Origin: Maribacter sedimenticola
GTDB lineage: Bacteria; Bacteroidota; Bacteroidia; Flavobacteriales; Flavobacteriaceae
Assembly: GCF_900188415.1 (NCBI RefSeq)
Contig: NZ_FZNV01000002.1
Location: 725,339-789,338 of the forward strand
Reading direction: 5' to 3'
DNA length: 64,000 nucleotides
Below, piece by piece: positions 1 through 64,000 of this stretch (position 1 is the first letter of the stretch; each line of letters opens with the position of its first letter). A model generated the notes under the pieces. It ran no database searches and was not told the origin of the DNA. It saw nothing but the letters and a program-made list of their open reading frames with translations. A program made the position numbers and the translations under genes.

Positions 1-2709
1 TAAATGCTCAGAAATGATCGTGTCATCTATACCCTCTTTGGCCATACGCGGGTCGACCATAATTTTAAAAGGTTGTTCATATTCCTCGGTTCCAACGGTT
101 AATCTAACTATATAATCTCCTGGTGGCACCATAGGTCCGTTTTTATAGCGTCTGGACTCTCTTTTGTCCCAAGCACCTTTTTGCCGCATATTCCAGTGAA
201 ATCTATTGATCCCTTTTTTGGTTTCCAGTTTATTGTCAAAATAGCTGAAAGTCATACTTAGTGCCATATTTTCAACTTCTTCTTTTGTAGTCATTGCTTT
301 GGTAGAATCGCTTACAATACTAGCTACAATTTGCCTATCCGCATTCAGCACTTCCAATTTTACTTCATTCGCAAATTCTTTTGGAAGGTAATAATCTATT
401 AATACGCCGGTATCCGGATAATTGGGAAAGTCTTTTGATCTTCTTGGAACCCTATATCGTATAGTATTGTCCGGTGCAAATAATACAGGCGTATCGTTTA
501 AATTGCTTATGGCAGAATTTCTTAATGAAGTTATATTGTCCAAAATCCAAAATCCTCTGCCCATGGTACTTAATACCAAATCGCCCCTATGAAGAATAAT
601 ATCCGTAATTGGGGTTATAGGTAAATTTTGTTGAAAGTTTTTCCATTCCTTTCCATCGTTCAAGGAAACAAACATCCCGTATTCCGTGCCGGCATATAAT
701 AGCCCTTTAGTCACAGGGTCTTCCCTCAATACTTTGGCGATATGGTCCATTGGTATTCCATTGGTTGTCGTGCTCAACAGTTCCCATGATTTACCGAAAT
801 CCTCGGTCTTATAAAAGTAAGGGGTTGTATCGCCCAATAAATGCCTGTCCAAGGCCATATAGGCCGTTGCGGGATCAAATTGGGAAGGTTCAATAGACTC
901 GACCCTACCCCCTTTCGGCATTTTTTTGGGAGTTACATTGGACCAAGTCAATCCCCCATCTTGGGTTACGGAAACTACTCCATCATTGGAGCCTGTCCAA
1001 ATCAATCCTTTTTTGATTTTAGATTCCCTAATAGCATATAAGGTGCTGTAGTATTCTTCACCAGTGATATCCCTAGTGATCGGGCTACCGGATATAACCT
1101 GCTTATCATTTTCAAATGCCGTAAGGTCAGGAGAAATTGTTTCCCAAATAACACCGTCGTTCCTTGTTTTATGTAGAAACTGAGAACCCATATATACCAC
1201 ATCTGGGTCGTGTGGAGAAACATGAACTGGTGCCACACGTTGAAATCTATATTTTAGGTCTTTTGGATTGTGTCCGTAAATATTGGATGCGCCAATAGAA
1301 TATTCCCTATCTACCCCTGTTATTTTATTATAAACACTAAAACGGCCTTTACAGTTGTTATATACTATATTATGATTGCCAGGTTTAGGTATGGACGGAC
1401 CCGTTTCACATCCTCCCACATTGATCATTATCTGTGTTCCTTGAGGACCCGTGGCACTTGGAGCGGAACTAGGAATGGCAATGGTTGTATTATCTTGTTG
1501 CGCGCCATAGACCCAATACGGATATTGATCATCAACGGCAACTTGATAGATTTCTGCAGTTGGTTGATTAAATTGAGAAGACCATGTCTTGCCCCCGTTA
1601 TGGGAAACATTGGCACCGCCGTCATTACATTGAATCAACAAATCTGGATTGTTAGGATTCAACCATATATCATGGTTGTCACCATGTGGTACCGCCATCA
1701 TCGTCCATGATTTGCCGCCATCTGTAGATTTTAAAAGTGGATTGGCGTTGGAATACACAATATCCGGATTGGTAGGGTCAAGTTCAATATTGGTATAATA
1801 GAACGGTCTGTTCACCAAACCTTTGTTATCCGAAGTCTGTACAAAACTATTGCCTTGATCTACTGACTTATATACACCGCCTTTATCACCGGGCGCCTCA
1901 ATTACCGCATAAAGAATGCTTGAATCAACTGCAGAGACCGCTAGATCAATTTTACCGATCAATCCCTTAGGCAGCCCTTTTTCCAGTTTGGTCCAATCCT
2001 TTCCTCCGTTTACGGATTTGTAGATGCCACCTTCGTTTTGCTCACCACCTGAGATAATGGTCCATGGTGTTCGTTGAGCTTTCCAAGCGGCAGCGTACAC
2101 GATATTTGGATTTCCCGGTAGCAGTTCCAAATCTGCAAAACCGGTTGTGTTGGAAATATGAAGCATTTTCTGCCAAGTAACACCACCATCCGTAGTTTTA
2201 TAGATACCGCGTTCCTCATTGGCCTTAAATGCATTGCCTATAGCCGCTACCCATACAATATTGCTATTGGTGGGGTCTATTTCTACGGCACCTATCTGTC
2301 CGGCATGCTCAAGTCCTATATGGTTCCACGTTTTTCCGCCATCTATAGATTTATAGACACCTTTACCGCCAATAATATTACTTCTTAATCCGTCTGACCC
2401 GGTGCCAACATATACTATATTGGGGTCGTTTATCGCAACTTCAATGGCACCTATGGATGGTGTTTTAAAAAACCCATCGGAAACGTTATTCCAGGTAGTA
2501 CCATAATCATCGGTTTTCCAAACACCTGCACCTGATGCACCCAAATAAAAAGTTCCGGGCTCATTGGGCGTGCCCGTTACCGTCGTTACCCGCCCACCCC
2601 TTAATGGGCCAATGGTACGATATTCAAAAGCGGAGAAGTCCTGTGCTACAAGAACTGTGGAAATACCAAAAAGAAAGAAATAGGTAAAGTGGTGAAAGAG
2701 CGTTTTCAT
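1..2709 (-). CDS. Secreted BNR/Asp-box beta-propeller protein (sortilin/Vps10-like), 3' end outside window
   Basis: An open frame of 903 codons runs from ATG at 2709 to the left edge without a stop, so the C-terminus is missing. The N-terminus is a typical signal peptide (Lys, hydrophobic stretch, then VLVAQ). The protein carries at least eight Asp-box motifs of the S/T-x-D/N-GG-x-x-W type (for example SIDGGKTW, TTDGGVTW, STDGGKSW, TQDGGLTW), spaced as in two stacked sialidase/sortilin-like beta-propellers. Flavobacteria have many such proteins of about 1000 residues, often annotated as glycosyl hydrolase or WD40/YVTN/BNR-like. The substrate is unknown and enzymatic activity is doubtful. It stands alone, about 175 bases from the MORN gene. 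Any C-terminal sorting domain lies beyond the window. Confidence 0.88.
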   Translation of the reverse strand, partial: MKTLFHHFTYFFLFGISTVLVAQDFSAFEYRTIGPLRGGRVTTVTGTPNEPGTFYLGASGAGVWKTDDYGTTWNNVSDGFFKTPSIGAIEVAINDPNIVYVGTGSDGLRSNIIGGKGVYKSIDGGKTWNHIGLEHAGQIGAVEIDPTNSNIVWVAAIGNAFKANEERGIYKTTDGGVTWQKMLHISNTTGFADLELLPGNPNIVYAAAWKAQRTPWTIISGGEQNEGGIYKSVNGGKDWTKLEKGLPKGLIGKIDLAVSAVDSSILYAVIEAPGDKGGVYKSVDQGNSFVQTSDNKGLVNRPFYYTNIELDPTNPDIVYSNANPLLKSTDGGKSWTMMAVPHGDNHDIWLNPNNPDLLIQCNDGGANVSHNGGKTWSSQFNQPTAEIYQVAVDDQYPYWVYGAQQDNTTIAIPSSAPSATGPQGTQIMINVGGCETGPSIPKPGNHNIVYNNCKGRFSVYNKITGVDREYSIGASNIYGHNPKDLKYRFQRVAPVHVSPHDPDVVYMGSQFLHKTRNDGVIWETISPDLTAFENDKQVISGSPITRDITGEEYYSTLYAIRESKIKKGLIWTGSNDGVVSVTQDGGLTWSNVTPKKMPKGGRVESIEPSQFDPATAYMALDRHLLGDTTPYFYKTEDFGKSWELLSTTTNGIPMDHIAKVLREDPVTKGLLYAGTEYGMFVSLNDGKEWKNFQQNLPITPITDIILHRGDLVLSTMGRGFWILDNITSLRNSAISNLNDTPVLFAPDNTIRYRVPRRSKDFPNYPDTGVLIDYYLPKEFANEVKLEVLNADRQIVASIVSDSTKAMTTKEEVENMALSMTFSYFDNKLETKKGINRFHWNMRQKGAWDKRESRRYKNGPMVPPGDYIVRLTVGTEEYEQPFKIMVDPRMAKEGIDDTIISEHL

Positions 2710-2883
2710 TTTAAACTGGATAATAGGTTGGTTAAAACCTAAAGTTACTTAAACCTATATCCAATTCATATATCAAGTCAAATTTTTATGATTTTCCTAT
2801 TGTACCCTATCAATTTTAAGAAAAGTCTGTGTGTAGTTTTGCCTTATTGGCATTAATTGAATTTTATAAAAGGAATACAGTAC

Positions 2884-3732
2884 TTATTTCTTGGTTTTTT
2901 TATCCGCTTCCTTAAGTTTGTCCTTTTCCCAAATACCGCTTAGAATGCTACCGTCCTTAGTGTAAAATGTGCCCCTGCCATTTCTTTTATCACCTTTCCA
3001 TTGCCCCACATATTTATCGCCATTTGGCCAAAAATAGGACCCCTCGCCATTTCGCATATCGTCTTTGTAACTACCCACGTAATATTCTCCGTCTGACCAA
3101 TAAAAAGTACCTTGACCGTTACGTTCATTATCTTTCCACTGACCCTCATAACGGCTTCCGGTTTCCAAAACGGCAATACCGGCGCCATTGGCCATATTGT
3201 TTTTCACTTGCCCAACATAGTGCAATGCGGTGCCTTTTTTACTTTTGAAACTCAAGTATTCCCCAAATGATTTTTTATTGAGTTGGTTTCGCATGTTATT
3301 CAGTTGAACCCTAGCTTTCTCAAGTGCAAAATTCAACGAGTCTATACTTCTTAGTTCTTTAGGTGAAATGGATGTACTGGATACTGAATCTGGTCTATTT
3401 TGGTCCGTTCTATTGTCAAAATTATTTCGGGAATCCGTCTGCATTAATTTCTCCGCCAAGGCAATACGCAGAGGTATGACCGTATTCAGTTCCTTATGGT
3501 TTTCCAAGGTAGTATGATACGATTCTATTGCCTTATCATATTCACCTTTCATTAGTACCGAATCTATGGATAAAAGTTCCCTATTACCGGTCACCAATTC
3601 ATCCAATTCTTTTTTGGCTTTGTTGCTTTCCCCTACTTCATTCTGTAGTGCATTGGATTTTATACCAAAATATAGGGCAAATGCAGACACAATGGTCAAC
3701 AATACGTAAGGTAGTAAATGCTTTTTCTTCAT
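2884..3732 (-). CDS. MORN-repeat membrane-anchored protein
   Basis: 282 residues. A hydrophobic segment at about residues 8-25 should anchor the protein in the inner membrane. The middle (about 25-165) is charged and probably helical. Residues about 180-270 hold four MORN repeats of the form YEGQWKDNERNGQG / YVGSYKDDMRNGEG, each followed by an F-Y/F-W turn. MORN repeats form beta-hairpin scaffolds that bind proteins or lipids. It is the last gene of a tight operon: the DUF2490 gene ends 15 bases upstream, and the first gene of that operon has weaker MORN-like glycine/lysine patterns. The exact role is unknown. Confidence 0.85.
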   Translation of the reverse strand: MKKKHLLPYVLLTIVSAFALYFGIKSNALQNEVGESNKAKKELDELVTGNRELLSIDSVLMKGEYDKAIESYHTTLENHKELNTVIPLRIALAEKLMQTDSRNNFDNRTDQNRPDSVSSTSISPKELRSIDSLNFALEKARVQLNNMRNQLNKKSFGEYLSFKSKKGTALHYVGQVKNNMANGAGIAVLETGSRYEGQWKDNERNGQGTFYWSDGEYYVGSYKDDMRNGEGSYFWPNGDKYVGQWKGDKRNGRGTFYTKDGSILSGIWEKDKLKEADKKTKK

Positions 3733-3747
3733 GATAGTTGACTAGCT

Positions 3748-4581
3748 TTAATCCGTCAAGTGAATTTCCGGCAGTTTATTTTTAACCTTTCTAAAATCTG
3801 GGGAGTAATATACATGAAAGCGCATGGCCCAGCTATGTTTAAAATATCCGCCATTGGTTAGGTCTTGACCTTGTGAATACATTGCACCGGCTGCTACAGT
3901 TAACCTAGGGGTCAAAATATAGCCTAAAGTGGATGTTAAACGTAAGTCTTCCATGGGGCTGGCCACTACGGCCTTGCCACTTTGCATGATCAGCTCCGCT
4001 TCCGGAGCAACATACAATGTTTTTGGTTTTAGCTTGTGACTGTTCAATGGAATTTTCATTCTAAACATATACCGCCAACGATTTCTGAAAATATACTCAC
4101 TATCCTCGGCAAAACCTTGTGTCCACCTGTGTTCTATACGTATACGGTGGTAGATCATCATACTGGAAAGGGATTGTGCAAATTGGTACTGATGCCAAAT
4201 ACGCCATTCCGGTACCAGGTTGCGGTCTTCTGAACTTTCGTCCGTATTGAAGTTTAAGCGGAGTACGCCCCCTAAGCGAACATTGAAATATTTGGAGTGA
4301 ATATATCCTATTGCGTGCCTATTATATATTTGGGCCACTTGTCCAACAAAAGGTGTTTCCTTGGTTTCCTCTAATCTTAAATGTGTTTGGGCATCCCAAA
4401 AAAGACGTTTTCCTATTCTTATATTTCCATAGGAATTAAACCACGTTTTGGTCTTTAGGTCCTTGTACTCTGAATATGGAGGTAGCTCAACTTTTTCACT
4501 CTCTTGGGCAAGTACACGAAACAAGAATAGTATACAGACCAATACGGTTAAATTATGCTGAAATGTACGAAACGTGCTCAT
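3748..4581 (-). CDS. DUF2490-type outer-membrane beta-barrel protein
   Basis: 277 residues. The N-terminus is a signal peptide ending near FRVLAQE. The rest alternates aromatic and polar residues in strands (WFNSYGNIRIGKRLFW, MIYHRIRIEHRWTQGF, RNRWRYMFRMKIPL), as in the DUF2490 family of small outer-membrane beta-barrels of Bacteroidota. Its function is not established. Only 3 bases separate it from the stop of the upstream 652-residue gene and 15 from the start of the MORN gene, so the three are almost certainly one transcript. Family assignment is by pattern recognition only. Confidence 0.75.
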   Translation of the reverse strand: MSTFRTFQHNLTVLVCILFLFRVLAQESEKVELPPYSEYKDLKTKTWFNSYGNIRIGKRLFWDAQTHLRLEETKETPFVGQVAQIYNRHAIGYIHSKYFNVRLGGVLRLNFNTDESSEDRNLVPEWRIWHQYQFAQSLSSMMIYHRIRIEHRWTQGFAEDSEYIFRNRWRYMFRMKIPLNSHKLKPKTLYVAPEAELIMQSGKAVVASPMEDLRLTSTLGYILTPRLTVAAGAMYSQGQDLTNGGYFKHSWAMRFHVYYSPDFRKVKNKLPEIHLTD

Positions 4582-4584
4582 AGA

Positions 4585-6543
4585 CTATTGTTTAACAGTG
4601 TTTTGTACGTTCAACATTTGTAGTATAGCTAAAGGATCCTTTTCCTTTTTAAGCTTTCGTTCCAACTTTTTGGTCTCTTGATCCCTTAATTCTAAAATTT
4701 GAAGATAAGTAGAATTGATTTGGTCATTCAACGTAGAAACTTTATCACAATCTAATGCAGAAGTCTCGTTCAAAAAATAAGGTTCCAAAATTTTATTGTA
4801 TGCGGTGGTAATACGTCTTTTAATGTCCTCATCCATAAGTGTGGCCATGAACGGGTTCCAAATACGGTCTGTATATGTATCCTTTAAGGTGTCTTTATAT
4901 TTCGGCATTTTCTCAACGGTACGGACCAATTGGTTAAGACCTGCCAAACAAGTTACGGTCTTACGCGCCTGGACCAATCTATTTTGAGCCGATTTAACCT
5001 TGGAGTAATCATTTAAAGTACGGTTTGCAAAAGATTTAATATGTTGTACCGGTTTTTTATAAAGTACTGGCATATCCGTTACCAGTAAGGAGTCCGAAAA
5101 TTTAATGAGGGAGTCGTTTTCCATGATGATTTGCTCTTCAAGATAAACCAGTTCATTCTGCCGTTTTTCCTGTGCCAAAGTTTCCTTGACCTCATCTGCA
5201 ATGGCCATTACACCATCTAAACCCGCTTTTGAAATAGCTACTAAATTCTCTATGGTACTTTTGCTTACATCAATAAAAGCGGATGTAGGTATTTCATAAG
5301 CTTTGTAACCCGTTGTACTATCAATTGCTATTTCTATAGTAAGGTTTTTAGAAGGAAAACCGTTAGGAAATAAATGTTTCTGTAATTGTTCACGGGCCGC
5401 AAATTCTACAATGCCCAATGAATCAAAATCTACCACATTTTTTATGGGTTTTAAAAATTGGTTCTTTAATGCCAATACACTGTTATATTGATAGGCCGTA
5501 GTGCTATCAGAAAGTTTAAGAAGGTTTAATTGGGAATTGTGCAAAATAGTCTCACTTAATATTTTCGCTTTTTGATAAAAGGATACAATACTATCTACAC
5601 TGTTTCTTTCTATGGTATTCAAAGGATAATAGGGCACCTTCACTTTAAATTCCGGTAGAAATTCAGATTTCCCCAAAGAGGATAAAATAGCATCTATTTC
5701 TTGGTATCTATTGGCATTTTGGGTCAATAATCGAGGTAAGGATTTATATTGTAAAATTTCTATATTTTCTTGTGAAAGTTGTATTTCCAATGCTTTGATA
5801 TAACTTTCATTTAAGTTAATAGTCTGGGTTTTGCCATTATAATCATTGTATGCCTGTATAGTTTTATGATCGTTGTCATCATCTACCCGAATGGACATTA
5901 ACAAACCGTCCCTAAAAAACCAACTTTCAGATTGATCTATACCGTTTACGGGAAACAGGGACCACTCATCATGGGCCAGGCCATCCCGTAAGAATCTACC
6001 AATTAAGGTATAATCCTCATTATTGATACTAAAGTTTTGTTGTGGAACGCCATTATCAAAAGAAATGACACTTTTAAAAAGGGTATTGACTATTTCAGAA
6101 TTTTCTATTTGCTCCTCCAAAATGGTCCATTTGCCATTAGGTTTACCCATATTTATTTTTCCCGAAGCAGATTTTTGAATACCACTTACCAAAACCCTAT
6201 ATTGGTAATCTATAATTTCTGACTGACTTTCGGAATTAAATTCCCCGAATTGAAATTTCCAAGGGCCATTGGCCGTACCCTCCACAAAGCTACCTTTAAA
6301 CTGAAAAGAGTAATCCTGCTTTTGTAACAATTCTTGAAGATTGGAACGCACCACCAAAAAGTCGCCATCCAAAACCGTGTCGTTATCAACAATTTTATAC
6401 GTGTATTTTGCCTTACCGTTGTATTTGCCAATCTGTAACGGACCGTTGTAATTTTTGACCTCTTGGGCATTCAGCGAATTTGTAATACCGATACAACAGC
6501 ATACAACAAAAAATAGTAAAGGGTTGATAGTTAGCCTAATCAT
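4585..6543 (-). CDS. Secreted protein of unknown function, first gene of MORN/DUF2490 operon
   Basis: 652 residues with a signal peptide (hydrophobic 7-25, ending at NSLNAQE). Residues about 30-240 contain repeated lines such as GPLQIGKYNGKAKYTY, GTANGPWKFQFGEF and GKPNGKWTILEE, resembling the MORN-variant (toxin_YwqK-like) repeats of Bacteroidota. The remainder (about 240-640) is rich in Leu, Glu, Lys and Ser and looks helical. No catalytic motif was recognised. It probably works in the periplasm with the outer-membrane DUF2490 protein encoded 3 bases downstream. Function unknown. Confidence 0.75.
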   Translation of the reverse strand: MIRLTINPLLFFVVCCCIGITNSLNAQEVKNYNGPLQIGKYNGKAKYTYKIVDNDTVLDGDFLVVRSNLQELLQKQDYSFQFKGSFVEGTANGPWKFQFGEFNSESQSEIIDYQYRVLVSGIQKSASGKINMGKPNGKWTILEEQIENSEIVNTLFKSVISFDNGVPQQNFSINNEDYTLIGRFLRDGLAHDEWSLFPVNGIDQSESWFFRDGLLMSIRVDDDNDHKTIQAYNDYNGKTQTINLNESYIKALEIQLSQENIEILQYKSLPRLLTQNANRYQEIDAILSSLGKSEFLPEFKVKVPYYPLNTIERNSVDSIVSFYQKAKILSETILHNSQLNLLKLSDSTTAYQYNSVLALKNQFLKPIKNVVDFDSLGIVEFAAREQLQKHLFPNGFPSKNLTIEIAIDSTTGYKAYEIPTSAFIDVSKSTIENLVAISKAGLDGVMAIADEVKETLAQEKRQNELVYLEEQIIMENDSLIKFSDSLLVTDMPVLYKKPVQHIKSFANRTLNDYSKVKSAQNRLVQARKTVTCLAGLNQLVRTVEKMPKYKDTLKDTYTDRIWNPFMATLMDEDIKRRITTAYNKILEPYFLNETSALDCDKVSTLNDQINSTYLQILELRDQETKKLERKLKKEKDPLAILQMLNVQNTVKQ

Positions 6544-6664
6544 GCCGCAAAAAAACGAAATAAGATTCAGACTAGTAAATTAGAAGAGTATGATTTTTAA
6601 CTTTTTATTAAAAGTTTTTAATCAATTCAGAATGAAGCAATAAAAGCTATTAAAGTTTGTGAAA

Positions 6665-8215
6665 TTACCAATCAATTGGGAAATAATCCTTCAAAAATTT
6701 GCCGCACCAATGCTTACCGGTATTTATACCATCGAATAATGGATCCATAACCCTGGCTGCACCATCAACAATATCCAAAGGGGGCTGAAAATCATGTACT
6801 TCTTGTTTCTTTTTCGCCAATTCGGCAGGGTCCTCATCGGTAACCCAGCCAGTGTCCACAGCGTTCATAAAAATACCATCTTTTGCAAGCTCGCCAGCTG
6901 CGGTATGCGTTAACATATTCAGTGCGGCCTTCGCCATATTGGTATGCGGATGGCGCGATTCCTTAAAGAAACGGTGGAATTTACCTTCCATGGCCGTAAC
7001 GTTGATAATATGTTTTTGACCGGTGTTTTCTTTTTTCATCATTTCTGCCAAACGGTTGCACAGTACAAAAGGTGCAACGGAGTTGACCAATTGAACCTCG
7101 ATCATTTCGGTAGTTTCTATCTCCCCTAATTTTAGTCGCCAACTGTTGGTTTTACGTAAATCTACTTGTTGAAGATCGGCATCTAATTCGCCAGTTGGGA
7201 AAACCTCTTGGGCAACCAATGCATTGTCAAAACTATACGGTATTTGTGATAGTTGAGCAGAAGCTCTCAAGCCAATACCAGGTTCTGGTCCGTGCCATGT
7301 AACCGGCATGTTTTGGTTTGGTGATGCTTTTGAGCTGAATGTTTTAAGCTCTTCCAAACAGCTTTCATGGTCGCTTAAAACCATTTGGGCAAATTTTGGT
7401 AACGATGAGAATTCGCGCTCTTCGTTCTCCATTAAGTGATGGTAGAATCCTGCCGGTCTACGCACTGTTTGCGCAGCATTATTGATTAATATATCCAGTT
7501 TGTCATATTGCTGTTCTACAAAATTGCAGAAGATTTCTACACTGGGTATATGGCGCAAGTCTAGACCATGAATTTTAAGTCGGTGCCCCCACTCCATAAA
7601 ATCTTCCTCCTTAGAAAAACGTAATGCAGAATCTACAGGAAAACGCGTGGTAGCAATGACCGTTGCGCCTCCACGAAGTAACATTAAGGTAATATGATAA
7701 CCAATTTTTAAACGTGAACCGGTAATCACCGCTACCTGACCTTTAACATTCGCAGTCTGAAATCTTTTGGCATAGTTGAAATCGCCACAATCTGTACACA
7801 TGGTATCATAAAAATGGTGAAGTTTTGTAAACTCGGCCTTACACACATAACAATTGCGAGGAGTGGTAAGCTCCGGCAAATCTTTACTGGCCAATTCGGC
7901 TGCAGGTAGTAATTTTGGCGCAACAAAGACATGGGCTTCACGCGCACTACGAATTCCGGTTTCTTTACGGGCATGTTTGTCACGAACAGCCTGCTTTCTT
8001 TTTTCATTTCTTTTGGCGTCCTTTACCCGTTTAGCAAATTCTTGTTTGCTAGGGCGAGATAATTGGCCGGCAGCTTTAATTAAGGCAATACGTCTATCTT
8101 CGGGAATTTCAAAAATCTGGTTGGTGTCGTTTACCAAACGATTTAAAATATCAATACAACTTTCAATCTCGTTTAAGTCGATTTCTGTTTCTTTATACTG
8201 CTGTTCTTCCTTCAT
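6665..8215 (-). CDS. SDR-fold protein with N-terminal extension and Cys4 zinc ribbon, atypical active site
   Basis: 516 residues, about twice the usual SDR length. Residues 1-110 are charged and helical. A Cys4 zinc-ribbon-like element follows (CYVC near 121, CTDC near 140), then a Rossmann fold beginning [14 protein letters not shown] near 165, with the NNAAQ motif near 245. Family hallmarks are degenerate: the TGxxxGxG loop has Lys for the second Gly, the catalytic Ser region reads NVTAMEG, and the YxxxK position reads TNMAK, so the catalytic Tyr appears to be Thr. It may bind nucleotide without classical SDR chemistry. The helicase gene lies 37 bases downstream on the same strand. Confidence 0.85.
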
Positions 8216-8252
8216 GGTACTACCTTAATAGGGGCAAAAATACTAACAATGC

Positions 8253-9554
8253 TTAAAGTACGGTAATGCGTACTTTCTTCTTTTTTAATCGGGTGTTGTT
8301 CAATTTATTCGCAAGTTCTTTTGATAGACTTTTGGGTACAGCAACAAAAGCGCAATCTTGCTTTAGTTCTATATCTCCCAATTGGTCTCTATTTAAGTCG
8401 CCTTGCTTAAAGAAAAGTCCCGCAATATCACCCTTGGATATTTTATCTTTTCTTCCGCCAGATATAAATAAGGTTTCCCAAAACGGGTCGCCTAATTTTT
8501 TTGAGGTATTGATTTTAATTGGGGTAGATGCTTCAATAAACTCGGGTAATTTTTCCTTATCCCATTTCAAAACATAAGCTGTTCCCAATTCATTTACTCG
8601 CGCAGTTCTACCGTTACGGTGGGTAAACTCTTCTATACGATGTGGTAATTCGTAATGTATGATGAATTTTAGTTCGGTAATGTCAATGCCCCTAGCGGCA
8701 AGATCAGTTGCCACCAAAATTCTGCTACTGCCATTTCTGAATTTAATAAGCGCACGTTCGCGATCACGTTGTTCCATACCACCCGAAAAGCATTCGTGCA
8801 AAATACCCTGTTCGCTTAAAAAAACGCTTACACTTTCAATACTATCCTTGTAATTACAGAAAATAATACCAGGTTCTTCACCAATAAATTCAAGTAACTG
8901 AACCAAAGTGTTCAGTTTGTCTTTCTCTTTGGAAACAACAGTACTTATGGTTAACTGTGATGGAATTTCCTTTTTTAGAAAATTAATTCTTCTTGGGTTT
9001 TCCATACCCACAAATTTTGGGATTTTAACGCCCTCGGTAGCCGAGGTAAGAATGCGCCTTTTAAGGTTTGGCAATTCTAGCAAAATTTCTGTCATTTGCT
9101 CTTCAAAACCAACTTCAAGCGATTTATCAAACTCATCAAGTACAAGCGTTTTAATATGGTCTTTGGTGAAACGATCTGCCATAAAATGATCTAAAATTCT
9201 ACCAGGTGTGCCAATTAAAATAGCAGGTGTATGTTTTAGTTCAATCTTGTCCTTGGACATTGCCCTACCTCCATAAATGGCATTTACCTTAAAACCGGTA
9301 CCCATATCACGCAGCACTTGCTCTATTTGAATAGCCAGCTCACGAGAGGGCACTAAAATGAGCACTTGCACTTCAAGATTGTTTGGGTCTAAAAGGTCTA
9401 GGACCGGTAATAGAAACGCCAAGGTTTTGCCAGTACCCGTGGGTGAAAGTAATATGGTGTTGTCCGACGAAGAAATGGTTTCTAATGCCAATTCTTGCAT
9501 AGGGTTTAACGCATTGATATTCAATTTTGATAAAATATCCTTTTGATTTTTCAT
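8253..9554 (-). CDS. dbpA: DEAD-box RNA helicase, DbpA-like
   Basis: 433 residues with the ordered superfamily 2 motifs: Q-motif region NPMQELAL, Walker A SPTGTGKT (about 40), motif Ia PSRELA, Ib TPGR, motif II written DEFD instead of DEAD (about 138), motif III SAT, then the helicase-C motifs ARGID and HRNGRTAR. The C-terminus (about 360-433, ending in a Lys-rich KKKKVRITVL) matches a DbpA RNA-binding domain, which in DbpA targets 23S rRNA during 50S assembly. It lies 27 bases after the J-domain/KTSC gene and 37 before the SDR gene. The symbol is by resemblance. Confidence 0.85.
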   Translation of the reverse strand: MKNQKDILSKLNINALNPMQELALETISSSDNTILLSPTGTGKTLAFLLPVLDLLDPNNLEVQVLILVPSRELAIQIEQVLRDMGTGFKVNAIYGGRAMSKDKIELKHTPAILIGTPGRILDHFMADRFTKDHIKTLVLDEFDKSLEVGFEEQMTEILLELPNLKRRILTSATEGVKIPKFVGMENPRRINFLKKEIPSQLTISTVVSKEKDKLNTLVQLLEFIGEEPGIIFCNYKDSIESVSVFLSEQGILHECFSGGMEQRDRERALIKFRNGSSRILVATDLAARGIDITELKFIIHYELPHRIEEFTHRNGRTARVNELGTAYVLKWDKEKLPEFIEASTPIKINTSKKLGDPFWETLFISGGRKDKISKGDIAGLFFKQGDLNRDQLGDIELKQDCAFVAVPKSLSKELANKLNNTRLKKKKVRITVL

Positions 9555-9581
9555 GCGTTATAACCCTTTAAAAATATGATA

Positions 9582-10028
9582 TTATGCTTCTTGAAGATCT
9601 CGTTTAGATTTTCTATATAAGTAATTTGGAAAAATACTTCTTTTGGCAAATCTGTTTAATTTGTTGGCATTGATCATCTTTTGGAAGATAAGTTTTGTTA
9701 CCCCAAAATATTCGTATGTAGCACCATCAACAAAAGTAACTTCTAAAACAAGACCGTTATGTTGAAAATCTGCAATGCCAGAAGTAATGCTTTCTTCGTA
9801 AGCTTCTTTATTGGCTTCTTTGGTTTCTGGAGCAATACTTGCTAGAAAGTGGTAGCCGTCAATAATTCTGCGACTTTGCACTTCTGCCTCTTCCCTCTTT
9901 TCATCACCCTCTTGAAATTTATCTGGATGCCATTCTTTAACCAAGTTTCTGTACTTGGTTTTTAAGGCTTTAAGTTCAATTTCCTTCTCTACCCCAAAAA
10001 GTTTTTTGTATTCGTTGATACGTTTCAT
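9582..10028 (-). CDS. J-domain / KTSC-domain protein
   Basis: 148 residues in two parts. Residues about 8-70 form a J-domain with the HPD signature inside VKEWHPDKFQEG, which in DnaJ proteins stimulates DnaK ATPase. Residues about 90-140 resemble the KTSC domain (VTFVDGATYEYFGVTKLIF, then NKLNRFAKRSIFPNYLYRK), a small domain often linked to nucleic-acid enzymes. It starts 96 bases after the stop of the giant AAA ATPase gene, so it could be a distal operon member or have its own promoter. It is probably a DnaK co-chaperone with an unknown client. Confidence 0.8.
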   Translation of the reverse strand: MKRINEYKKLFGVEKEIELKALKTKYRNLVKEWHPDKFQEGDEKREEAEVQSRRIIDGYHFLASIAPETKEANKEAYEESITSGIADFQHNGLVLEVTFVDGATYEYFGVTKLIFQKMINANKLNRFAKRSIFPNYLYRKSKRDLQEA

Positions 10029-10124
10029 AACACAGCTTTTTTGCGGCTGCGAAACTACGTCTTATTTTTATGTGAACACCTATAAGATCTTGAAATAACG
10101 AAAAATAGAAGGGTTTTAATTCAA

Positions 10125-13100
10125 CTAATCTTTTTTAAGTCCGTTTTGTAAGACCGACTTAATACCGGCAAGATTTTCTGAAAACTCCATCATTTGCGAT
10201 AAAACCTGTGCCATTTCATTAGCATTGCCAAAACCTTTGATCTTATTATTCTTTACAAATTGCTCTTTTATGGCAGACCATCTTTCATTTTCATCTGTAG
10301 AAAGCTGTCCAATTAATTCGTTGTACTTTAATAAATTAGCCTCAGCTGACCCGGTAAGTGTCTGTGCTTCGTTTTCATAATGAGATCGTAGTAAGGTATT
10401 TAACTCCTTATCGTTCATTATTGGAACAATTTGGGCAACAAGTTTGTTCATATCCCTATATGAACCTTGTAGTTTAAAAGCAGGCTCGGTTCGGTATTCA
10501 TCTTGCATAGCCGCGCTTTTAATATAGGTGGCATTAACCTTTAAGAGCACATCTCTAACCTTAAGAACCTTTTCCAATACTTTTTTATATTCCTCAACCT
10601 CTTGACTGGAATGGTTTCCTAATAACTGACCTTCATCCGTTTTAGATTCTATTTGGTTGACCAAGGTATATACATCTTCAAACTCCTTGCTTGCCAATTG
10701 TTGTAAAATGGGGTTTGCAGTGAGCGAGTTTTCAATTAAACTCAATCTGAACAGATGTTCGGTTTCTCCGATGATATCACCAAGGTTATAGATATCTGCA
10801 CGGTTTGCCAACATATCTGGAATCTTAAATTTCTCTCCACTTTCGGTATAAGGGTTACCCGCCATAATCACACAGAACTTTTTGCCCCTTAAATCATAAG
10901 TTTTAGGTTCATTGTCATAAACCCCTTCTATTTTACGGGTACCATCAGATAAGGAAATAAATTTCTGAAGAAACTCAGGATTACAATGTTGAATGTCATC
11001 TAAATATAACATAACATTGTTTCCCATTTCAAAAGCCAAATTCAGCTTTTTTAGTTCTTCCCTTGACGCACTATTATTTGCAGATGCGGGGTCTACGTTG
11101 GTGACTTCATGACCAATTGCCGGACCGTTAATTTTCACGAATATTAAGCCCAATCTGTTGGCTATATATTCCATTAACGTGGTTTTTCCGTAACCAGGTG
11201 GAGATATTAAAAGCAACATTCCCATTCTATCGGTACGTTTATTGGCGCCAATCGTACCTAGCTGTTTTGCCAGGTTATTACCGAAAATGGGGAAATACAC
11301 TTGGTCGATCAACTTATTACGCACAAAAGAAGTAAGCACCCTAGGTTTAAACTCTTCTAGTTTTAAATCGTTTTTAAGTTGCTCCGTTATTTCTAATTTG
11401 GTCTTTTTAAATTTTTGAAATGCTGGTACTTCACTAATTACGAACAATCTCATTCTAGAAATAAAATCATGGTAATTAAAGATATACGTACCATTGTTTA
11501 TGGTGGTATGAGATCCTCTTAACTCTTTAATGGTTTCGTTTGGTGAAACAGATTTAATTTTTGAGGCAGATTCATCTCTGAACAATAAAGCCCCAACAAT
11601 TTCATGTGTATACCTTTTAAGGTCTATTCCTTGGCTTTCTTTTTCTTTGGTTTTTAAAAATGCAGCCACCCATTGTTTAGCTAAACGTACTTTGTCCTCT
11701 AAACTAACAGTATCTTCAATACTCTTTTTAAATTTTAAATCTGCCTGTTGTGATTTTAAGAATTTTATAAAGTCTTCCTTCAATTGTATTGCCACACTGC
11801 TGTAAACAAATTCAGAATCAGATTTAAGTTCTTCAAATATATAGGAAGCAATATCTTCACTCAGTAATGGGTCATAAAGCGCAGTATTTCCTCCAAATTG
11901 AGCTACTAAACCCTGTATTTTTTCAACGACGGAAGCATATTCATTTGATGTTGGAAAGTACTGCAGAACCTCACCTGCTGTTTTTAGACTTTTATCCAAC
12001 TCGTTTTTCACCTCTTCATTTAAACTGTTCCAGAAAAATTGGGCGTATCCTCTTATTTCTGGTCGGTAAGTAAGCAAACCTAATTCATGATGTTTGTGAA
12101 CCAATAGCTTTAATAATCTTGATGCATCTACATCATGAACACCTTTTACATAACCTTCAGAATAGTCATTTCTACTCTGTTCTTGAACTACCTTCAATAA
12201 CTCATCGTCATTTAGCGATAGTAACTCATCTTCGCTAAAGTTGGAAAACAATTTATAGGCTAAGTAGGCACCTCTATAGATTTCATCGGTTTCAGATACA
12301 TACTCTTGGTTCCATAAATGTCTATTGTTTACAAACTCCTCATTATCCAATTGTTTGTAGAAATCGGTCCCCGTTAAATGATAATTTAGTTCATTGTCAT
12401 GAAAAACAATGGTTAAATCCAATTGCTGCTTGTTAACACCAAATTTGTGCTTTCCTAACCTAATGACACTGTCGCCATCTTCATAAAGATCAAGCTTATC
12501 CTTTAATTTTCTAAGTGCATCTTCTCGGGCAGTTTTAAGTTGGGTCTCTATCTCTTCAGCTTTTCCACTATCATCTAACTCTTGCAGTTGGGTAATGATG
12601 TCGCGAAGCTTATTGATCATTAGGTCCGATGCAAAATACCCGTTGATTTCAACCGCAGTATTAAAACTCTGTGCCTTCTTTTGAACTCCTTTTAAAATAC
12701 GCTTAGAAGCATTGGTCAATGCGCTTGACTTCTTATTTCGTTTTTCAATCAAGGAATTTTTTCGGGCATCAAAAGCAGCATATACCTCTTCTCTTTTTTC
12801 AATGATGATTTCAATAAATTCTTCAAAATCCGTGAATTTGCCCTCAAGCTCCTCGAGTTGAATAGATGTTTTGGTTTGATATTCATCGCACTTCTCAGGA
12901 GTGGTTGCCATGTCAATATAATTGATGATACTTTGATCAATCAACTTTAATTGTGCGGCAAATTCTGCCTTTGCCTCAGATATGCCCAAAGAATTTCTTT
13001 TGTTCTTTAAAGCCGCCTTTAGCTCATTTATCGTGGAAAAAATCAACGATATATCATCTATTATTTTGGTGGAATGTGCAGTATCCTCTATCTCTAAATT

Positions 13101-15014
13101 TGAAACAATATCAATCAACATTTCAAGATCGGTACTGATTTCATTGATTTCTTCTTCCTTTTTCTTGGCTTCTATTACCTTTTCAACGGTATCTATAAAA
13201 CTCTTTTTTTCTTCTAAAGCTTTATGGTAAGGTTGTAAGGCATTCGGATTCAATAAAAACTGTACGCAGCGCTCAGATATTTTTTTAGTTTGAGCTTCAA
13301 TTTCCTCTTCTAGTGATTTAAGAAATTCCAGGTCAATATATCTAACCTCTTTTAGCGAAATGACTTCACCCCTAGTGGATCGTAAACGCGTTAAAAGTGC
13401 TACGAATTCATCAATACTTTTAAAAGATGTACTCTTAATTTTATTGAATAGTTCCGATGAGTTTTTTTGAATTTCCTTAGATTGATTTTGAGCGTTTTTA
13501 CGAAGCTGTACAACCTTCTCAAATTCATCTATAGCGGCATTGGACGCTTTATTGATTTCCTCTATAGGAACATTAAGCTGATGCGTTTCCGGTTCTGGCA
13601 ACCAGTAATATGCATCTATAATATCTTTTGAAAACTTGGCGATATCACTGTAGAGACCCGCATAGTTATCATTTTTGTTCAATAAGGTAATTAAGCTGTT
13701 TACTTCAGCCATTGCCCGCACGATGTCCTTATTGCCAATTTTGTACAACAAAGTATCTTCATGTTGCGATGGCATATAATCACCTTTCAAATAAGGAGTT
13801 TGCCAAATTTGTACTACGTGGTGTTTGGTCTGCTCCTGCTCTGTCTTAAAATAGCATAGTTCACCATTTTCTAAAATGGTAAATCCGTTACAAATTATTG
13901 GTGTTTTTATAACTTGACTAATGATGTTGAAGGACATAAGATTATAGAGTCCTTCATTAGCTGCATAAAACACGTAAAGAAAATCTTCACCGTTGGGCGA
14001 TACAATGCGTTGCTGAAATTTTACATTCGGTATAGCATTGTCAAAAATGTGATATTCTCCGGTTTGTAAATAATATCCGGTTGGGAAAATGATTCCTTGA
14101 TCGTCGGGAAGAAGAATACAGGCATCTTTTACAGATTCTATTTTTTGTACCTCTTTCATTTTATCGTTAAAGACAAAATAACGAGGCGACTCTTGAAATG
14201 GTTTTATTTCTAGAACCAACAAGTTTCCTAAATCTCCAAAACGATATTGACCATCATCTAAAGTCTGGTCTACATACTCAACAGGTTCATCAAAAATACC
14301 TTTGCCTTCTTCGGTATTATCTTCAATTTTTATAGTTAGGTCACCGCCAATGGTTTCAACAAATACACGATCTTTAATAGAAACATGTGAGTGCACACCA
14401 TAGCGGTGCATGTCTCTACTTGCCTCTTGCCACTTAAATTCTTGTTGAACCGGAAATTTATATTCATGTTCACTTCTGTTGTCAACATATTTTAAAGTAT
14501 TGTTGACCAATAACCATTTAAAGGTTTTTATATCTGTAGGGCTATCGCTTAAACGAAAGACCATATGTAGATAATTACCAATGATGGCAAAATTGGAGAA
14601 TATAGTATTTCTGTAATACTTGTACAGATTGGTGAAATCTGTTTTAAAAGTATCATCCTCTAAAAGACCAAGGTCTATTGCCTTAAAGCTATTATCCTCA
14701 AAGAGATAACAACTAAATACATCTTTAATGTTGATGTCCGTCCTTAGCCCAAAATGAACATTATAACCAAACAGACACGTATTACCAAAAGAAACAATAT
14801 CCCGTGCAATACAGTTGTTCTCCGTGTTGATGCGGTCATTAGCAATAAGCTTGGTCTCTAAGGAACCAAAAACTGTTTTTCTGTCATTGTTAAGGTCAAC
14901 TAACTTGTTCTGTAACAGCTCTTTTTGCTTCTGTAATCTATTTTTGATAACATCATATGTGCCACCGTCCAATACATGCTCTTCCGTAGTGTCTGTTTGG
15001 GTATGCTCTGCCAT
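10125..15014 (-). CDS. Giant AAA ATPase with N-terminal propeller-like region and coiled coils ('DNA repair ATPase' family)
   Basis: 1629 residues. Residues about 55-440 are beta-rich with repeated strand/turn patterns (FGYNVHFGLRTDI, YKFPVQQEF, GTYIF-like units) suggestive of a beta-propeller. About 440-870 are long charged coiled coils. About 870-1240 hold a mixed region, followed by one AAA+ module near 1250-1420 with Walker A PPGYGKTT (about 1275), Walker B MLYLDDIQH (about 1336) and a sensor-like VIMAGNPYT. Databases call this family DNA repair ATPase, but its position 58 bases after a flotillin gene and behind PspA suggests membrane-stress remodelling, perhaps acting on PspA as Vps4 acts on ESCRT-III. 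That role is inference. Confidence 0.85.
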   Translation of the reverse strand: MAEHTQTDTTEEHVLDGGTYDVIKNRLQKQKELLQNKLVDLNNDRKTVFGSLETKLIANDRINTENNCIARDIVSFGNTCLFGYNVHFGLRTDINIKDVFSCYLFEDNSFKAIDLGLLEDDTFKTDFTNLYKYYRNTIFSNFAIIGNYLHMVFRLSDSPTDIKTFKWLLVNNTLKYVDNRSEHEYKFPVQQEFKWQEASRDMHRYGVHSHVSIKDRVFVETIGGDLTIKIEDNTEEGKGIFDEPVEYVDQTLDDGQYRFGDLGNLLVLEIKPFQESPRYFVFNDKMKEVQKIESVKDACILLPDDQGIIFPTGYYLQTGEYHIFDNAIPNVKFQQRIVSPNGEDFLYVFYAANEGLYNLMSFNIISQVIKTPIICNGFTILENGELCYFKTEQEQTKHHVVQIWQTPYLKGDYMPSQHEDTLLYKIGNKDIVRAMAEVNSLITLLNKNDNYAGLYSDIAKFSKDIIDAYYWLPEPETHQLNVPIEEINKASNAAIDEFEKVVQLRKNAQNQSKEIQKNSSELFNKIKSTSFKSIDEFVALLTRLRSTRGEVISLKEVRYIDLEFLKSLEEEIEAQTKKISERCVQFLLNPNALQPYHKALEEKKSFIDTVEKVIEAKKKEEEINEISTDLEMLIDIVSNLEIEDTAHSTKIIDDISLIFSTINELKAALKNKRNSLGISEAKAEFAAQLKLIDQSIINYIDMATTPEKCDEYQTKTSIQLEELEGKFTDFEEFIEIIIEKREEVYAAFDARKNSLIEKRNKKSSALTNASKRILKGVQKKAQSFNTAVEINGYFASDLMINKLRDIITQLQELDDSGKAEEIETQLKTAREDALRKLKDKLDLYEDGDSVIRLGKHKFGVNKQQLDLTIVFHDNELNYHLTGTDFYKQLDNEEFVNNRHLWNQEYVSETDEIYRGAYLAYKLFSNFSEDELLSLNDDELLKVVQEQSRNDYSEGYVKGVHDVDASRLLKLLVHKHHELGLLTYRPEIRGYAQFFWNSLNEEVKNELDKSLKTAGEVLQYFPTSNEYASVVEKIQGLVAQFGGNTALYDPLLSEDIASYIFEELKSDSEFVYSSVAIQLKEDFIKFLKSQQADLKFKKSIEDTVSLEDKVRLAKQWVAAFLKTKEKESQGIDLKRYTHEIVGALLFRDESASKIKSVSPNETIKELRGSHTTINNGTYIFNYHDFISRMRLFVISEVPAFQKFKKTKLEITEQLKNDLKLEEFKPRVLTSFVRNKLIDQVYFPIFGNNLAKQLGTIGANKRTDRMGMLLLISPPGYGKTTLMEYIANRLGLIFVKINGPAIGHEVTNVDPASANNSASREELKKLNLAFEMGNNVMLYLDDIQHCNPEFLQKFISLSDGTRKIEGVYDNEPKTYDLRGKKFCVIMAGNPYTESGEKFKIPDMLANRADIYNLGDIIGETEHLFRLSLIENSLTANPILQQLASKEFEDVYTLVNQIESKTDEGQLLGNHSSQEVEEYKKVLEKVLKVRDVLLKVNATYIKSAAMQDEYRTEPAFKLQGSYRDMNKLVAQIVPIMNDKELNTLLRSHYENEAQTLTGSAEANLLKYNELIGQLSTDENERWSAIKEQFVKNNKIKGFGNANEMAQVLSQMMEFSENLAGIKSVLQNGLKKD

Positions 15015-15072
15015 AAAAATTCTTAGGCTTTATATTACATTATTAATTTAGTTGAAGTAATAAGCTTTGGTG

Positions 15073-17139
15073 TTAACGCAATTTCTTATCACTCATTCCT
15101 AAACCTTTGGCAAGGTTGAATAAATTGCTGAACAAGGTTTGCTCATCATTATCGCTGGACTTAGATTTTAGGTCCATCAATAAATTTGCAATGGTTAAAT
15201 TCTTAAGATCATCTGAAGAAATACCATATTTATCAGCAAATTCTTTCACCTTTTCCAAAAGGTTGCCCTTTACGTCATCACTACCTAAAATAGCATCTTT
15301 TACATCTTGAATGTTGGTACTGTTAGCTACGAGCCTGTCATAACCTTTACCTTTGGTAATTTGCCCGATAATCTGGTCAAAGAACATTGTTTCACCACCA
15401 ACGATATCAATTTTGGCAGCTTTCAATGCATCTCCAATAACTTGTGCTTGAGCATCGGCAATATCTTTCTGGATATTAATTTGAGCCAGGTCAATTTGTA
15501 ATTCTTTGTCTAAACGCAGCTTGAACTCTTCATGCTCTTTACCAACACCATCTAATTTCTTCATGGCATTCGCTTTTTCTTCTATACCGGCAGCATCTGC
15601 TAACGCTTTCTCTTTAATTACATCTGCTTCCGCTAAACCATCTTTACGTTTTGCTTCCGCTTTGGCCTCAATACCTGCAGCCTCTGCTTTTGCCTTTTTC
15701 TCAATGATAAGCGCCTGTACAACACCTTCACGCTCATAGGCATCTGCTTTGGCATGCATTACTTGTGCTTCGGACATACCAACGGTAGCTTCCTCTTTAG
15801 CTTGAGCTTCAGCCAAAATCTTACGTGCTTCGGCTTCTTTCTCACTAGCTTCTTTATGTGCTAGTGCTTCAATATTGATTTCCTCCGCTTTTTGCTTGGC
15901 CGCTTCTTTTTGAGCTTCTGCCGCTTTGATTGTTTTGATCAAATCTTCTTGTGCAATAGCCTCTGCAATGGTAATCTTAACTTGTTTTTCACGATCTGCA
16001 GTCTTGAAAGCCTCTATGTCTTTCATGTTCTCCTGCTCTTCCACTACTCCTTTTTCTAGGGTAACACGATCACGAATGACATCTTGAATGTTCTTCTTTT
16101 CTATTTCTACTACCTTTTCTTTTTCAATTTGCGCAAGTGTAACAACTCGCTCTCTTTCCGTAGCCTCTAATAAACGGTCTTTTTCAACTCTTTCGGTTTC
16201 AACAGCATCTGTACGTTGTTTGTTTTTTAACGCTACTATGATTTGTCGCTCCATATTCTCTTCAGCAACCTTCACCTTTTCCTGTGTTGCAATACGTGCG
16301 GTTTCAGACTTTAAACGCTCTTCTTCGGCTACTTTTAAAGTTTCTGCTTCTTCGCGAGACTTTATGTTAGAAATTTCTCTTTTTTGTTGCTCCTCTTTTT
16401 CCGCTAATTGCTTGTCCAGCTCAAGAATAGCCTCGCGAGCTTCAACATCTTGTTTGCGGATTATTTTCTCCTCATCGCGCTTAATAAGGTTCGCTTTAAT
16501 GTTTTGTGCAGCGGTTAGATCGGTAATTTTTTTGATACCTTCAGCATCTAAAATATTATCGGCCTTTAAATGGGCAACAGCAGTTTGTTCCAAGTAATCA
16601 ATGGCACAATCTTCTAAAGTATAGCCGTTTAGGTCAATACCAATAATATCAACAATTTCATCTCTAAACTCCCTACGGGCTTCATATAATTGAATAAAAT
16701 CGAATTTTTTACCCACGGTTTTTAAAGCTTCCGAGAATTTGGCCTCAAAAAGTTCTTCAAGCGTTTCTTGTCTAGAGGCTCTTTGTACACCAATAGTCTG
16801 TGCTACCTTTTTAATAAGGTCAACCTCGTTGTTTACTCTAACAAAGAACGCCACTTTAATATCTGCACGCATATTATCTTTACAGATAAGACCTTCTGTA
16901 GCCAGCCTTTCTATTTGAATTTTCTTTACCGAGATATCCATTACCTCTACACGGTGAAATACAGGAACCACATAAAGACCTTTATCGGTGGCTACCTTTG
17001 TGCCACCAAAACCAGTTCTTACCAAGGCTTGACCCTGATGAACCTTTTTGTAGAACATGGCAATAATTGCAAAATAAACGATGATAAGGAAAAGAAGAAC
17101 TCCTAGACCTATACCAATAATTGAAAAGATGGATTCCAT
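15073..17139 (-). CDS. floA: Flotillin / SPFH (Band 7) family protein
   Basis: 688 residues. Residues 1-30 are a hydrophobic anchor (ending YFAIIAMFYKK), about 30-210 an SPFH/Band 7 domain (GQALVRTGFGGTKVATDKGLYVVPVFHRVEVMD), and about 215-560 a very long Ala/Glu/Lys coiled coil with the EA-rich repeats typical of flotillins. The C-terminal about 110 residues contain a compact region. It is longer than common bacterial flotillins. Flotillins oligomerise on membranes and organise microdomains. The gene follows the NfeD/YqiJ-like gene by 14 bases. E. coli yqiK (flotillin) and yqiJ form a comparable pair. The symbol is given by family. Confidence 0.92.
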   Translation of the reverse strand: MESIFSIIGIGLGVLLFLIIVYFAIIAMFYKKVHQGQALVRTGFGGTKVATDKGLYVVPVFHRVEVMDISVKKIQIERLATEGLICKDNMRADIKVAFFVRVNNEVDLIKKVAQTIGVQRASRQETLEELFEAKFSEALKTVGKKFDFIQLYEARREFRDEIVDIIGIDLNGYTLEDCAIDYLEQTAVAHLKADNILDAEGIKKITDLTAAQNIKANLIKRDEEKIIRKQDVEAREAILELDKQLAEKEEQQKREISNIKSREEAETLKVAEEERLKSETARIATQEKVKVAEENMERQIIVALKNKQRTDAVETERVEKDRLLEATERERVVTLAQIEKEKVVEIEKKNIQDVIRDRVTLEKGVVEEQENMKDIEAFKTADREKQVKITIAEAIAQEDLIKTIKAAEAQKEAAKQKAEEINIEALAHKEASEKEAEARKILAEAQAKEEATVGMSEAQVMHAKADAYEREGVVQALIIEKKAKAEAAGIEAKAEAKRKDGLAEADVIKEKALADAAGIEEKANAMKKLDGVGKEHEEFKLRLDKELQIDLAQINIQKDIADAQAQVIGDALKAAKIDIVGGETMFFDQIIGQITKGKGYDRLVANSTNIQDVKDAILGSDDVKGNLLEKVKEFADKYGISSDDLKNLTIANLLMDLKSKSSDNDEQTLFSNLFNLAKGLGMSDKKLR

Positions 17140-17153
17140 AAATGATTTAAGAT

Positions 17154-17858
17154 TTATTGATTATAAGATTGAACTAAAAAGTGTGTGTGATCCGCAGATC
17201 TTTTAATAATAAGTACAGAACTGCCATAGGACAAAGGTTTACGGTCTAACGATTTTACGTAAATAGAATGACTGTTACCATCTGCTTTTACTTCTGCATT
17301 ACCCAGTTTATCTTCACTAATACTGGATAACATAATTGCCTGTCTCCCCAAAAAATCCACTGGGGCGTCACCATCCTTATTCAATTGCTTAAAAAATCCT
17401 TTAAACGGAGTGGTAAGAATTTTATTGATAAACAAAGCAGGAATAAGAACCGCAATCATTATGATAAAACCAATGTAGTTTTCATAGGTACCTGTAAGTG
17501 TTGTAAGCATGGTAGTAGCAAACCACCAAACGAAAATCCAGAAGGTAAAGGTGAACATGAACGGTAAGCCAACAAAGTTGAAATAAATGAGAAATATTTG
17601 CCACTTTTTTAAGGGTTTACGTTTCTTACCTATAACATCGTCTTTATTGACTTCTGCATTTGAAATGTCCTCAAAATCTAGATTTCCGCCTTCAATACCG
17701 GCATCAAAATCTATATCTGCATCTACCTCTATATCTACATCAAGGTCATAATCAAGACCACCGATCATGGTAATGATCCAGTAGATAATTAGAAGTATCA
17801 ACAGTACGGTCAGCGTAATGTTTACTTCAGAAAATAATATGTCGGTTAGTTGATTCAA
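17154..17858 (-). CDS. Membrane protein with C-terminal OB-fold-like domain (YqiJ/NfeD-like, DUF1449)
   Basis: 234 residues. Segments resembling membrane helices lie at about 14-33, 88-118 and 126-148, and a soluble beta-rich domain follows at 165-234 (DFLGRQAIMLSSIS, GSSVLIIKRSADHTHFLVQ), as in NfeD/YqiJ proteins that partner flotillins. Between the first and second helices is an unusual Asp-rich stretch (about 35-75) with repeats such as DYDLDVDIEVDADIDFD. The next gene, flotillin, starts 14 bases downstream and the PspA gene ends 4 bases upstream. The probable role is to seat the flotillin assembly in the inner membrane. Confidence 0.85.
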   Translation of the reverse strand: MNQLTDILFSEVNITLTVLLILLIIYWIITMIGGLDYDLDVDIEVDADIDFDAGIEGGNLDFEDISNAEVNKDDVIGKKRKPLKKWQIFLIYFNFVGLPFMFTFTFWIFVWWFATTMLTTLTGTYENYIGFIIMIAVLIPALFINKILTTPFKGFFKQLNKDGDAPVDFLGRQAIMLSSISEDKLGNAEVKADGNSHSIYVKSLDRKPLSYGSSVLIIKRSADHTHFLVQSYNQ

Positions 17859-17862
17859 GTTC

Positions 17863-18576
17863 TTATTTTTTGGATTTTGTGAACCCTAATTGTTCTTTTA
17901 ATTTTTGAAGTTCGTCATCTGCAGCAGCTTCTGTGGTATCTGCAGCTTTATCTAGTTCTTCATCAATAGATTTACTAGCATTGGCAATATCACCATACGC
18001 TTCGGCCAAGGCCTCTTCTTGCGCTATTTTTTCTTTCATACGCTCAAGCATAGAAACCGTACCACTACTGTCCAGCTCTGCCATTTGCTTGTTTAAATTT
18101 TTGGTAGCATTACTTACTTTAACACGTGCTTTTAACGTTTTAAGTTCATTTTCCCAATTATTTATATTCGCCTTTAACGCTTCAACGTTGCCTTGCATTT
18201 GACTTACATTGGCTTCGAACTTTTCAGTTTCTACCTTTGTAGCCTCTAGTTGTTTCTCATTGGTCTCTTTTTGAATTAAAGCTTCTTTTGCCAACCTGTC
18301 CGCCTCATTAACATTTAATTCTTTCTTCTGTGCCTTTTTAAGTATTATGATTGCTTTATCTTGATATTCTTTAGCTTTGTTTTTAAAGATATCCTGGTCA
18401 TTTTTTGAACGAATTGCCAAGGCTTTGACTTGGGCCAAGGCTTCTAGACTTTTTTCCAAATCTAGTTTCATATCCCTTATTCCCTGCTCCGTCATTTTTA
18501 TGGGATCTTCCATTTTGTCTATTGCTGAATTTGTTTCAGCTTCTCCAATTTTAAATAGTCTTTTAAATATATTCAT
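17863..18576 (-). CDS. pspA: PspA/IM30 family membrane-stress protein
   Basis: 237 residues, almost wholly helical and charged, opening with the family's amphipathic helix MNIFKRLFKIGEAETN and the conserved line DPIKMTEQGIRDMKLDLEKS. The central ALAQVKALAIRSK and long coiled coil match PspA/Vipp1, bacterial relatives of ESCRT-III that bind and repair damaged inner membrane. The tail after about 205 is acidic and Ala-rich. It sits 12 bases after the Tir-like chaperone gene and 4 before the YqiJ-like gene. No pspF-type sigma-54 regulator is nearby; control is more likely by the divergent XRE regulator. Confidence 0.92.
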   Translation of the reverse strand: MNIFKRLFKIGEAETNSAIDKMEDPIKMTEQGIRDMKLDLEKSLEALAQVKALAIRSKNDQDIFKNKAKEYQDKAIIILKKAQKKELNVNEADRLAKEALIQKETNEKQLEATKVETEKFEANVSQMQGNVEALKANINNWENELKTLKARVKVSNATKNLNKQMAELDSSGTVSMLERMKEKIAQEEALAEAYGDIANASKSIDEELDKAADTTEAAADDELQKLKEQLGFTKSKK

Positions 18577-18588
18577 GATGTTATTATT

Positions 18589-18984
18589 TTAATATTTAGA
18601 AAATTCAATTATTTGTTCAGAGTATTCACTCATTAAAAGGCTTAAAGAATTTAAACTAGCTTCAAATTCGTTTAAATCCATATTTTCAATTTGAAGTGTA
18701 TCCCTAAAAATAACTTTGCTTGCAGATTCATCTAAGACAAAAGCACCATGTATGATGTCACGGTTCTTTTGAAGTAAGCTTTTAAAAACCTTTTCAGATT
18801 GATTATGAACGGAAAAAATAAATTGTTCCATAATCAATATTGGAGGGGAAACTCCCAAAATCAAATTTTTGATTCCGAAATCTTCTTTTTCCACGACCAT
18901 GATACCATCTAGCCTATTCTCTTTAACGATGCTAAAATTTAGTTCTAGAAGATAATCTCTAGTTATATTATAGTGATTTTTCAT
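18589..18984 (-). CDS. CesT/Tir-chaperone-like (YbjN-like) small protein, first gene of the psp operon
   Basis: 131 residues, no signal peptide. The pattern is an N-terminal helix (NITRDYLLEL), strands with a short acidic turn (GIMVVEKEDFGIKNLILGV), then a C-terminal helix carrying RDTLQIENMDLNEFEASLNSL. This resembles proteins that databases name molecular chaperone Tir or YbjN in Bacteroidota, and the type III secretion chaperone fold. It leads the operon, 12 bases before PspA, and may act as an adaptor or anti-aggregation partner for PspA. The fold assignment is from memory of the family and not verified. Confidence 0.7.
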   Translation of the reverse strand: MKNHYNITRDYLLELNFSIVKENRLDGIMVVEKEDFGIKNLILGVSPPILIMEQFIFSVHNQSEKVFKSLLQKNRDIIHGAFVLDESASKVIFRDTLQIENMDLNEFEASLNSLSLLMSEYSEQIIEFSKY

Positions 18985-19145
18985 ATTGTTGGTTTTGTAG
19001 GTGGTTTCTTTATTATCAATAATACAAAATTTAATTGGTGTCCTTTATGAAATTGACAGTAGGAACGCTAAAACGTAAATTAAGACGATGAACATAATAT
19101 CGATTTTAAATAATGTTAATATTGGCTCAAAATAATAGCAATTAA

Positions 19146-19216
19146 AATATTATTGCTAATATTGTTAGACAAATATAATACAATATTTGTAAATTGCAAA
19201 TTATATTAGCAATATT
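19146..19216. promoter_or_regulatory. Divergent promoter/operator region between psp operon and XRE regulator
   Basis: At 19169-19190 lies a 22-base inverted repeat with perfect 8-base arms (ACAAATAT / ATATTTGT). On the minus strand it contains TATATTTG (19177-19170), preceded after 19 bases by TTTG (19200-19197), a full match to the Bacteroidota promoter pattern. On the plus strand it gives AATATTTG (19182-19189) with ATTG at 19161-19164, a near match. The 11-mer ATTGCTAATAT occurs at 19152-19162 and inverted at 19203-19213, flanking the palindrome almost symmetrically. A further inverted repeat, AATATTA-N4-TAATATT, covers 19146-19163. These are likely regulator-binding sites. All is read directly; binding is inferred. 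Confidence 0.65.
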
Positions 19217-19972
19217 ATGTCGTATTTTGGAAAAAACATTCGGAAGATTAGAAGTTTAAAAAGTTTGAGTCAACAGGCATTCGCCGAGCTTTTCGACTTA
19301 AAGAGAGGTACCTTAGGCGCATACGAAGAAGGTAGAAGTGAGCCTAAATTGGAAACACTGATAAAAATTGCTAATTATTTTAGCATACCTATAGATGATT
19401 TATTAACATCAGAGTTAACCGTTAATAATTTATTGAAGTTTAAAGGTAATCTTACCATAGAGCAAAATATTGGTGAGCAAGAATATTTTACTAAAGTACC
19501 CTGTATAACTACTTTAAATTTAAATGATTATGTAAAATATGCCGATAAAGAATCTTTTGTTCAAGAATTACCCTATTTAACCCTACCAATTAATTTAGAT
19601 AAAAAATTTAGGGCTTTTACAGTTCAAAATTTGGAAATGAGTAAAAATGACTTGGGTATGTTTCCCAAGGATATAGTAATTGGTGAACTTACACCCTTAG
19701 AAGTGCATTCCAAACTAAATAATGGTACATTAGTTTTTATTGTAACGCAAGATGATATTATTTTAAGACGATTATTTATTAGTAGTGGATCAATAGTACT
19801 AAGGGCGGATCATAAGAATGTTGAAGATATCGTACTTACATTAAAAGATATAAAGGAGATATGGCGTGTTAGGTATGTGTTTTATCATAGAATTCCAGAA
19901 ACAAACTTTAGTCTTGAGGAGAAATTGGAACAACTGGAAAAGGATTTTGATATATTGAAAAATAATAAATAA
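19217..19972 (+). CDS. XRE-family regulator with S24-like (LexA/CI-type) C-terminal domain lacking catalytic residues
   Basis: 251 residues. Residues about 5-65 are an XRE helix-turn-helix (IRKIRSLKSLSQQAFAELF, then GAYEEGRSEPKLETLIKIA). Residues about 115-225 follow the LexA/CI peptidase S24 layout (FRAFTVQNLEM, then GTLVFIV...IILRRLF...IVLRADH). The position of the GDSM serine motif reads NLEM and the lysine of TLKRL-type motifs is Arg, so self-cleavage is unlikely. A short coiled-coil tail ends the protein. It is divergent from the psp/flotillin operon and shares its promoter region, so it probably represses that operon and itself, with an unknown signal. Confidence 0.85.
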   Translation: MSYFGKNIRKIRSLKSLSQQAFAELFDLKRGTLGAYEEGRSEPKLETLIKIANYFSIPIDDLLTSELTVNNLLKFKGNLTIEQNIGEQEYFTKVPCITTLNLNDYVKYADKESFVQELPYLTLPINLDKKFRAFTVQNLEMSKNDLGMFPKDIVIGELTPLEVHSKLNNGTLVFIVTQDDIILRRLFISSGSIVLRADHKNVEDIVLTLKDIKEIWRVRYVFYHRIPETNFSLEEKLEQLEKDFDILKNNK

Positions 19973-19973
19973 T

Positions 19974-20008
19974 AAAAAAGCCCTACACATCATTGTGAGG
20001 GCTTTTTC
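19974..20008. terminator. Bidirectional rho-independent terminator
   Basis: AAAAAAGCCCT and AGGGCTTTTT pair around a loop of about 13 bases. It lies between two convergent genes, the XRE regulator and the cold-shock gene, and has A- and T-tracts on both sides, so it can end transcription from both strands. Confidence 0.8.
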
Positions 20009-20030
20009 TTAAACTAGAATGTATATATGT

Positions 20031-20222
20031 TTAGATAACTTTTACGTTCACTGCGTTTAATCCTTTGTTTCCTTCTTGAAGATCAAATTCAACTTCATCG
20101 CCTTCACGAATTTCGTCTACTAATCCAGAAATGTGTACAAAGTGGTCTTTTTCAACTCCTTCTTCAGTGATAAAACCGAATCCTTTTGTGTCGTTGAAAA
20201 ATTTTACTGTTCCTTTACTCAT
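20031..20222 (-). CDS. cspA: Cold-shock protein, CspA family
   Basis: 63 residues, the normal length for a single cold-shock domain. RNP1 reads KGFGFITEE and RNP2 DHFVHISGL, with the aromatic residues that stack on single-stranded nucleic acid present. Such proteins melt RNA structure and are often abundant at all temperatures in Bacteroidota. On the minus strand a CATCTTTG element (20266-20259) about 36 bases upstream is a near match to the flavobacterial -7 box. It is monocistronic and ends at the shared terminator. Confidence 0.95.
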   Translation of the reverse strand: MSKGTVKFFNDTKGFGFITEEGVEKDHFVHISGLVDEIREGDEVEFDLQEGNKGLNAVNVKVI

Positions 20223-20502
20223 TGTAATGTATTTTAATTTTTAATACTTATTGTTGCGCAAAGATGACGCCAATAGTTGACATAGGACTCCTTATTTACA
20301 TTTATATGCATTAATTGTGATTTATTTATGAGTTTATATCTCTAAAACATTGAAATTGAGATAAATTCATTGTTTCTACTTTCATTTTTTGGAAACATTC
20401 TTCCAAATCCATAAAATTCTCACACCTATTTAATACAGTTCCTCAATTATAGTAGTGTATTTTATAATACTTTAGTAGCAACAACTAAATCACTTTAACA
20501 AC

Positions 20503-21345
20503 ATGACAAATTCTTTAGCGACAGTACGTACGCTGTATTTTCTTTTCTGCGCCATCCTCGTTAACTGCAACGTAATGGCGCAACAACAAAATTTTAATAT
20601 GTCCAAAGATTTACTTTTGGTCCAAATGGATTGTAAGACGGATATAGATGACTTGCATACCGCAGCTGGTTTAGCGACCTTGGTGAATCATGTTAAATAT
20701 GCAGAATTAAATTATTTGCCAATTGTAGGTACATATGGTATACAGGAAGGATTATATGTTCCTCCAAACGAATTGATGCAACTAGCCTTTGGAAAAAATT
20801 GGTTGGATGCCCATAAAAATTGGAAAAAATCGGTTAAAAAAGTCGTCAATGAAGTTCATAAAATAATTGCCAAAGGGGGTGATGTATGGGTGGCAGAAGC
20901 TGGCCAATCAGACTTTACCGCAGACTGGGTTCAATTACTTATGGAAAAAAATCCTGATATTGAAATTAGTAATAGGATTCATGTGGTACAGCATAGTGAT
21001 TGGAACGAGTCCGCTACAGACCCCGATAAATTGGCCTATGTTCAAAAAACTACCGATTATCATAAGATTGCAGATGGTAATGCCGAAGGTAACGGTACAC
21101 CTGGACTTAAATCTGAAGGTGAAATTGATTGGCAGTCCTATATTAATGATACCCATTTAATCGATATTTGGAATACTTCTATACGATTGGGCAATCAATA
21201 CAATGGAAAAGATGGAAGATATTTGAACGAAAGCGTCGCTGATGGTGGTTTGGATTTCTCCGATTTGTCAGAAGTGTGCTATATACTTGGTGAAATGAAA
21301 ATTGTAAATACAGTTGATTTCTTTGAAGATTTCAAGGTTAAATAA
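20503..21345 (+). CDS. Secreted nucleoside-hydrolase-like protein
   Basis: 280 residues with a signal peptide (hydrophobic 9-24, ending at NVMAQ). The line LLVQMDCKTDIDDLHTAAGL resembles the Asp cluster (DTDxGxDD) with which inosine/uridine-preferring nucleoside hydrolases bind calcium, and GGDVWVAEAGQSDF matches the later strand region. It also resembles DUF1593-type proteins of the same fold. The substrate is unknown; it could act on nucleosides or on a glycoside in the periplasm. It is a single gene, convergent with the aminotransferase gene 5 bases away. Confidence 0.6.
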   Translation: MTNSLATVRTLYFLFCAILVNCNVMAQQQNFNMSKDLLLVQMDCKTDIDDLHTAAGLATLVNHVKYAELNYLPIVGTYGIQEGLYVPPNELMQLAFGKNWLDAHKNWKKSVKKVVNEVHKIIAKGGDVWVAEAGQSDFTADWVQLLMEKNPDIEISNRIHVVQHSDWNESATDPDKLAYVQKTTDYHKIADGNAEGNGTPGLKSEGEIDWQSYINDTHLIDIWNTSIRLGNQYNGKDGRYLNESVADGGLDFSDLSEVCYILGEMKIVNTVDFFEDFKVK

Positions 21346-21350
21346 CTACT

Positions 21351-22190
21351 TTATTTAAGATTAAAAAAGGCCTCTTGCAATTTTTTTGTAATGGGGCCTT
21401 TTTCATTTCCCATATACAAGCAATGATTGTCTATTTGACTAATGGCCGCAATTTGCGTGCTCGTGCCCGTTAAAAATGCCTCATCCAATAAAGCAAGTTC
21501 CTTTAATGGATATGGAATTTCTTTTAGCGCTATTCCAAGGGATATACATAAATCTTTAACGATTGCTCCGGTAATGCCGTTCAATATGTATTCATTTGCC
21601 GGATGTGTATACACTACTTGATCCCTGACAAAAAATACATTACAATGGGATGCTTCGGTAAAAAGACCATTACGGTACAGTAAGGTTTCAAAGCTACCAT
21701 GTTGCATAGCTTCTTCGTTCAACATGACATTACCCAAAAGCGAGGTCATCTTTATATCGCATCTAGACCACCTAAAATCTTCCCTGGTAATAACTTTGGT
21801 ATTTGCCTGATTGATAGCGGGCAATATTTTAGGCAATGCATACATCATCACCGTTGGGTGTATATCTGCAGGATATGAATGTTGTCTTGGAGCAACCCCC
21901 CTGGTTATTTGCATATAAAGTAAACAGTCCTTATCCGTTAAAGAGGTTACCTTGAGTAGCTTAGGTATTTCTGTTGTCAGTGACTCTACATCAAAATTGA
22001 TGTTAATTTTATCCAGTCCTTCCTGCAATCGGTCCAAATGTTTCCGGCCATAAAAAAAAGAACCATTGATCTGTACCATGACCTCATAAATTCCATCGCC
22101 AAAAATAAATCCGCGGTCAAATACCGATATAGTGGCCTCTTGCGCATTTACTATCTTACCGTTTATATATACTTTTTCAGGGTACGACAT
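21351..22190 (-). CDS. dat: D-amino-acid transaminase (class IV aminotransferase)
   Basis: 279 residues, the usual length. RGFIFGDGIYEV (about 25-36) is the class IV signature start. RCDIKMTSLLGNV (about 138-150) contains the Lys that binds pyridoxal phosphate, in the context typical of D-alanine transaminase, and LFTEASHCNVF carries the conserved Glu that contacts the cofactor. LTGTSTQIAAI matches the phosphate-binding loop. It probably interconverts D-alanine and D-glutamate for peptidoglycan. A branched-chain substrate cannot be excluded. The sugar isomerase gene ends 3 bases upstream, suggesting co-transcription. Confidence 0.85.
   Translation of the reverse strand: MSYPEKVYINGKIVNAQEATISVFDRGFIFGDGIYEVMVQINGSFFYGRKHLDRLQEGLDKININFDVESLTTEIPKLLKVTSLTDKDCLLYMQITRGVAPRQHSYPADIHPTVMMYALPKILPAINQANTKVITREDFRWSRCDIKMTSLLGNVMLNEEAMQHGSFETLLYRNGLFTEASHCNVFFVRDQVVYTHPANEYILNGITGAIVKDLCISLGIALKEIPYPLKELALLDEAFLTGTSTQIAAISQIDNHCLYMGNEKGPITKKLQEAFFNLK
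21363..21403 (+). terminator. Terminator of the nucleoside-hydrolase-like gene, inside the 3' end of the convergent gene
   Basis: AAAAAAGGCC pairs with GGCCTTTTT across an 18-22 base loop. It starts 18 bases after the plus-strand stop and overlaps the last codons of the minus-strand aminotransferase gene, an economical convergent arrangement. Confidence 0.5.
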
Positions 22191-22193
22191 AAG

Positions 22194-23093
22194 TTATAAA
22201 TAACGTTGAAGATGTTTTTTAAAATACTGGGCACTATCCGTTATGCTTTGCATGGAATTCTTTGCAAAATTACCGCCTTGTTCTAAATAATAATACTGTA
22301 AATCCTCTTTATTGATATTGGCCAAGATTTGTTTATAGTCAATTGATCCATTTCCCATTTCAGAATAATCCCGCGTAATCTTATCCATATCCTTAATATG
22401 CCACATAACATATCGTTTCGGATTTTCCCTTATTAAATCATGAATGCTTTTGATGGAAGAATGCTCAACCCAATACATGTCCATTTGTAATTTCACCAAA
22501 TTAGGGTCGGTTTCCGCTAAGATTATAGCATACCCTTGTTCGCCGTTATGATCGGTAAATTCAAAATCATGATTATGGTAGGCAAACTGCAGTCCGGCAT
22601 TGTTGACCTGCTCCCCTATTTTATTTAATTTATCGGTCAATATTTTAAAATGTTCTATGGTTCGGTATTCAGGTGCCAACCATGGCCAGGTTATATATGT
22701 GCTTTGTAAGGTTTTTGCACCTTTTATGCATTGGTCCACATAACGCATAAGTACATCTTCCGGTTCATTGAATAGATTAGAAAAGTTATAGTGGCCGCTA
22801 GATATCGTAAACTCCAGGTCATCTAATTGTCTTTTAAATTCTTTGGAAGGTATACCATAATAGCTATCATTTTCCCCATCATAACCATATATTTCCCCAT
22901 CCTCATATCCCAGCCCTCTTGCATAAGTTATGCTACCAATAGGATCGTTTGCCATAGCATCACGAATAGTAAATAATTGCAATCCCATTTTATATTTATA
23001 ATCCAATGGCAATACCGATAGCGGTAACATGGAACTTACGGACAATACACCTGTTTTTTTCAAAAAGGTCCTGCGAGAATTGGGATTATTCAT
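22194..23093 (-). CDS. Tat-exported sugar phosphate isomerase/epimerase-like TIM barrel protein
   Basis: 299 residues. The N-terminus NSRRTFLKKTG followed by a hydrophobic run is a twin-arginine signal. The mature part is an AP-endonuclease-2/xylose-isomerase-like TIM barrel: LQLFTIRDAM, FAYHNHDFEF and MQMDMYWVEHSS-type strands with His, Glu and Asp metal ligands, ending ILANINKEDLQYYYLEQGG. Flavobacteria have many such secreted proteins in sugar metabolism; the substrate is unknown. It is 3 bases upstream of the transaminase gene and follows a terminator-like hairpin at 23169-23195. Confidence 0.85.
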   Translation of the reverse strand: MNNPNSRRTFLKKTGVLSVSSMLPLSVLPLDYKYKMGLQLFTIRDAMANDPIGSITYARGLGYEDGEIYGYDGENDSYYGIPSKEFKRQLDDLEFTISSGHYNFSNLFNEPEDVLMRYVDQCIKGAKTLQSTYITWPWLAPEYRTIEHFKILTDKLNKIGEQVNNAGLQFAYHNHDFEFTDHNGEQGYAIILAETDPNLVKLQMDMYWVEHSSIKSIHDLIRENPKRYVMWHIKDMDKITRDYSEMGNGSIDYKQILANINKEDLQYYYLEQGGNFAKNSMQSITDSAQYFKKHLQRYL

Positions 23094-23168
23094 ACGAATA
23101 GATTTAAAGCTGTACTTGTGATTAATAAATATAAACCATAGTCATTAAAATTAATATGATACGCATAA

Positions 23169-23195
23169 AAAAAGCGACCATATTGATCGCTTTTT
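23169..23195 (-). terminator. Terminator after the PQQ-type dehydrogenase gene
   Basis: AAAAAGCGACCA and TGATCGCTTTTT pair with one mismatch around a 3-base loop. It starts 22 bases beyond the minus-strand stop at 23217, with a T-run on the exiting strand. Confidence 0.7.
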
Positions 23196-23216
23196 GTATT
23201 TACTTCAACATTTCGT

Positions 23217-24404
23217 TTACTTTTGTGCTAGCGCAGTTTCGCTATAGGTGACTCGGTAAATGGCATCTCCAAAATCATCAGAAATCAACATGGAGCCATC
23301 CTTTAACATCAACATATCTACTGGTCTTCCAGATGCTTTTTGCTCTACTTCATCTAACCAGCCATCTATAAATACTTCGTTGCCTATAACCTCCCCTTCT
23401 TCTATATCTACCATCATTATCCTATATCCTACTTTTTTGCTTCTGTTCCAAGAACCGTGCTCTGCAATAAATGCCCTGCCCTTATATTCTTGGGGAAACA
23501 TGGTGCCGGTATAAAATTTGATACCTAAGGGAGCCACATGAGCCCCAAGTTGAAGTGCCGGCGAAACAAAATCCGAACACGGACGTTCATCACCAAATTC
23601 CGGATCTTTTACAATACCACCATGACAAAACGGATACCCAAAATGCTGACCAGCTTCGGTCACCTTGTTCAGTTCACAAGGAGGTATGTCATCACCGAGC
23701 ATATCCCTGCCATTATCCGTAAACCACATTTCCTTAGTTTCTGGGTGCCAAGTAAAACCAACGGAGTTTCTAACGCCACGGGCATAAATTTCACGATTGC
23801 TACCATCAGGGTCCATTCTGGAAATGGTCGCAAAACGTTCATCTTCATTGGTACGGTTGCAAATGTTACAAGGTGCACCTACCGGCACGTATAATTTATC
23901 ATCCGGTCCAAAAGCAATATATTTCCAACCATGATGAAATTCAGTTGGGAAATCATCATATACCAATTCTTTTTCCACAGATTTGCCCAATTGGTCTTCT
24001 ATACTGGGATATTTCCAAAGACTACCTACTTGCGCAACATACAGATCCCCATTTCTAATGGCTATACCGTTTGGAACTTCCATGGTATCCAGTATAATAA
24101 CATTGTCCGCTTTAAAGTCGCCATCATTATCCTGTATGGCATACACCGTGTTTTCATTCCTAGTGCCAACAAAAAGGGTACCGTTATCACCCATAGCCAT
24201 TGAGCGCGCACCATCTATTCCTCTAGCATACACTTCTATATTAAATCCTTCTGGTAGGTTTAACTCTAGCAAAGCTAAATCTGTACTGTCCATTACTACT
24301 TCATTGGCTACCTCTGTAGCCTCTTTCTGTTTTTTGTCCTTGCAGGATGAAATTGCAATGATCAAAATGGCCAGCGATATAATGTTATAAATTTTAGTTG
24401 TCAT
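23217..24404 (-). CDS. PQQ-dependent sugar (sorbosone-type) dehydrogenase lipoprotein
   Basis: 395 residues from ATG at 24404. The frame is open to 24473, but the 24404 start gives a clean lipoprotein signal (IISLAILIIAISSC), so it is preferred. The body is a six-bladed propeller of the glucose/sorbosone dehydrogenase family: LPEGFNIEVYARGIDGARSM, NGIAIRNGDLYVAQ, YARGVRNSVGFTWHP, MWFTDNGRDMLGDDIPPCELN and ISDDFGDAIYRV. These enzymes oxidise aldoses or sorbosone with PQQ in the periplasm. PQQ synthesis genes are not in the window. It stands alone. Confidence 0.88.
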   Translation of the reverse strand: MTTKIYNIISLAILIIAISSCKDKKQKEATEVANEVVMDSTDLALLELNLPEGFNIEVYARGIDGARSMAMGDNGTLFVGTRNENTVYAIQDNDGDFKADNVIILDTMEVPNGIAIRNGDLYVAQVGSLWKYPSIEDQLGKSVEKELVYDDFPTEFHHGWKYIAFGPDDKLYVPVGAPCNICNRTNEDERFATISRMDPDGSNREIYARGVRNSVGFTWHPETKEMWFTDNGRDMLGDDIPPCELNKVTEAGQHFGYPFCHGGIVKDPEFGDERPCSDFVSPALQLGAHVAPLGIKFYTGTMFPQEYKGRAFIAEHGSWNRSKKVGYRIMMVDIEEGEVIGNEVFIDGWLDEVEQKASGRPVDMLMLKDGSMLISDDFGDAIYRVTYSETALAQK

Positions 24405-24508
24405 AAGGGTTCGTTTTTGTTTATACGAAGATACATAACCATAGGTTGTTTTAAAACAAGGCACTCTAGTCAATTAAAAGCTGTTTTGAGAAAATGATAA
24501 ACGAATAT

Positions 24509-24542
24509 AAAAAAAGCTAAGTTCCGTCAAGAAATTAGCCTT
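24509..24542 (-). terminator. Weak terminator after the NAD(P)-binding protein gene
   Basis: On the minus strand GGCTAA pairs with TTAGC about 14 bases later, followed by seven T residues. It lies 27 bases beyond the stop at 24569. The stem is short. Confidence 0.45.
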
Positions 24543-24568
24543 AATTGTAAACTAATCAATAAATAGGT

Positions 24569-25204
24569 TTATTGAGCGGAAACAGCATCCAGTGCCTTAC
24601 CGATAAGGGTTTCCCCATTGATAATTTCAAAAGTTTCGTTCTTGGCAGAATCATCATGTAAAGAGCGCACCAAAGTTTGGGCAACATCATCCCTGGTAAT
24701 AGAACCTTTTTCCCCAAGCTTGGACTGTAATTTGATTTTTCCTGTACCCTTATCATTTGTTAAGGATCCTGGTCTTACTATGGCATGTACAAGTTCTGTA
24801 GATTTTAAATATTCGTCCGCATTATGTTTAGCTTTTAAATACTCCTGTAAATCTTCCGCTTCTTCTGGACTGTCTGCCCCCATTGAGCTGAGCATTACAA
24901 ATTTTTTGATATTTGCTTTTTTAGCCTCATCGATCAATCTCTTTGCACCTTCTTGATCTACTTCCACTACTTTTTTTCCACCTGACCCAGCAGCGAATAT
25001 GACCTTATCAATATCCTTGACCGCATGTGAAATATCCTTTTCCAAATCACCTAATACGGTCTTAATATTTTCTTTTTTAAATTGGTCTTGTTGTTCTTCT
25101 TTTCTAACCATGGCCACTGGAACAAAATACTGTGAAGCTTTTAAAAGGTTTACAATTTTTTTTCCCGTAGTACCATTGGCACCGGCAACTAATACATTTT
25201 CCAT
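24569..25204 (-). CDS. NAD(P)-binding oxidoreductase, atypical SDR (YwnB/NmrA-like)
   Basis: 211 residues. It begins with a Rossmann nucleotide-binding loop, VLVAGANGTTGKKIVNLL, and continues with KVIFAAGSGGKK, a strand FVMLSSMGAD (the usual SDR serine region) and HAIVRPGSLTND, the pattern of SDR_a5-type NAD(P)-binding proteins. The YxxxK catalytic pair is not obvious, which is normal for this subfamily. It may be a stress-related reductase or a redox sensor. Single gene with a weak terminator. Confidence 0.82.
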   Translation of the reverse strand: MENVLVAGANGTTGKKIVNLLKASQYFVPVAMVRKEEQQDQFKKENIKTVLGDLEKDISHAVKDIDKVIFAAGSGGKKVVEVDQEGAKRLIDEAKKANIKKFVMLSSMGADSPEEAEDLQEYLKAKHNADEYLKSTELVHAIVRPGSLTNDKGTGKIKLQSKLGEKGSITRDDVAQTLVRSLHDDSAKNETFEIINGETLIGKALDAVSAQ

Positions 25205-25307
25205 TTTCCTATTGTTTTTTATGCAAGTTCATGATTGTCATTGGTATTGATCAATGCAAATACCTATTTAATTGACCTGAATCATATAGGGACTATAGTG
25301 GATAAAA

Positions 25308-25329
25308 AAGGCGGCCATATGGCCGCCTT
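25308..25329 (-). terminator. Terminator after the OsmC gene
   Basis: AAGGCGGCCATATGGCCGCCTT is a perfect 22-base palindrome, followed on the minus strand by a T-run. It starts 20 bases beyond the OsmC stop. Confidence 0.85.
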
Positions 25330-25348
25330 ATAAAATCTATTTTAAAAT

Positions 25349-25765
25349 TTAAGATAAACTGGCATTAAGAACTACTTCGGCCTTTAGTAATTTGGAAACA
25401 GGACATACTTCTTTGGCCTTATGGGCAATTTTCTTGAATTCTTCTTCCTTAATTTCCGGTACGTCACCTACTAGGTCCAAAGTTACTTTCACGATCTCGC
25501 CATCCTTGAACGCTACTTTTGCCGCTACGTCCAGTGTAGTTGGCGTAAAGCCTTCTTCACCCAATAAAAAACTCAATTGCATGGAGAAGCAACCTGCATG
25601 GGCCGCTCCAATAAGTTCTTCGGGGTTTGTGCCCTTTTCATCTTCAAATCTTGTATTAAAGGCATAAGGGGTATTGTCTAAAACGGTACTTTCAGTGGAC
25701 AACGTTCCTTTGCCCTCTTTACCACTACCTTTCCATTGTGCCTTTGCATTTCTTGTAAAATTCAT
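25349..25765 (-). CDS. osmC: OsmC-family peroxiredoxin
   Basis: 138 residues, normal for OsmC. The two redox cysteines are visible in HAGCFSMQLSFLL (about residue 58) and KEVCPVSKLLKA (about 122), the peroxidatic and resolving residues of OsmC/Ohr enzymes that reduce organic hydroperoxides. The N-terminal line KAQWKGSGKEGKGTLSTES is characteristic of OsmC rather than Ohr. The Old Yellow Enzyme gene lies about 50 bases upstream on the same strand, so an oxidative-stress pair is plausible. Confidence 0.93.
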   Translation of the reverse strand: MNFTRNAKAQWKGSGKEGKGTLSTESTVLDNTPYAFNTRFEDEKGTNPEELIGAAHAGCFSMQLSFLLGEEGFTPTTLDVAAKVAFKDGEIVKVTLDLVGDVPEIKEEEFKKIAHKAKEVCPVSKLLKAEVVLNASLS

Positions 25766-25816
25766 TTTCTTATATTTTAATTAATAATGTTAAGTGCTAT
25801 TCCCCAATACTATGTA

Positions 25817-26935
25817 TCAGGCAATTTGCGCTTTTTCTTGATATGTGGGATAATCCAAGTACCCTTCTTTTCCAGGTGTGTAAAAGGTATCCTCGTCCCA
25901 TTTAGATAATTCATGTCCGTTTTTAAAACGTTGCACCAAATCCGGATTTGAAATATAAAGTTTACCGTAGGCCACCAAATCTGCATTGCCCTCTTCAATT
26001 ACCTTATTGCCGCTTTTTTGATCAAATCCTGCATTTATCATTAGAGTACCATTATACAATGGTCTAAAGTGTTTTGCAATATGCTGCACAGCATAAGGTA
26101 TATCGGAAACATCGGTGAATGGTTCTGACAAATGAATATAGGCCAAATTGTAGTCGTTCAATTTTTTAATGATATATTCAAAAGTGGGAATGGTCTCTTC
26201 GTCCATAGTCATACCAAATAAACCATTTAGAGAGGGATTAAAGCGCGCGCCTATCTTTTCTTGTGGTATTACCTCTTGAACGGCATCAAGCACTTCAAAG
26301 AAAAAACGCGCTCTGTTTTCAATAGAACCACCGTACTCATCTGTCCTTGTATTTGACGTAGCGTTAAAAAATTGATGAAACAGATACCCATTTGAGGAAT
26401 GGATTTCTACGCCGTCAAATCCGGCCTCTACCGCATTTTTTGCCGCATTGACAAAATCTGTTACGGTTGCCTTGATTTCTTCCTTGCTCATTGCCTTAGG
26501 GGTAACGGTATCCTTGAAACCCTCTGCGGTAAACGATTTTGCATTAGGGTTGATGGCTGATGGTGCCAAAGGTTGATCACCATTATGAAAATCTGGATGA
26601 GACATTCTGCCAACATGCCAAAGCTGTATAAAAATGGTACCGCCTGCATCATGTACCGATTCGGTAACTTTTTTCCACCCTTCTACCTGGGCCTTGGAAT
26701 GTATTCCAGCAGTGTTTACATAACCTACTGCAGCTTTGGAAACTTGGGAACCTTCAGTAATGATAAGTCCCGCAGAAGCCCTTTGCGTATAATAAGGTAC
26801 GTGTAAATCCTCCGTAGGGGCATTCTCGTCATTAGCCGCCCTACTCCTGGTCATGGGTGCCATAACGACCCTATTTTTAAGTTGTATGTTTTTATGATAT
26901 GGTGTTAATAATATTTCTGTATTCATAGCTATCAT
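25817..26935 (-). CDS. nemA: Old Yellow Enzyme family alkene reductase (NemA-like)
   Basis: 372 residues. TPYHKNIQLKNRVVMAPMTRSRA is the FMN-binding N-terminus of the family. IQLWHVGRMSHPDF, DGVEIHSSNGYLFHQFFN (the catalytic His/Asn pair) and TDEYGGSIENRARFFFEV follow, and the C-terminal phosphate-binding region reads GNADLVAYGKLYISNPDLV. These NAD(P)H-dependent flavoenzymes reduce activated alkenes, quinones and nitro compounds. The start could also be the Met four codons later (26926), which begins the conserved part. The OsmC gene lies downstream. Confidence 0.93.
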   Translation of the reverse strand: MIAMNTEILLTPYHKNIQLKNRVVMAPMTRSRAANDENAPTEDLHVPYYTQRASAGLIITEGSQVSKAAVGYVNTAGIHSKAQVEGWKKVTESVHDAGGTIFIQLWHVGRMSHPDFHNGDQPLAPSAINPNAKSFTAEGFKDTVTPKAMSKEEIKATVTDFVNAAKNAVEAGFDGVEIHSSNGYLFHQFFNATSNTRTDEYGGSIENRARFFFEVLDAVQEVIPQEKIGARFNPSLNGLFGMTMDEETIPTFEYIIKKLNDYNLAYIHLSEPFTDVSDIPYAVQHIAKHFRPLYNGTLMINAGFDQKSGNKVIEEGNADLVAYGKLYISNPDLVQRFKNGHELSKWDEDTFYTPGKEGYLDYPTYQEKAQIA

Positions 26936-27126
26936 TTGTTATCTAAGAGTTCACAAAAGTCTAACATTATCGGCATGATTATTAACTCGTCTCAATAAAA
27001 ACTTATCATATATGAAAAATGGACACTGCAAATCTTTACTAGGTTTTACCATAAATGAATGCTATTGAATGCGAAATAAGGGTGGAAAAAATAATAGCTG
27101 AGGATATTAAACTTAGGTTTCTACTA

Positions 27127-27134
27127 TAAATTTG
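27127..27134 (+). promoter_or_regulatory. Candidate -7 box for the TonB receptor gene
   Basis: TAAATTTG fits the Bacteroidota TAnnTTTG element and lies about 73 bases before the ATG at 27208. The -33 element is weak. The rest of the 272-base gap (26936-27207) shows no gene. Confidence 0.4.
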
Positions 27135-27207
27135 CAGATTTACAAAACCATATTATTTTTTTGTCGTAGGTACGTTAAAGACATTCTTTAACCTAAAAAA
27201 TATAAAA

Positions 27208-29460
27208 ATGAACTATAGCTACAAGTGGGCACTTAGGCTGTTACAAGTATTAACCATAATATTAATATCCACATCAGTAAAAGCACAGAACATTAAAGGT
27301 AAGGTTACCGATTATAATGGCACGGCCCTGGAAAATGTCGGTATTTTCAACCAGACTTCAGGCCAACATAGCCATACCAACTTATCTGGGGCATTTTCAC
27401 TACCTGCTACCCATATAAACGATTCCGTTTACTTTTCCAATTTGGGCTATAAAACTTTTGTTCTAGTCATAGAACCTAAACATTTTAATGAGCAGATACA
27501 GATTACCTTGGAGGAGTCCAGCATAAACTTAGATCAAGTTGTTGTGGTGTCCAAGGTAGATGCAATGAGTAAAATTGTGAATATAGATGTACAGAATGAT
27601 CCGGTAAAATCTTCCCAGGAAATTTTACGAAAAGTGCCGGGGCTTTTAATTGGCCAACATGCAGGCGGCGGTAAGGCAGAACAGATTTTTTTAAGAGGTT
27701 TTGATATTGACCATGGTACGGATGTAGCCATTAGTGTAGATGGTATGCCGGTGAATATGGTATCTCATGCGCATGGACAGGGCTATGCAGATCTACACTT
27801 TGTGATACCGGAAACAATAGAACATATAAATTTTGGAAAAGGATTGTATTATGCCGATAAGGGAAATTTTAACACCGCTGGGTACGTTGACCTTGGCTTG
27901 AAAAAAAGTATTGATAAAAGTATGGTATCCTATGAAACCGGACAGTTCAATACCAATAGATTTGTGGGACTATTTAAATTATTGGAAGGAAATAAAAGTG
28001 ATGCTTATTTTGCTTCGGAAATTTATCTTACCGACGGACCGTTTGATTCCCCACAAAATTTCAATAGGATAAATATTTTAGGACGTTACAATTATAAGGA
28101 CCTTGGTAAGGAAGAGCTTACATTGACCGCCTCTCATTTTCAAAGCAAATGGGATGCCTCGGGACAAATTCCTCAAAGGGCGGTTGATCAAAACCTTATT
28201 GGCAGGTTTGGCGCCATAGATGATACCGAAGGAGGACAGACCAGTAGAACAAATTTAATGTTGAACCATACCAGGTTTTTGGGCGATGACCAGTTTTTAA
28301 AGACGAGGGCATTTGTAAGCAAATATGATTTTGAATTATTCTCAAACTTTACATTCTTTTTGGAAGATCCGGTAAACGGAGATCAAATTCGTCAATTTGA
28401 GGATAGGACGGTTATGGGTGCTGAAACAGCTTTTGAGCAAATCAATATTACGGTTGGTGAAAATGATATGGTTGGGTACAAAGCAGGAATAGGTTTTAGA
28501 AATGATAATGTAGATGATGTGTCCCTATCACATACCTTAAACAGGAAGACCACTTTAGAGCAGTATGCATTTGGGGATGTCGATGAAACCAATATGTACG
28601 GGTTTTTGGATGGCACTTATAAAACCGGAAATTGGACTTTTAATCCCTCTTTACGTTTAGATTATTTCAACTTCGATTATGAAAACAAACTAAGCGAGCT
28701 TTATGACAATAAAAGTGAAAGTAAGGCAAAAGTGAGTCCAAAACTAAATACATTGTATACCGTAAATAGAAATTGGCAAGTTTTTTTGAAAACGGGTCTT
28801 GGATTTCATTCTAACGATACTCGAGTAGTCACTGCAAATGAAGGTAGGGATATATTGCCAACCGCTTACGGTGCAGATTTAGGTACTATTATTAAACCTA
28901 CGGATAAACTAGTGCTGAACGCTACCTTATGGGGGCTTTTATTAGATCAGGAATTTGTTTATGTAGGTGACGCTGGTATTGTTGAGCCAAGTGGCAAGAC
29001 TCGTAGGTTAGGTGTTGAACTAGGTGCTCGTTACCAGGTGTTAGATTGGCTGTATCTTTATAATGATATCAATTATACCTACGCTAGAAGCACTGAAGAA
29101 CTTGATGGGGAAGATTATATACCTCTTGCTCCGGATTTTACTTCAGTAGGTGGTATATCGGTAACAGATTTAGGAAAATTCTCTGGTGCTTTAAACTATC
29201 GTTATTTAGGAGATAGAGCAGCAAATGAAGACAATAGCATTGTAGCTGAAGGTTACTTTGTAACCGATATGAACCTTAACTATCATATAAAAAACTGGAC
29301 ATTGGGTCTGATAATAGAGAATTTATTTGATACAGAATGGAACGAGACCCAATTTGCTACAGAAAGTAGATTGTTTAATGAAACTGCATCTGTAGAGGAA
29401 ATTCATTTTACTCCTGGTACTCCGTTTTACCTAAGAGGAAAGGTATCTGTGAGGTTTTAA
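27208..29460 (+). CDS. TonB-dependent outer-membrane receptor
   Basis: 750 residues. A signal peptide (to about 27) is followed by a CarboxypepD_reg-like domain (NIKGKVTDYNGTALENVGIF, about 28-110), a plug domain (SSQEILRKVPGLLIGQHAGG, about 125-240) and a 22-stranded barrel ending FYLRGKVSVRF with the terminal Phe expected for outer-membrane insertion. The plug has the His-rich line VSHAHGQGYADLHF. No SusD gene follows, so it is not a SusCD glycan importer; a metal or metallophore substrate is possible. No TonB box could be assigned with confidence. It ends at a strong hairpin. Confidence 0.92.
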   Translation: MNYSYKWALRLLQVLTIILISTSVKAQNIKGKVTDYNGTALENVGIFNQTSGQHSHTNLSGAFSLPATHINDSVYFSNLGYKTFVLVIEPKHFNEQIQITLEESSINLDQVVVVSKVDAMSKIVNIDVQNDPVKSSQEILRKVPGLLIGQHAGGGKAEQIFLRGFDIDHGTDVAISVDGMPVNMVSHAHGQGYADLHFVIPETIEHINFGKGLYYADKGNFNTAGYVDLGLKKSIDKSMVSYETGQFNTNRFVGLFKLLEGNKSDAYFASEIYLTDGPFDSPQNFNRINILGRYNYKDLGKEELTLTASHFQSKWDASGQIPQRAVDQNLIGRFGAIDDTEGGQTSRTNLMLNHTRFLGDDQFLKTRAFVSKYDFELFSNFTFFLEDPVNGDQIRQFEDRTVMGAETAFEQINITVGENDMVGYKAGIGFRNDNVDDVSLSHTLNRKTTLEQYAFGDVDETNMYGFLDGTYKTGNWTFNPSLRLDYFNFDYENKLSELYDNKSESKAKVSPKLNTLYTVNRNWQVFLKTGLGFHSNDTRVVTANEGRDILPTAYGADLGTIIKPTDKLVLNATLWGLLLDQEFVYVGDAGIVEPSGKTRRLGVELGARYQVLDWLYLYNDINYTYARSTEELDGEDYIPLAPDFTSVGGISVTDLGKFSGALNYRYLGDRAANEDNSIVAEGYFVTDMNLNYHIKNWTLGLIIENLFDTEWNETQFATESRLFNETASVEEIHFTPGTPFYLRGKVSVRF

Positions 29461-29481
29461 AGAAGTTTTAGTAGCAAGCTT

Positions 29482-29515
29482 AAAAGAGCTCTGATTTTAT
29501 TATCAGAGCTCTTTT
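29482..29515. terminator. Strong bidirectional terminator
   Basis: AAAAGAGCTCTGAT and ATCAGAGCTCTTTT form a perfect 14-base-pair stem with a 6-base loop, between the convergent TonB receptor and FnIII-lipoprotein genes, so it serves both. Confidence 0.9.
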
Positions 29516-29529
29516 GTTTAATTCGAAAA

Positions 29530-30231
29530 CTATTCAGGAGAATTTACGGTTATTTCAGAAACCGAAAAACTACCTGTACTATCTTTAGAAATAACTTTAA
29601 TATAATATTCGGTGCCAGAATTATATTCAATTCCAGATATGCTATTATCCGCTATGTCAGTCTCTTCAATTATTTCTGATTCATTTTCGGTTATAGTTAC
29701 ATCGTAGGTTAAAAGGTCATTATCCTCATCTGTTCCAATCCAACTAATGGTTAACAACTGCGTTAGAGTATTAAAATCAGTACGGATTTCTGCGGCATAA
29801 GGTGCATAATTAACTTCGGCTAAACCAGGGGTAGTAAAAGAATACGTATCACTTTCCGTAGTGCCAAATTCATTTTTAGAAGTCACTGTCCAAGTATAGG
29901 TTTTGCCTCTATCTAAGCTAACCGTAGTTTCCAGTCCACCAACAGTGGAGCTTACCGCTTGCTGGTTGTTTAATAAAACTTCTAAGGTATAATTTACAGT
30001 ATTTTGCGCAGCGTTCCACTTAAATAAAATAGAGACTTTGGTATCATTATTAGGTATAAGCTCAAATTCTGAACAAGGCTCCCCATTAACAGGTAAAGTG
30101 CCTGTAACTTTAGTAGGAACCTCATTGTCTATCTGTTTTTCCGTCTCTTCAGGAGTGCTTTTATCGCAGGAATTTAAGCATACAAAAAGTAATAAAAGAC
30201 TAGTAAAATATTTTAAGGTTTTATATATCAT
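29530..30231 (-). CDS. FnIII-like surface lipoprotein
   Basis: 233 residues. The N-terminus is a lipoprotein signal (FTSLLLLFVCLNSC, Cys about residue 22). Two fibronectin type III-like domains follow: about 55-135 (SILFKWNAAQNTVNYTLEVLL, RGKTYTWTVTSKNEFG) and about 140-230 (LLTISWIGTDEDNDLLTYDVTI, SGTEYYIKVISKDSTG). Its ATG overlaps the stop of the giant BspA-like gene by 4 bases, so translation is probably coupled and the two proteins probably meet on the cell surface. Function unknown, perhaps adhesion. Confidence 0.85.
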   Translation of the reverse strand: MIYKTLKYFTSLLLLFVCLNSCDKSTPEETEKQIDNEVPTKVTGTLPVNGEPCSEFELIPNNDTKVSILFKWNAAQNTVNYTLEVLLNNQQAVSSTVGGLETTVSLDRGKTYTWTVTSKNEFGTTESDTYSFTTPGLAEVNYAPYAAEIRTDFNTLTQLLTISWIGTDEDNDLLTYDVTITENESEIIEETDIADNSISGIEYNSGTEYYIKVISKDSTGSFSVSEITVNSPE

Positions 30232-33200
30232 TTCTTTATAATCTTAAAGGTTTTTGAATGTTGTTTTGATTTGATTACCGTAGGGTAAATTCCGGTTTCC
30301 ATAGTTTGTAAGTCGATTGAATTTAAGCCTTGCCCTGAAAATGCTTTACTTAATACGAGCTTACCCGATAAATCATAAACCAACACGGTACTTGATTCTT
30401 CGTACCCTTGGATAAACACTTCTCCCGAAGTAATTGTTGGAAACATTATAACACTATCTGAAAAGGCAAATGAATCGGTAACCATCCCTTGGCAGTCACT
30501 TTCTCCTGTAATAGAAATAGCATTGAATTCAGATAAATCCGATAATTGAATTTCATTTTTTCCGTTAGATGTAAAGCTGAAGTTTTTTAGTTCTCCGTTT
30601 ATATCAACAATATAAGTATAGCTGCCCTCCACATTGTAAGTTGCCGTTTTAGCAGAGGTATTTAAACTTTCTCGCTTTCCAGAGATTGAGCCGACTTCGT
30701 TGATTTGAATGCCATAGGTTTGAGAATACAAAATATCTGGAATAGAAATAGTGACCATATACAAACCAGTGGTAAGATTAGCTACTTCTATATTCTCATT
30801 TAACGATACCTCATTATAGTCTGTTGAAACTGGACCTTCAACAGCTATATTAAAAATATAATCAGTTAACTCACTCGAAATAGAAATACTTCCATTTGCT
30901 TCTCCCGGACAAGTTGGTGTAGCGCCATAAACCAAAATGGCATCTGCTGCTATTATTTCGCAACCATTATCGTTCACTATAACATTTGGTCTTGTATCTA
31001 AACAAGAATCTTTATGATCTAAAATTCCGTCTAAATCATTGTCTTCGTTGCAGAAAGAGGCTTTTCCGCCATCGGTGATAAGCCAATTATAATTTTCTAC
31101 TATGTTTTGGCGTGCATCTTCAGATTCGCAAAATTGATTTTGAAGGGCATCAAAAGTTACTCCTCGCTGTAATGAAGGCAATTGACTCCAGCCTTCTAAT
31201 ATGCTGTCATAATTAGCATTTGAGAGACCACTATAATTGAAAATACCAGACATATTGGTTACTTGAGAAACATCCCAAGTAGTCAAATTTTGGTTAAAAT
31301 TATATGCTCTTGAAAACAACCAGCTCATATCGATGACACTAGAGACATCCCAATTGCTAATGTCATGATTAAATGCCATAGCCCCTGCAAAAACCCTACT
31401 CATGTTGGTCACTTTGGAAACATTCCAATTACCAATGTTTTGATTAAAGGAACCCGTACTTGAAAACATACCTGACATGTCGGTAACGTTAGAAACATTC
31501 CAATCCCCAATATTTTGATTAAAGTTTGGAGCGAAGTTAAACATGGAACTCATGCTCGCAACATTACTAACGTCCCAACTTGAAATATCTTGATTAAACC
31601 CGGAGGATTGAAACATAATTCCCATATAGGTTACATTAGAAACATCCCAACTACCTATAGGCTGGTTAAATTTAGTTGCATGACTAAACATGGAACCCAT
31701 ATTGATAACATTGCTAACATTCCACCCAGAAATATCTTGATTAAATTCTGAACAGTTACTGAATAAATTCCCCATTGTGGTGACATTGCCAACATCCCAA
31801 TCTGAAATATCTGCATTAAAAGCAGTACAATTAGTAAAAGCTTGACTTAAATTTTCAATTGTACTAATATCCCAATTATTAAAACTAGGATTATCAGTTA
31901 AAGAACTACACCCTTCGAACATATAAAATAGTGAATTAAGGTTAGAAAGGTCAGGAGTATCCCCTGCAACTACGTCAAGATTGGTACAACCTTTGAATGC
32001 TGATTCCATTGAGTTCCAACTAATATCACCCCATTGATTAATTTCAATAAGTTTAGGGGCATCTCCACCTACATCGTTGCCATCAAAAGTTTGTAAACGC
32101 ATTGAGAACAAACTACCTGAAATGCTTACGGTGTATATACCTGGATTAGAGTAAGTATGTTGAGTTGCACCCACTACGTCCATGTCAACAACACCGTCTC
32201 CCCAGTCGATATTAAAAGGTCCTCCAAATGTTCTAAGAGCAATGGTATTATTGTCTGATGTACCTGGGTTATCGGTTTTCCAAGTCGTTACAAAGGGTCG
32301 AAAGGTTGGACAGTTTTCTCCTGAATCATTAATGATCCAATTATAGCCTTCAATGATTGACTGTCTTGCAGATGTTGCATTACAAAATTGGCTAGTACCG
32401 GCATCAAATGTAATATTTGGTTGAAGTGTATTTAGATGACTCCAACCAATTAAAGTATTATCATAATTCACGGTGCTCAGCGCTGAACCTTCGAAAATTC
32501 CTGATAAAGAATTTACGTTAGAAATATTCCAATCCCCAAGACTATTATTAAAGCCACTTTCGTAGAACATCTGAAACATAGTAGTCATGTTCAACGTGTC
32601 CCATGAAGAAAGTATAGTATTGAACAGGGGGGTTCCCGAAAACATCTGAGCAACGTCTTGCAAATTTGAAACATCCCAGTTATTAAAACTTGAATTGCCT
32701 TTCAAAGTCTGACAATTATTGAACATTTGTTTTGCTGATGTTACTAAAGACAAATCTGGCACATCATGAGCATTGACGTCAAGATTAACGCAGTTAGAGA
32801 ATGCTCCTTCCATTGAGCTCCAATTAATATCACCCCATTGATCTACACTTACAATTAAAGCTGAATTTGGTCCCGCTAATTCAAAATATATTCTTGGGAA
32901 ATCACCAGTTATTGTAACCTTGTAATTGCCCGGGTTATCATATTGATGAGTAATATCATTAGTGATATTTGGTTGAGAATTTCCGTCTCCCCAATCGATA
33001 CTATAGTCATAAGTCTCTCCAGGAAATGTTGGAATAGTAATACTGTTGTTTGTAGATGCCTCTACTTGCCAAGTAGTAATAAATGGACGTTTTTGATTAG
33101 CGGTGCACTCTGGGAAGAGCCCATCATCGTTTATAGTCCAATTATATACTTCAATTATAGCTTGTCTATTTATTCCACTTTCGCAAAATTGGATGTTTGA

Positions 33201-34277
33201 GTCGAGCTTAACGTCATTTTTAAGAGATGGAAGATTGCTCCATCCGATCAAGGTAGAATCATAATTATTAATGGACATGCCTGTATTTGAAAGCATGAAG
33301 CTCATGTTATTGACGTTACCAACATTCCATACTCCCAAATTTTGATTAAAGGATAAAGCAGAAAAGAACATTGAGCCCATTTCTTCAACAGATTCAACGT
33401 TCCATGAGCTTAGATCTTGATTAAAAGCAGAAGCTTCGGTAAACATATTTGTCATCCATTTAACGTTACTAACGTCCCAACCAGAAATATCTTGATTAAA
33501 AACCTGATTGTTGGAAAACATTGCGTTCATATAAAGTACATTACTTACATTCCAACTTCCAATATTATTATTGAAAGAGGTCCCAAAAAACATATGTCCC
33601 ATATTGCTTACGCCAGAAACATCCCAATCAGAGATATTCTGATTGAATGATGTAGCCCATTGAAAAAGAGAAAACATACTTTCCACATTCGACACATCCC
33701 AGTTGCCTATAGGTTGATTGAATTTGGTTGCCCCAAAATAAAGCAAAGACATTTGAGTAACCGTGCTTAAATCCCAATTTGCCATGGTATCATTACCAAT
33801 TAGCGAACTACAGTTTTTAAACATTGCCGAAATATCGTTAAGGTTTGAAAAGTTGGGAACATCGGTGGCCTTTACATCAATATTTACGCATCCAGAAAAT
33901 GCTCCCGACATTGATGTCCATTGATTTGAACCCCATTGATTAATCTCAATTATCTTTCTATTATCTTTGCTGTTTGTTGAATTTTCAAAAAGTATCCTCG
34001 GGAAAAGACCGTTAATGGAAACTTGGTAAACCCCGCTGGTAGCATAGGTGTGGGTGATATCGCCAGTAACGTTTTCCGAAACATTGCCATCTCCCCAATC
34101 TACAGTATAATCATAAATAACCTGAGGTAAAAAATCTGGCGCTTTATATGTTGGTATAGTTATTTGGTTATCCTCGGAAACACCAGGATTGTCTGTTTTC
34201 CAGGTAGTTATGAATTCGTTTTGTGAATAAGTATTTGTAATGCATAAAAAAAGAATGCAACTGAGTAAAGTTCGCAT
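30228..34277 (-). CDS. BspA-like (DUF285) repeat surface protein with type IX sorting domain
   Basis: 1349 residues with a signal peptide. Three large modules start with similar lines (ITTWKTDNPG..., ITTWQVEAST..., VTTWKTDNPG... at about 20, 396 and 659), each with a PKD-like strand IDWGDG and then BspA/DUF285 leucine-rich-like repeats of about 24 residues (FNQPIGNWDVSNV, FNQDISGWDVSNV, FNQNIGDWNVSNV). Residues about 1076-1105 hold a thrombospondin-type-3-like Asp-rich motif (EDNDLDGILDHKDSC). The last about 75 residues match a type A T9SS sorting domain (LVYDLSGKLVLSKAF, ending KTFKIIKK). It is likely a secreted adhesin or surface scaffold, co-transcribed with the FnIII lipoprotein. Confidence 0.92.
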   Translation of the reverse strand: MRTLLSCILFLCITNTYSQNEFITTWKTDNPGVSEDNQITIPTYKAPDFLPQVIYDYTVDWGDGNVSENVTGDITHTYATSGVYQVSINGLFPRILFENSTNSKDNRKIIEINQWGSNQWTSMSGAFSGCVNIDVKATDVPNFSNLNDISAMFKNCSSLIGNDTMANWDLSTVTQMSLLYFGATKFNQPIGNWDVSNVESMFSLFQWATSFNQNISDWDVSGVSNMGHMFFGTSFNNNIGSWNVSNVLYMNAMFSNNQVFNQDISGWDVSNVKWMTNMFTEASAFNQDLSSWNVESVEEMGSMFFSALSFNQNLGVWNVGNVNNMSFMLSNTGMSINNYDSTLIGWSNLPSLKNDVKLDSNIQFCESGINRQAIIEVYNWTINDDGLFPECTANQKRPFITTWQVEASTNNSITIPTFPGETYDYSIDWGDGNSQPNITNDITHQYDNPGNYKVTITGDFPRIYFELAGPNSALIVSVDQWGDINWSSMEGAFSNCVNLDVNAHDVPDLSLVTSAKQMFNNCQTLKGNSSFNNWDVSNLQDVAQMFSGTPLFNTILSSWDTLNMTTMFQMFYESGFNNSLGDWNISNVNSLSGIFEGSALSTVNYDNTLIGWSHLNTLQPNITFDAGTSQFCNATSARQSIIEGYNWIINDSGENCPTFRPFVTTWKTDNPGTSDNNTIALRTFGGPFNIDWGDGVVDMDVVGATQHTYSNPGIYTVSISGSLFSMRLQTFDGNDVGGDAPKLIEINQWGDISWNSMESAFKGCTNLDVVAGDTPDLSNLNSLFYMFEGCSSLTDNPSFNNWDISTIENLSQAFTNCTAFNADISDWDVGNVTTMGNLFSNCSEFNQDISGWNVSNVINMGSMFSHATKFNQPIGSWDVSNVTYMGIMFQSSGFNQDISSWDVSNVASMSSMFNFAPNFNQNIGDWNVSNVTDMSGMFSSTGSFNQNIGNWNVSKVTNMSRVFAGAMAFNHDISNWDVSSVIDMSWLFSRAYNFNQNLTTWDVSQVTNMSGIFNYSGLSNANYDSILEGWSQLPSLQRGVTFDALQNQFCESEDARQNIVENYNWLITDGGKASFCNEDNDLDGILDHKDSCLDTRPNVIVNDNGCEIIAADAILVYGATPTCPGEANGSISISSELTDYIFNIAVEGPVSTDYNEVSLNENIEVANLTTGLYMVTISIPDILYSQTYGIQINEVGSISGKRESLNTSAKTATYNVEGSYTYIVDINGELKNFSFTSNGKNEIQLSDLSEFNAISITGESDCQGMVTDSFAFSDSVIMFPTITSGEVFIQGYEESSTVLVYDLSGKLVLSKAFSGQGLNSIDLQTMETGIYPTVIKSKQHSKTFKIIKK

Positions 34278-34464
34278 GTATTTGGTTGTTATAGTTGATT
34301 GGTTAAATCTAATACTATAAGTTAGTTTTGAAAGAATTATTCGATTAATTGTAATATTATTCCCTCATGAGGATTTTATAAAATCGGTCGTCTTATTTGA
34401 ATTTCTACAAGCAGAATAATATAGAGGATTGTAATGTATCAACCTTTTTTAAGACCAAGACTTC

Positions 34465-35307
34465 ATGCAAGAAGTTTTTAAGGATTTTAGTACTGGCGGA
34501 TTACTAAAAATTGGTAACGAAGCTTTGTTGGAGAATTACGGAAAACCAAAACAAGCCGGACTCTATATTTTTATTAGAACTACAAGTAATAAAGCCACTA
34601 TTGAGGTAGATGGCATACCATATATCATTTCAGAACATAGTCTGCTTGCGTTGACACCAGTTCAATTTATTCATTTTGTTGAGGGTAAAGATTTAATTGT
34701 TTATCAGTTCAATAGAGAGTTTTATTGCATTAAAGACCATGACCAAGAAGTAAGTTGTGCTGGGTTGTTATTTTTTAGCAATGCACATTTTCCATTAATA
34801 GATTTAGGAGAAAATGAACAACGAAAGTTTAATACCCTTCATGAGGTTTTTGTGGATGAATTAAATACGGAAGATACGATACAAGCCGAAATGCTACGCA
34901 TGCTAATGGCTCGCTTTATGATAATGAGCACAAGGCTGCTTAAGGCAAAAGAAGGATTTGGAAGTGCTGCCAGTGATGTAAAGTTAGATTTGCTAAGGTC
35001 ATTTAATTTGTTGGTAGAAGCCCATTTTAAAGAGGAGCATTCAGTCTCTTTTTACGCGGATAAGTTATTTAAATCTCCTAAGACCCTTTCAAATACCTTT
35101 GCAAAATTCAATACTACTCCTTTACAAATAATACATGAACGCATAGTTCTTGAGGCTAAAAGACTACTCATTTATACCGATAAAGCAGCAAAGGAAATTG
35201 CTTATGAAATTGGTTTTGAAGATGCATCTCATTTAAGTAGGCTATTTAAAAAATTGACAAGCCTCTCTCCTTCTCAATTTAAGAAACAACTGGCAAAAGT
35301 CGTTTAG
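34465..35307 (+). CDS. AraC-family transcriptional regulator
   Basis: 280 residues. The N-terminal half (1-165) is a cupin-like sensor region (IEVDGIPYIISEHSLLALTPVQFIHFVEG). Residues about 180-278 contain the AraC double helix-turn-helix (VSFYADKLFKSPKTLSNTFAKFNTTPLQIIHER, then AKEIAYEIGFEDASHLSRLFKKLTSLSPSQFKK). It is divergent from the BspA-like gene. Just after its stop is the first of two 14-base repeats (35307-35320 and 35575-35588) ahead of a small ORF and an AhpD-like gene, so it probably controls those genes. The ligand is unknown. Confidence 0.92.
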   Translation: MQEVFKDFSTGGLLKIGNEALLENYGKPKQAGLYIFIRTTSNKATIEVDGIPYIISEHSLLALTPVQFIHFVEGKDLIVYQFNREFYCIKDHDQEVSCAGLLFFSNAHFPLIDLGENEQRKFNTLHEVFVDELNTEDTIQAEMLRMLMARFMIMSTRLLKAKEGFGSAASDVKLDLLRSFNLLVEAHFKEEHSVSFYADKLFKSPKTLSNTFAKFNTTPLQIIHERIVLEAKRLLIYTDKAAKEIAYEIGFEDASHLSRLFKKLTSLSPSQFKKQLAKVV

Positions 35308-35374
35308 GGAAAAATTGACAACTACTAGGGTAAAATAGCCCGTTTTAAGTTTCACTTAAAGATGATCTTTGTAC
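35307..35374 (+). promoter_or_regulatory. First copy of promoter module (repeat element plus -7-like box)
   Basis: GGGAAAAATTGACA at 35307-35320 is followed 60 bases after its first base by CTTTGTAC (35367), which sits in GATCTTTG, a near match to TAnnTTTG. The same two elements occur with a one-base difference in spacing before the AhpD-like gene. Confidence 0.5.
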
Positions 35375-35397
35375 TGTAGAATTAAAACAGTAAAGAC

Positions 35398-35574
35398 ATG
35401 AACTTAAAACACAAATCAATTTTTAATTTAATAGAAATATTTACATCTAAAAGGATAGACGCGTCTAATGCAATCAATGTGAAAGAGCATTGTAAGCACA
35501 ATCATTTATCGGACTATTATTGTGATTCTGATAATTCCTCAAAACTGGCCCGAGTATTCAATTCATTGCTTTGA
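35398..35574 (+). CDS. Small hypothetical protein, 58 residues
   Basis: ATG at 35398 (after an AGTAAAGAC purine-rich stretch) opens 58 codons to TGA at 35572-35574. The product starts MNLKHKSIFNLIEIFTSKRI and has two His/Cys-containing lines (KEHCKHNHLSDYYCDSD), so metal binding is conceivable. No family recognised. In favour: it lies about 24 bases after a promoter-like module. Against: there is no similarity evidence. It may equally be part of a non-coding leader. Confidence 0.4.
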   Translation: MNLKHKSIFNLIEIFTSKRIDASNAINVKEHCKHNHLSDYYCDSDNSSKLARVFNSLL

Positions 35575-35640
35575 GGGAAAAATTGACATGTCAATGGGAA
35601 TTTCAAGCATGACCATAACTACTTCACCAATTTACCTTTG
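35575..35640 (+). promoter_or_regulatory. Second copy of promoter module, ahead of the AhpD-like gene
   Basis: GGGAAAAATTGACA (35575-35588) repeats the element of 35307-35320 exactly. TACCTTTG (35633-35640) is a perfect TAnnTTTG -7 box about 46 bases before the next ATG. No good -33 element is seen at the normal distance, which fits an activator-dependent promoter with the repeat as the activator site near -55. Confidence 0.55.
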
Positions 35641-35685
35641 TACAAGATTAATAACATAATAAATTCAATTTAAAAAAATAATAAT

Positions 35686-36219
35686 ATGAACACATTTAAT
35701 GTACCAACAAGAGAAGAAGTAAGCGAGAAAAATCAAGGTATTTTCGATAATTTGGAAAAAGCATTGGGATTTGTCCCTAATTTATATGCCACATATGCCA
35801 ATAGTGATACCGCATTAGAAAACTACTTGAATTTTGCAAATGCCAAAACTTCATTATCAGCTAAGGAGAAAGAAGTTGTCAATTTAGCGGTAAGCCAAGT
35901 TAACAATTGTATTTACTGTTTATCGGCACATACAGCCATTGGTAAAATGAACGGTTTTACAGATGAACAAATTTTAGAGCTTAGAGCAGGAAAAGCCTCT
36001 TTTGACACTAAATTAAATGCACTTGCAAAATTAGCGAAGAATATTACTGAAAATAGAGGCCGCACTGATGAGGACGTATTGAACGATTATTTTGCGGCAG
36101 GTTATACAAAAGCCAATTTAATAGATACAATATCATTGGTTGGTGATAAAACAATTTCCAACTACATACACAGTACTACACAGGTTCCGGTTGATTTTCC
36201 TGTAGCACCATCTTTATAA
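35686..36219 (+). CDS. AhpD-like carboxymuconolactone decarboxylase family protein
   Basis: 177 residues. The redox signature NNCIYCLSAHTAIGK (about 78-92) contains the CxxC plus downstream His of AhpD-type alkylhydroperoxidases; the preceding line LSAKEKEVVNLAVSQV is typical of the family. Such proteins reduce peroxides with a thiol partner, though many have unknown substrates. The cupredoxin-like gene starts 62 bases downstream and a repeat-containing promoter lies upstream, placing it under likely AraC control. Confidence 0.92.
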   Translation: MNTFNVPTREEVSEKNQGIFDNLEKALGFVPNLYATYANSDTALENYLNFANAKTSLSAKEKEVVNLAVSQVNNCIYCLSAHTAIGKMNGFTDEQILELRAGKASFDTKLNALAKLAKNITENRGRTDEDVLNDYFAAGYTKANLIDTISLVGDKTISNYIHSTTQVPVDFPVAPSL

Positions 36220-36281
36220 ACAATTACAAATAATAATTATTAATCATTAAAACGGGGAAACCCACACTAAATTTTAAAAAC

Positions 36282-36668
36282 ATGAAAAGAGTATTATCAA
36301 TTTTAGTTATCGTATTGGCATTTTTATTCAACGCAAATGCACAGGACAAAATGATGAAGCAGCCAGTTAAGAAAATTGCCTTAGAACAAACAACAGGGGA
36401 ATTCACCCAAAAATCTATCACTGTTAGCGAAGGCACTTATATTTTTGACGTTGCCAACAATAATGTGGGTAAAGATGAAGGTTTGGTTTTAGTAAAAAAA
36501 GGAAAAGATGCTTCAAAACCAGAGAACCACATTCAAACTGCATACGTAACTGCAGCTGTTAAGAACAACACGGTTGGTCATTCTAAAGAAACTAAATTAG
36601 AAAAAGGTGAATATGTATATTTCTGCCCTTTAAATCCAACGCCACAATATAGTCTTATCGTAGAATAA
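36282..36668 (+). CDS. Periplasmic cupredoxin-like protein without the copper ligands
   Basis: 128 residues with a clear signal peptide (LSILVIVLAFLFNANAQ). The mature part has a cupredoxin-like pattern: TQKSITVSEGTYIFDVANNNVG near the first strands and KLEKGEYVYFCPLNPTPQYSLIVE at the end. A type 1 copper site needs Cys, His and Met around that loop; the Cys is present but the His and Met positions are Asn and Tyr, so copper binding is doubtful. It follows the AhpD-like gene by 62 bases and ends at a hairpin. A redox or stress role is guessed from context. Confidence 0.75.
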   Translation: MKRVLSILVIVLAFLFNANAQDKMMKQPVKKIALEQTTGEFTQKSITVSEGTYIFDVANNNVGKDEGLVLVKKGKDASKPENHIQTAYVTAAVKNNTVGHSKETKLEKGEYVYFCPLNPTPQYSLIVE

Positions 36669-36685
36669 GGTTAAGTTTTGCAATG

Positions 36686-36719
36686 AAAAAGGGCTATTCG
36701 TAAGAATAGCCCTTTTTTT
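36686..36719 (+). terminator. Terminator after the cupredoxin-like gene
   Basis: AAAAAGGGCTATTC and GAATAGCCCTTTTTTT form a perfect stem around a 4-base loop. It lies 17 bases after the stop and may also serve the convergent helicase gene. Confidence 0.9.
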
Positions 36720-36732
36720 ATAAGTTATTATT

Positions 36733-38286
36733 TTAATCTTCTGGCGGGTGACCATGTATATCTTCAAAAACAGAATCAAAATTCTCACGTAAATAAGCAT
36801 TTAGTTTCTTTTGATAATCATCTTTTAGCCAACTTAAAAAGTTATAGGTGCTTTTGCTAATACATTTTCCGTAAACGTGAATTCTATTATCAATATCTTC
36901 TTTTAATAGCTTTGCCAATGCTATGGCATCATAGACATCTTCACTGTTTTCAATACAAATGTATGCGTGTTGAGCTATAGATCGTTCAAGAACTACTTTA
37001 GATGATTCTCCCGCAAACGTAGCGGTTTCATACGTTTCCTTGATATCAAAATAGGTCTCCTTTGAGTTTTTGAATTCTGCTTTGACCTCTTCGGACAAAT
37101 CCAGTTTAAAATCACTTTCAATATCCTCATCATCCCTAATACGGTCCATGTAGAAATTAGGTGATTTGAAAATAGCGCCCCAATCTAGGTCCGCACCCCA
37201 AGGACCAAAACGATAAAGGTTGTTCCCTAGGTCAATTACGGTGAATTTGGATTTATTGTTCAATACCCTAGAGCCCCTACCGATCATTTGATAGTACAGG
37301 GTAAGTGATTTTGTTGCCCTATTAAGGATAATGGTGTCAATGGTCGGTTCATCAAAACCGGTTGTTAAGATACTTACGGATGTTAAGATGGCATCTGGAG
37401 TTTCTCTAAACCACCTTAATATTTGTTTACGTTGTTTTTTGGTCGCCGTATTGTCCAAATGCATAATGGGCAATCCTACGGCTTTGAATGTATGGTATAC
37501 TTGTATGGATGTTTCTATACCATTATTGAAAATTAATGTCTTTTTACCTTTGGAGTGTTTTGAATAAGCTTCTAATAGCTTGTTCAGCATAGCCGGGCTA
37601 GTATAAAGATCGGCAGATGATTTTACGGTATAATCACCATTAGAGCCTACTTCTAACGAAGTTAGCCCCATATCATAATGAAACACCTCTGCCCTAGCCA
37701 AGAAATCGTTCTCTATAAGGTTTTCAATACTTTCCCCGGGTATAAGTTCATCATAATTCTTGTTCATGGGCAAGTCCTTATTGGAACTTAAAGGAGTGGC
37801 CGTTACACCAAGAACAAATGAATTTTCAAAAAATTTGAACAGTTTTGTAAATGAATTGTAATGCGCCTCATCTATGATGACCAGACCAACATCTGAAATA
37901 TCCAGCTGGTCGTCGTTTAGACGATTGTTCAAGGTTTCTACCATGGCCACATAACAACTGTAACGCTCTTGGTCATCCAAATTTGCCTTACTGTTAACCA
38001 CTTTGTTAACGACGCCAAAATTGGTGAGCATTTCAGAAGTTTGATTACAAAGTTCTATACGGTGGGTCATCACCAAAACTTTCTTGCTATGGTTTTTAAG
38101 GTACTGTCTTACTATTTCGGAGAAAATAACAGTTTTACCACCACCGGTTGGCAATTGATATAAAAGATGGTAATCTTCACGTTCAGAATCGAACTTGTCA
38201 AAAATTTGTTGAATAGCACCCTGTTGGTAGCTATATAGTTCCTTATCGGTTTTCTTATCCTGTAGTTCAAAAACTGTCTCTTGCAT
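36733..38286 (-). CDS. Superfamily 2 DEAD/DEAH helicase (ResIII type)
   Basis: 517 residues. Walker A LPTGGGKTVIFSE (about 45-57), DEAH box VIIDEAHYNSF (about 136-146), motif III GVTATPLSS, and helicase-C motifs TTGFDEPTID and YYQMIGRGSRVL (motif VI) are all present. The family (COG1061-like) includes DNA/RNA translocases with roles in repair. The C-terminal about 140 residues have no recognised domain. No nuclease or methylase lies beside it, so a restriction role is unlikely. Single gene. Confidence 0.9.
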   Translation of the reverse strand: MQETVFELQDKKTDKELYSYQQGAIQQIFDKFDSEREDYHLLYQLPTGGGKTVIFSEIVRQYLKNHSKKVLVMTHRIELCNQTSEMLTNFGVVNKVVNSKANLDDQERYSCYVAMVETLNNRLNDDQLDISDVGLVIIDEAHYNSFTKLFKFFENSFVLGVTATPLSSNKDLPMNKNYDELIPGESIENLIENDFLARAEVFHYDMGLTSLEVGSNGDYTVKSSADLYTSPAMLNKLLEAYSKHSKGKKTLIFNNGIETSIQVYHTFKAVGLPIMHLDNTATKKQRKQILRWFRETPDAILTSVSILTTGFDEPTIDTIILNRATKSLTLYYQMIGRGSRVLNNKSKFTVIDLGNNLYRFGPWGADLDWGAIFKSPNFYMDRIRDDEDIESDFKLDLSEEVKAEFKNSKETYFDIKETYETATFAGESSKVVLERSIAQHAYICIENSEDVYDAIALAKLLKEDIDNRIHVYGKCISKSTYNFLSWLKDDYQKKLNAYLRENFDSVFEDIHGHPPED

Positions 38287-38405
38287 AAAATCTTTTCTGG
38301 AAGTTGCAAAGGTAACATTATCAATAGTAGATTACTAATTCATGGGTTAAAAAGGGTATCTTTTGCGACCATTGGTAAGCAATTTTTTACAGACCATACA
38401 AAATA

Positions 38406-38990
38406 ATGAAACATTGCCATTTTAAAGTATATAAACCATTTGGAATGTTGAGTCAATTGACTTCCAACGAAGAACGGCAGTTGCGCAAGAAAAAGTTTTT
38501 AAGTGAACTTTATCCGTTCAATTCTGAAATTATGCCTATTGGTAGGTTGGACGAGAAGTCAGAAGGTCTTTTACTCATGACAACGGATGGTAAATTAAGC
38601 GATATCATAAATCGTAAAGGAGTAGAAAAAGAGTATCTGGCACAGTTAGATGGACTAATTACTACACAAGCCATTATAGAACTAAGTAGCGGGGTAAATA
38701 TTGGACTTTTTGGCACTACCTATGGTACAAAACCCTGTACGGTAGAGCAATTAATGACTAACCCCACATTACCCGAACCCAGTGCTAAGCTCCGTATTGG
38801 AAGGCATAGACCAACTTCATGGATACGAATTATACTGACCGAAGGTAAATTTAGGCAAATACGCAAAATGACGGCTGCGGTCGGTTATCCTACTATACGA
38901 CTTGTACGTGTACGTATAGGAAATATCTATTTGGAACACATGCTACCCGGACAAGTGGAGCCAATAACCTTAAATACGGATATTATTTAG
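38406..38990 (+). CDS. rluE: 23S rRNA pseudouridine synthase, RluE/RsuA family
   Basis: 194 residues. YKPFGMLSQLT (about 9-19) and IGRLDEKSEGLLLMTTDG (about 45-62) hold the RsuA-family motif with catalytic Asp (GRLDxxSEGL); KEYLAQLDG and GKFRQIRKMTAAVGYPTIRLVRVRIG complete the fold. There is no N-terminal S4 domain, which fits RluE (pseudouridine at position 2457 of 23S rRNA in E. coli). Its last codons overlap the convergent EamA gene by 8 bases. Confidence 0.9.
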   Translation: MKHCHFKVYKPFGMLSQLTSNEERQLRKKKFLSELYPFNSEIMPIGRLDEKSEGLLLMTTDGKLSDIINRKGVEKEYLAQLDGLITTQAIIELSSGVNIGLFGTTYGTKPCTVEQLMTNPTLPEPSAKLRIGRHRPTSWIRIILTEGKFRQIRKMTAAVGYPTIRLVRVRIGNIYLEHMLPGQVEPITLNTDII

Positions 38991-39918
38991 GAATTCTTTT
39001 ACCTGAAAACCTAGAGAAAATCGTTAAACTCTTTTTGGTATTGATAAAATAGACCCCCGTCAAAAGCACTATTGAGGCAACTATGGATTGTAATGTAATC
39101 TGTTCATTTAAGAAATACCAGCCTAATACCATAGCAATGATCGGGTTAACGTACGAAGAAGTGGCCACCTTTTCTGGAGAAACAAACCGTAAAAGATAAT
39201 TAAAGGCCGTAAAGGTTACAATACTGCCAAAAATAATAAGTAATGACATGGACCAAAGTACCGGTATACTCCATTGTGATGGCCAAGACCAAGTCTCTCC
39301 AAGTAAAAAGCTAATGAAAATTAGGGAAAAACCACTGGTCAACATTTGATAGCCGGTATTGACAAAAAAGTTTTGTGGTAAATCTGCCTTACCGACAAAT
39401 AAACTTCCATAGGACCAACTCAACATACAGATAAAGATGAGGAACATTCCCAATACTGCACCTTCTTGGGTTATTATTTCCTTTTGCCCAACCAATAGAA
39501 AAATGCCGGTAATACCCAATATTACGCCTATTACAGACATGGGTTGAATTTTTTTACCTTGCAACACACGCATCATCAATAAAACTACCAAGGGCTGTGC
39601 GGAAACCTCCAAGGCCGCAAAACCGCTATCTACGAATTTCAAGGCCCATACCACTACCCCATTTCCAAAAGTTAAAAAAAGAAACCCTGCAATAAACGTA
39701 TTCTTAAATTGTGTTTTGGTAATGCCTAAGGGTAGGCCCAAAATTTTGGATATGATGAAAATTAAACTACCGGCCGTTAAAAAACGAATACCTGCCAGCA
39801 TAAAGGCAGGTAATTCCGTTACCGCAATTTTGTTCCATAAATAAGTAGATCCCCAGATGAAGTAAATGGCAAAGAAAGACAATACTACCAGAACGGTATT
39901 GCGTTGCAGTTTTGCCAT
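38983..39918 (-). CDS. EamA/DMT-family transporter
   Basis: 311 residues with about ten hydrophobic helices in two repeats of five. The first EamA repeat opens with FAIYFIWGSTYLWNKIAV, the second around LSWSYGSLFVGKADLP, and the final helices contain ATSSYVNPIIAMVLGWYFLNEQI, a hallmark of the drug/metabolite transporter superfamily (RhaT/YdcZ-like exporters). The substrate cannot be told. The 14-base gap to the cold-shock-domain gene upstream suggests a shared transcript. Confidence 0.92.
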   Translation of the reverse strand: MAKLQRNTVLVVLSFFAIYFIWGSTYLWNKIAVTELPAFMLAGIRFLTAGSLIFIISKILGLPLGITKTQFKNTFIAGFLFLTFGNGVVVWALKFVDSGFAALEVSAQPLVVLLMMRVLQGKKIQPMSVIGVILGITGIFLLVGQKEIITQEGAVLGMFLIFICMLSWSYGSLFVGKADLPQNFFVNTGYQMLTSGFSLIFISFLLGETWSWPSQWSIPVLWSMSLLIIFGSIVTFTAFNYLLRFVSPEKVATSSYVNPIIAMVLGWYFLNEQITLQSIVASIVLLTGVYFINTKKSLTIFSRFSGKRIPK

Positions 39919-39932
39919 AGGGAATGTGTTGG

Positions 39933-40391
39933 CTATATTTTTTTGACACGAACGGCATTCATACCCTTCATTCCTTTTTCAAGCTCGTACGAAACCTTGT
40001 CATTTTCCATGATTTCATCGATAAGACCGCTCACATGAACAAAATATTTTTCATTGTTTTCAGAGTCTATGATAAAACCAAAACCTTTAGAAGTATCAAA
40101 AAATGAAACCTTACCGTTTCTTACCGGATCAAATTCCTCAACATCACCTTCTTCTTTTTTAGGAATACCCAAAACAATATCCTCAGCTTCTATCTCTACC
40201 TTCATGGCAGGATCTGGCGGTGTATCTACCAAATTGCCATTGAAGTCCACATAGGCCAATGGTATGCCAGAAGTTCCACTTTCCTTCGCCGCTGCCTTGC
40301 GCGCAAGCATTTTTTTCTTTTTCTCTTCTCGCTTTTTTAAGCGTTTTTTTTCTTTTTCAGTTTTATTAAATGTCTGTTGTGATTTTGCCAT
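39933..40391 (-). CDS. Cold-shock-domain protein with basic/acidic N-terminal extension
   Basis: 152 residues from ATG at 40391. The frame is open to 40514, but the upstream part (MQWPYNKW...) has no family resemblance, and MAKSQQTFNKTEKEKKRLKK is the usual start of this flavobacterial family. Residues 1-40 are strongly basic, about 40-85 acidic and Pro-rich, and about 88-152 a cold-shock domain with RNP1 KGFGFIID and RNP2 KYFVHVSGL. The basic tail may bind ribosomes or RNA. The EamA gene follows by 14 bases. Confidence 0.9.
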   Translation of the reverse strand: MAKSQQTFNKTEKEKKRLKKREEKKKKMLARKAAAKESGTSGIPLAYVDFNGNLVDTPPDPAMKVEIEAEDIVLGIPKKEEGDVEEFDPVRNGKVSFFDTSKGFGFIIDSENNEKYFVHVSGLIDEIMENDKVSYELEKGMKGMNAVRVKKI

Positions 40392-40542
40392 TCGAAATTT
40401 TAATGATAATACTTGAATTTTACTGTAAAGGAATTGAAATACGTGGTGACGTATAGAACCAATGGTAAGTTTTTTGAGTAAACTATGCTGCCATTTGTTG
40501 TAAGGCCATTGCAAGAATCATCTGCACCCCTTTAAAGTCCAA

Positions 40543-40550
40543 CAAAGATA
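40543..40550 (-). promoter_or_regulatory. Candidate -7 box with long leader for the cold-shock-domain gene
   Basis: On the minus strand TATCTTTG (40550-40543) is a perfect TAnnTTTG match. It implies a leader of about 145 bases before ATG 40391, long like those of cold-shock mRNAs. The -33 element is unclear. The gap 40392-40752 otherwise holds only this leader and a terminator. Confidence 0.45.
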
Positions 40551-40688
40551 TGATTTGTATTTCAATTATTTAGCATTACGGGGCATCAAACTATTAAACT
40601 TTTAGAAGAGTTTACCATTATTTAATAGATAGCCAAGAAATATGGATTGTAAGATGTCATAATACAGGAAATAATAGTCCTGAAAATG

Positions 40689-40729
40689 AAAAGAGGAGTT
40701 TAAACTACTGTCGTTTAAACCCCTCTTTT
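40689..40729 (-). terminator. Terminator after the 260-residue lipoprotein gene
   Basis: AAAAGAGGAGTTTAAAC and GTTTAAACCCCTCTTTT pair with one mismatch around a 7-base loop, 24 bases beyond the minus-strand stop at 40753. Confidence 0.85.
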
Positions 40730-40752
40730 AAATTATTAATATGATATATACC

Positions 40753-41535
40753 CTAATCCTTTAATGTAATAGTCTCTTGAACGCCGTTAGGATAGGTCAT
40801 AGTGGCACTATCATCACAAGTACCATCACCAAATGCTACATTAACAGTAAGTCCATTTTTGGAGATATCCAAATCACCTGCAGCAATATAGGTACAGCCT
40901 AAGTCGCTTTTTAAGGGAGAATTTACCTCAATTTTATACGTGTTTCCTTCATATACCACGGTCCACTCTCCTGTTACACTATATGAAGCCGTTTCATCAA
41001 AAGTAATGGTCGTACTTTTTCTTCCGTTATCGGATATTATTGAGCCATCTTCCATTTCTACAGTTATATCGCTTGTAACCTCAAAAGTTATGGCACTTTC
41101 GTTATCATTACCACTGAACACATAAGATCTGGAACCGTTGACCTTGATTTCCCCAATATAAAAATCCACATAGCTTGCGGTAAAGGAACCTTCTTCTCCC
41201 TGAAGGTCATAGGTCACGGTCAACGTACCGTTTACTTGATCCGTTCCGTTCAATACACAATTGTTGAATACCGCTGTGTAGCCGGTATCCGTATATTCTG
41301 CGGTATAGCATTCTTCATTAGATGATTTTCCCGAAGAACCTTGGGCAGATGACATGTTGTAAAGTGCAAGGTCCACACCGTCCAAATAATCATCGGTGGT
41401 TAAAACTGCTTGCAATTCTGTTTCTGTAATAACTGCTTCTTCATCCATAGCATTATCATCGCTACAGCTATAGGCAAGGAATAATACCGGAAGTACGGCA
41501 GATAATTTTCTTAAAATTAATGTTACTTTTTTCAT
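40753..41535 (-). CDS. Lipoprotein of unknown function, beta-rich
   Basis: 260 residues from ATG at 41535; the frame extends to 41601, but the shorter start gives a clear lipoprotein signal (LSAVLPVLFLAYSC). The mature part has an acidic linker, then alternating strands (NGTLTVTYDLQGEEGSFTASYVDFYIGEIKVNG, TITFDETASYSVTGEWTVVYEG) and a Cys pair region near the end (LGCTYIAAGDL, FGDGTCDDSATM). Similar lipoproteins are common in Flavobacteriaceae without known function. Single gene, divergent from the GntR gene. Confidence 0.75.
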   Translation of the reverse strand: MKKVTLILRKLSAVLPVLFLAYSCSDDNAMDEEAVITETELQAVLTTDDYLDGVDLALYNMSSAQGSSGKSSNEECYTAEYTDTGYTAVFNNCVLNGTDQVNGTLTVTYDLQGEEGSFTASYVDFYIGEIKVNGSRSYVFSGNDNESAITFEVTSDITVEMEDGSIISDNGRKSTTITFDETASYSVTGEWTVVYEGNTYKIEVNSPLKSDLGCTYIAAGDLDISKNGLTVNVAFGDGTCDDSATMTYPNGVQETITLKD

Positions 41536-41637
41536 ATTGTTTGCTTGTAGGGTTGTGCTATAAAAACGTACAAAAACACCATTAATTATAAAGACCGTCA
41601 ATTTTATGCCATGTTCTTAGAATATAAAAACCACAAA

Positions 41638-41696
41638 GTATACGAAAACATGAAAATATTCGCTTATAATCATATACGATATACTATTTTTGACTC
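41638..41696 (+). promoter_or_regulatory. Possible GntR autoregulatory region
   Basis: TATACGA occurs at 41639-41645 and 41673-41679, the second inside CATATACGATATAC, close to a GTATAC-type GntR site. Both lie within 60 bases of the regulator ATG (41697). Binding is speculative. Confidence 0.3.
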
Positions 41697-42326
41697 ATGT
41701 TGGTAAAAGTAAACTTAAGGGACCAAGTAAGGGATTACCTTCTTTCTCAGATGATTACCGGAAATCTAAAAACGGGCAAGACCATTAATTTGGCGGCCCT
41801 TTCGCGCGATTTAGATGTTAGTGTAACCCCAATTAGGGAAGCGTTGGCACAATTGCAGCAGGCACATATCATCAAGGCCGTACCTAACAGAGGGTTCATC
41901 ATTGCCGAACTGGATGTTAAAGAAGCCGAGGACCTTTATGGCCTAGTGGCCAATCTAGAAGTAATGGCCATTGAAAACACGGAGTTTACCCAAGACGACA
42001 TTGAACAACTAAAAATGCAGCAAGAAGTATTTGAAAATGCCAAAGATGCCATTTCCCGGATACAAGCGGATTTGGAATTTCATAGGCTACTAACCAAGGG
42101 CTATGAGAACGATTTGGCCTTACAGATACTAAACGACCTTAAAACCCGTATTTTCTTTTATGAAAGGGCCTTTACCAATGATGACTCCTTCTATAACAAA
42201 TCCGATAACCAACATGAATCCATAATAGCCGCCATTGCCGATAATAACGTTCCTACGGCATCACTGCTATTGAAAATGAACTGGATGCTTATCTTAAACT
42301 ACATCCAGAAAAAATTGACCGAATAA
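41697..42326 (+). CDS. GntR-family (FCD domain) transcriptional regulator
   Basis: 209 residues. Residues about 8-70 are the winged helix-turn-helix (NLAALSRDLDVSVTPIREALAQLQQAHIIKAVPNRGFIIAEL), the standard GntR/FadR signature. About 78-200 are the helical FCD effector domain with metal-type ligands in FHRLL and HESIIAAI. Targets are unknown; the nearest genes are the divergent lipoprotein gene and, downstream and convergent, the ECF sigma pair. FCD regulators usually sense organic acids. Confidence 0.93.
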   Translation: MLVKVNLRDQVRDYLLSQMITGNLKTGKTINLAALSRDLDVSVTPIREALAQLQQAHIIKAVPNRGFIIAELDVKEAEDLYGLVANLEVMAIENTEFTQDDIEQLKMQQEVFENAKDAISRIQADLEFHRLLTKGYENDLALQILNDLKTRIFFYERAFTNDDSFYNKSDNQHESIIAAIADNNVPTASLLLKMNWMLILNYIQKKLTE

Positions 42327-42926
42327 TTAATCCAGTTCTTTCAAAATTTCTTGTGCAGATTTGGTCAATCGCATATATCCTCTATAACCCCATAAGCAAA
42401 AAATAAGGGTAATCACTAAAGTTATGGTTAGGAATATCCATTGTGTAGATCGTAAACCTTCCATAAAGATATCCTTGCCTGAACTAATTTTTGAAAAAGT
42501 AGGTAAAATAAATACCATACCGGCCATTCCAATACCCATAGCTATCTGCTGTAAGCGCAGTAGTCGATTTTTAGATTTTAAATAATGGGTAAGATTGGCT
42601 TTATAGCTACCGTTTAAAAGGTCTAAATTTTTAATCCTACGCAAGGCATCCAATACCAGAATGGGAAAAATAACCATATAGCCTATGGTCAAAATTCCAC
42701 ATAAACGTAAGTACCAAGTATCCAAAACATTGAATTTATATAAGAAAAGTAAAGCCAGTGCAAAACATACTACAGCACCTATTGTTTCTAAGGTTAGTGC
42801 GCTCTTAAATTTATTTTGATATTTCTCTTTGGTCATGTTCAAGATTATTGTATTCGTCAATTTTTTCTGCCGTTCCAGTTCGTTGCCCATTTGCACCCAG
42901 GCAGATTGTAATTCCTCCAGTTCCAT
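42327..42926 (-). CDS. Four-helix membrane protein paired with the ECF sigma factor
   Basis: 199 residues. A charged N-terminus (ELEELQSAWVQMGNELERQKK) precedes membrane segments at about 48-66, 74-94, 128-146 and 160-182. The gene starts 3 bases after the sigma-factor stop, which strongly implies co-expression and possibly sequestration of the sigma factor, as anti-sigma proteins do. No ZAS zinc motif (HxxxCxxC) is present, so it is not a classic anti-sigma factor. Its stop abuts the convergent GntR stop. Confidence 0.75.
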   Translation of the reverse strand: MELEELQSAWVQMGNELERQKKLTNTIILNMTKEKYQNKFKSALTLETIGAVVCFALALLFLYKFNVLDTWYLRLCGILTIGYMVIFPILVLDALRRIKNLDLLNGSYKANLTHYLKSKNRLLRLQQIAMGIGMAGMVFILPTFSKISSGKDIFMEGLRSTQWIFLTITLVITLIFCLWGYRGYMRLTKSAQEILKELD

Positions 42927-42929
42927 AGA

Positions 42930-43427
42930 TTATGATTTTATCATGTTAGATTTTAATTTTTGTTTGATTCTTGAGATTCGCGTTCCCACATTACTGGCCT
43001 GTAACCCAGTTATTTCTGCTATTTCCTTATAGCTTTTTGCCTCTAGTAGAAGAAAAATCAAGGTTTTGTCCAAATGATTTAAATGCTTTAAATGTGCATA
43101 TAACAACCGTAATCGCTCTTCATATACGTCATCATTGCCAGGTTCCATAATTTGTGAAACTGTATCTGCCATAGAAACGGAATCCGGTCTTCTTTTATCT
43201 TTTTTTAAAAAAGTAATGGCCGTATTCATGGCAACTTTATACATCCAAGTGGTAATTTTAGACTCATTCCTGAACGAATCAAAGTACTTCCATAACTGAA
43301 ATACCACTTCTTGAAAAAGGTCTTCCTGGTCTTGTTTGGTATCGGTATATATAGAGGTAACCTTAAACAACAAACCTTGGTGATCTCTTATCAAATTGGT
43401 AAATTCAACTTCTTTGGACATGTACAA
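42930..43427 (-). CDS. ECF RNA polymerase sigma factor
   Basis: 165 residues. Region 2 is clear (DLFQEVVFQLWKYFDSFRNESKITTWMYKVAMNTAITFLKK, about 35-75) with the RNA polymerase core-binding DLFQEV and the -10-melting segment. Region 4 follows at about 115-160 (LLLEAKSYKEIAEITGLQASNVGTRISRIKQKLK). It heads a two-gene operon with a membrane protein. No FecR-type anti-sigma gene or SusC gene is adjacent. Confidence 0.93.
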   Translation of the reverse strand: MYMSKEVEFTNLIRDHQGLLFKVTSIYTDTKQDQEDLFQEVVFQLWKYFDSFRNESKITTWMYKVAMNTAITFLKKDKRRPDSVSMADTVSQIMEPGNDDVYEERLRLLYAHLKHLNHLDKTLIFLLLEAKSYKEIAEITGLQASNVGTRISRIKQKLKSNMIKS

Positions 43428-43630
43428 CCGTTATTTTCCCTATTGGTATATGAACAAACCTTTTTGTCACATATAATTATAATTTTTTTGTTATTTGCTA
43501 TCGTTTGGTTCGTATATAAGGTCTATCCCATTATGGGTAGAATAAAGATAACCAGCTGTTTAGCATATATTTAAAACTGTCTATGCAACATAGGGCACAA
43601 ATGTTCGTTTTATTTAAAAATTATTAGGTT

Positions 43631-43777
43631 ATGCAATTTTTAAACAAGGAAATTGAGGCTTTGACAAAACGTAAAAAAACCGCTGCACTAGCCAAGAAGC
43701 AAATATCATGTGGTATTTTTCAAGATACTAAGGATATCCCTGTCAAAGCAGAGGATGTAGTATTGAAAAAAGTGTAA
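43631..43777 (+). CDS. Small hypothetical protein, 48 residues
   Basis: ATG at 43631 opens 48 codons to TAA 43775-43777, two bases from the end of the convergent amidohydrolase gene. The product is Lys-rich (IEALTKRKKTAALAKKQISC, ending EDVVLKKV). An AGG precedes the start. No family recognised. It lies in the 350-base gap between the ECF sigma gene (start 43427) and the amidohydrolase stop; the rest of this gap is AT-rich and shows nothing else. Confidence 0.4.
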   Translation: MQFLNKEIEALTKRKKTAALAKKQISCGIFQDTKDIPVKAEDVVLKKV

Positions 43778-43779
43778 TC

Positions 43780-44886
43780 TTATTCCTGAAACAAGGATTT
43801 ATCCAGTCCTGGAATGAGATTTAGCGCATTTTTATAATATACTTTCTTCAACACATCGTCTGGTAGATCAAGCCCGTACATTGCCCAAAAGGCATGATAT
43901 TTCTTGTAATACGGAAAGTATTCATCATTGCTCTCCAATACCCTAAAATATGTCGGAAATTCCTCTGGTTTCCAACTATCCTTACCAAACAGGATACGAT
44001 CTTGATATTTAATAAAAAATGCCTTTGCATGCTGTGGTTGTCTACCCAACTCCGCAATAACGGCAGATATGCCTACATTCATATTGGGCATTGCATCAAG
44101 TAACTCGCCTAGCTTTTCCAAATTATTGGCATGCCATCCCATATGTGCATTAATGAACTTGGTCTTTGGATGTTTTTTAAAAACGTTATGCTGCTCCTGT
44201 ATAATTTGTTCAAAAGGTGCCGGATCTGTGGCGGACCTTTTTCTTCTAGGATGTGTTTTTAATTCTAGCCAACGCTCGTTTTCCGCATTCATTTCGTCCC
44301 AAAATGATTTGGGGTCAGCTGCATGAATCAATACTGGGACGCCCATTTCAGCACATTTTTCCCAAATAGGATCTAATCTGTAATCGTCAATTGCCAAACG
44401 ATTTCCATCGGCATCTTTATTACGCAAACCTAGACTCTTAAAAATCTTTAAGCCTTTAGCCCCGTTCTTGATATCCAGTTCCAACTGGGCGGCAGCCTTT
44501 TTGCCCCACTCCAAATCTTTTGCTCCCTCAAAATCCACATTGGCAAACACAACAAACCTATTGGGATAACTTTTGTTGATATTGTCAACTTTCTCTTTAA
44601 GACTTTCACCTGAACGACCACTTAAGTTCACCATTATGGCTTCGTTCATGGCGTCCATATCCTTTAACAATGCCGTAAGTGCTTCTACTGACATATCCCT
44701 TTGGTGGCTATGCACATCAATAAATGGAAATTTGGCCGTTTTAATTTCTTTGCCCGGTATGACCAATGTTGAAATAGGATTATACTCTTCAAATCCCATT
44801 TCTTGGGAATATGCAAAATTAACTAGAATAAGGAAAACACTGGAGATTAGTATTGCTTTAAGGTGGTACATCATATTAATTATCAT
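43780..44886 (-). CDS. Secreted amidohydrolase (TIM-barrel metal hydrolase)
   Basis: 368 residues. The N-terminus is a signal peptide (AILISSVFLILVNFAYSQ); the start could also be one of the Met codons four or five residues later. FIDVHSH (about residue 50) is the HxH metal motif, followed by VLIHAAD, INAHMGWHANN and FGKDSW, which supply the His and Asp ligands of the amidohydrolase-2 family. The substrate is unknown. It starts 5 bases after the MocA-like gene and is the last gene of an XdhC-MocA-amidohydrolase operon. Confidence 0.88.
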   Translation of the reverse strand: MIINMMYHLKAILISSVFLILVNFAYSQEMGFEEYNPISTLVIPGKEIKTAKFPFIDVHSHQRDMSVEALTALLKDMDAMNEAIMVNLSGRSGESLKEKVDNINKSYPNRFVVFANVDFEGAKDLEWGKKAAAQLELDIKNGAKGLKIFKSLGLRNKDADGNRLAIDDYRLDPIWEKCAEMGVPVLIHAADPKSFWDEMNAENERWLELKTHPRRKRSATDPAPFEQIIQEQHNVFKKHPKTKFINAHMGWHANNLEKLGELLDAMPNMNVGISAVIAELGRQPQHAKAFFIKYQDRILFGKDSWKPEEFPTYFRVLESNDEYFPYYKKYHAFWAMYGLDLPDDVLKKVYYKNALNLIPGLDKSLFQE

Positions 44887-44891
44887 GTTGG

Positions 44892-45503
44892 TTATTGGGT
44901 ATCTGTAATAAGTTGTTCGTATGCCGCTTTAGTGTCTATATCAATAATTCCTTTTCCTGCATTTAGGCCAATGGTCTCTTTTCTATAACGTTTCAATATT
45001 TCTTTGGCCCCATAATCATCTTTAAGCTGGGAAAGTTTTTCATAAAAGGTAATAGGAAACAAAGCCGGTACACCCGTTTTTTGGGTATAATTGGTCGCAA
45101 TTATTCTATTTGGATTTTGTATAAAATTTTCCACCATTAAATTTAAATAATCGGATGTCATTAATGGTTGGTCCGCAAGACAAATTAAAATACCTTGCGG
45201 TCTGGATGCCAATGAAAGCAAATGGTTTACACCATATGCTATACTATTTCCCAAACCCATTTGCCAATTGGGGTTTATCATATAATCAACATGGAGGTCG
45301 TTGAGGGAACATTTATCCACAATACGCTCTGCATGAGCGCCCAAAACAAGGTGTACCGAGCCTACCCTACTATTTTTGGCTGTTTTTATGATCTCTAATA
45401 AGAAATTGGAATCTTTCCACGGTAAAAGTTGTTTAATATCCTGCATGCGTTTAGATTCCCCTGCGGCCATTATTAAAACGGTTATGTCTTTTCCAGAAAT
45501 CAT
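44892..45503 (-). CDS. mocA: MocA-like molybdenum cofactor cytidylyltransferase
   Basis: 203 residues. VLIMAAGESKRMQDIKQLLPW (about 8-28) is the nucleotide-binding G-x-G/S-x-R-M loop, and ILICLADQPLMTSDYL is the metal-binding Asp region of MocA (MCP to MCD). IATNYTQKTGVPALFP and KEILKRYRKE complete the family pattern. Its ATG overlaps the stop of the XdhC gene (TAATG), so translation is coupled. MocA feeds the xanthine-dehydrogenase family of Mo-hydroxylases. Confidence 0.9.
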   Translation of the reverse strand: MISGKDITVLIMAAGESKRMQDIKQLLPWKDSNFLLEIIKTAKNSRVGSVHLVLGAHAERIVDKCSLNDLHVDYMINPNWQMGLGNSIAYGVNHLLSLASRPQGILICLADQPLMTSDYLNLMVENFIQNPNRIIATNYTQKTGVPALFPITFYEKLSQLKDDYGAKEILKRYRKETIGLNAGKGIIDIDTKAAYEQLITDTQ

Positions 45504-46510
45504 TAAACCGGTTTTTGTGCCCTGTTTTTTAGCATCATGGGTTCGGTTTTCCTAATAACCGTTAGTATTTCCGCTAAAATTGAAATTGCAATTTCCTGAG
45601 GGGTTTCTGCACCAATATTTAATCCGGCAGGACCATGAATAGATTCAAGGAAATCTACAGAAATGTCCATATCCTGTTCCAATAGATGGTCCAGTAATTT
45701 TTCCCTCCTTTTAATAGGTCCTAAAACACCTAAGTACATAGGCTTTACATTTTTTAAGGCCATTAGATATTTTAAATCCTTGGCAAAGCTATGCGTCATA
45801 AGTACCACAGCCGTTTCTTCATCTATTTGTTCAACGGGGAATAGTTCGGGTTCATAATTCAATAATTCATCTATACCCTTAAAATCCAATATGGACTTAT
45901 TCTCTTGTGGAGTCACGGCCACCCTTACTTCCCAACCCATACTAACTCCAAAATGAGCTAGCTGAACCGCGTCATGTTCACCACCTATTAATAATAACCG
46001 TTTGCAAGGAGGCATTTTTTGCTCAAAGGAATGCGCGTTAGACTGTTGCCTGGTATAAGGATTTAAAGGATATGTTTTTGCACCTAGTGTTATAAAGGTG
46101 CCATAACCATTTAATTGCCCATATTCTTTCTCATATGTTGTTGATAATGTAAAGTCCATTCTATTCTCTATTACCTTTTTAAAGGCATGTACAAGGGATT
46201 CGTTGGGAGAGAAAATTTCCAACATAATGTACAAGATACCTTCGCACCCTAAACGAAAGCGACCGTCATAGGTCATTAATTTGGCAGAATGGTCCTTAAA
46301 GACGGACTGTGACTGAAAAAGTACTTCTTTCTCCACACAACCACCACTGACCGCTCCGATCATTGTATCATCTTCACGGATCAGCATACGGACACCCGGT
46401 TTTCTATACGAAGAACCTTCAAGAAAAACTACGGTTGCCAAAACACAACTTACATTTTCCTCCTTTGCCAATTCGTACGCATTAAAAATGGTCTTAAGTT
46501 CGTGGGTCAT
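45503..46510 (-). CDS. xdhC: XdhC-family molybdenum-cofactor insertion chaperone
   Basis: 335 residues. The first part has VLATVVFLEGSSYRKPGVRMLI and VSGGCVEKEVL, the XdhC/CoxI domain signature; the second (about 165-300) is a Rossmann-like XdhC_C domain (CKRLLLIGGEHDAVQLAHFGVSMGWEVRVA, then YLGVLGPIKRREKLLD, HGPAGLNIGAETPQEIAISILAEI). XdhC sulfurates and inserts the molybdenum cofactor into xanthine-dehydrogenase-like enzymes. No such enzyme lies in the window, so this helper works for a distant locus. First gene of the operon. Confidence 0.92.
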   Translation of the reverse strand: MTHELKTIFNAYELAKEENVSCVLATVVFLEGSSYRKPGVRMLIREDDTMIGAVSGGCVEKEVLFQSQSVFKDHSAKLMTYDGRFRLGCEGILYIMLEIFSPNESLVHAFKKVIENRMDFTLSTTYEKEYGQLNGYGTFITLGAKTYPLNPYTRQQSNAHSFEQKMPPCKRLLLIGGEHDAVQLAHFGVSMGWEVRVAVTPQENKSILDFKGIDELLNYEPELFPVEQIDEETAVVLMTHSFAKDLKYLMALKNVKPMYLGVLGPIKRREKLLDHLLEQDMDISVDFLESIHGPAGLNIGAETPQEIAISILAEILTVIRKTEPMMLKNRAQKPV

Positions 46511-46713
46511 TTATTGTATTATGTTTAAAAGTACCATTTTATATAGCTTAGGACTTTATTAGATTTGCTATAAAGCTACTAAAATTATAGGCTTTTAATT
46601 TTTCAATATAAACAGGCAATTCACCTTTAACAATCTTTAACATTAATTTTAAAATCTTCTATAATTTAAATACACTTTGTCCGTTCTGCTAGTTGAACGT
46701 ATAAATATTGAAT

Positions 46714-47805
46714 ATGAAAAATTTTTTAAAGACCTTCAGTGTGTTTTTTGTACTGTCTTTACTGGTTTCGTGTGGTAATGCAGATGATGATGTAAGTTTG
46801 GACCTGAACCTTGGGGATGGTCTAGGGAAAGGAGAGCCGGTAGATGATTGCTTAGGATTGGAAGAGGGCGAGTTGGTGCTTTCCATTCAGGAACAGTATA
46901 CCACATTGCCGGGAAAAGTGTCCGTTTTCTTTAGAGTATCCGATACAAGCGGAAATCCCGTTCCAGGCTTAACAGCAAATCAATTTACCATTTATGAGCA
47001 AGGACGTAATGATGATTGTTTCAAAACCATTTCTACCTCTGAGTCTTCTGCAAGAATTTCTCCCAATTCCCAAATATTCTCTAACAATACCTTATTGGTG
47101 TTAGATTTAAGTAATAGCGTGTTGAGCAGTAGCTTGCAGGAATTAAAATTGGCCTCAACCAGTTTTATTGACGCCGTAATGCCATCTACCACCCAAGAGT
47201 CCGTAAAAATGGCTATCTATTGGTTTGATGGTGAAGATGAACTTCACCTGTTGAATGCTTTGACCCCTTCTAAAGAAGAACTAATCGCATCTATAGATGG
47301 TATAACCGATGATATCAGTAACGATCCATCTACAGATTTATATGGTGCGGTAATTAAATCTACCGATATAGCATCGGATTTGGTAAAAACTTCTACCGCA
47401 GGTGGTAAAATTGGAGCTGCCTCCGTTGTTTTGTTTACGGATGGTACGGACCAAGCATCGCGTTATACCGAAAGCGCAGCCCTTAAGAAAGTGAACGAAG
47501 CAAATGCCAACATTTCTTTCTTCAGTATAGGATTAGGTGGTGAGATCGATACAGAGGTCTTGACCGATATAGGTAAGACCGCCAGCGTATTTGCACAGAA
47601 CAAAGATGAACTGGAGCGTACGTTCAGGGATATTTCCGAAAAAGTATCCGAAAGGGCCAATAGCTATTATTTATTTGAATACTGTAGCCCTAAACGAGAT
47701 GGTAGCGGTGATAATAATTTGGCCATAGAACTTAATACCGGAGCCAGAAAAGGTGCGGTACAGACCAAGTTCAGTGCCAACGGATTTACTGGAGGTTGTG
47801 AATAA
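46714..47805 (+). CDS. Von Willebrand factor A-domain lipoprotein
   Basis: 363 residues from ATG 46714 (a TTG six bases upstream is less likely). Lipoprotein signal SVFFVLSLLVSC, then an acidic linker. The VWA domain (about 125-320) has the MIDAS line VLDLSNSV (DxSxS) and the later Asp in LFTDGTDQ. A strand before it (YTTLPGKVSVFFRVSDTSG, QFTIYEQG) resembles a bacterial VWA-associated Ig-like region. The end has LFEYCSPKRDG and a second terminal Cys. It probably binds a protein ligand through metal. Single gene ending in a hairpin. Confidence 0.9.
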   Translation: MKNFLKTFSVFFVLSLLVSCGNADDDVSLDLNLGDGLGKGEPVDDCLGLEEGELVLSIQEQYTTLPGKVSVFFRVSDTSGNPVPGLTANQFTIYEQGRNDDCFKTISTSESSARISPNSQIFSNNTLLVLDLSNSVLSSSLQELKLASTSFIDAVMPSTTQESVKMAIYWFDGEDELHLLNALTPSKEELIASIDGITDDISNDPSTDLYGAVIKSTDIASDLVKTSTAGGKIGAASVVLFTDGTDQASRYTESAALKKVNEANANISFFSIGLGGEIDTEVLTDIGKTASVFAQNKDELERTFRDISEKVSERANSYYLFEYCSPKRDGSGDNNLAIELNTGARKGAVQTKFSANGFTGGCE

Positions 47806-47826
47806 GTTTAATATGAAATGATAAGG

Positions 47827-47858
47827 AAAGAAGCGTATTTACGCTTCTTTTTTTTTGT
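47827..47858 (+). terminator. Terminator after the VWA lipoprotein gene
   Basis: AGAAGCG and CGCTTCT pair around a 6-base loop followed by a T-run of eight or more, 22 bases after the stop. Confidence 0.85.
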
Positions 47859-48011
47859 TTTATTCCAGCACCAACAACATGTTGATACTCATTTTGTTGA
47901 CGTTAAAATCACACTTAATTTTAAGGTAGGTGCATGGATATAAAACGTCCGTTTACCGATTTGCCCCGTATATAAAACCGATTACACAATTATTAATTTA
48001 AAATATATAAA

Positions 48012-48833
48012 ATGAAAAGATTATCCTTGGTTACTATATTTTCGGTAGTATTGCTTACTTCATGTGTTTCTAAGAAGAAATATGTTGCCTTAGAAGACAA
48101 CCTTTCACAGACACAGAGCACGCTTCAAAAAACACAGGTTGAAAAAGAAGAATTAGAGGCTCAAATGTCAAAAATAGAAGCCCGTGTAGAAGAGTACAAC
48201 GCTAAGATCAATTCATTGAAAGAAATGAACGATAGCCAATTTACCAGCGTTGACGATGTTACCGTAATGAGTAACAACACCAAAGCCAAAATGAGAAATA
48301 CGTTGAAGAATGTAGACCCGGCAAAATTGGCAGGCGCAAAAACACTACAGGATTCTATGAACTTGGCGGTGTCCTATAAGCTAAAACAATCCATATCAGA
48401 TGAGGATGAAGATGTAAACGTAAGTATTGATAAAACGGTAGTGATGATCAATATTTCTGATGAACTTTTGTTCAATACGGCCAGTTACAATGTAAGCAGT
48501 AAGGCAAATTCTATTTTAAAGAAATTGGCAGATGTCATTAAATCAGAGCCAAGTATGGAAGTAATGGTTGAAGGCCATACGGATTCTAGAACAATCAATA
48601 CCCCAATGGTTACGGATAACTGGGATTTAAGTGTAAAACGTGCCACCTCTATCGTACGTAAATTACAGAAGGAATATGGTGTTGACCCATCTCAATTAAT
48701 TGCATCAGGTAGAAGTAGTTATTTGCCTTTGGTAGAAAACAATTCTAAGGAAAATATGGCAAAAAACAGAAGAACCAAAATCATTATTCTTCCTAATTTG
48801 GATAAGTTCTTTGCATTGTTAGATGCTGAGTAA
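48012..48833 (+). CDS. OmpA-family peptidoglycan-binding lipoprotein
   Basis: 273 residues. Lipoprotein signal (VTIFSVVLLTSC), a coiled coil (about 30-75, TLQKTQVEKEELEAQ), then a helical linker. Residues about 150-265 are the OmpA C-terminal domain: LLFNTASYNVSSKANSILKKLADVI, VEGHTDSRTIN and DNWDLSVKRATSIVRKL, with the NRRTKIIILP strand. The domain holds the peptidoglycan-binding Asp/Arg pair. It tethers the outer membrane to the cell wall. Single gene between two terminators. Confidence 0.93.
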   Translation: MKRLSLVTIFSVVLLTSCVSKKKYVALEDNLSQTQSTLQKTQVEKEELEAQMSKIEARVEEYNAKINSLKEMNDSQFTSVDDVTVMSNNTKAKMRNTLKNVDPAKLAGAKTLQDSMNLAVSYKLKQSISDEDEDVNVSIDKTVVMINISDELLFNTASYNVSSKANSILKKLADVIKSEPSMEVMVEGHTDSRTINTPMVTDNWDLSVKRATSIVRKLQKEYGVDPSQLIASGRSSYLPLVENNSKENMAKNRRTKIIILPNLDKFFALLDAE

Positions 48834-48856
48834 TCTTCTAATTAGGTTATAAATTT

Positions 48857-48887
48857 AAAAGGGATGGTTAAACCATCCCTTTTTTTA
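48857..48887 (+). terminator. Terminator after the OmpA gene
   Basis: AAAAGGGATGGTT and AACCATCCCTTTTTTT form a perfect stem with a tiny loop 24 bases after the stop, convergent with the carboxypeptidase gene, which it may also end. Confidence 0.9.
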
Positions 48888-48908
48888 TATTCAATATTGT
48901 TTTAGCAA

Positions 48909-50372
48909 TCATTTATAGATCATGCCATTGGGCACCTCAATATTTGATTGTGATAGATTGACCAAAAAGCCATTAATGACCGCATACTCCAAACGGCCAT
49001 CTTTTTCCAGAAAAACGGTTGGGTTTATACCTGGTTGTAGTTTAAGTTCCGGTATTTTATAATTGGCACCAATTAAATGAACCGGAAAAGGCGAGTTAAG
49101 TTGTTTGGCCGGTATCGTGGACATACGAACATAAGCGTGGCCATCTTTCAATAATTGACCAAAGTCCAAACTTTGTACCTCGTTGAGGGTATTTAGGGTT
49201 TTTGGATACGCTGTAGCTTGTTTTAAGGTGTAACCGGTAGCATCTAAGGTTTCATAACCATAATAGGTAGAAAGATCTCCCTGATCAAGAATTCGGCTAC
49301 TGTACCAGAAAGAATTATGGTCTGCATAATCCACTTCAACCTGATGGATGCCTACATCAATTTTATATGAATTCCCCATTAAGTTATAACTGGCATTGGT
49401 TATTTTTAAATCGAAGAGTTTACGGTCGTTTTCCGGAATTTTTTCATATTCCCCTATAGCTATTTCTTTATAGTTCTGTTTGGCAATGGTATATATTGCG
49501 GAAAGAATGGACACATAGTTAAGTTTTCTTATTTCCTGTTTTTCGGTATCGTTAGGATAGCCTCCAGATTCTATTAAAATAGTACTTGTACCCCATTTTT
49601 GAATATTGTCACCAAAGGCACGTGGTTCAAAATCATCATTGTAGCGACCAACTTGTCCCGGAGCATATTTTTGAAGGATGGAATTCATGAAAACTATTAT
49701 TTTCATGGCATTGCCACGTACCTCGTTGATATCCTTTTCATAGTTGTAAGCTGGTGCCAAATAGGATATCGTTGCCGGTTTGTCGGTCCTTTCGGCATTG
49801 TAGTAGGTACTTTGGTCATGAAGGTTAAAGCCAAAATCCGCCGCTAGACTATCCCGAACCCTTTTTAAGGTTTTTGATTCGGGCGATTGTAACCTAAGCG
49901 CATCACGGTTTATATCTATGCCCAACAAATTACGTCGTTGAAAAAGTTCAGCTCCATCAGGATTTAGCATTGGTAAAAAATGGATGCTGAGATTGGATAA
50001 AATGGCCTCTTTTTCTTCTTTAAAATCCTTACTGTCAAAAAAATTCAGAATATCGAATATAGCCTGTGTAGCGGTAGGCTCATCACCATGCATTTGTGAC
50101 CAAAGAAAAACATTGACGTCTCCCGTACCCAAACTAATTAAGCTTAACTCCTTACCTCCTATTGATCGGCCCACGGTAGAAACCTTGAATTTGGGGTTGC
50201 TACTATACGTAGCTATTAGTGGCTGTATATCGGCTCTTTTGATCCTTCTCTTCCCAATTGAACCCTCTTTATAATTTTCGTAGGTATCATATAACTGGGT
50301 GGTCAATGCGGATGATTGACCAAGACCTAGCATGGGTAATGCGCATAAAAGTGCCAGTGCTATTTGTTTCAT
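48909..50372 (-). CDS. M14-family zinc carboxypeptidase, secreted
   Basis: 487 residues with a signal peptide (IALALLCALPMLGLGQS). Zinc ligands sit in SQMHGDEPTATQ (HxxE) and FGFNLHDQSTYY, and the catalytic Glu is in ILIESGGYPND. The domain covers about 40-300; residues about 300-487 are a beta-rich tail (DLKITNASYNLMGNSYKIDVG). Substrates may be cell-wall peptides or dietary proteins. It lies 51 bases after the amidase gene, so it may belong to the same peptidoglycan-related transcript. Confidence 0.92.
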   Translation of the reverse strand: MKQIALALLCALPMLGLGQSSALTTQLYDTYENYKEGSIGKRRIKRADIQPLIATYSSNPKFKVSTVGRSIGGKELSLISLGTGDVNVFLWSQMHGDEPTATQAIFDILNFFDSKDFKEEKEAILSNLSIHFLPMLNPDGAELFQRRNLLGIDINRDALRLQSPESKTLKRVRDSLAADFGFNLHDQSTYYNAERTDKPATISYLAPAYNYEKDINEVRGNAMKIIVFMNSILQKYAPGQVGRYNDDFEPRAFGDNIQKWGTSTILIESGGYPNDTEKQEIRKLNYVSILSAIYTIAKQNYKEIAIGEYEKIPENDRKLFDLKITNASYNLMGNSYKIDVGIHQVEVDYADHNSFWYSSRILDQGDLSTYYGYETLDATGYTLKQATAYPKTLNTLNEVQSLDFGQLLKDGHAYVRMSTIPAKQLNSPFPVHLIGANYKIPELKLQPGINPTVFLEKDGRLEYAVINGFLVNLSQSNIEVPNGMIYK

Positions 50373-50423
50373 ATGTTTTATTATTTGTTCTTATTTATTA
50401 ATAGGATAAAAATACGATTTGCT

Positions 50424-51083
50424 TTACTGTGCCGGCAAAGGTTTAAAATCTAAATCCCTGACCGCTCTGCGCACTTTTTTCATAAAGTCTTCACCCGGAT
50501 CGGTTTTTATAGTCCTGTACCCCTCATCTTTTTCTAGCCACAACGGATGATTTTCAAAACGGGTATATTCATAATGGCCTATTAAATAATCAATATCATA
50601 TTTCTTCTTCAGATAACCTACCAGCCATATATTGGCTTTTAGTTGGGCCTTGGTCAACGGCAATTCATTTGTTCCGCCTACATTTTCAATACCTATCGCA
50701 CAATGGTTAAGGCCAATGACATGACGTGCCATGATAGTTTCCGGTAATAGTTGATAAATGGTACCGTCCCTATCTACCATAAATTGTGACGACACGTTCA
50801 ACCCACTTATATCCTTGATATCCGGACGCCAATTAGGCAATGTTTCCGGGTCAAAAGCTTCAAATGATTCCTTAAAAGTGGGAATTACCGTCCAATGCAA
50901 AACAATCATCCTTGGTATTATTTTAGGAGTTTCTTGCACGAGGCCATATCTATCCTTTAAATAATTTAACGTCAGTTGTTCACGCTGTTCCTTGAAAGTA
51001 ATGGGATGCTCCAAAATGGTTTTGCTCGTTGAGCAGGATGCAAATAGTAGAAATAGGGCTAATAGGATAAAAAGACGTTTCAT
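50424..51083 (-). CDS. N-acetylmuramoyl-L-alanine amidase lipoprotein
   Basis: 219 residues. Lipoprotein signal (LALFLLFASC). The amidase_2 fold is seen in MIVLHWTVIP (zinc His), SSQFMVDRDGTIYQLLPE, ARHVIGLNHCAIGIENVGG and LIGHYEYTRFENHPLW, giving the His ligands of the zinc site. These enzymes cut the bond between MurNAc and L-Ala in peptidoglycan. Its ATG overlaps the stop of the upstream 3D-domain gene by 4 bases, so the two are probably translated together. Confidence 0.93.
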   Translation of the reverse strand: MKRLFILLALFLLFASCSTSKTILEHPITFKEQREQLTLNYLKDRYGLVQETPKIIPRMIVLHWTVIPTFKESFEAFDPETLPNWRPDIKDISGLNVSSQFMVDRDGTIYQLLPETIMARHVIGLNHCAIGIENVGGTNELPLTKAQLKANIWLVGYLKKKYDIDYLIGHYEYTRFENHPLWLEKDEGYRTIKTDPGEDFMKKVRRAVRDLDFKPLPAQ

Positions 51084-51502
51084 GGATTGGTATTGTTAAT
51101 AGTGTCCTTTAATACGGCATAGGTAATGGTAATTTTTCGTTTTCCCCATTCCTTGGCTTTTTTTACATCTTCGTCCATATAGATATCTATGCGGTTTCGC
51201 CAACGGGAATGCATTTTATCCTTTACAAGGTAAATACCTTCCAAAGTATCTATTTTCACCATGGTATTATACGCTAGGCCTTTTTTCAATAAATCCCTAG
51301 ATACGGCAATCCATTTTACACCTGGTTTTATGGAATCTCCCCACGCAGTTATTGCCGGATGCTCGTATGAGGTCTGGTTTGGTAAGGAATTATAAGCCGT
51401 AGCCGTGACCTCTAAAGGTATCCAATCATATTTTTCTACCACTTTTGGACTACATCCCAAAGCGAGTAAAAAAATGGATATAACGAATACCTTGTACTTC
51501 AC
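51080..51502 (-). CDS. 3D-domain lipoprotein (possible lytic transglycosylase-like)
   Basis: 140 residues with a lipoprotein signal (FVISIFLLALGC). VTATAYNSLPNQTSYE opens the 3D domain, which carries the three Asp positions: DSIKPGVKWIAVS, YLVKDKMHSRW and RIDIYMDEDV; the fold is the double-psi barrel of MltA/RlpA-type lytic enzymes. It overlaps the amidase gene by 4 bases and follows the FG-GAP gene by 5, so it belongs to a cell-wall operon. Whether it cuts glycan strands is not proven for this family in Bacteroidota. Confidence 0.88.
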   Translation of the reverse strand: MKYKVFVISIFLLALGCSPKVVEKYDWIPLEVTATAYNSLPNQTSYEHPAITAWGDSIKPGVKWIAVSRDLLKKGLAYNTMVKIDTLEGIYLVKDKMHSRWRNRIDIYMDEDVKKAKEWGKRKITITYAVLKDTINNTNP

Positions 51503-51507
51503 AAGCT

Positions 51508-53019
51508 CTAATGTAATTTATTTTCCAGAATTAGCAGATCGGTATAGCTTTCTTTCCAAACCTTGTTCAAGGTTTCTGTTGCCGGGGTAAACCCAAACGA
51601 CATAGCACTCAGTACAATATCAATATCACCATCGGCATCTGTGTCCGCGGCATCCATCAAGAACCATCTTCCCAAGGCTATATTGGCCAAATGTTGCTGC
51701 TTAAATGCTATGCTATTACCGTTCATATTTTCCAAATAAACAAAATTATAATCCGGATAGTTTTCATAATCCGGAAATGTTGCAAGTAGAGCCATATCTA
51801 TATCCCCGTCTTCATCAAAATCTTTTGCAATTACCCGGGTGGCGCCGTTTAAAGGATGAAAATAGTGTTCCTTAAAATTATTTTTTCCATCATTGATATG
51901 AATGCGCATGCCGTGATACGGTTTGCTAACAAATGACTTATCCGCATTATCCCCGTTAACGGTAATAATGTCATCAAAACCGTCCCCGTTAAAATCGACC
52001 AGCTCAAACCAACTAGAGCCATATACGGGACTAAACGTAATTATCTTTTCCGCTTTAAATTGTAAGGCTTCCTGCTGATAAAATATATACATTGCTTCAT
52101 CACCTTGTGCCATCAATACCACTAAATCATCCTTGCCATCCTTATCCATATCCCTTACAACAACACGCAAGGCACCGGGGAGGTTCAATAGAATGTTCTT
52201 GGAATAAAAACCATATTTGTCCTTTACCAAAACGGAAAGATTACCGGTAAGGTCTCCAAATTCACAAAGTAGAATTTCTTCCGTACCGTTATCATCTAAA
52301 TCTGCATATACGGTCTGCACCGGTCTGTGTAAGGAATCCTGTAAGATAGCCGTAGCTTGCCCATGTCTTAATACCGTGCGTCCCCTAGGTATTTCATTAG
52401 GATCCATAACGCCCATATTGGTTACATAAATACTATCCCCCACAAATCTGGCCGTAGTAATAGCCTTATCAAAATATCCGACATTTTGGGCTGTATGTGT
52501 GCTTAGGTCATACGTCATTAACTCACCAAACCTAGAACCCGTAACAATCTGTTGTCGTAATGTATCTACTTCCAAAAATGTTAAATAGCTGCCCTTTACG
52601 CTATCCAGAGTAACCGGTTGTTCATTGAACTGCGTAAGGGGTACACTATGGATAGTATCTGATCTTGAAGGCAAATTTTCCGGAGCAAGCTCAATAATAT
52701 AATTCTTTAAAAGTTCCCAGTCCTTTAAATCGATTATAGGTTGATAAGGATAAATACCTGTTTTAATAATGGCAGATTGTTCATTGAACGGAAGTTTATA
52801 ATAAGGATGGTTTTCTTGGGTAATAATACCCATACGCGCAGCCATAGCCGGTAGTACGTTATCCTCCCAAATATGTTTTGGTAAATCTTGAATATCTGGT
52901 GCCATATGACAGCTGGCACAATAGTTTTCATATAATACCACTTCCTTAGGTTTGTTTTCTGTGTTGCATGAAAACAGGGCAGCAAAAAATAGAAAGAAAA
53001 GTGTTTTTTTAAGGATCAT
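51508..53019 (-). CDS. FG-GAP/VCBS-repeat lipoprotein with one cytochrome c-like haem motif
   Basis: 503 residues. Lipoprotein signal (TLFFLFFAALFSC). At about 33-38 is YCASCHMAP, a CxxCH haem-attachment motif, followed by a helical region (about 40-110). From about 120 the protein is an FG-GAP/VCBS beta-propeller with calcium-binding Asp clusters (DLDDNGTEEILL, DMDKDGKDDLVVL, DFNGDGFDDIITV, DFDEDGDIDMALL, DTDADGDIDIVL). It probably sits on the outer membrane and accepts or passes electrons, perhaps linked to carbohydrate use; this is inference. It is first in the minus-strand cluster of four. Confidence 0.88.
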   Translation of the reverse strand: MILKKTLFFLFFAALFSCNTENKPKEVVLYENYCASCHMAPDIQDLPKHIWEDNVLPAMAARMGIITQENHPYYKLPFNEQSAIIKTGIYPYQPIIDLKDWELLKNYIIELAPENLPSRSDTIHSVPLTQFNEQPVTLDSVKGSYLTFLEVDTLRQQIVTGSRFGELMTYDLSTHTAQNVGYFDKAITTARFVGDSIYVTNMGVMDPNEIPRGRTVLRHGQATAILQDSLHRPVQTVYADLDDNGTEEILLCEFGDLTGNLSVLVKDKYGFYSKNILLNLPGALRVVVRDMDKDGKDDLVVLMAQGDEAMYIFYQQEALQFKAEKIITFSPVYGSSWFELVDFNGDGFDDIITVNGDNADKSFVSKPYHGMRIHINDGKNNFKEHYFHPLNGATRVIAKDFDEDGDIDMALLATFPDYENYPDYNFVYLENMNGNSIAFKQQHLANIALGRWFLMDAADTDADGDIDIVLSAMSFGFTPATETLNKVWKESYTDLLILENKLH

Positions 53020-53124
53020 TAGAAAGGAATATGTTACCTAAAGGTTCAATTAAGAATGGAAGATACCTATACCCTAATAATCTAACAAGGGATAAATGCA
53101 GGCTTTTCTTAAATTTGTACTGCT

Positions 53125-53526
53125 ATGAAAAAAGATAAAAAACCGGACTATGTAGTCTACAATGAGGAAACACAGGAATATCATGGAAAATTACTGCCAT
53201 TTGCATCTGGTGTTTCCGCACCAAAAATAACCCCGCCAGACGTAACTTCATGGAAAAACAGCCACATTATCAGTGCCAATAACCAAATTAAGGCACAATA
53301 TGAAGAGCTGGAAAAAGCCTATAGGGTATTAATGGAAAAGTATGAATACAATAATTTGGTCTATAGTGCAAAGTTCAATTTTGAACCTATAGTGGGAAAA
53401 ACCTACCACCTATATAAATCTAAGGATGAGAGTACATTTTTATCCTTAATTCAACCGCACGAGTGTAATTTTGACCATTTGGGCAACTTTAGGCTAACGG
53501 CCGATAAGATTTGGGAGAAACTATAG
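53125..53526 (+). CDS. DUF2452-domain protein
   Basis: 133 residues, no signal peptide. PDYVVYNEETQEYHGKLLPFASGVSAP and KIEKAQYEELEKAYRVLMEKYEYNN-like lines match DUF2452, a small family common in Bacteroidota and some algae and proteobacteria, with no assigned function; the C-terminal half (about 85-133, GKTYHLYKSKDEST) is a compact sheet. The last codons overlap the convergent pirin gene by 6 bases. Confidence 0.9.
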   Translation: MKKDKKPDYVVYNEETQEYHGKLLPFASGVSAPKITPPDVTSWKNSHIISANNQIKAQYEELEKAYRVLMEKYEYNNLVYSAKFNFEPIVGKTYHLYKSKDESTFLSLIQPHECNFDHLGNFRLTADKIWEKL

Positions 53527-54396
53527 ACCGGGCAATGGAATATAACTTTGCTCACCTTTCATCATAGGGAACGATCTTTGTGCCCATTGTTTCTTAATTT
53601 TCTCTAGGTTGGCCTTATCATAGGAAACAAAGTTCCAAAATATATGGCGCTCTTCCGGGAAAGGTTCCCCACCAAATAAAAGAATATGGCTACCTGCACG
53701 AATACGCGTTTTGCAGGTGTCCGATACTTTTGCTACAAGAATGTTACCTTTTCCTATTTCTTCCCCACAGGCTTCAATACTTCCGTCTACAATACAAATA
53801 CCAATTTCACCGCTTAGGTTGTTCATGGTGTCCAATTCATACGGCTCATCGGTCTTTATTTCTATCATGAACAAAGGGGAATGTACCGGTACGGGAGATG
53901 TACGCCCATATCCTGAGCCCGCAATCAATTTAAATGAAGCGGTATGGTCTGTCCATTGTGGCAATTCCTGCGCTGTAAAATGATGGAACTCAGGTGCTAT
54001 TTGCTCCTTATCCTTAGGCAATGCTACCCAAATCTGGTAACCGTGGGCAATAAATTCATTGCCATTTCGTAAGCTTTCCGGTGTACGTTCCGTATGTGTT
54101 GCCCCTCTACCGGCCACCATCCAATTTACTGCACCGGGACTTATAACCTGCTCAGTACCCAAACTGTCTTTATGAAGAATTTCACCCTCGAGCATAAAAG
54201 TAAGGGTAGATAGGCCATAATGTGGATGCTGGTCTACATCCATATAGTGGTGCGGACCTAATTGCGTAGGGCCCATATGGTCTATAAAGATAAAAGGGCC
54301 TATCATTCTCTTCTTTCTAAATGGTAACAATCTACCCACAAGAAAGTCACCAATATCCCTACTTCTTTCCTCAATTATTATTCCGATGTTAGACAT
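53521..54396 (-). CDS. Pirin-family bicupin protein
   Basis: 291 residues. The metal site is visible in HPHYGLSTLTFMLEGEILHKDS (HxH, with the later His and Glu supplying remaining ligands), and PGAVNWMVAGRGATHTERTPE follows. The second cupin is less conserved (SHILLFGGEPFPEERHIFWNFVS). Pirins of this type can be quercetin dioxygenases or redox-sensing proteins; function is not known here. It is divergent from the serine hydrolase gene. Confidence 0.92.
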   Translation of the reverse strand: MSNIGIIIEERSRDIGDFLVGRLLPFRKKRMIGPFIFIDHMGPTQLGPHHYMDVDQHPHYGLSTLTFMLEGEILHKDSLGTEQVISPGAVNWMVAGRGATHTERTPESLRNGNEFIAHGYQIWVALPKDKEQIAPEFHHFTAQELPQWTDHTASFKLIAGSGYGRTSPVPVHSPLFMIEIKTDEPYELDTMNNLSGEIGICIVDGSIEACGEEIGKGNILVAKVSDTCKTRIRAGSHILLFGGEPFPEERHIFWNFVSYDKANLEKIKKQWAQRSFPMMKGEQSYIPLPGL

Positions 54397-54438
54397 ACGC
54401 TTGCTTTTGATAAATTTACATAAAATGAAAAGTTGCGC

Positions 54439-55770
54439 ATGAGAAAAATAAAATTACTTCTGGGTATTATACTTGTAGGGGTCGTAGTACTGGCTTATTT
54501 TAATTATCCCAAACTGAACCTTATTTCTGGTTATGCGGCAAAAAATATGGCATCTAGCGTGTATGTAGCCGGTAGAAATACTGAGGATGTGCAATTTTAT
54601 GATCATGACATGCCCTTGATAAAATTAGCCAATGCAACGGTTTCAGATCAAGAACATACGGCCAGTGCCAAGGTCTACGGATTAATGGAAAGAACGGCAT
54701 TTTATAAAGAAGGATTGGGTGCGGTATTGACCAATAAAGAATATAGCCAACATGCGTTCAATACGGTTCCTCACAGAAAAACAAAAAAAGATACCTTACC
54801 TTTTCCCTATGGAAACAATGGCCTGACCGATACCCTATTGCCCAATGTTGATTATGATCAGGTGGAGATAGCGCTAAACAATGCCTTTCAACATCCCGAG
54901 GAAAAAACAAGAACATTATTGGTAGTCTATAAAGACCAGATTATTGGTGAACGGTATATTAATGGAATTACCGAGGATACTCCAATTCTAGGGTGGTCCA
55001 TGACAAAAAGCGTTTTGGCAACATTATACGGGATATTGCAATACCAAGGACAAATTGATGTCACTGCTCCAGCTCCCATTAAAGAATGGCAAAATGACGG
55101 GAGAAAAGCCATTACCATTAACAATTTGCTACGTATGCAAAGCGGATTGGCATGGGAAGAGGATTATTTTAAAATATCGGATGTTACGAAAATGCTGTTT
55201 TTAGATTCTGATATGACCCTTGCACAACGCAAAAACGAAATGATTGCCCCACCTGGTGAAATCTGGAACTATTCCTCGGGCACCAGTAATCTTTTATCGG
55301 GTATTCTTCGCAATCAGCTTGGTAGCCATCAAACGTATTTAGATTTTCCATACAAAGAACTTATTGATAGAATTGGAATGCATTCCATGTTACTGGAAAC
55401 AGACTTGGAGGGAAACTATGTTGGCTCTTCTTACGCTTGGGCCACTACGCGAGATTGGGCCAAATTTGGACTATTGTACTTACATAACGGTAATTGGAAC
55501 GGTGACCAACTGTTTTCAAAGGAGTGGGTGGACTATATCACTACACCTACACAAAATTCCGACGGTAAATATGGTGGACATTTTTGGTTGAATGCCGGTG
55601 GAATTTTTCCGAATATACCAACCAATGTATATTCTGCGAACGGATTTCAAGGTCAGCGTGTTTTTATCATTCCCTCAAAAGATATGGTTGTGGTCCGTAC
55701 CGGCTTGGAAGAACAAACCGATGAACAATACAATACCTTACTGTCCGAAATTTTATTGGCTATTCAATAA
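54439..55770 (+). CDS. Beta-lactamase-family serine hydrolase
   Basis: 443 residues from ATG 54439 (an upstream TTG at 54433 is possible). A hydrophobic N-terminus (LLLGIILVGVVVLAYF) exports or anchors it. The SxxK motif is SMTKS (about 195), with the lead-in GWSMTKSVLATLYGILQYQG. A YxS-type second motif lies at NYSSGTSN (about 280), and ANGFQGQRVFI near the C-terminus matches the third box region (KTG-equivalent). It belongs to the class C/esterase group, probably acting on cell-wall peptides or esters rather than conferring resistance. Single gene. Confidence 0.9.
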   Translation: MRKIKLLLGIILVGVVVLAYFNYPKLNLISGYAAKNMASSVYVAGRNTEDVQFYDHDMPLIKLANATVSDQEHTASAKVYGLMERTAFYKEGLGAVLTNKEYSQHAFNTVPHRKTKKDTLPFPYGNNGLTDTLLPNVDYDQVEIALNNAFQHPEEKTRTLLVVYKDQIIGERYINGITEDTPILGWSMTKSVLATLYGILQYQGQIDVTAPAPIKEWQNDGRKAITINNLLRMQSGLAWEEDYFKISDVTKMLFLDSDMTLAQRKNEMIAPPGEIWNYSSGTSNLLSGILRNQLGSHQTYLDFPYKELIDRIGMHSMLLETDLEGNYVGSSYAWATTRDWAKFGLLYLHNGNWNGDQLFSKEWVDYITTPTQNSDGKYGGHFWLNAGGIFPNIPTNVYSANGFQGQRVFIIPSKDMVVVRTGLEEQTDEQYNTLLSEILLAIQ

Positions 55771-55937
55771 AAAACAAAAAACTTAGCTTTTTTCCTACAA
55801 AACCACATTTTTGAGCCCTTTCACAACAGAATCCTCTAATGTGGCAACAATAGTTTCACAAAACTAAGGATCATTTCTACATTTACAGTGTTATAAAAAA
55901 CGAATTAAATTTTTTCATTTTCATATAGTGTTCTCGT

Positions 55938-55972
55938 AAAAGAGTCTGACCTTCAAATGGTTAGACTCTTTT
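55938..55972 (+). terminator. Hairpin terminator in the repeat-rich gap
   Basis: AAAAGAGTCTGACC and GGTTAGACTCTTTTT pair (one G-T pair) around a short loop, about 170 bases after the serine hydrolase stop. Confidence 0.75.
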
Positions 55973-56000
55973 TAGTTTAGGGTAATTCAGTTTACTGCTA

Positions 56001-56070
56001 TCAGTTTCCATTAGCAGTTTCCAGTTATCAGTTTCCAATAGCAGTTTCCAGTAGCAGTAGTCAGTTTCTG
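56001..56070 (+). repeat. Short degenerate direct repeats (CAGTTTCC units)
   Basis: Five copies of CAGTTTC occur in about 70 bases, within units of the type TCAGTTTCCATTAG and GCAGTTTCCAGT. The repeats are imperfect and not coding. Similar short tandem repeats are widespread between flavobacterial genes. Confidence 0.75.
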
Positions 56071-56117
56071 AATACATAAATGATGTACTCGGTATTATGT
56101 ATCACTTAAAGTGTACA

Positions 56118-56134
56118 AAAACGCGAAGCGTTTT
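56118..56134. other. Small perfect hairpin before the tandem repeat
   Basis: AAAACGC and GCGTTTT form a 7-base-pair stem with a GAA loop, ten bases before the tandem repeat array. Confidence 0.6.
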
Positions 56135-56143
56135 ATACTAGCG

Positions 56144-56237
56144 ACCATCAACGGACAACCATCAACGGACAACCATCAACGGACAACCATCAACGGACAA
56201 CCATCAACGGACAACCATCAACGGAAAACCATCAACC
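56144..56237 (+). repeat. 14-base tandem repeat array, six units plus a partial one
   Basis: ACCATCAACGGACA repeats at 56144, 56158, 56172, 56186 and 56200 exactly; the unit at 56214 differs in two bases, and a partial unit follows at 56228. The array ends 4 bases before the stop end of the menB gene (on the minus strand it is just downstream of it). Fourteen bases is not a multiple of three, so it is not coding. Copy number may vary among strains. Confidence 0.95.
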
Positions 56238-56240
56238 AAC

Positions 56241-57083
56241 CTACGGTAGCCAATTGTCTTTTCCAAAATCAGGTTTACGCTTTTCAAGAAATGCGTTCCT
56301 ACCTTCTTTGGCCTCTTCCGTCATATATGCCAAACGGGTTGCTTCACCCGCAAATACTTGCTGGCCTACCATACCATCATCTGTGAGGTTCATGGAGAAT
56401 TTCAACATTTTAATTGAGGTAGGCGATTTTTCCAATACTTCTTGGGCCCACTGAAAAGCGGTATCTTCCAATTCATCGTGGGGTATAACGGCATTTACCA
56501 TACCCATTTCAAAGGCATCTTGGGCAGAATAGTTTCTTCCTAAAAAGAAAATTTCACGTGCCTTTTTTTGTCCCACCATCTTTGCGAGGTAAGCAGAGCC
56601 ATATCCACCATCAAAACTGGTAACATCGGCATCGGTTTGTTTAAATATGGCATGCTCCTTACTGGCTAATGTCATATCACATACAACATGCAGGCTATGT
56701 CCACCACCAACGGCCCAACCCGGGACTACGGCAATGACCACCTTTGGCATAAAACGGATCATACGCTGTACTTCTAAAATATTAAGACGGTGTTGCCCAT
56801 CAGCACCCACATATCCTTTTTCTCCCCTAGCCTTTTGATCACCACCACTACAAAAAGACCAGATTCCGTCTTTTGTGGAAGGTCCTTCCGCAGATAAGAG
56901 TACCACACCAATTGACGTATCTTCCTGCGCATCATAAAAGGCCTTGATCAGCTCGCTTGTAGTGTGCGGTCTAAACGCATTACGAACATTGGGTCGGTTA
57001 AAAGCAATACGGGCTACACCATTACATTTTTTATAGGTAATATCATCAAATTCAATAGCAGTTTTCCAATTGGGTGAATTCAT
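56241..57083 (-). CDS. menB: 1,4-dihydroxy-2-naphthoyl-CoA synthase
   Basis: 280 residues, the normal length. The crotonase fold shows IAFNRPNVRNAFRPHT, FCSGGDQKARGEKGYVG (oxyanion hole and MenB-specific loop), GWAVGGGHSLHVVCDMTLAS, TDADVTSFDGGYGSAYLAKMVG (the conserved Asp) and EIFFLGRNYSAQDAFEMGMVN, all typical for MenB, which closes the naphthalene ring in menaquinone synthesis. No other men gene lies in the window. It ends just before the tandem repeat array. Confidence 0.96.
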   Translation of the reverse strand: MNSPNWKTAIEFDDITYKKCNGVARIAFNRPNVRNAFRPHTTSELIKAFYDAQEDTSIGVVLLSAEGPSTKDGIWSFCSGGDQKARGEKGYVGADGQHRLNILEVQRMIRFMPKVVIAVVPGWAVGGGHSLHVVCDMTLASKEHAIFKQTDADVTSFDGGYGSAYLAKMVGQKKAREIFFLGRNYSAQDAFEMGMVNAVIPHDELEDTAFQWAQEVLEKSPTSIKMLKFSMNLTDDGMVGQQVFAGEATRLAYMTEEAKEGRNAFLEKRKPDFGKDNWLP

Positions 57084-57264
57084 AGTCTATAACAGGTTTT
57101 TTAAGGTATAAAGATACGGTTTAGGCGCTTACCCAACCAAAAATACCTATATCGCCAAACTATTAAAATTTCAAAATAACACGTAAAAGAGTCATTTATC
57201 CAATGCATTGTACTATTAGATTTAAGCGAATACCGCTAAGTTTACGGTCTTATTATTGTTGATT

Positions 57265-57993
57265 ATGAAGCAATCACTTTTTACGTTTATAAAGAAACTA
57301 CGGGAGTTTTTAGAAAAAAAATTACATCAGTACAATACAACCTTACCGTATGTCATTACGGTTGTCGTTGCCTTAATTTTAGTAGTAGGTGGAATAAACC
57401 TGTTTATTGAACTTACGGATACCTTAAAGACCGAGACCTTGGCCATGTATGATACTCAGATTACCGATTATATAATTTCATACCGTACACCGGCATTGAC
57501 AAAATATTTTATATTCATGACAGATGTAGGGGATTTTCACGGTTATTTAATTGTTCTTGCAATTTTTTTGTTACTGTCACTTTTGGTTTTTAGGCGGTGG
57601 AAATACGTAGTACAGGCTACGTTAGTGTTAGGTTTGGCAACAGTTTCCAATATGATGTTGAAACGATTTATTGACCGTGCGCGCCCTGGAATTGAACATT
57701 TGGTCTCCGTAGAAACATTAAGTTACCCCAGTGGTCATGCCATGAGTGCCATGGCATTTTATGGTTTTCTAATGTTTTTGATGTATAAATTCAACATACA
57801 AAAAGTGGCAAAGGTTTTACTTATGTTTCTTTTGGCACTTATAATTCTAAGTATTGGCATCAGTAGAATCTATTTAGGTGTCCATTTTCCATCTGATATT
57901 GCCGGTGGTTTTATAGCCGGTGCCATTTGGGTAATTTTTTGTGTTTTAGTTTTCGATTTGATCGAGCTGTTTAGAAGAGATCCAAAGACCTGA
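57265..57993 (+). CDS. PAP2-family membrane phosphatase
   Basis: 242 residues from ATG 57265 (an upstream TTG at 57256 is less likely). About six membrane helices. The three phosphatase motifs are present: KRFIDRARPG (KxxxxxxRP), YPSGHAMS (PSGH) and SRIYLGVHFPSD (SRxxxxxHxxxD). These enzymes remove phosphate from lipids such as undecaprenyl diphosphate or phosphatidate. Substrate unknown. The next gene, an SDR, follows on the same strand 68 bases on. Confidence 0.94.
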   Translation: MKQSLFTFIKKLREFLEKKLHQYNTTLPYVITVVVALILVVGGINLFIELTDTLKTETLAMYDTQITDYIISYRTPALTKYFIFMTDVGDFHGYLIVLAIFLLLSLLVFRRWKYVVQATLVLGLATVSNMMLKRFIDRARPGIEHLVSVETLSYPSGHAMSAMAFYGFLMFLMYKFNIQKVAKVLLMFLLALIILSIGISRIYLGVHFPSDIAGGFIAGAIWVIFCVLVFDLIELFRRDPKT

Positions 57994-58061
57994 AATCCAT
58001 AATCCGGGAGAGGGCATATTTGATAACTATTTTTAACTTTGATACCATAAACTATTGAAAC

Positions 58062-58823
58062 ATGGAAAAGCGAAAAATAGCATTGGTAACAGGAGGTAGT
58101 AGAGGGTTGGGAAAAGAAATGGCACTGCGCATTGCGGAAAAAGGTTTGGATGTCATACTTACCTTCCATTCCAATGAAGATGCCGCAAAAGATACGGTGC
58201 GTTCTATTGAAGATATGGGGCAAAAAGCAATAGCCTTACAATTGGATACGCGCAAAGTAGCGGAATTTGACACTTTCTTCAAGAACATATCTACGCACCT
58301 AAAGGATACGTTCCAGCAAAATACGTTCGATTACTTGATCAATAATGCGGGAACGGGTATCTATAAGCCATTTTTGGATACCACCGAAAGTGATTTTGAT
58401 GAGATGATGAACATTCATATAAAGGGTGTATATTTCCTTACCCAGCATGCCGTACCCTTGTTGACCGATGGCGGGGGAATCATAAATATTTCTTCAGGAT
58501 TGGCACGTTTTTCATTGCCTGGCTCGTCTGCATATGCCAGTATGAAAGGTGCGGTCGATGTATTTACAAGATACTTGGCAAAAGAATTAAGCAATAGAAA
58601 AATCAGGGCCAATGTTGTTGCTCCAGGTGCTGTGGCCACAGACTTTGGCGGTGGCGAAAATAAGGAGAACGATAAAAAGCGGGCCTTAATTAGTCAGAAT
58701 ACTGCATTGGGCCGCGTTGGAGAACCAGAGGATATTGGTGGTATTGTAGCATTTCTATGCACCGAAGATGGCCGTTGGATCAACGGACAACGCATAGAGG
58801 CCTCTGGTGGTATCATGTTGTAA
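58062..58823 (+). CDS. Short-chain dehydrogenase/reductase
   Basis: 253 residues. TGGSRGLGKEMA (TGxxxGxG, residues 10-22) binds NAD(P); the NNAG motif is at DYLINNAGTG. The catalytic set is Ser in INISSGLARF, then SAYASMKGAVD (YxxxK: Tyr, Lys). APGAVATDFGGG follows, and the FabG-type end GRWINGQRIEASGG is present. This is a classical SDR with full catalytic residues. The substrate is unknown. It may follow the PAP2 gene on the same transcript. Confidence 0.93.
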   Translation: MEKRKIALVTGGSRGLGKEMALRIAEKGLDVILTFHSNEDAAKDTVRSIEDMGQKAIALQLDTRKVAEFDTFFKNISTHLKDTFQQNTFDYLINNAGTGIYKPFLDTTESDFDEMMNIHIKGVYFLTQHAVPLLTDGGGIINISSGLARFSLPGSSAYASMKGAVDVFTRYLAKELSNRKIRANVVAPGAVATDFGGGENKENDKKRALISQNTALGRVGEPEDIGGIVAFLCTEDGRWINGQRIEASGGIML

Positions 58824-58914
58824 TTTTCTATTCAATAAACTATAATTCCGCCATAAGATTTTGTAATCATAGTATTAAACTTGACACAAGTTTTAGACAA
58901 ATGAACATTTTTAG

Positions 58915-59215
58915 TTGAAAGAAATTTTCAATATATCGTTTCAAGGTCCTTATGGTTCAAGAGATTTTGAGTTTTTGGTTCTAACGGAGTTATTCGCAAG
59001 AATTCCTGAGATGGCAGACCACGACCCTAACCTATCCCATAGAATTCATTTTTTCGCCTTATTTATCGTTACCAAAGGAACAGGAAAACACACTATTTTT
59101 AAAGGAATATCCTTTAAAAATAGGTCAATTAAAGAAGGTTATGGAAAAGTTCAAAGCAAAATCAGGAGCATTAGAACAAGAGTTGCAAAAATTAAGATTA
59201 TCAAACAATTTCTAA
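58915..59215 (+). pseudogene. Decayed AraC-family regulator gene (N-terminal sensor remnant)
   Basis: In one frame from TTG 58915 the line SFQGPYGSRDFEFLVLTEL...HRIHFFALFIVTKGTGKHTI is the cupin-like sensor end of an AraC protein. Near 59095 the frame shifts: the continuation KEYPLKIGQL is read in the next frame. The rest of the regulator, with the DNA-binding domain, is missing. The second frame runs on to an unrelated-looking tail (KKVMEKFKAKSGALEQELQKLRL) with TAA at 59213-59215. So a frameshift and a deletion are likely. The next gene starts 2 bases after the TAA, suggesting this was once its upstream gene. Confidence 0.7.
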
Positions 59216-59216
59216 C

Positions 59217-60068
59217 ATGAAAATAGCAGTAACATCAGCCAGTGGAAAATTAGGTGCGTCTATTGTAAAACACTTAATTAACTTAATAGGAAAAGAAAAT
59301 GTAATAGGTATTGCCAGAACTGTAGAGAAGGCCACCTATTTAGGGGTAGAAGTCAGAAAAGGAGATTATAATAATCGTGAAGATTTTGATTCAGCATTAC
59401 AAGGCGTAGACGCCGTTCTTTTGGTTTCGGGAATGGACGAACCACAAAAAAGAATCCAACAACATAGAAATGTCATAGAAGCTGCAAAACAAAATGGCGT
59501 TAAAAAAATAGTATATACGAGCATTGTTGGTGATGAAGATAAAAACGCTTTTAGCCCGATAGTTCAAAGCAACAGACAAACAGAAAAAGACGTCCAAGTA
59601 TCTGGACTGCAATGGGTAATTGGTAGAAATGGAATCTATATTGAGCCTGATCTAGAGTATTTGGATACGTATATTAAAGAAGGAAAGATAGAGAACTGTG
59701 CCGGACAAGGAAAATGCACCTACACTAGCAGAGAAGAATTAGGATATGCCTACGCCAAATTATTAATTGAAGATAAACATAATGGTCGAGTATACAACTT
59801 GGTTGGTGAACCTGTAACGCAAGGCGAGTTGGCAGAAAATATCAATAAGGTATATGGCACTAACCTTATCTACAATTCGGTATCGGTAGACAGTTATGCT
59901 ACAGATAGAAAAGCCGCATTAGGTGATTTTATAGGAACTGTAATTGCGGGTATTTATGAAGGGATAAAAGCTGGAGCTAATGATGTACCGTCCGACTATG
60001 AAAAAGCAACGGGCAGGGCTCCTAAATCTCTATTTGAAATGATTGCAAATTTTAAAAATAATAATTAA
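59217..60068 (+). CDS. NmrA/QorB-like NAD(P)H-binding oxidoreductase
   Basis: 283 residues. It opens with a Rossmann motif, VTSASGKLGASIVKHLI, then AVLLVSGMDEPQKRIQQHRNVIEAAKQNGVKKIVYTSIV, the pattern of NmrA/QorB proteins, followed by ENCAGQGKCTYTSREELGYAYAKLL and YNLVGEPVTQGELAENIN. Such enzymes reduce quinones or act as redox sensors. Its start is one base past the TAA of the decayed AraC gene; the original regulator probably controlled it. Confidence 0.92.
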   Translation: MKIAVTSASGKLGASIVKHLINLIGKENVIGIARTVEKATYLGVEVRKGDYNNREDFDSALQGVDAVLLVSGMDEPQKRIQQHRNVIEAAKQNGVKKIVYTSIVGDEDKNAFSPIVQSNRQTEKDVQVSGLQWVIGRNGIYIEPDLEYLDTYIKEGKIENCAGQGKCTYTSREELGYAYAKLLIEDKHNGRVYNLVGEPVTQGELAENINKVYGTNLIYNSVSVDSYATDRKAALGDFIGTVIAGIYEGIKAGANDVPSDYEKATGRAPKSLFEMIANFKNNN

Positions 60069-60104
60069 AAATTAGGAATGATTTTGCGATTATAAATGCA
60101 ATAG

Positions 60105-60800
60105 TCACAATTTTAGACTAGTCTTTAAATTGTCTTTATAATGTTTCCCAATGGGGATCATTATGTCATTTATACGTATTCTGTTTCCTTCAATCGTTTG
60201 TAAATGATTCTTAGATATTATAAAAGATTTATGTACTTGTATAAACTGGCTTGAAGGGAGCAGTTCCAGAACATCAGATATTTTTTCTCTAATTACTATG
60301 GTGCTCCCTGTTAAAACTACTTTCGCATAATTGCCCGCGGCCTCAACATATAAAAGGTCTGCAAGTTTAACGTGCACATGTTTCTTATCACTATACAGAA
60401 ATATGCTATTTTTTAATGATGTATGAAGTGAATTGCTAGTTGTTCTAGCCGTGGGCGACAATGCCACTTTGTTCACCGCCTTTAAAAATCGCTGAAAACT
60501 GAACGGTTTTAATAAATAATCGGTAATGTTTAATTCATACCCTTCAAGAGCATGTTCTTGATATGCGGTCGTAACAATAACATGTGGTGGCTCGCTCAAA
60601 GTTTTTAAAAATTCAAAACCTTTCAATTTGGGCATGTTCAAATCTAAAAAAAGCAAGTCTACCGTATGCTCACGTAAATAGTCTAGCGCCTCTAACGCAT
60701 CATAACAATTCTTCATGAGTTCCATATGCGGTAATAGGTCACAATATTCTTTAATAATTTCATGTGCAATGGGCTCATCGTCTATAATTAAGTACCGCAT
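60105..60800 (-). CDS. LytTR-family response regulator
   Basis: 231 residues. The receiver domain (1-115) has Asp in LLFLDLNMPKLKG (about residue 53), IDDEPIAHE at the start and the Lys near LKPFSFQRF. The LytTR DNA-binding domain (about 135-231) has VEAAGNYAKVVLTG, SQFIQVHKSFIISKNH and RIRINDIMIPIGKHY. It regulates genes by binding direct repeats. Its ATG overlaps the stop of the sensor kinase gene (TAATG). Confidence 0.95.
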   Translation of the reverse strand: MRYLIIDDEPIAHEIIKEYCDLLPHMELMKNCYDALEALDYLREHTVDLLFLDLNMPKLKGFEFLKTLSEPPHVIVTTAYQEHALEGYELNITDYLLKPFSFQRFLKAVNKVALSPTARTTSNSLHTSLKNSIFLYSDKKHVHVKLADLLYVEAAGNYAKVVLTGSTIVIREKISDVLELLPSSQFIQVHKSFIISKNHLQTIEGNRIRINDIMIPIGKHYKDNLKTSLKL

Positions 60801-61615
60801 TATAAGAGTAATTCAAGTTTAGCGTTATAGATACCGTTTGTTGAAGTAATTGAAAAATTATGCTTCTTAGGATACACCAAATATAACCTTCGTTTCAAAT
60901 TCTTTAGACCTATCCCCTCTTTTGTTGATGTATTTTTAGCATCAAAGTTATTTTCAATTTCAAAAACCACTCTTTGTGCATTACCTGTAAGGTTAATATG
61001 AACATACCCATGTTCGGTTAAATTCTCAACACCATGCTTAAATGCGTTTTCTACCAGAATTATGAATAACAAGGGCATAATACTAGCATTTACTTTAATA
61101 GCTGTCTTAAATTGAATGTCGATGGGCTTATGATATCTAATTTTTTGTAAATCGATAAAATTTTGAATATAAGTGGCCTCTTCGTCTAACGTAACCGTAG
61201 TCCGTTCCCCTTCATAGATACTATACCGCATAAGTTCAGACAGCTTAAGAATTAACTTCTTGGTCTTTTCGGCATCTTTATCTACCAATCCATATATATT
61301 GTTGAGCATATTGAAGAAAAAATGTGGATTTACCTGTTGTTGTAAATGCATGATTTCATTCTTTTTGGTCTCATTACGTAAGGTTAATAAAGACGATAAT
61401 TGAGAAAGTATCCAAAGTATGCCTAGTACTAAAAGAATGGTGTAATATATAATAATTAGAATACCGATGGCAATTGGGTAATCTTCTAAAAATACAACAG
61501 ATTCATTACCGAGAATAATAAACTCATAGGCCATAATCCCTAATGGGATGGCGATAGAAACAAGTGCAATAATCTTTACAGCAAGCCAATTCCTTTTTTT
61601 AAGTATCGAAATCAT
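60800..61615 (-). CDS. LytS-like sensor histidine kinase
   Basis: 271 residues from ATG 61615. The frame is open to 61690, but the first 25 residues have no kinase-like pattern and the Met at 61615 leads straight into the first helix. Two membrane helices (about 15-35, 45-70) precede the His_kinase domain: LQQQVNPHFFFNMLNNIYGLV carries the phosphoacceptor His, VENAFKHGVENL the N-box and GIGLKNLKRRLYLVYP the G-box. It pairs with the LytTR regulator, whose ATG overlaps its stop. The signal is unknown. Confidence 0.93.
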   Translation of the reverse strand: MISILKKRNWLAVKIIALVSIAIPLGIMAYEFIILGNESVVFLEDYPIAIGILIIIYYTILLVLGILWILSQLSSLLTLRNETKKNEIMHLQQQVNPHFFFNMLNNIYGLVDKDAEKTKKLILKLSELMRYSIYEGERTTVTLDEEATYIQNFIDLQKIRYHKPIDIQFKTAIKVNASIMPLLFIILVENAFKHGVENLTEHGYVHINLTGNAQRVVFEIENNFDAKNTSTKEGIGLKNLKRRLYLVYPKKHNFSITSTNGIYNAKLELLL

Positions 61616-61834
61616 AGTACAAAAGTAATAGAATCTATAAGGTCGACTAGTAATTGTGATGAACGTACTTCTTTGAAGGACATACATCATTGAGCATGCT
61701 ATTAATGAACTTTACGAACCAATTCTTTTATGTGTCCCTCAAATGCGACTACTCATCACAAAAATTTAAGTATACAGGTTTGTCCCTTCATCTTTGTCAT
61801 CATCAAAAAACGAACAGTTATTAAATCAATCCAC

Positions 61835-63007
61835 ATGAAAAAACAAATTCTCCGCTATTTTAAACACATTTTCGCAACCATTTTTATAGTATTGGTAATC
61901 GGTATCATTGTCGTCATATCTATGCACGGTAGTATTGGTTACGGCACCAATTCACAAAGTACGCATCTAGATAAAGAAGGGCCTTATGTATTCTATGAGA
62001 ATGACAGTACAATGGCCGTCAACTATATAAAAGGAAACAAGAATGATGGTTTTTATTTGGATGAGCAACAATACGCAGTAACTCAAGAAATAAATGCAAG
62101 TTGTTTTTTCCCATTGGATTCAACCACGTTTCGGTTCACTATAAAATCGGAATTTGAAATCCCACAAAGTACTTATTCTGATGATGAACCCATTTTGGCA
62201 ATTTCAGATATAGAAAGCGGATACAAGACCTTTCGTGATTTTCTTATTCAAAATAAGGTGATCAATAGTCAATTAGATTGGACTTTCGGCAAAGGGCATC
62301 TGGTTTTAGTTGGTGATTTTGTAGACCGTGGGTTTTCGACCACTCAAGTATTATGGTTCATTTATAAGCTAGAACAGGATGCTAAAAAACAAGGTGGCAA
62401 CGTTCATTTTATTTTAGGTAATCATGAGCTGTACAATTTACAGGGTAAGTATAAATCGGCATCATATAAGTATTACGGAGTTGCCTCTATATTAGGCAAG
62501 CAGCACCACGATTTGTACAATAAACAATCATTTTTAGGTAGGTGGATGGCAAGTAAAAATACCTTAGAACGTATTAATGGCGTATTGTTCGCACATGGTG
62601 GTATAGATCCAGAAATCGCTAATCATGATATAACTATCGAGCAGGTAAATACTATTAATCGTGCGTACTACCGGAAATCTTACTTTCCAAAACCCGAAGA
62701 AAATATTGCGCAATTAATAATTTCAAGTAAGACGGGAATATGTTGGTATCGCGGTTATTTTAAAGATGCTATATCGCAGGAAGAAGTTGAAAAAGGCATT
62801 CGAAAATTTGGTGGAAAAGCTATTGTAGTAGGACATACGATTCAATGGAAACCAAAAAAATATTTTGAAGGAAAGGTTTTGGCCATAGATGTAAAACACC
62901 CTAAAGATTATAATAAAAACTGGCCCTCTAAAAGTTCTGAAGGCCTATATATTCATAAGGACACTTACGCAAGAGCTTTGGCTGACGGAACTAGAAAAGA
63001 ACTTTAA
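61835..63007 (+). CDS. Metallophosphoesterase (PPP-like), membrane-anchored
   Basis: 390 residues from ATG 61835 (longer frames to 61730 lack a plausible start signal). An N-terminal helix (HIFATIFIVLVIGIIVVISMHG) anchors it. Motifs: SDIESG (the D-x-H position reads D-x-E), LVGDFVDRG, LGNHELYNLQGKY, FAHGGIDPE and VVGHTIQ, so the metal site is nearly complete. The family is PPP-like calcineurin phosphoesterases. Substrate unknown; periplasmic action is likely. Confidence 0.9.
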   Translation: MKKQILRYFKHIFATIFIVLVIGIIVVISMHGSIGYGTNSQSTHLDKEGPYVFYENDSTMAVNYIKGNKNDGFYLDEQQYAVTQEINASCFFPLDSTTFRFTIKSEFEIPQSTYSDDEPILAISDIESGYKTFRDFLIQNKVINSQLDWTFGKGHLVLVGDFVDRGFSTTQVLWFIYKLEQDAKKQGGNVHFILGNHELYNLQGKYKSASYKYYGVASILGKQHHDLYNKQSFLGRWMASKNTLERINGVLFAHGGIDPEIANHDITIEQVNTINRAYYRKSYFPKPEENIAQLIISSKTGICWYRGYFKDAISQEEVEKGIRKFGGKAIVVGHTIQWKPKKYFEGKVLAIDVKHPKDYNKNWPSKSSEGLYIHKDTYARALADGTRKEL

Positions 63008-63185
63008 AACGAATATCTCATTTAAAAATACTACTATCATGTGGCTACTTGTACTCCTTATATTGAGCATATTACTGTGATTATAACGTACTTCATTTGT
63101 TACGTAAAGATTAAAGCATTTTTTAAACGTTTTAAATTTTTTAATCCATTGTAATTTCGACCTTTGCTGTATAATTATTTGATGA

Positions 63186-63515
63186 ATGAACTGGATTATC
63201 TTAATTATTGCAGGCCTATTTGAAGTAGCATTCGCCTTTTGTTTAGGGAAAGCAAAATTAGCCACCGGAAACGAAATGTATATGTGGTACGGCGGTTTTT
63301 TGGTTTGTTTGTTGGCAAGTATGACCTTACTGATAAAAGCAACGGAAAGCTTGCCGTTAGGTACTGCCTATGCCGTATGGACAGGTATTGGTGCGGTAGG
63401 CACGGTGTTATTGGGTATTATAGTGTTTAAAGAACCGGCAAGCTTTTGGAGAATCTTTTTTATCGTGACATTAATAAGCTCAATTATTGGGCTTAAGTTG
63501 GTTTCGCATTCTTAG
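63186..63515 (+). CDS. sugE: Small multidrug resistance-family exporter (SugE/Gdx-like)
   Basis: 109 residues, four membrane helices. The essential Glu is in LIIAGLFEVAFAF (about residue 13), and LPLGTAYAVWTGIGAVGTVLLGIIVFKE is the SugE/Gdx form rather than the EmrE form. Gdx proteins export guanidinium; some act on quaternary ammonium ions. I saw no guanidine riboswitch in the 178-base gap upstream. It stands alone. Confidence 0.93.
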   Translation: MNWIILIIAGLFEVAFAFCLGKAKLATGNEMYMWYGGFLVCLLASMTLLIKATESLPLGTAYAVWTGIGAVGTVLLGIIVFKEPASFWRIFFIVTLISSIIGLKLVSHS

Positions 63516-63891
63516 TTATCATCCTATATTTCTTACCTGTTATTCTCATTATTGGTTAATTACTTCTCATAAAACAGCGAACTAGATACTTGACCAACAC
63601 TAAAAAGTGGTCCTTGTAATTAACCTTTAAAAGGAGCTCAATGAACTTGCCGAAGTATTGAAACTCCTTTTTGCTATTCAATGTAAAGCATTAACCACAT
63701 ATAGAAACACCATTAATTTGTTTAGTGCACAAGTTAAATTTGCACAAAAAATTATACTTATTTTAAAAGTCAGTTAAAATTTTGATTGATCTTGAACAAA
63801 TGCCAGTTTACCAAGTCAAATGGTATATTCACTCATTTGCTCTATTATAACTTCCAGATAAAAATTAGCTTGGTATTATAAATTATAAATT

Positions 63892-64000
63892 ATGAAGAAT
63901 ATTTTAAATCCATTAATTGTAAATTCTAAAATACTTCATTATTTCAGCATTAAAGAGTTTATTGTACTGCTACTTTTGGTCTTCAATTTTCATTCAAGTA
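63892..64000 (+). CDS. Start of an unfinished gene with a signal-like N-terminus
   Basis: ATG at 63892 opens a frame that continues to the edge. The 36 visible residues (MKNILNPLIVNSKILHYFS..., then FIVLLLLVFNFHS) end in a hydrophobic segment, as in a signal peptide or anchor. No function can be given. The gap 63516-63891 before it shows a weak hairpin (AAAAGGAG...CTCCTTTTT, about 63627-63673) and nothing else recognised. Confidence 0.45.
   Translation, partial: MKNILNPLIVNSKILHYFSIKEFIVLLLLVFNFHSS

Follow-up and report, generated by a model that had tools for sequence, protein, structure and literature searches.

A giant AAA ATPase gene linked to flotillin and a separable XRE-CesT-PspA gene block at a Maribacter sedimenticola locus

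Genes of the locus and their nearest described counterparts

The window, a 64,000-nt stretch of the Maribacter sedimenticola genome, contains a minus-strand run of five genes which faces a divergent XRE regulator gene. The genes, with the evidence on which each is named, are the following.

10125..15014, minus strand: giant AAA protein, 1629 aa (ORF and Pfam)
15073..17139, minus strand: flotillin-type protein, 688 aa (ORF and Pfam Band_7)
17154..17858, minus strand: YqiJ/YuaF (NfeD2)-like membrane protein, 234 aa, TTG start (weak YuaF match and the DUF1449 name of a counterpart)
17863..18576, minus strand: PspA/IM30 protein, 237 aa (ORF and Pfam PspA_IM30)
18589..18984, minus strand: CesT/Tir-like protein, 131 aa (ORF and Pfam CesT_Tir_1)
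19217..19972, plus strand: XRE regulator, 251 aa, HTH and a C-terminal domain weakly S24/LexA-like (ORF and Pfam)

The intergenic gaps measure 58 bases between the AAA and flotillin genes, 14 between flotillin and the YqiJ-like gene, 4 between the latter and PspA, and 12 between PspA and CesT/Tir. The XRE and CesT/Tir genes have a common divergent promoter region of 232 bases. The five-gene run, its gaps, and the divergent regulator sharing the promoter, all described by the first-pass annotation, are confirmed by the gene coordinates and the Pfam matches. A gene with DnaJ and KTSC domains lies directly downstream of the AAA gene on the same strand (window positions 9582-10028).

In the AAA protein, Pfam recognizes DUF3686 (574 bits, residues 34-470), DUF7902 (87 bits, residues 591-674), and the AAA motor (33 bits, about residues 1256-1420); its closest relatives are other Maribacter AAA proteins. 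Flotillin matches Band_7 at 50.7 bits, the CesT/Tir protein CesT_Tir_1 at 181 bits, and the PspA protein PspA_IM30 at 148 bits, the single match to this family in the whole Maribacter genome. The XRE protein carries HTH_3 (47.8 bits) and, weakly, S24 (E 0.0026). Neither Pfam nor NCBIfam recognizes the YqiJ-like protein, which is so labelled because the solved YuaF domain 2k14 resembles it weakly (E 0.47) and because the gene in its place on a Hymenobacter plasmid carries the name DUF1449. The classical psp operon is of the form pspF-pspABC, whereas the regulator here is of XRE type rather than PspF type, and Pfam recognized neither a PspF-type NtrC activator nor PspB or PspC in the six locus genes.

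The gene set as such is not new, because an operon class combining CesT/Tir-PspA with band-7/flotillin, AAA, and YqiJ proteins has been published (Ravi et al. 2024, PMC11237479); the supposition that PspA neighborhoods of this kind were already partly described is thereby borne out. The locus resembles that class, as far as its main text describes it, in the CesT/Tir gene adjoining pspA and in the Band_7 flotillin gene. The AAA protein of the published class is described there with an N-terminal beta-propeller and a coiled coil; that of the locus matches DUF3686 and AAA, and its residues 600-1119 are predicted as long helices; the YqiJ/YuaF-type membrane protein of the class has as its counterpart here a protein with the weak YuaF match and no Pfam family. 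The terms XRE and S24 are absent from the main text of that paper. To this main text the present analysis adds the operator, the micropeptide, and genomes which keep an intact core although PspA was found nowhere in them. A second likeness is to the SPFH2-NfeD2 operons, Escherichia coli yqiK-yqiJ and Bacillus subtilis yuaG-yuaF, in which a flotillin gene likewise adjoins a YqiJ/YuaF-type gene (PMC2636767); the term ATPase has a count of zero in the accessible text of that source, whereas the 1629-aa AAA protein is a constant third member of the Maribacter-type loci.

Promoter region, operators, and a leader micropeptide

The divergent region contains conserved elements which were located by conservation, by alignment, and, for the micropeptide, by coding tests; the micropeptide gene and the operator sites had escaped the first-pass annotation.

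19197-19200, minus strand: -33 box TTTG, 19 bases before the -7 box
19194..19212, minus strand: operator O1, inverted repeat TTGCTAAT-N3-ATTTGCAA, overlapping the -33 box (conservation)
19170..19177, minus strand: -7 promoter box TATATTTG, 19 bases after the -33 TTTG
19155..19168, minus strand: second operator-like site O2, just beyond the -7 box (alignment)
19125..19141, minus strand: third operator-like site O3 (alignment)
19045..19095, minus strand: micropeptide gene, 16 hydrophobic aa, ATG to TAA, absent from the initial ORF list (conservation and coding tests)
19016..19029, minus strand: conserved leader element TTTTGTAWTATTRA, 3′ of the micropeptide (alignment)

The comparison set consisted of 79 distinct intergenic regions, one duplicate having been dropped as L025 and L029 are identical. 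O1 occurs in 76 of them and in none of the shuffled sequences, the exceptions being L093, L094, and L137. Among 78 O1-bearing regions, 73 keep the 19-base spacing of the -33 and -7 boxes; TTTG and TAnnTTTG-type boxes in this arrangement are the promoter form of Bacteroidota. A scan of the whole genome for O1 gave one exact match, the other matches having two mismatches and not exceeding the reversed-pattern control. Judged from the positions of these sites, the pattern fits a local XRE repressor that would cover its own promoter. For the promoter region Rfam returned a psRNA6 match whose 11 bits lie below the cut-off of 60; this chance-level match was rejected.

The C-terminal domain of the regulator was compared with LexA, in 88 rows which count L103 and L128 both, though they are the same place. 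The place of the lysine of the catalytic Ser-Lys pair, on which self-cleavage of LexA/CI repressors depends, is taken by arginine in 77 of the 88, the window included, and the serine register is ambiguous, falling either on E140 (73/88) or on T/S142 (70/88). Ser142 together with Lys184 is found in one row, L043. At the place represented by L103 and L128, an XRE gene lies between two CesT_Tir_1 genes, beside PspA and away from the core genes.

The operon leader holds a new small gene. Between promoter and CesT lies an ORF of 16 codons encoding MFIVLIYVLAFLLSIS, and hydrophobic ORFs of 12-27 codons are found in 58 of the 79 distinct regions, as against a mean of 4.0 and a maximum of 7 in shuffles and 10 on the reverse strand; this fixed rule leaves out L086, whose otherwise similar ORF has an early Glu. 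When ORFs are chosen solely by position, with the stop codon 55-75 bases ahead of CesT, 48 out of 82 come out hydrophobic, compared with 2.55 in shuffles. Substitutions conserve amino-acid type, the score per changed codon being 2.69 for 10 distinct sequences of Maribacter/Zobellia, 1.39 for 21 of Aquimarina, and 2.02 for 5 of Leeuwenhoekiella, and in each group none of 500 column shuffles scored as high, the three groups having been picked after the ORFs were seen and column shuffling leaving relatedness in. The other two frames score negatively in all three groups, and in Maribacter the second codon position is invariant. On this codon pattern, the micropeptide is very probably translated. 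Among the open-licence papers listed for this subject, none deals with it. The short form of the leader element TTTTGTAWTATTRA is present in 58 of the 79 distinct regions (shuffles, mean 0.7; reverse strand, 0) and is kept in L097 and L101, both of which are without the micropeptide. In L124, where the CesT gene is at the contig end, a 68-aa hydrophobic ORF lies between XRE and CesT and is perhaps a longer form of the micropeptide.

Distribution of the flotillin-AAA core and of the PspA block

The loci compared (81) are that of the window and 80 stretches of species genomes, the best among 327 that matched, so that close kin are over-represented in all locus counts; short loci (L001-L021) were left out of the counts. 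Upstream of the AAA gene, 77 of the 81 could be read (L067, L079, L091, and L098 have less than 1 kb there), and in all 77 of this best-80-plus-window sample flotillin and YqiJ genes precede the AAA gene on the same strand. The gap between flotillin and AAA ranges in relatives from 58 to 2455 bases (median 475; above 500 in 35/76), and a small ORF is called between them in 29/76 loci; because of these wide gaps and intervening ORFs, the two genes need not share a transcript everywhere. Four Aquimarina loci (L048, L051, L065, L086) have an extra short flotillin-like ORF ahead of the full flotillin gene.

The link of AAA to flotillin extends to the other samples. Among 100 relatives, the AAA protein is found in 23 genomes and the window-type flotillin in the same 23, up to 11 flotillin candidates having been scored per genome; in a wider sample of the phylum, DUF3686 is present in 10 of 395 genomes. 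Twelve records of the plasmid collection carry the AAA gene, these being the 12 best of 317 flotillin-bearing records. Eleven of them were read, the second Proteus record being left out: flotillin lies beside AAA in 11/11, a YqiJ-like gene is recognized by profile in 7/11, and PspA in 2/11, namely in a Hymenobacter locus with the full set and in Pseudomonas plasmid pQBR103, which has a different YjfI-PspA set. Of the 317 flotillin-like records, 229 are named Escherichia, and those listed are partial matches to the query at 29-35% identity. Thirteen further AAA loci comprise 12 with flotillin and one at a contig end. The annotated stretches examined contained no recurrent DNA-repair gene partner of AAA. 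A membrane role, as proposed at the outset, can therefore be kept, since in the neighborhoods examined the AAA gene is paired with flotillin and not with DNA-repair genes.

The PspA side of the locus behaves differently. It was counted in 76 loci, L083 being left out because its contig starts at YqiJ. The XRE-CesT-PspA block is complete, in the order of the window and with XRE divergent, in 68 of these, so that the gene order is conserved and not scattered, in keeping with the expectation of the first-pass annotation; in the remaining eight (L050, L056, L061, L074, L078, L082, L092, L099), it is missing as a block. Profiles were then run against 14 whole genomes, those of the eight block-absent loci, L083, and five full-operon controls. 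PspA_IM30 was found in seven, that is, the five controls together with L074 and L099, in both of which it lies away from the core. The L050, L056, L061, L078, L082, and L092 genomes and the partial L083 assembly gave no PspA_IM30 match, and the same seven (six flavobacterial genomes and the partial assembly) gave no CesT_Tir_1 match. Snf7 was not matched in any of the 14 genomes, by a profile that rang in just one of its 14 control genomes, below the cut-off. The L092 genome, apparently G054, is given as 99% complete. In a tree of the AAA proteins built by a quick method, the six PspA-less genomes are one clade among PspA-bearing kin and may for this reason represent one evolutionary event, a loss.

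Operons without PspA have been suggested to draw on a PspA whose gene lies elsewhere (Ravi et al., PMC11237479, main text); the six core-bearing genomes in which no PspA was found do not fit this suggestion as it is worded there. By eye, TGTAACA is seen upstream of YqiJ in all six of these loci, and neither O1 nor TAnnTTTG was seen in the 420 bases scanned upstream of YqiJ in each; the core in these loci is perhaps driven by a different sigma factor.

CesT and PspA also occur without the core. Among the 100 relatives, PspA is above the cut-off in 26, of which 22 also have AAA, and CesT_Tir_1 is present in 27, including all 26 PspA-bearing genomes; CesT-PspA without AAA is thus found in 4 of 26. 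In four AAA-less CesT-PspA dyads, XRE is divergent from CesT in three (L121, L122, L123), and none was seen in L120. In L121 and L122, the dyad with its divergent XRE is followed by an LD-carboxypeptidase (Peptidase_S66) gene; in L123, the genes that come next are DUF4178 and one of spermine synthase type, similar to the second operon group in the main text of Ravi et al. In L127, about 10 kb separates two PspA genes, of which one adjoins YqiJ-flotillin-AAA and the other CesT.

On gene neighborhoods, the YqiJ-flotillin-AAA set appears to be the constant core and XRE-CesT-PspA the second module of the locus, and the giant AAA protein is suggested to belong with flotillin rather than with PspA. 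A point against this two-module reading is that PspA accompanies AAA in 22 of the 23 AAA-bearing genomes of the Bacteroidota relatives.

The AAA motor and interpretation of the locus

The motor is intact. Walker A (SPPGYGKT), Walker B (DDIQH), GNPYT, and DML.NR.D are letter-invariant in 102 AAA rows. Its structural model is of middling confidence (pLDDT 70). With this model, the first ten VIA-align rows are NorQ/CbbQ proteins of the MoxR type, and NorQ-NorD VWA entries are among the rows; in Foldseek, RuvB leads and Vps4 ranks about equal with NorQ, and sequence searches return p97-like proteins and RuvB over short P-loop stretches. The three approaches disagree on the nearest clade, so that assignment of the motor to Vps4 or to MoxR would be tentative. 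MoxR motors such as NorQ and CbbQ act with VWA partner proteins, whereas no VWA domain was found by Pfam in the operon proteins. Residues 600-1119, modelled as long helices, have no solved-structure match at E 0.001 or better, the best being weak spectrin-like helices.

The explanation preferred here has two modules and is given a probability of roughly 0.55. The flotillin (SPFH) scaffold and its YqiJ/NfeD2 partner would sit in the membrane as the core, where the large AAA ATPase would spend ATP in remodelling the scaffold or the clients gathered there. CesT/Tir-PspA would be an inducible add-on, a pair which protects the membrane and which the divergent XRE protein, as a repressor, would switch through operators that cover the promoter. 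As the add-on is set ahead of the core in most Bacteroidota seen, both would be induced jointly, and they may serve membrane repair.

The first-pass annotation had proposed a single self-contained envelope-repair machine in which the AAA protein takes PspA polymers apart as Vps4 does for ESCRT-III, recycling them after membrane repair. The single machine is not supported, for the core exists in six flavobacterial genomes in which the profiles found no PspA_IM30, CesT_Tir_1, or Snf7, and CesT-PspA exists without AAA. The same six genomes, with their intact AAA, speak against a Vps4-like action, as do the 9 of 11 plasmid-collection loci without PspA by the profile of the window in the stretch read. 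The Pfam scan at E 0.1 found no MIT domain in the AAA protein, which in contrast to Vps4 has no obligatory ESCRT-III-type partner here, and its pLDDT 70 model aligns better with MoxR motors in VIA-align. Disassembly of PspA is accordingly unlikely, and pairing of the AAA protein with flotillin is preferred to it. A form of joint action which retains PspA is that flotillin recruits both PspA and AAA, the motor acting, wherever the two co-occur, on a scaffold composed of both. The order fixed in 68/76 loci is consistent with it, and a Bacillus subtilis study reports a connection at the membrane between PspA and an SPFH protein (PMC8581546); the core nevertheless persists without PspA, and CesT-PspA without the core, and this shared-client arrangement is regarded as a possible but rather doubtful one.

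Two further functions have been weighed. Pfam describes DUF3686 as an ATPase involved in DNA repair, several records are named DNA repair ATPase, and Foldseek ranks RuvB first. The constant neighbor is a membrane scaffold gene, however, with no repair gene recurring beside it in the annotated stretches, and the open-licence literature yielded neither the term DUF3686 nor anything joining flotillin with “DNA repair ATPase” (nor anything relevant joining flotillin with MoxR), so that a repair ATPase has hardly any probability left. The patchy occurrence of the locus (23/100 relatives), which includes plasmid-collection records, would suit an anti-phage defence operon, but against the PADLOC 2023 models the five operon proteins gave nothing beyond weak P-loop and coiled-coil matches (best E 0.0014) and the regulator generic HTH matches, and defence is very improbable.

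As to the micropeptide, it may tentatively be regarded as a working part of the operon, an idea of rather low probability: its synthesis or membrane insertion would be sensed, the product being either a leader peptide of the stalling kind or a very small membrane protein that recruits CesT-PspA, and translation of the leader would read the state of the membrane, atop XRE control.

To our knowledge, little is known of ATP-dependent partners of flotillin scaffolds except for HflKC-FtsH. The two-module reading would assign the large DUF3686 “DNA repair ATPase” family to flotillin scaffolds instead of to PspA or DNA repair, and the core-bearing PspA-less genomes provide a clean natural control for the role of the AAA motor. 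The operator and the micropeptide are testable handles on the switching of PspA operons in Bacteroidota, the PspF switch not having been found at this locus. If membrane state is indeed sensed through the micropeptide, it would constitute a new kind of input to the PspA response.
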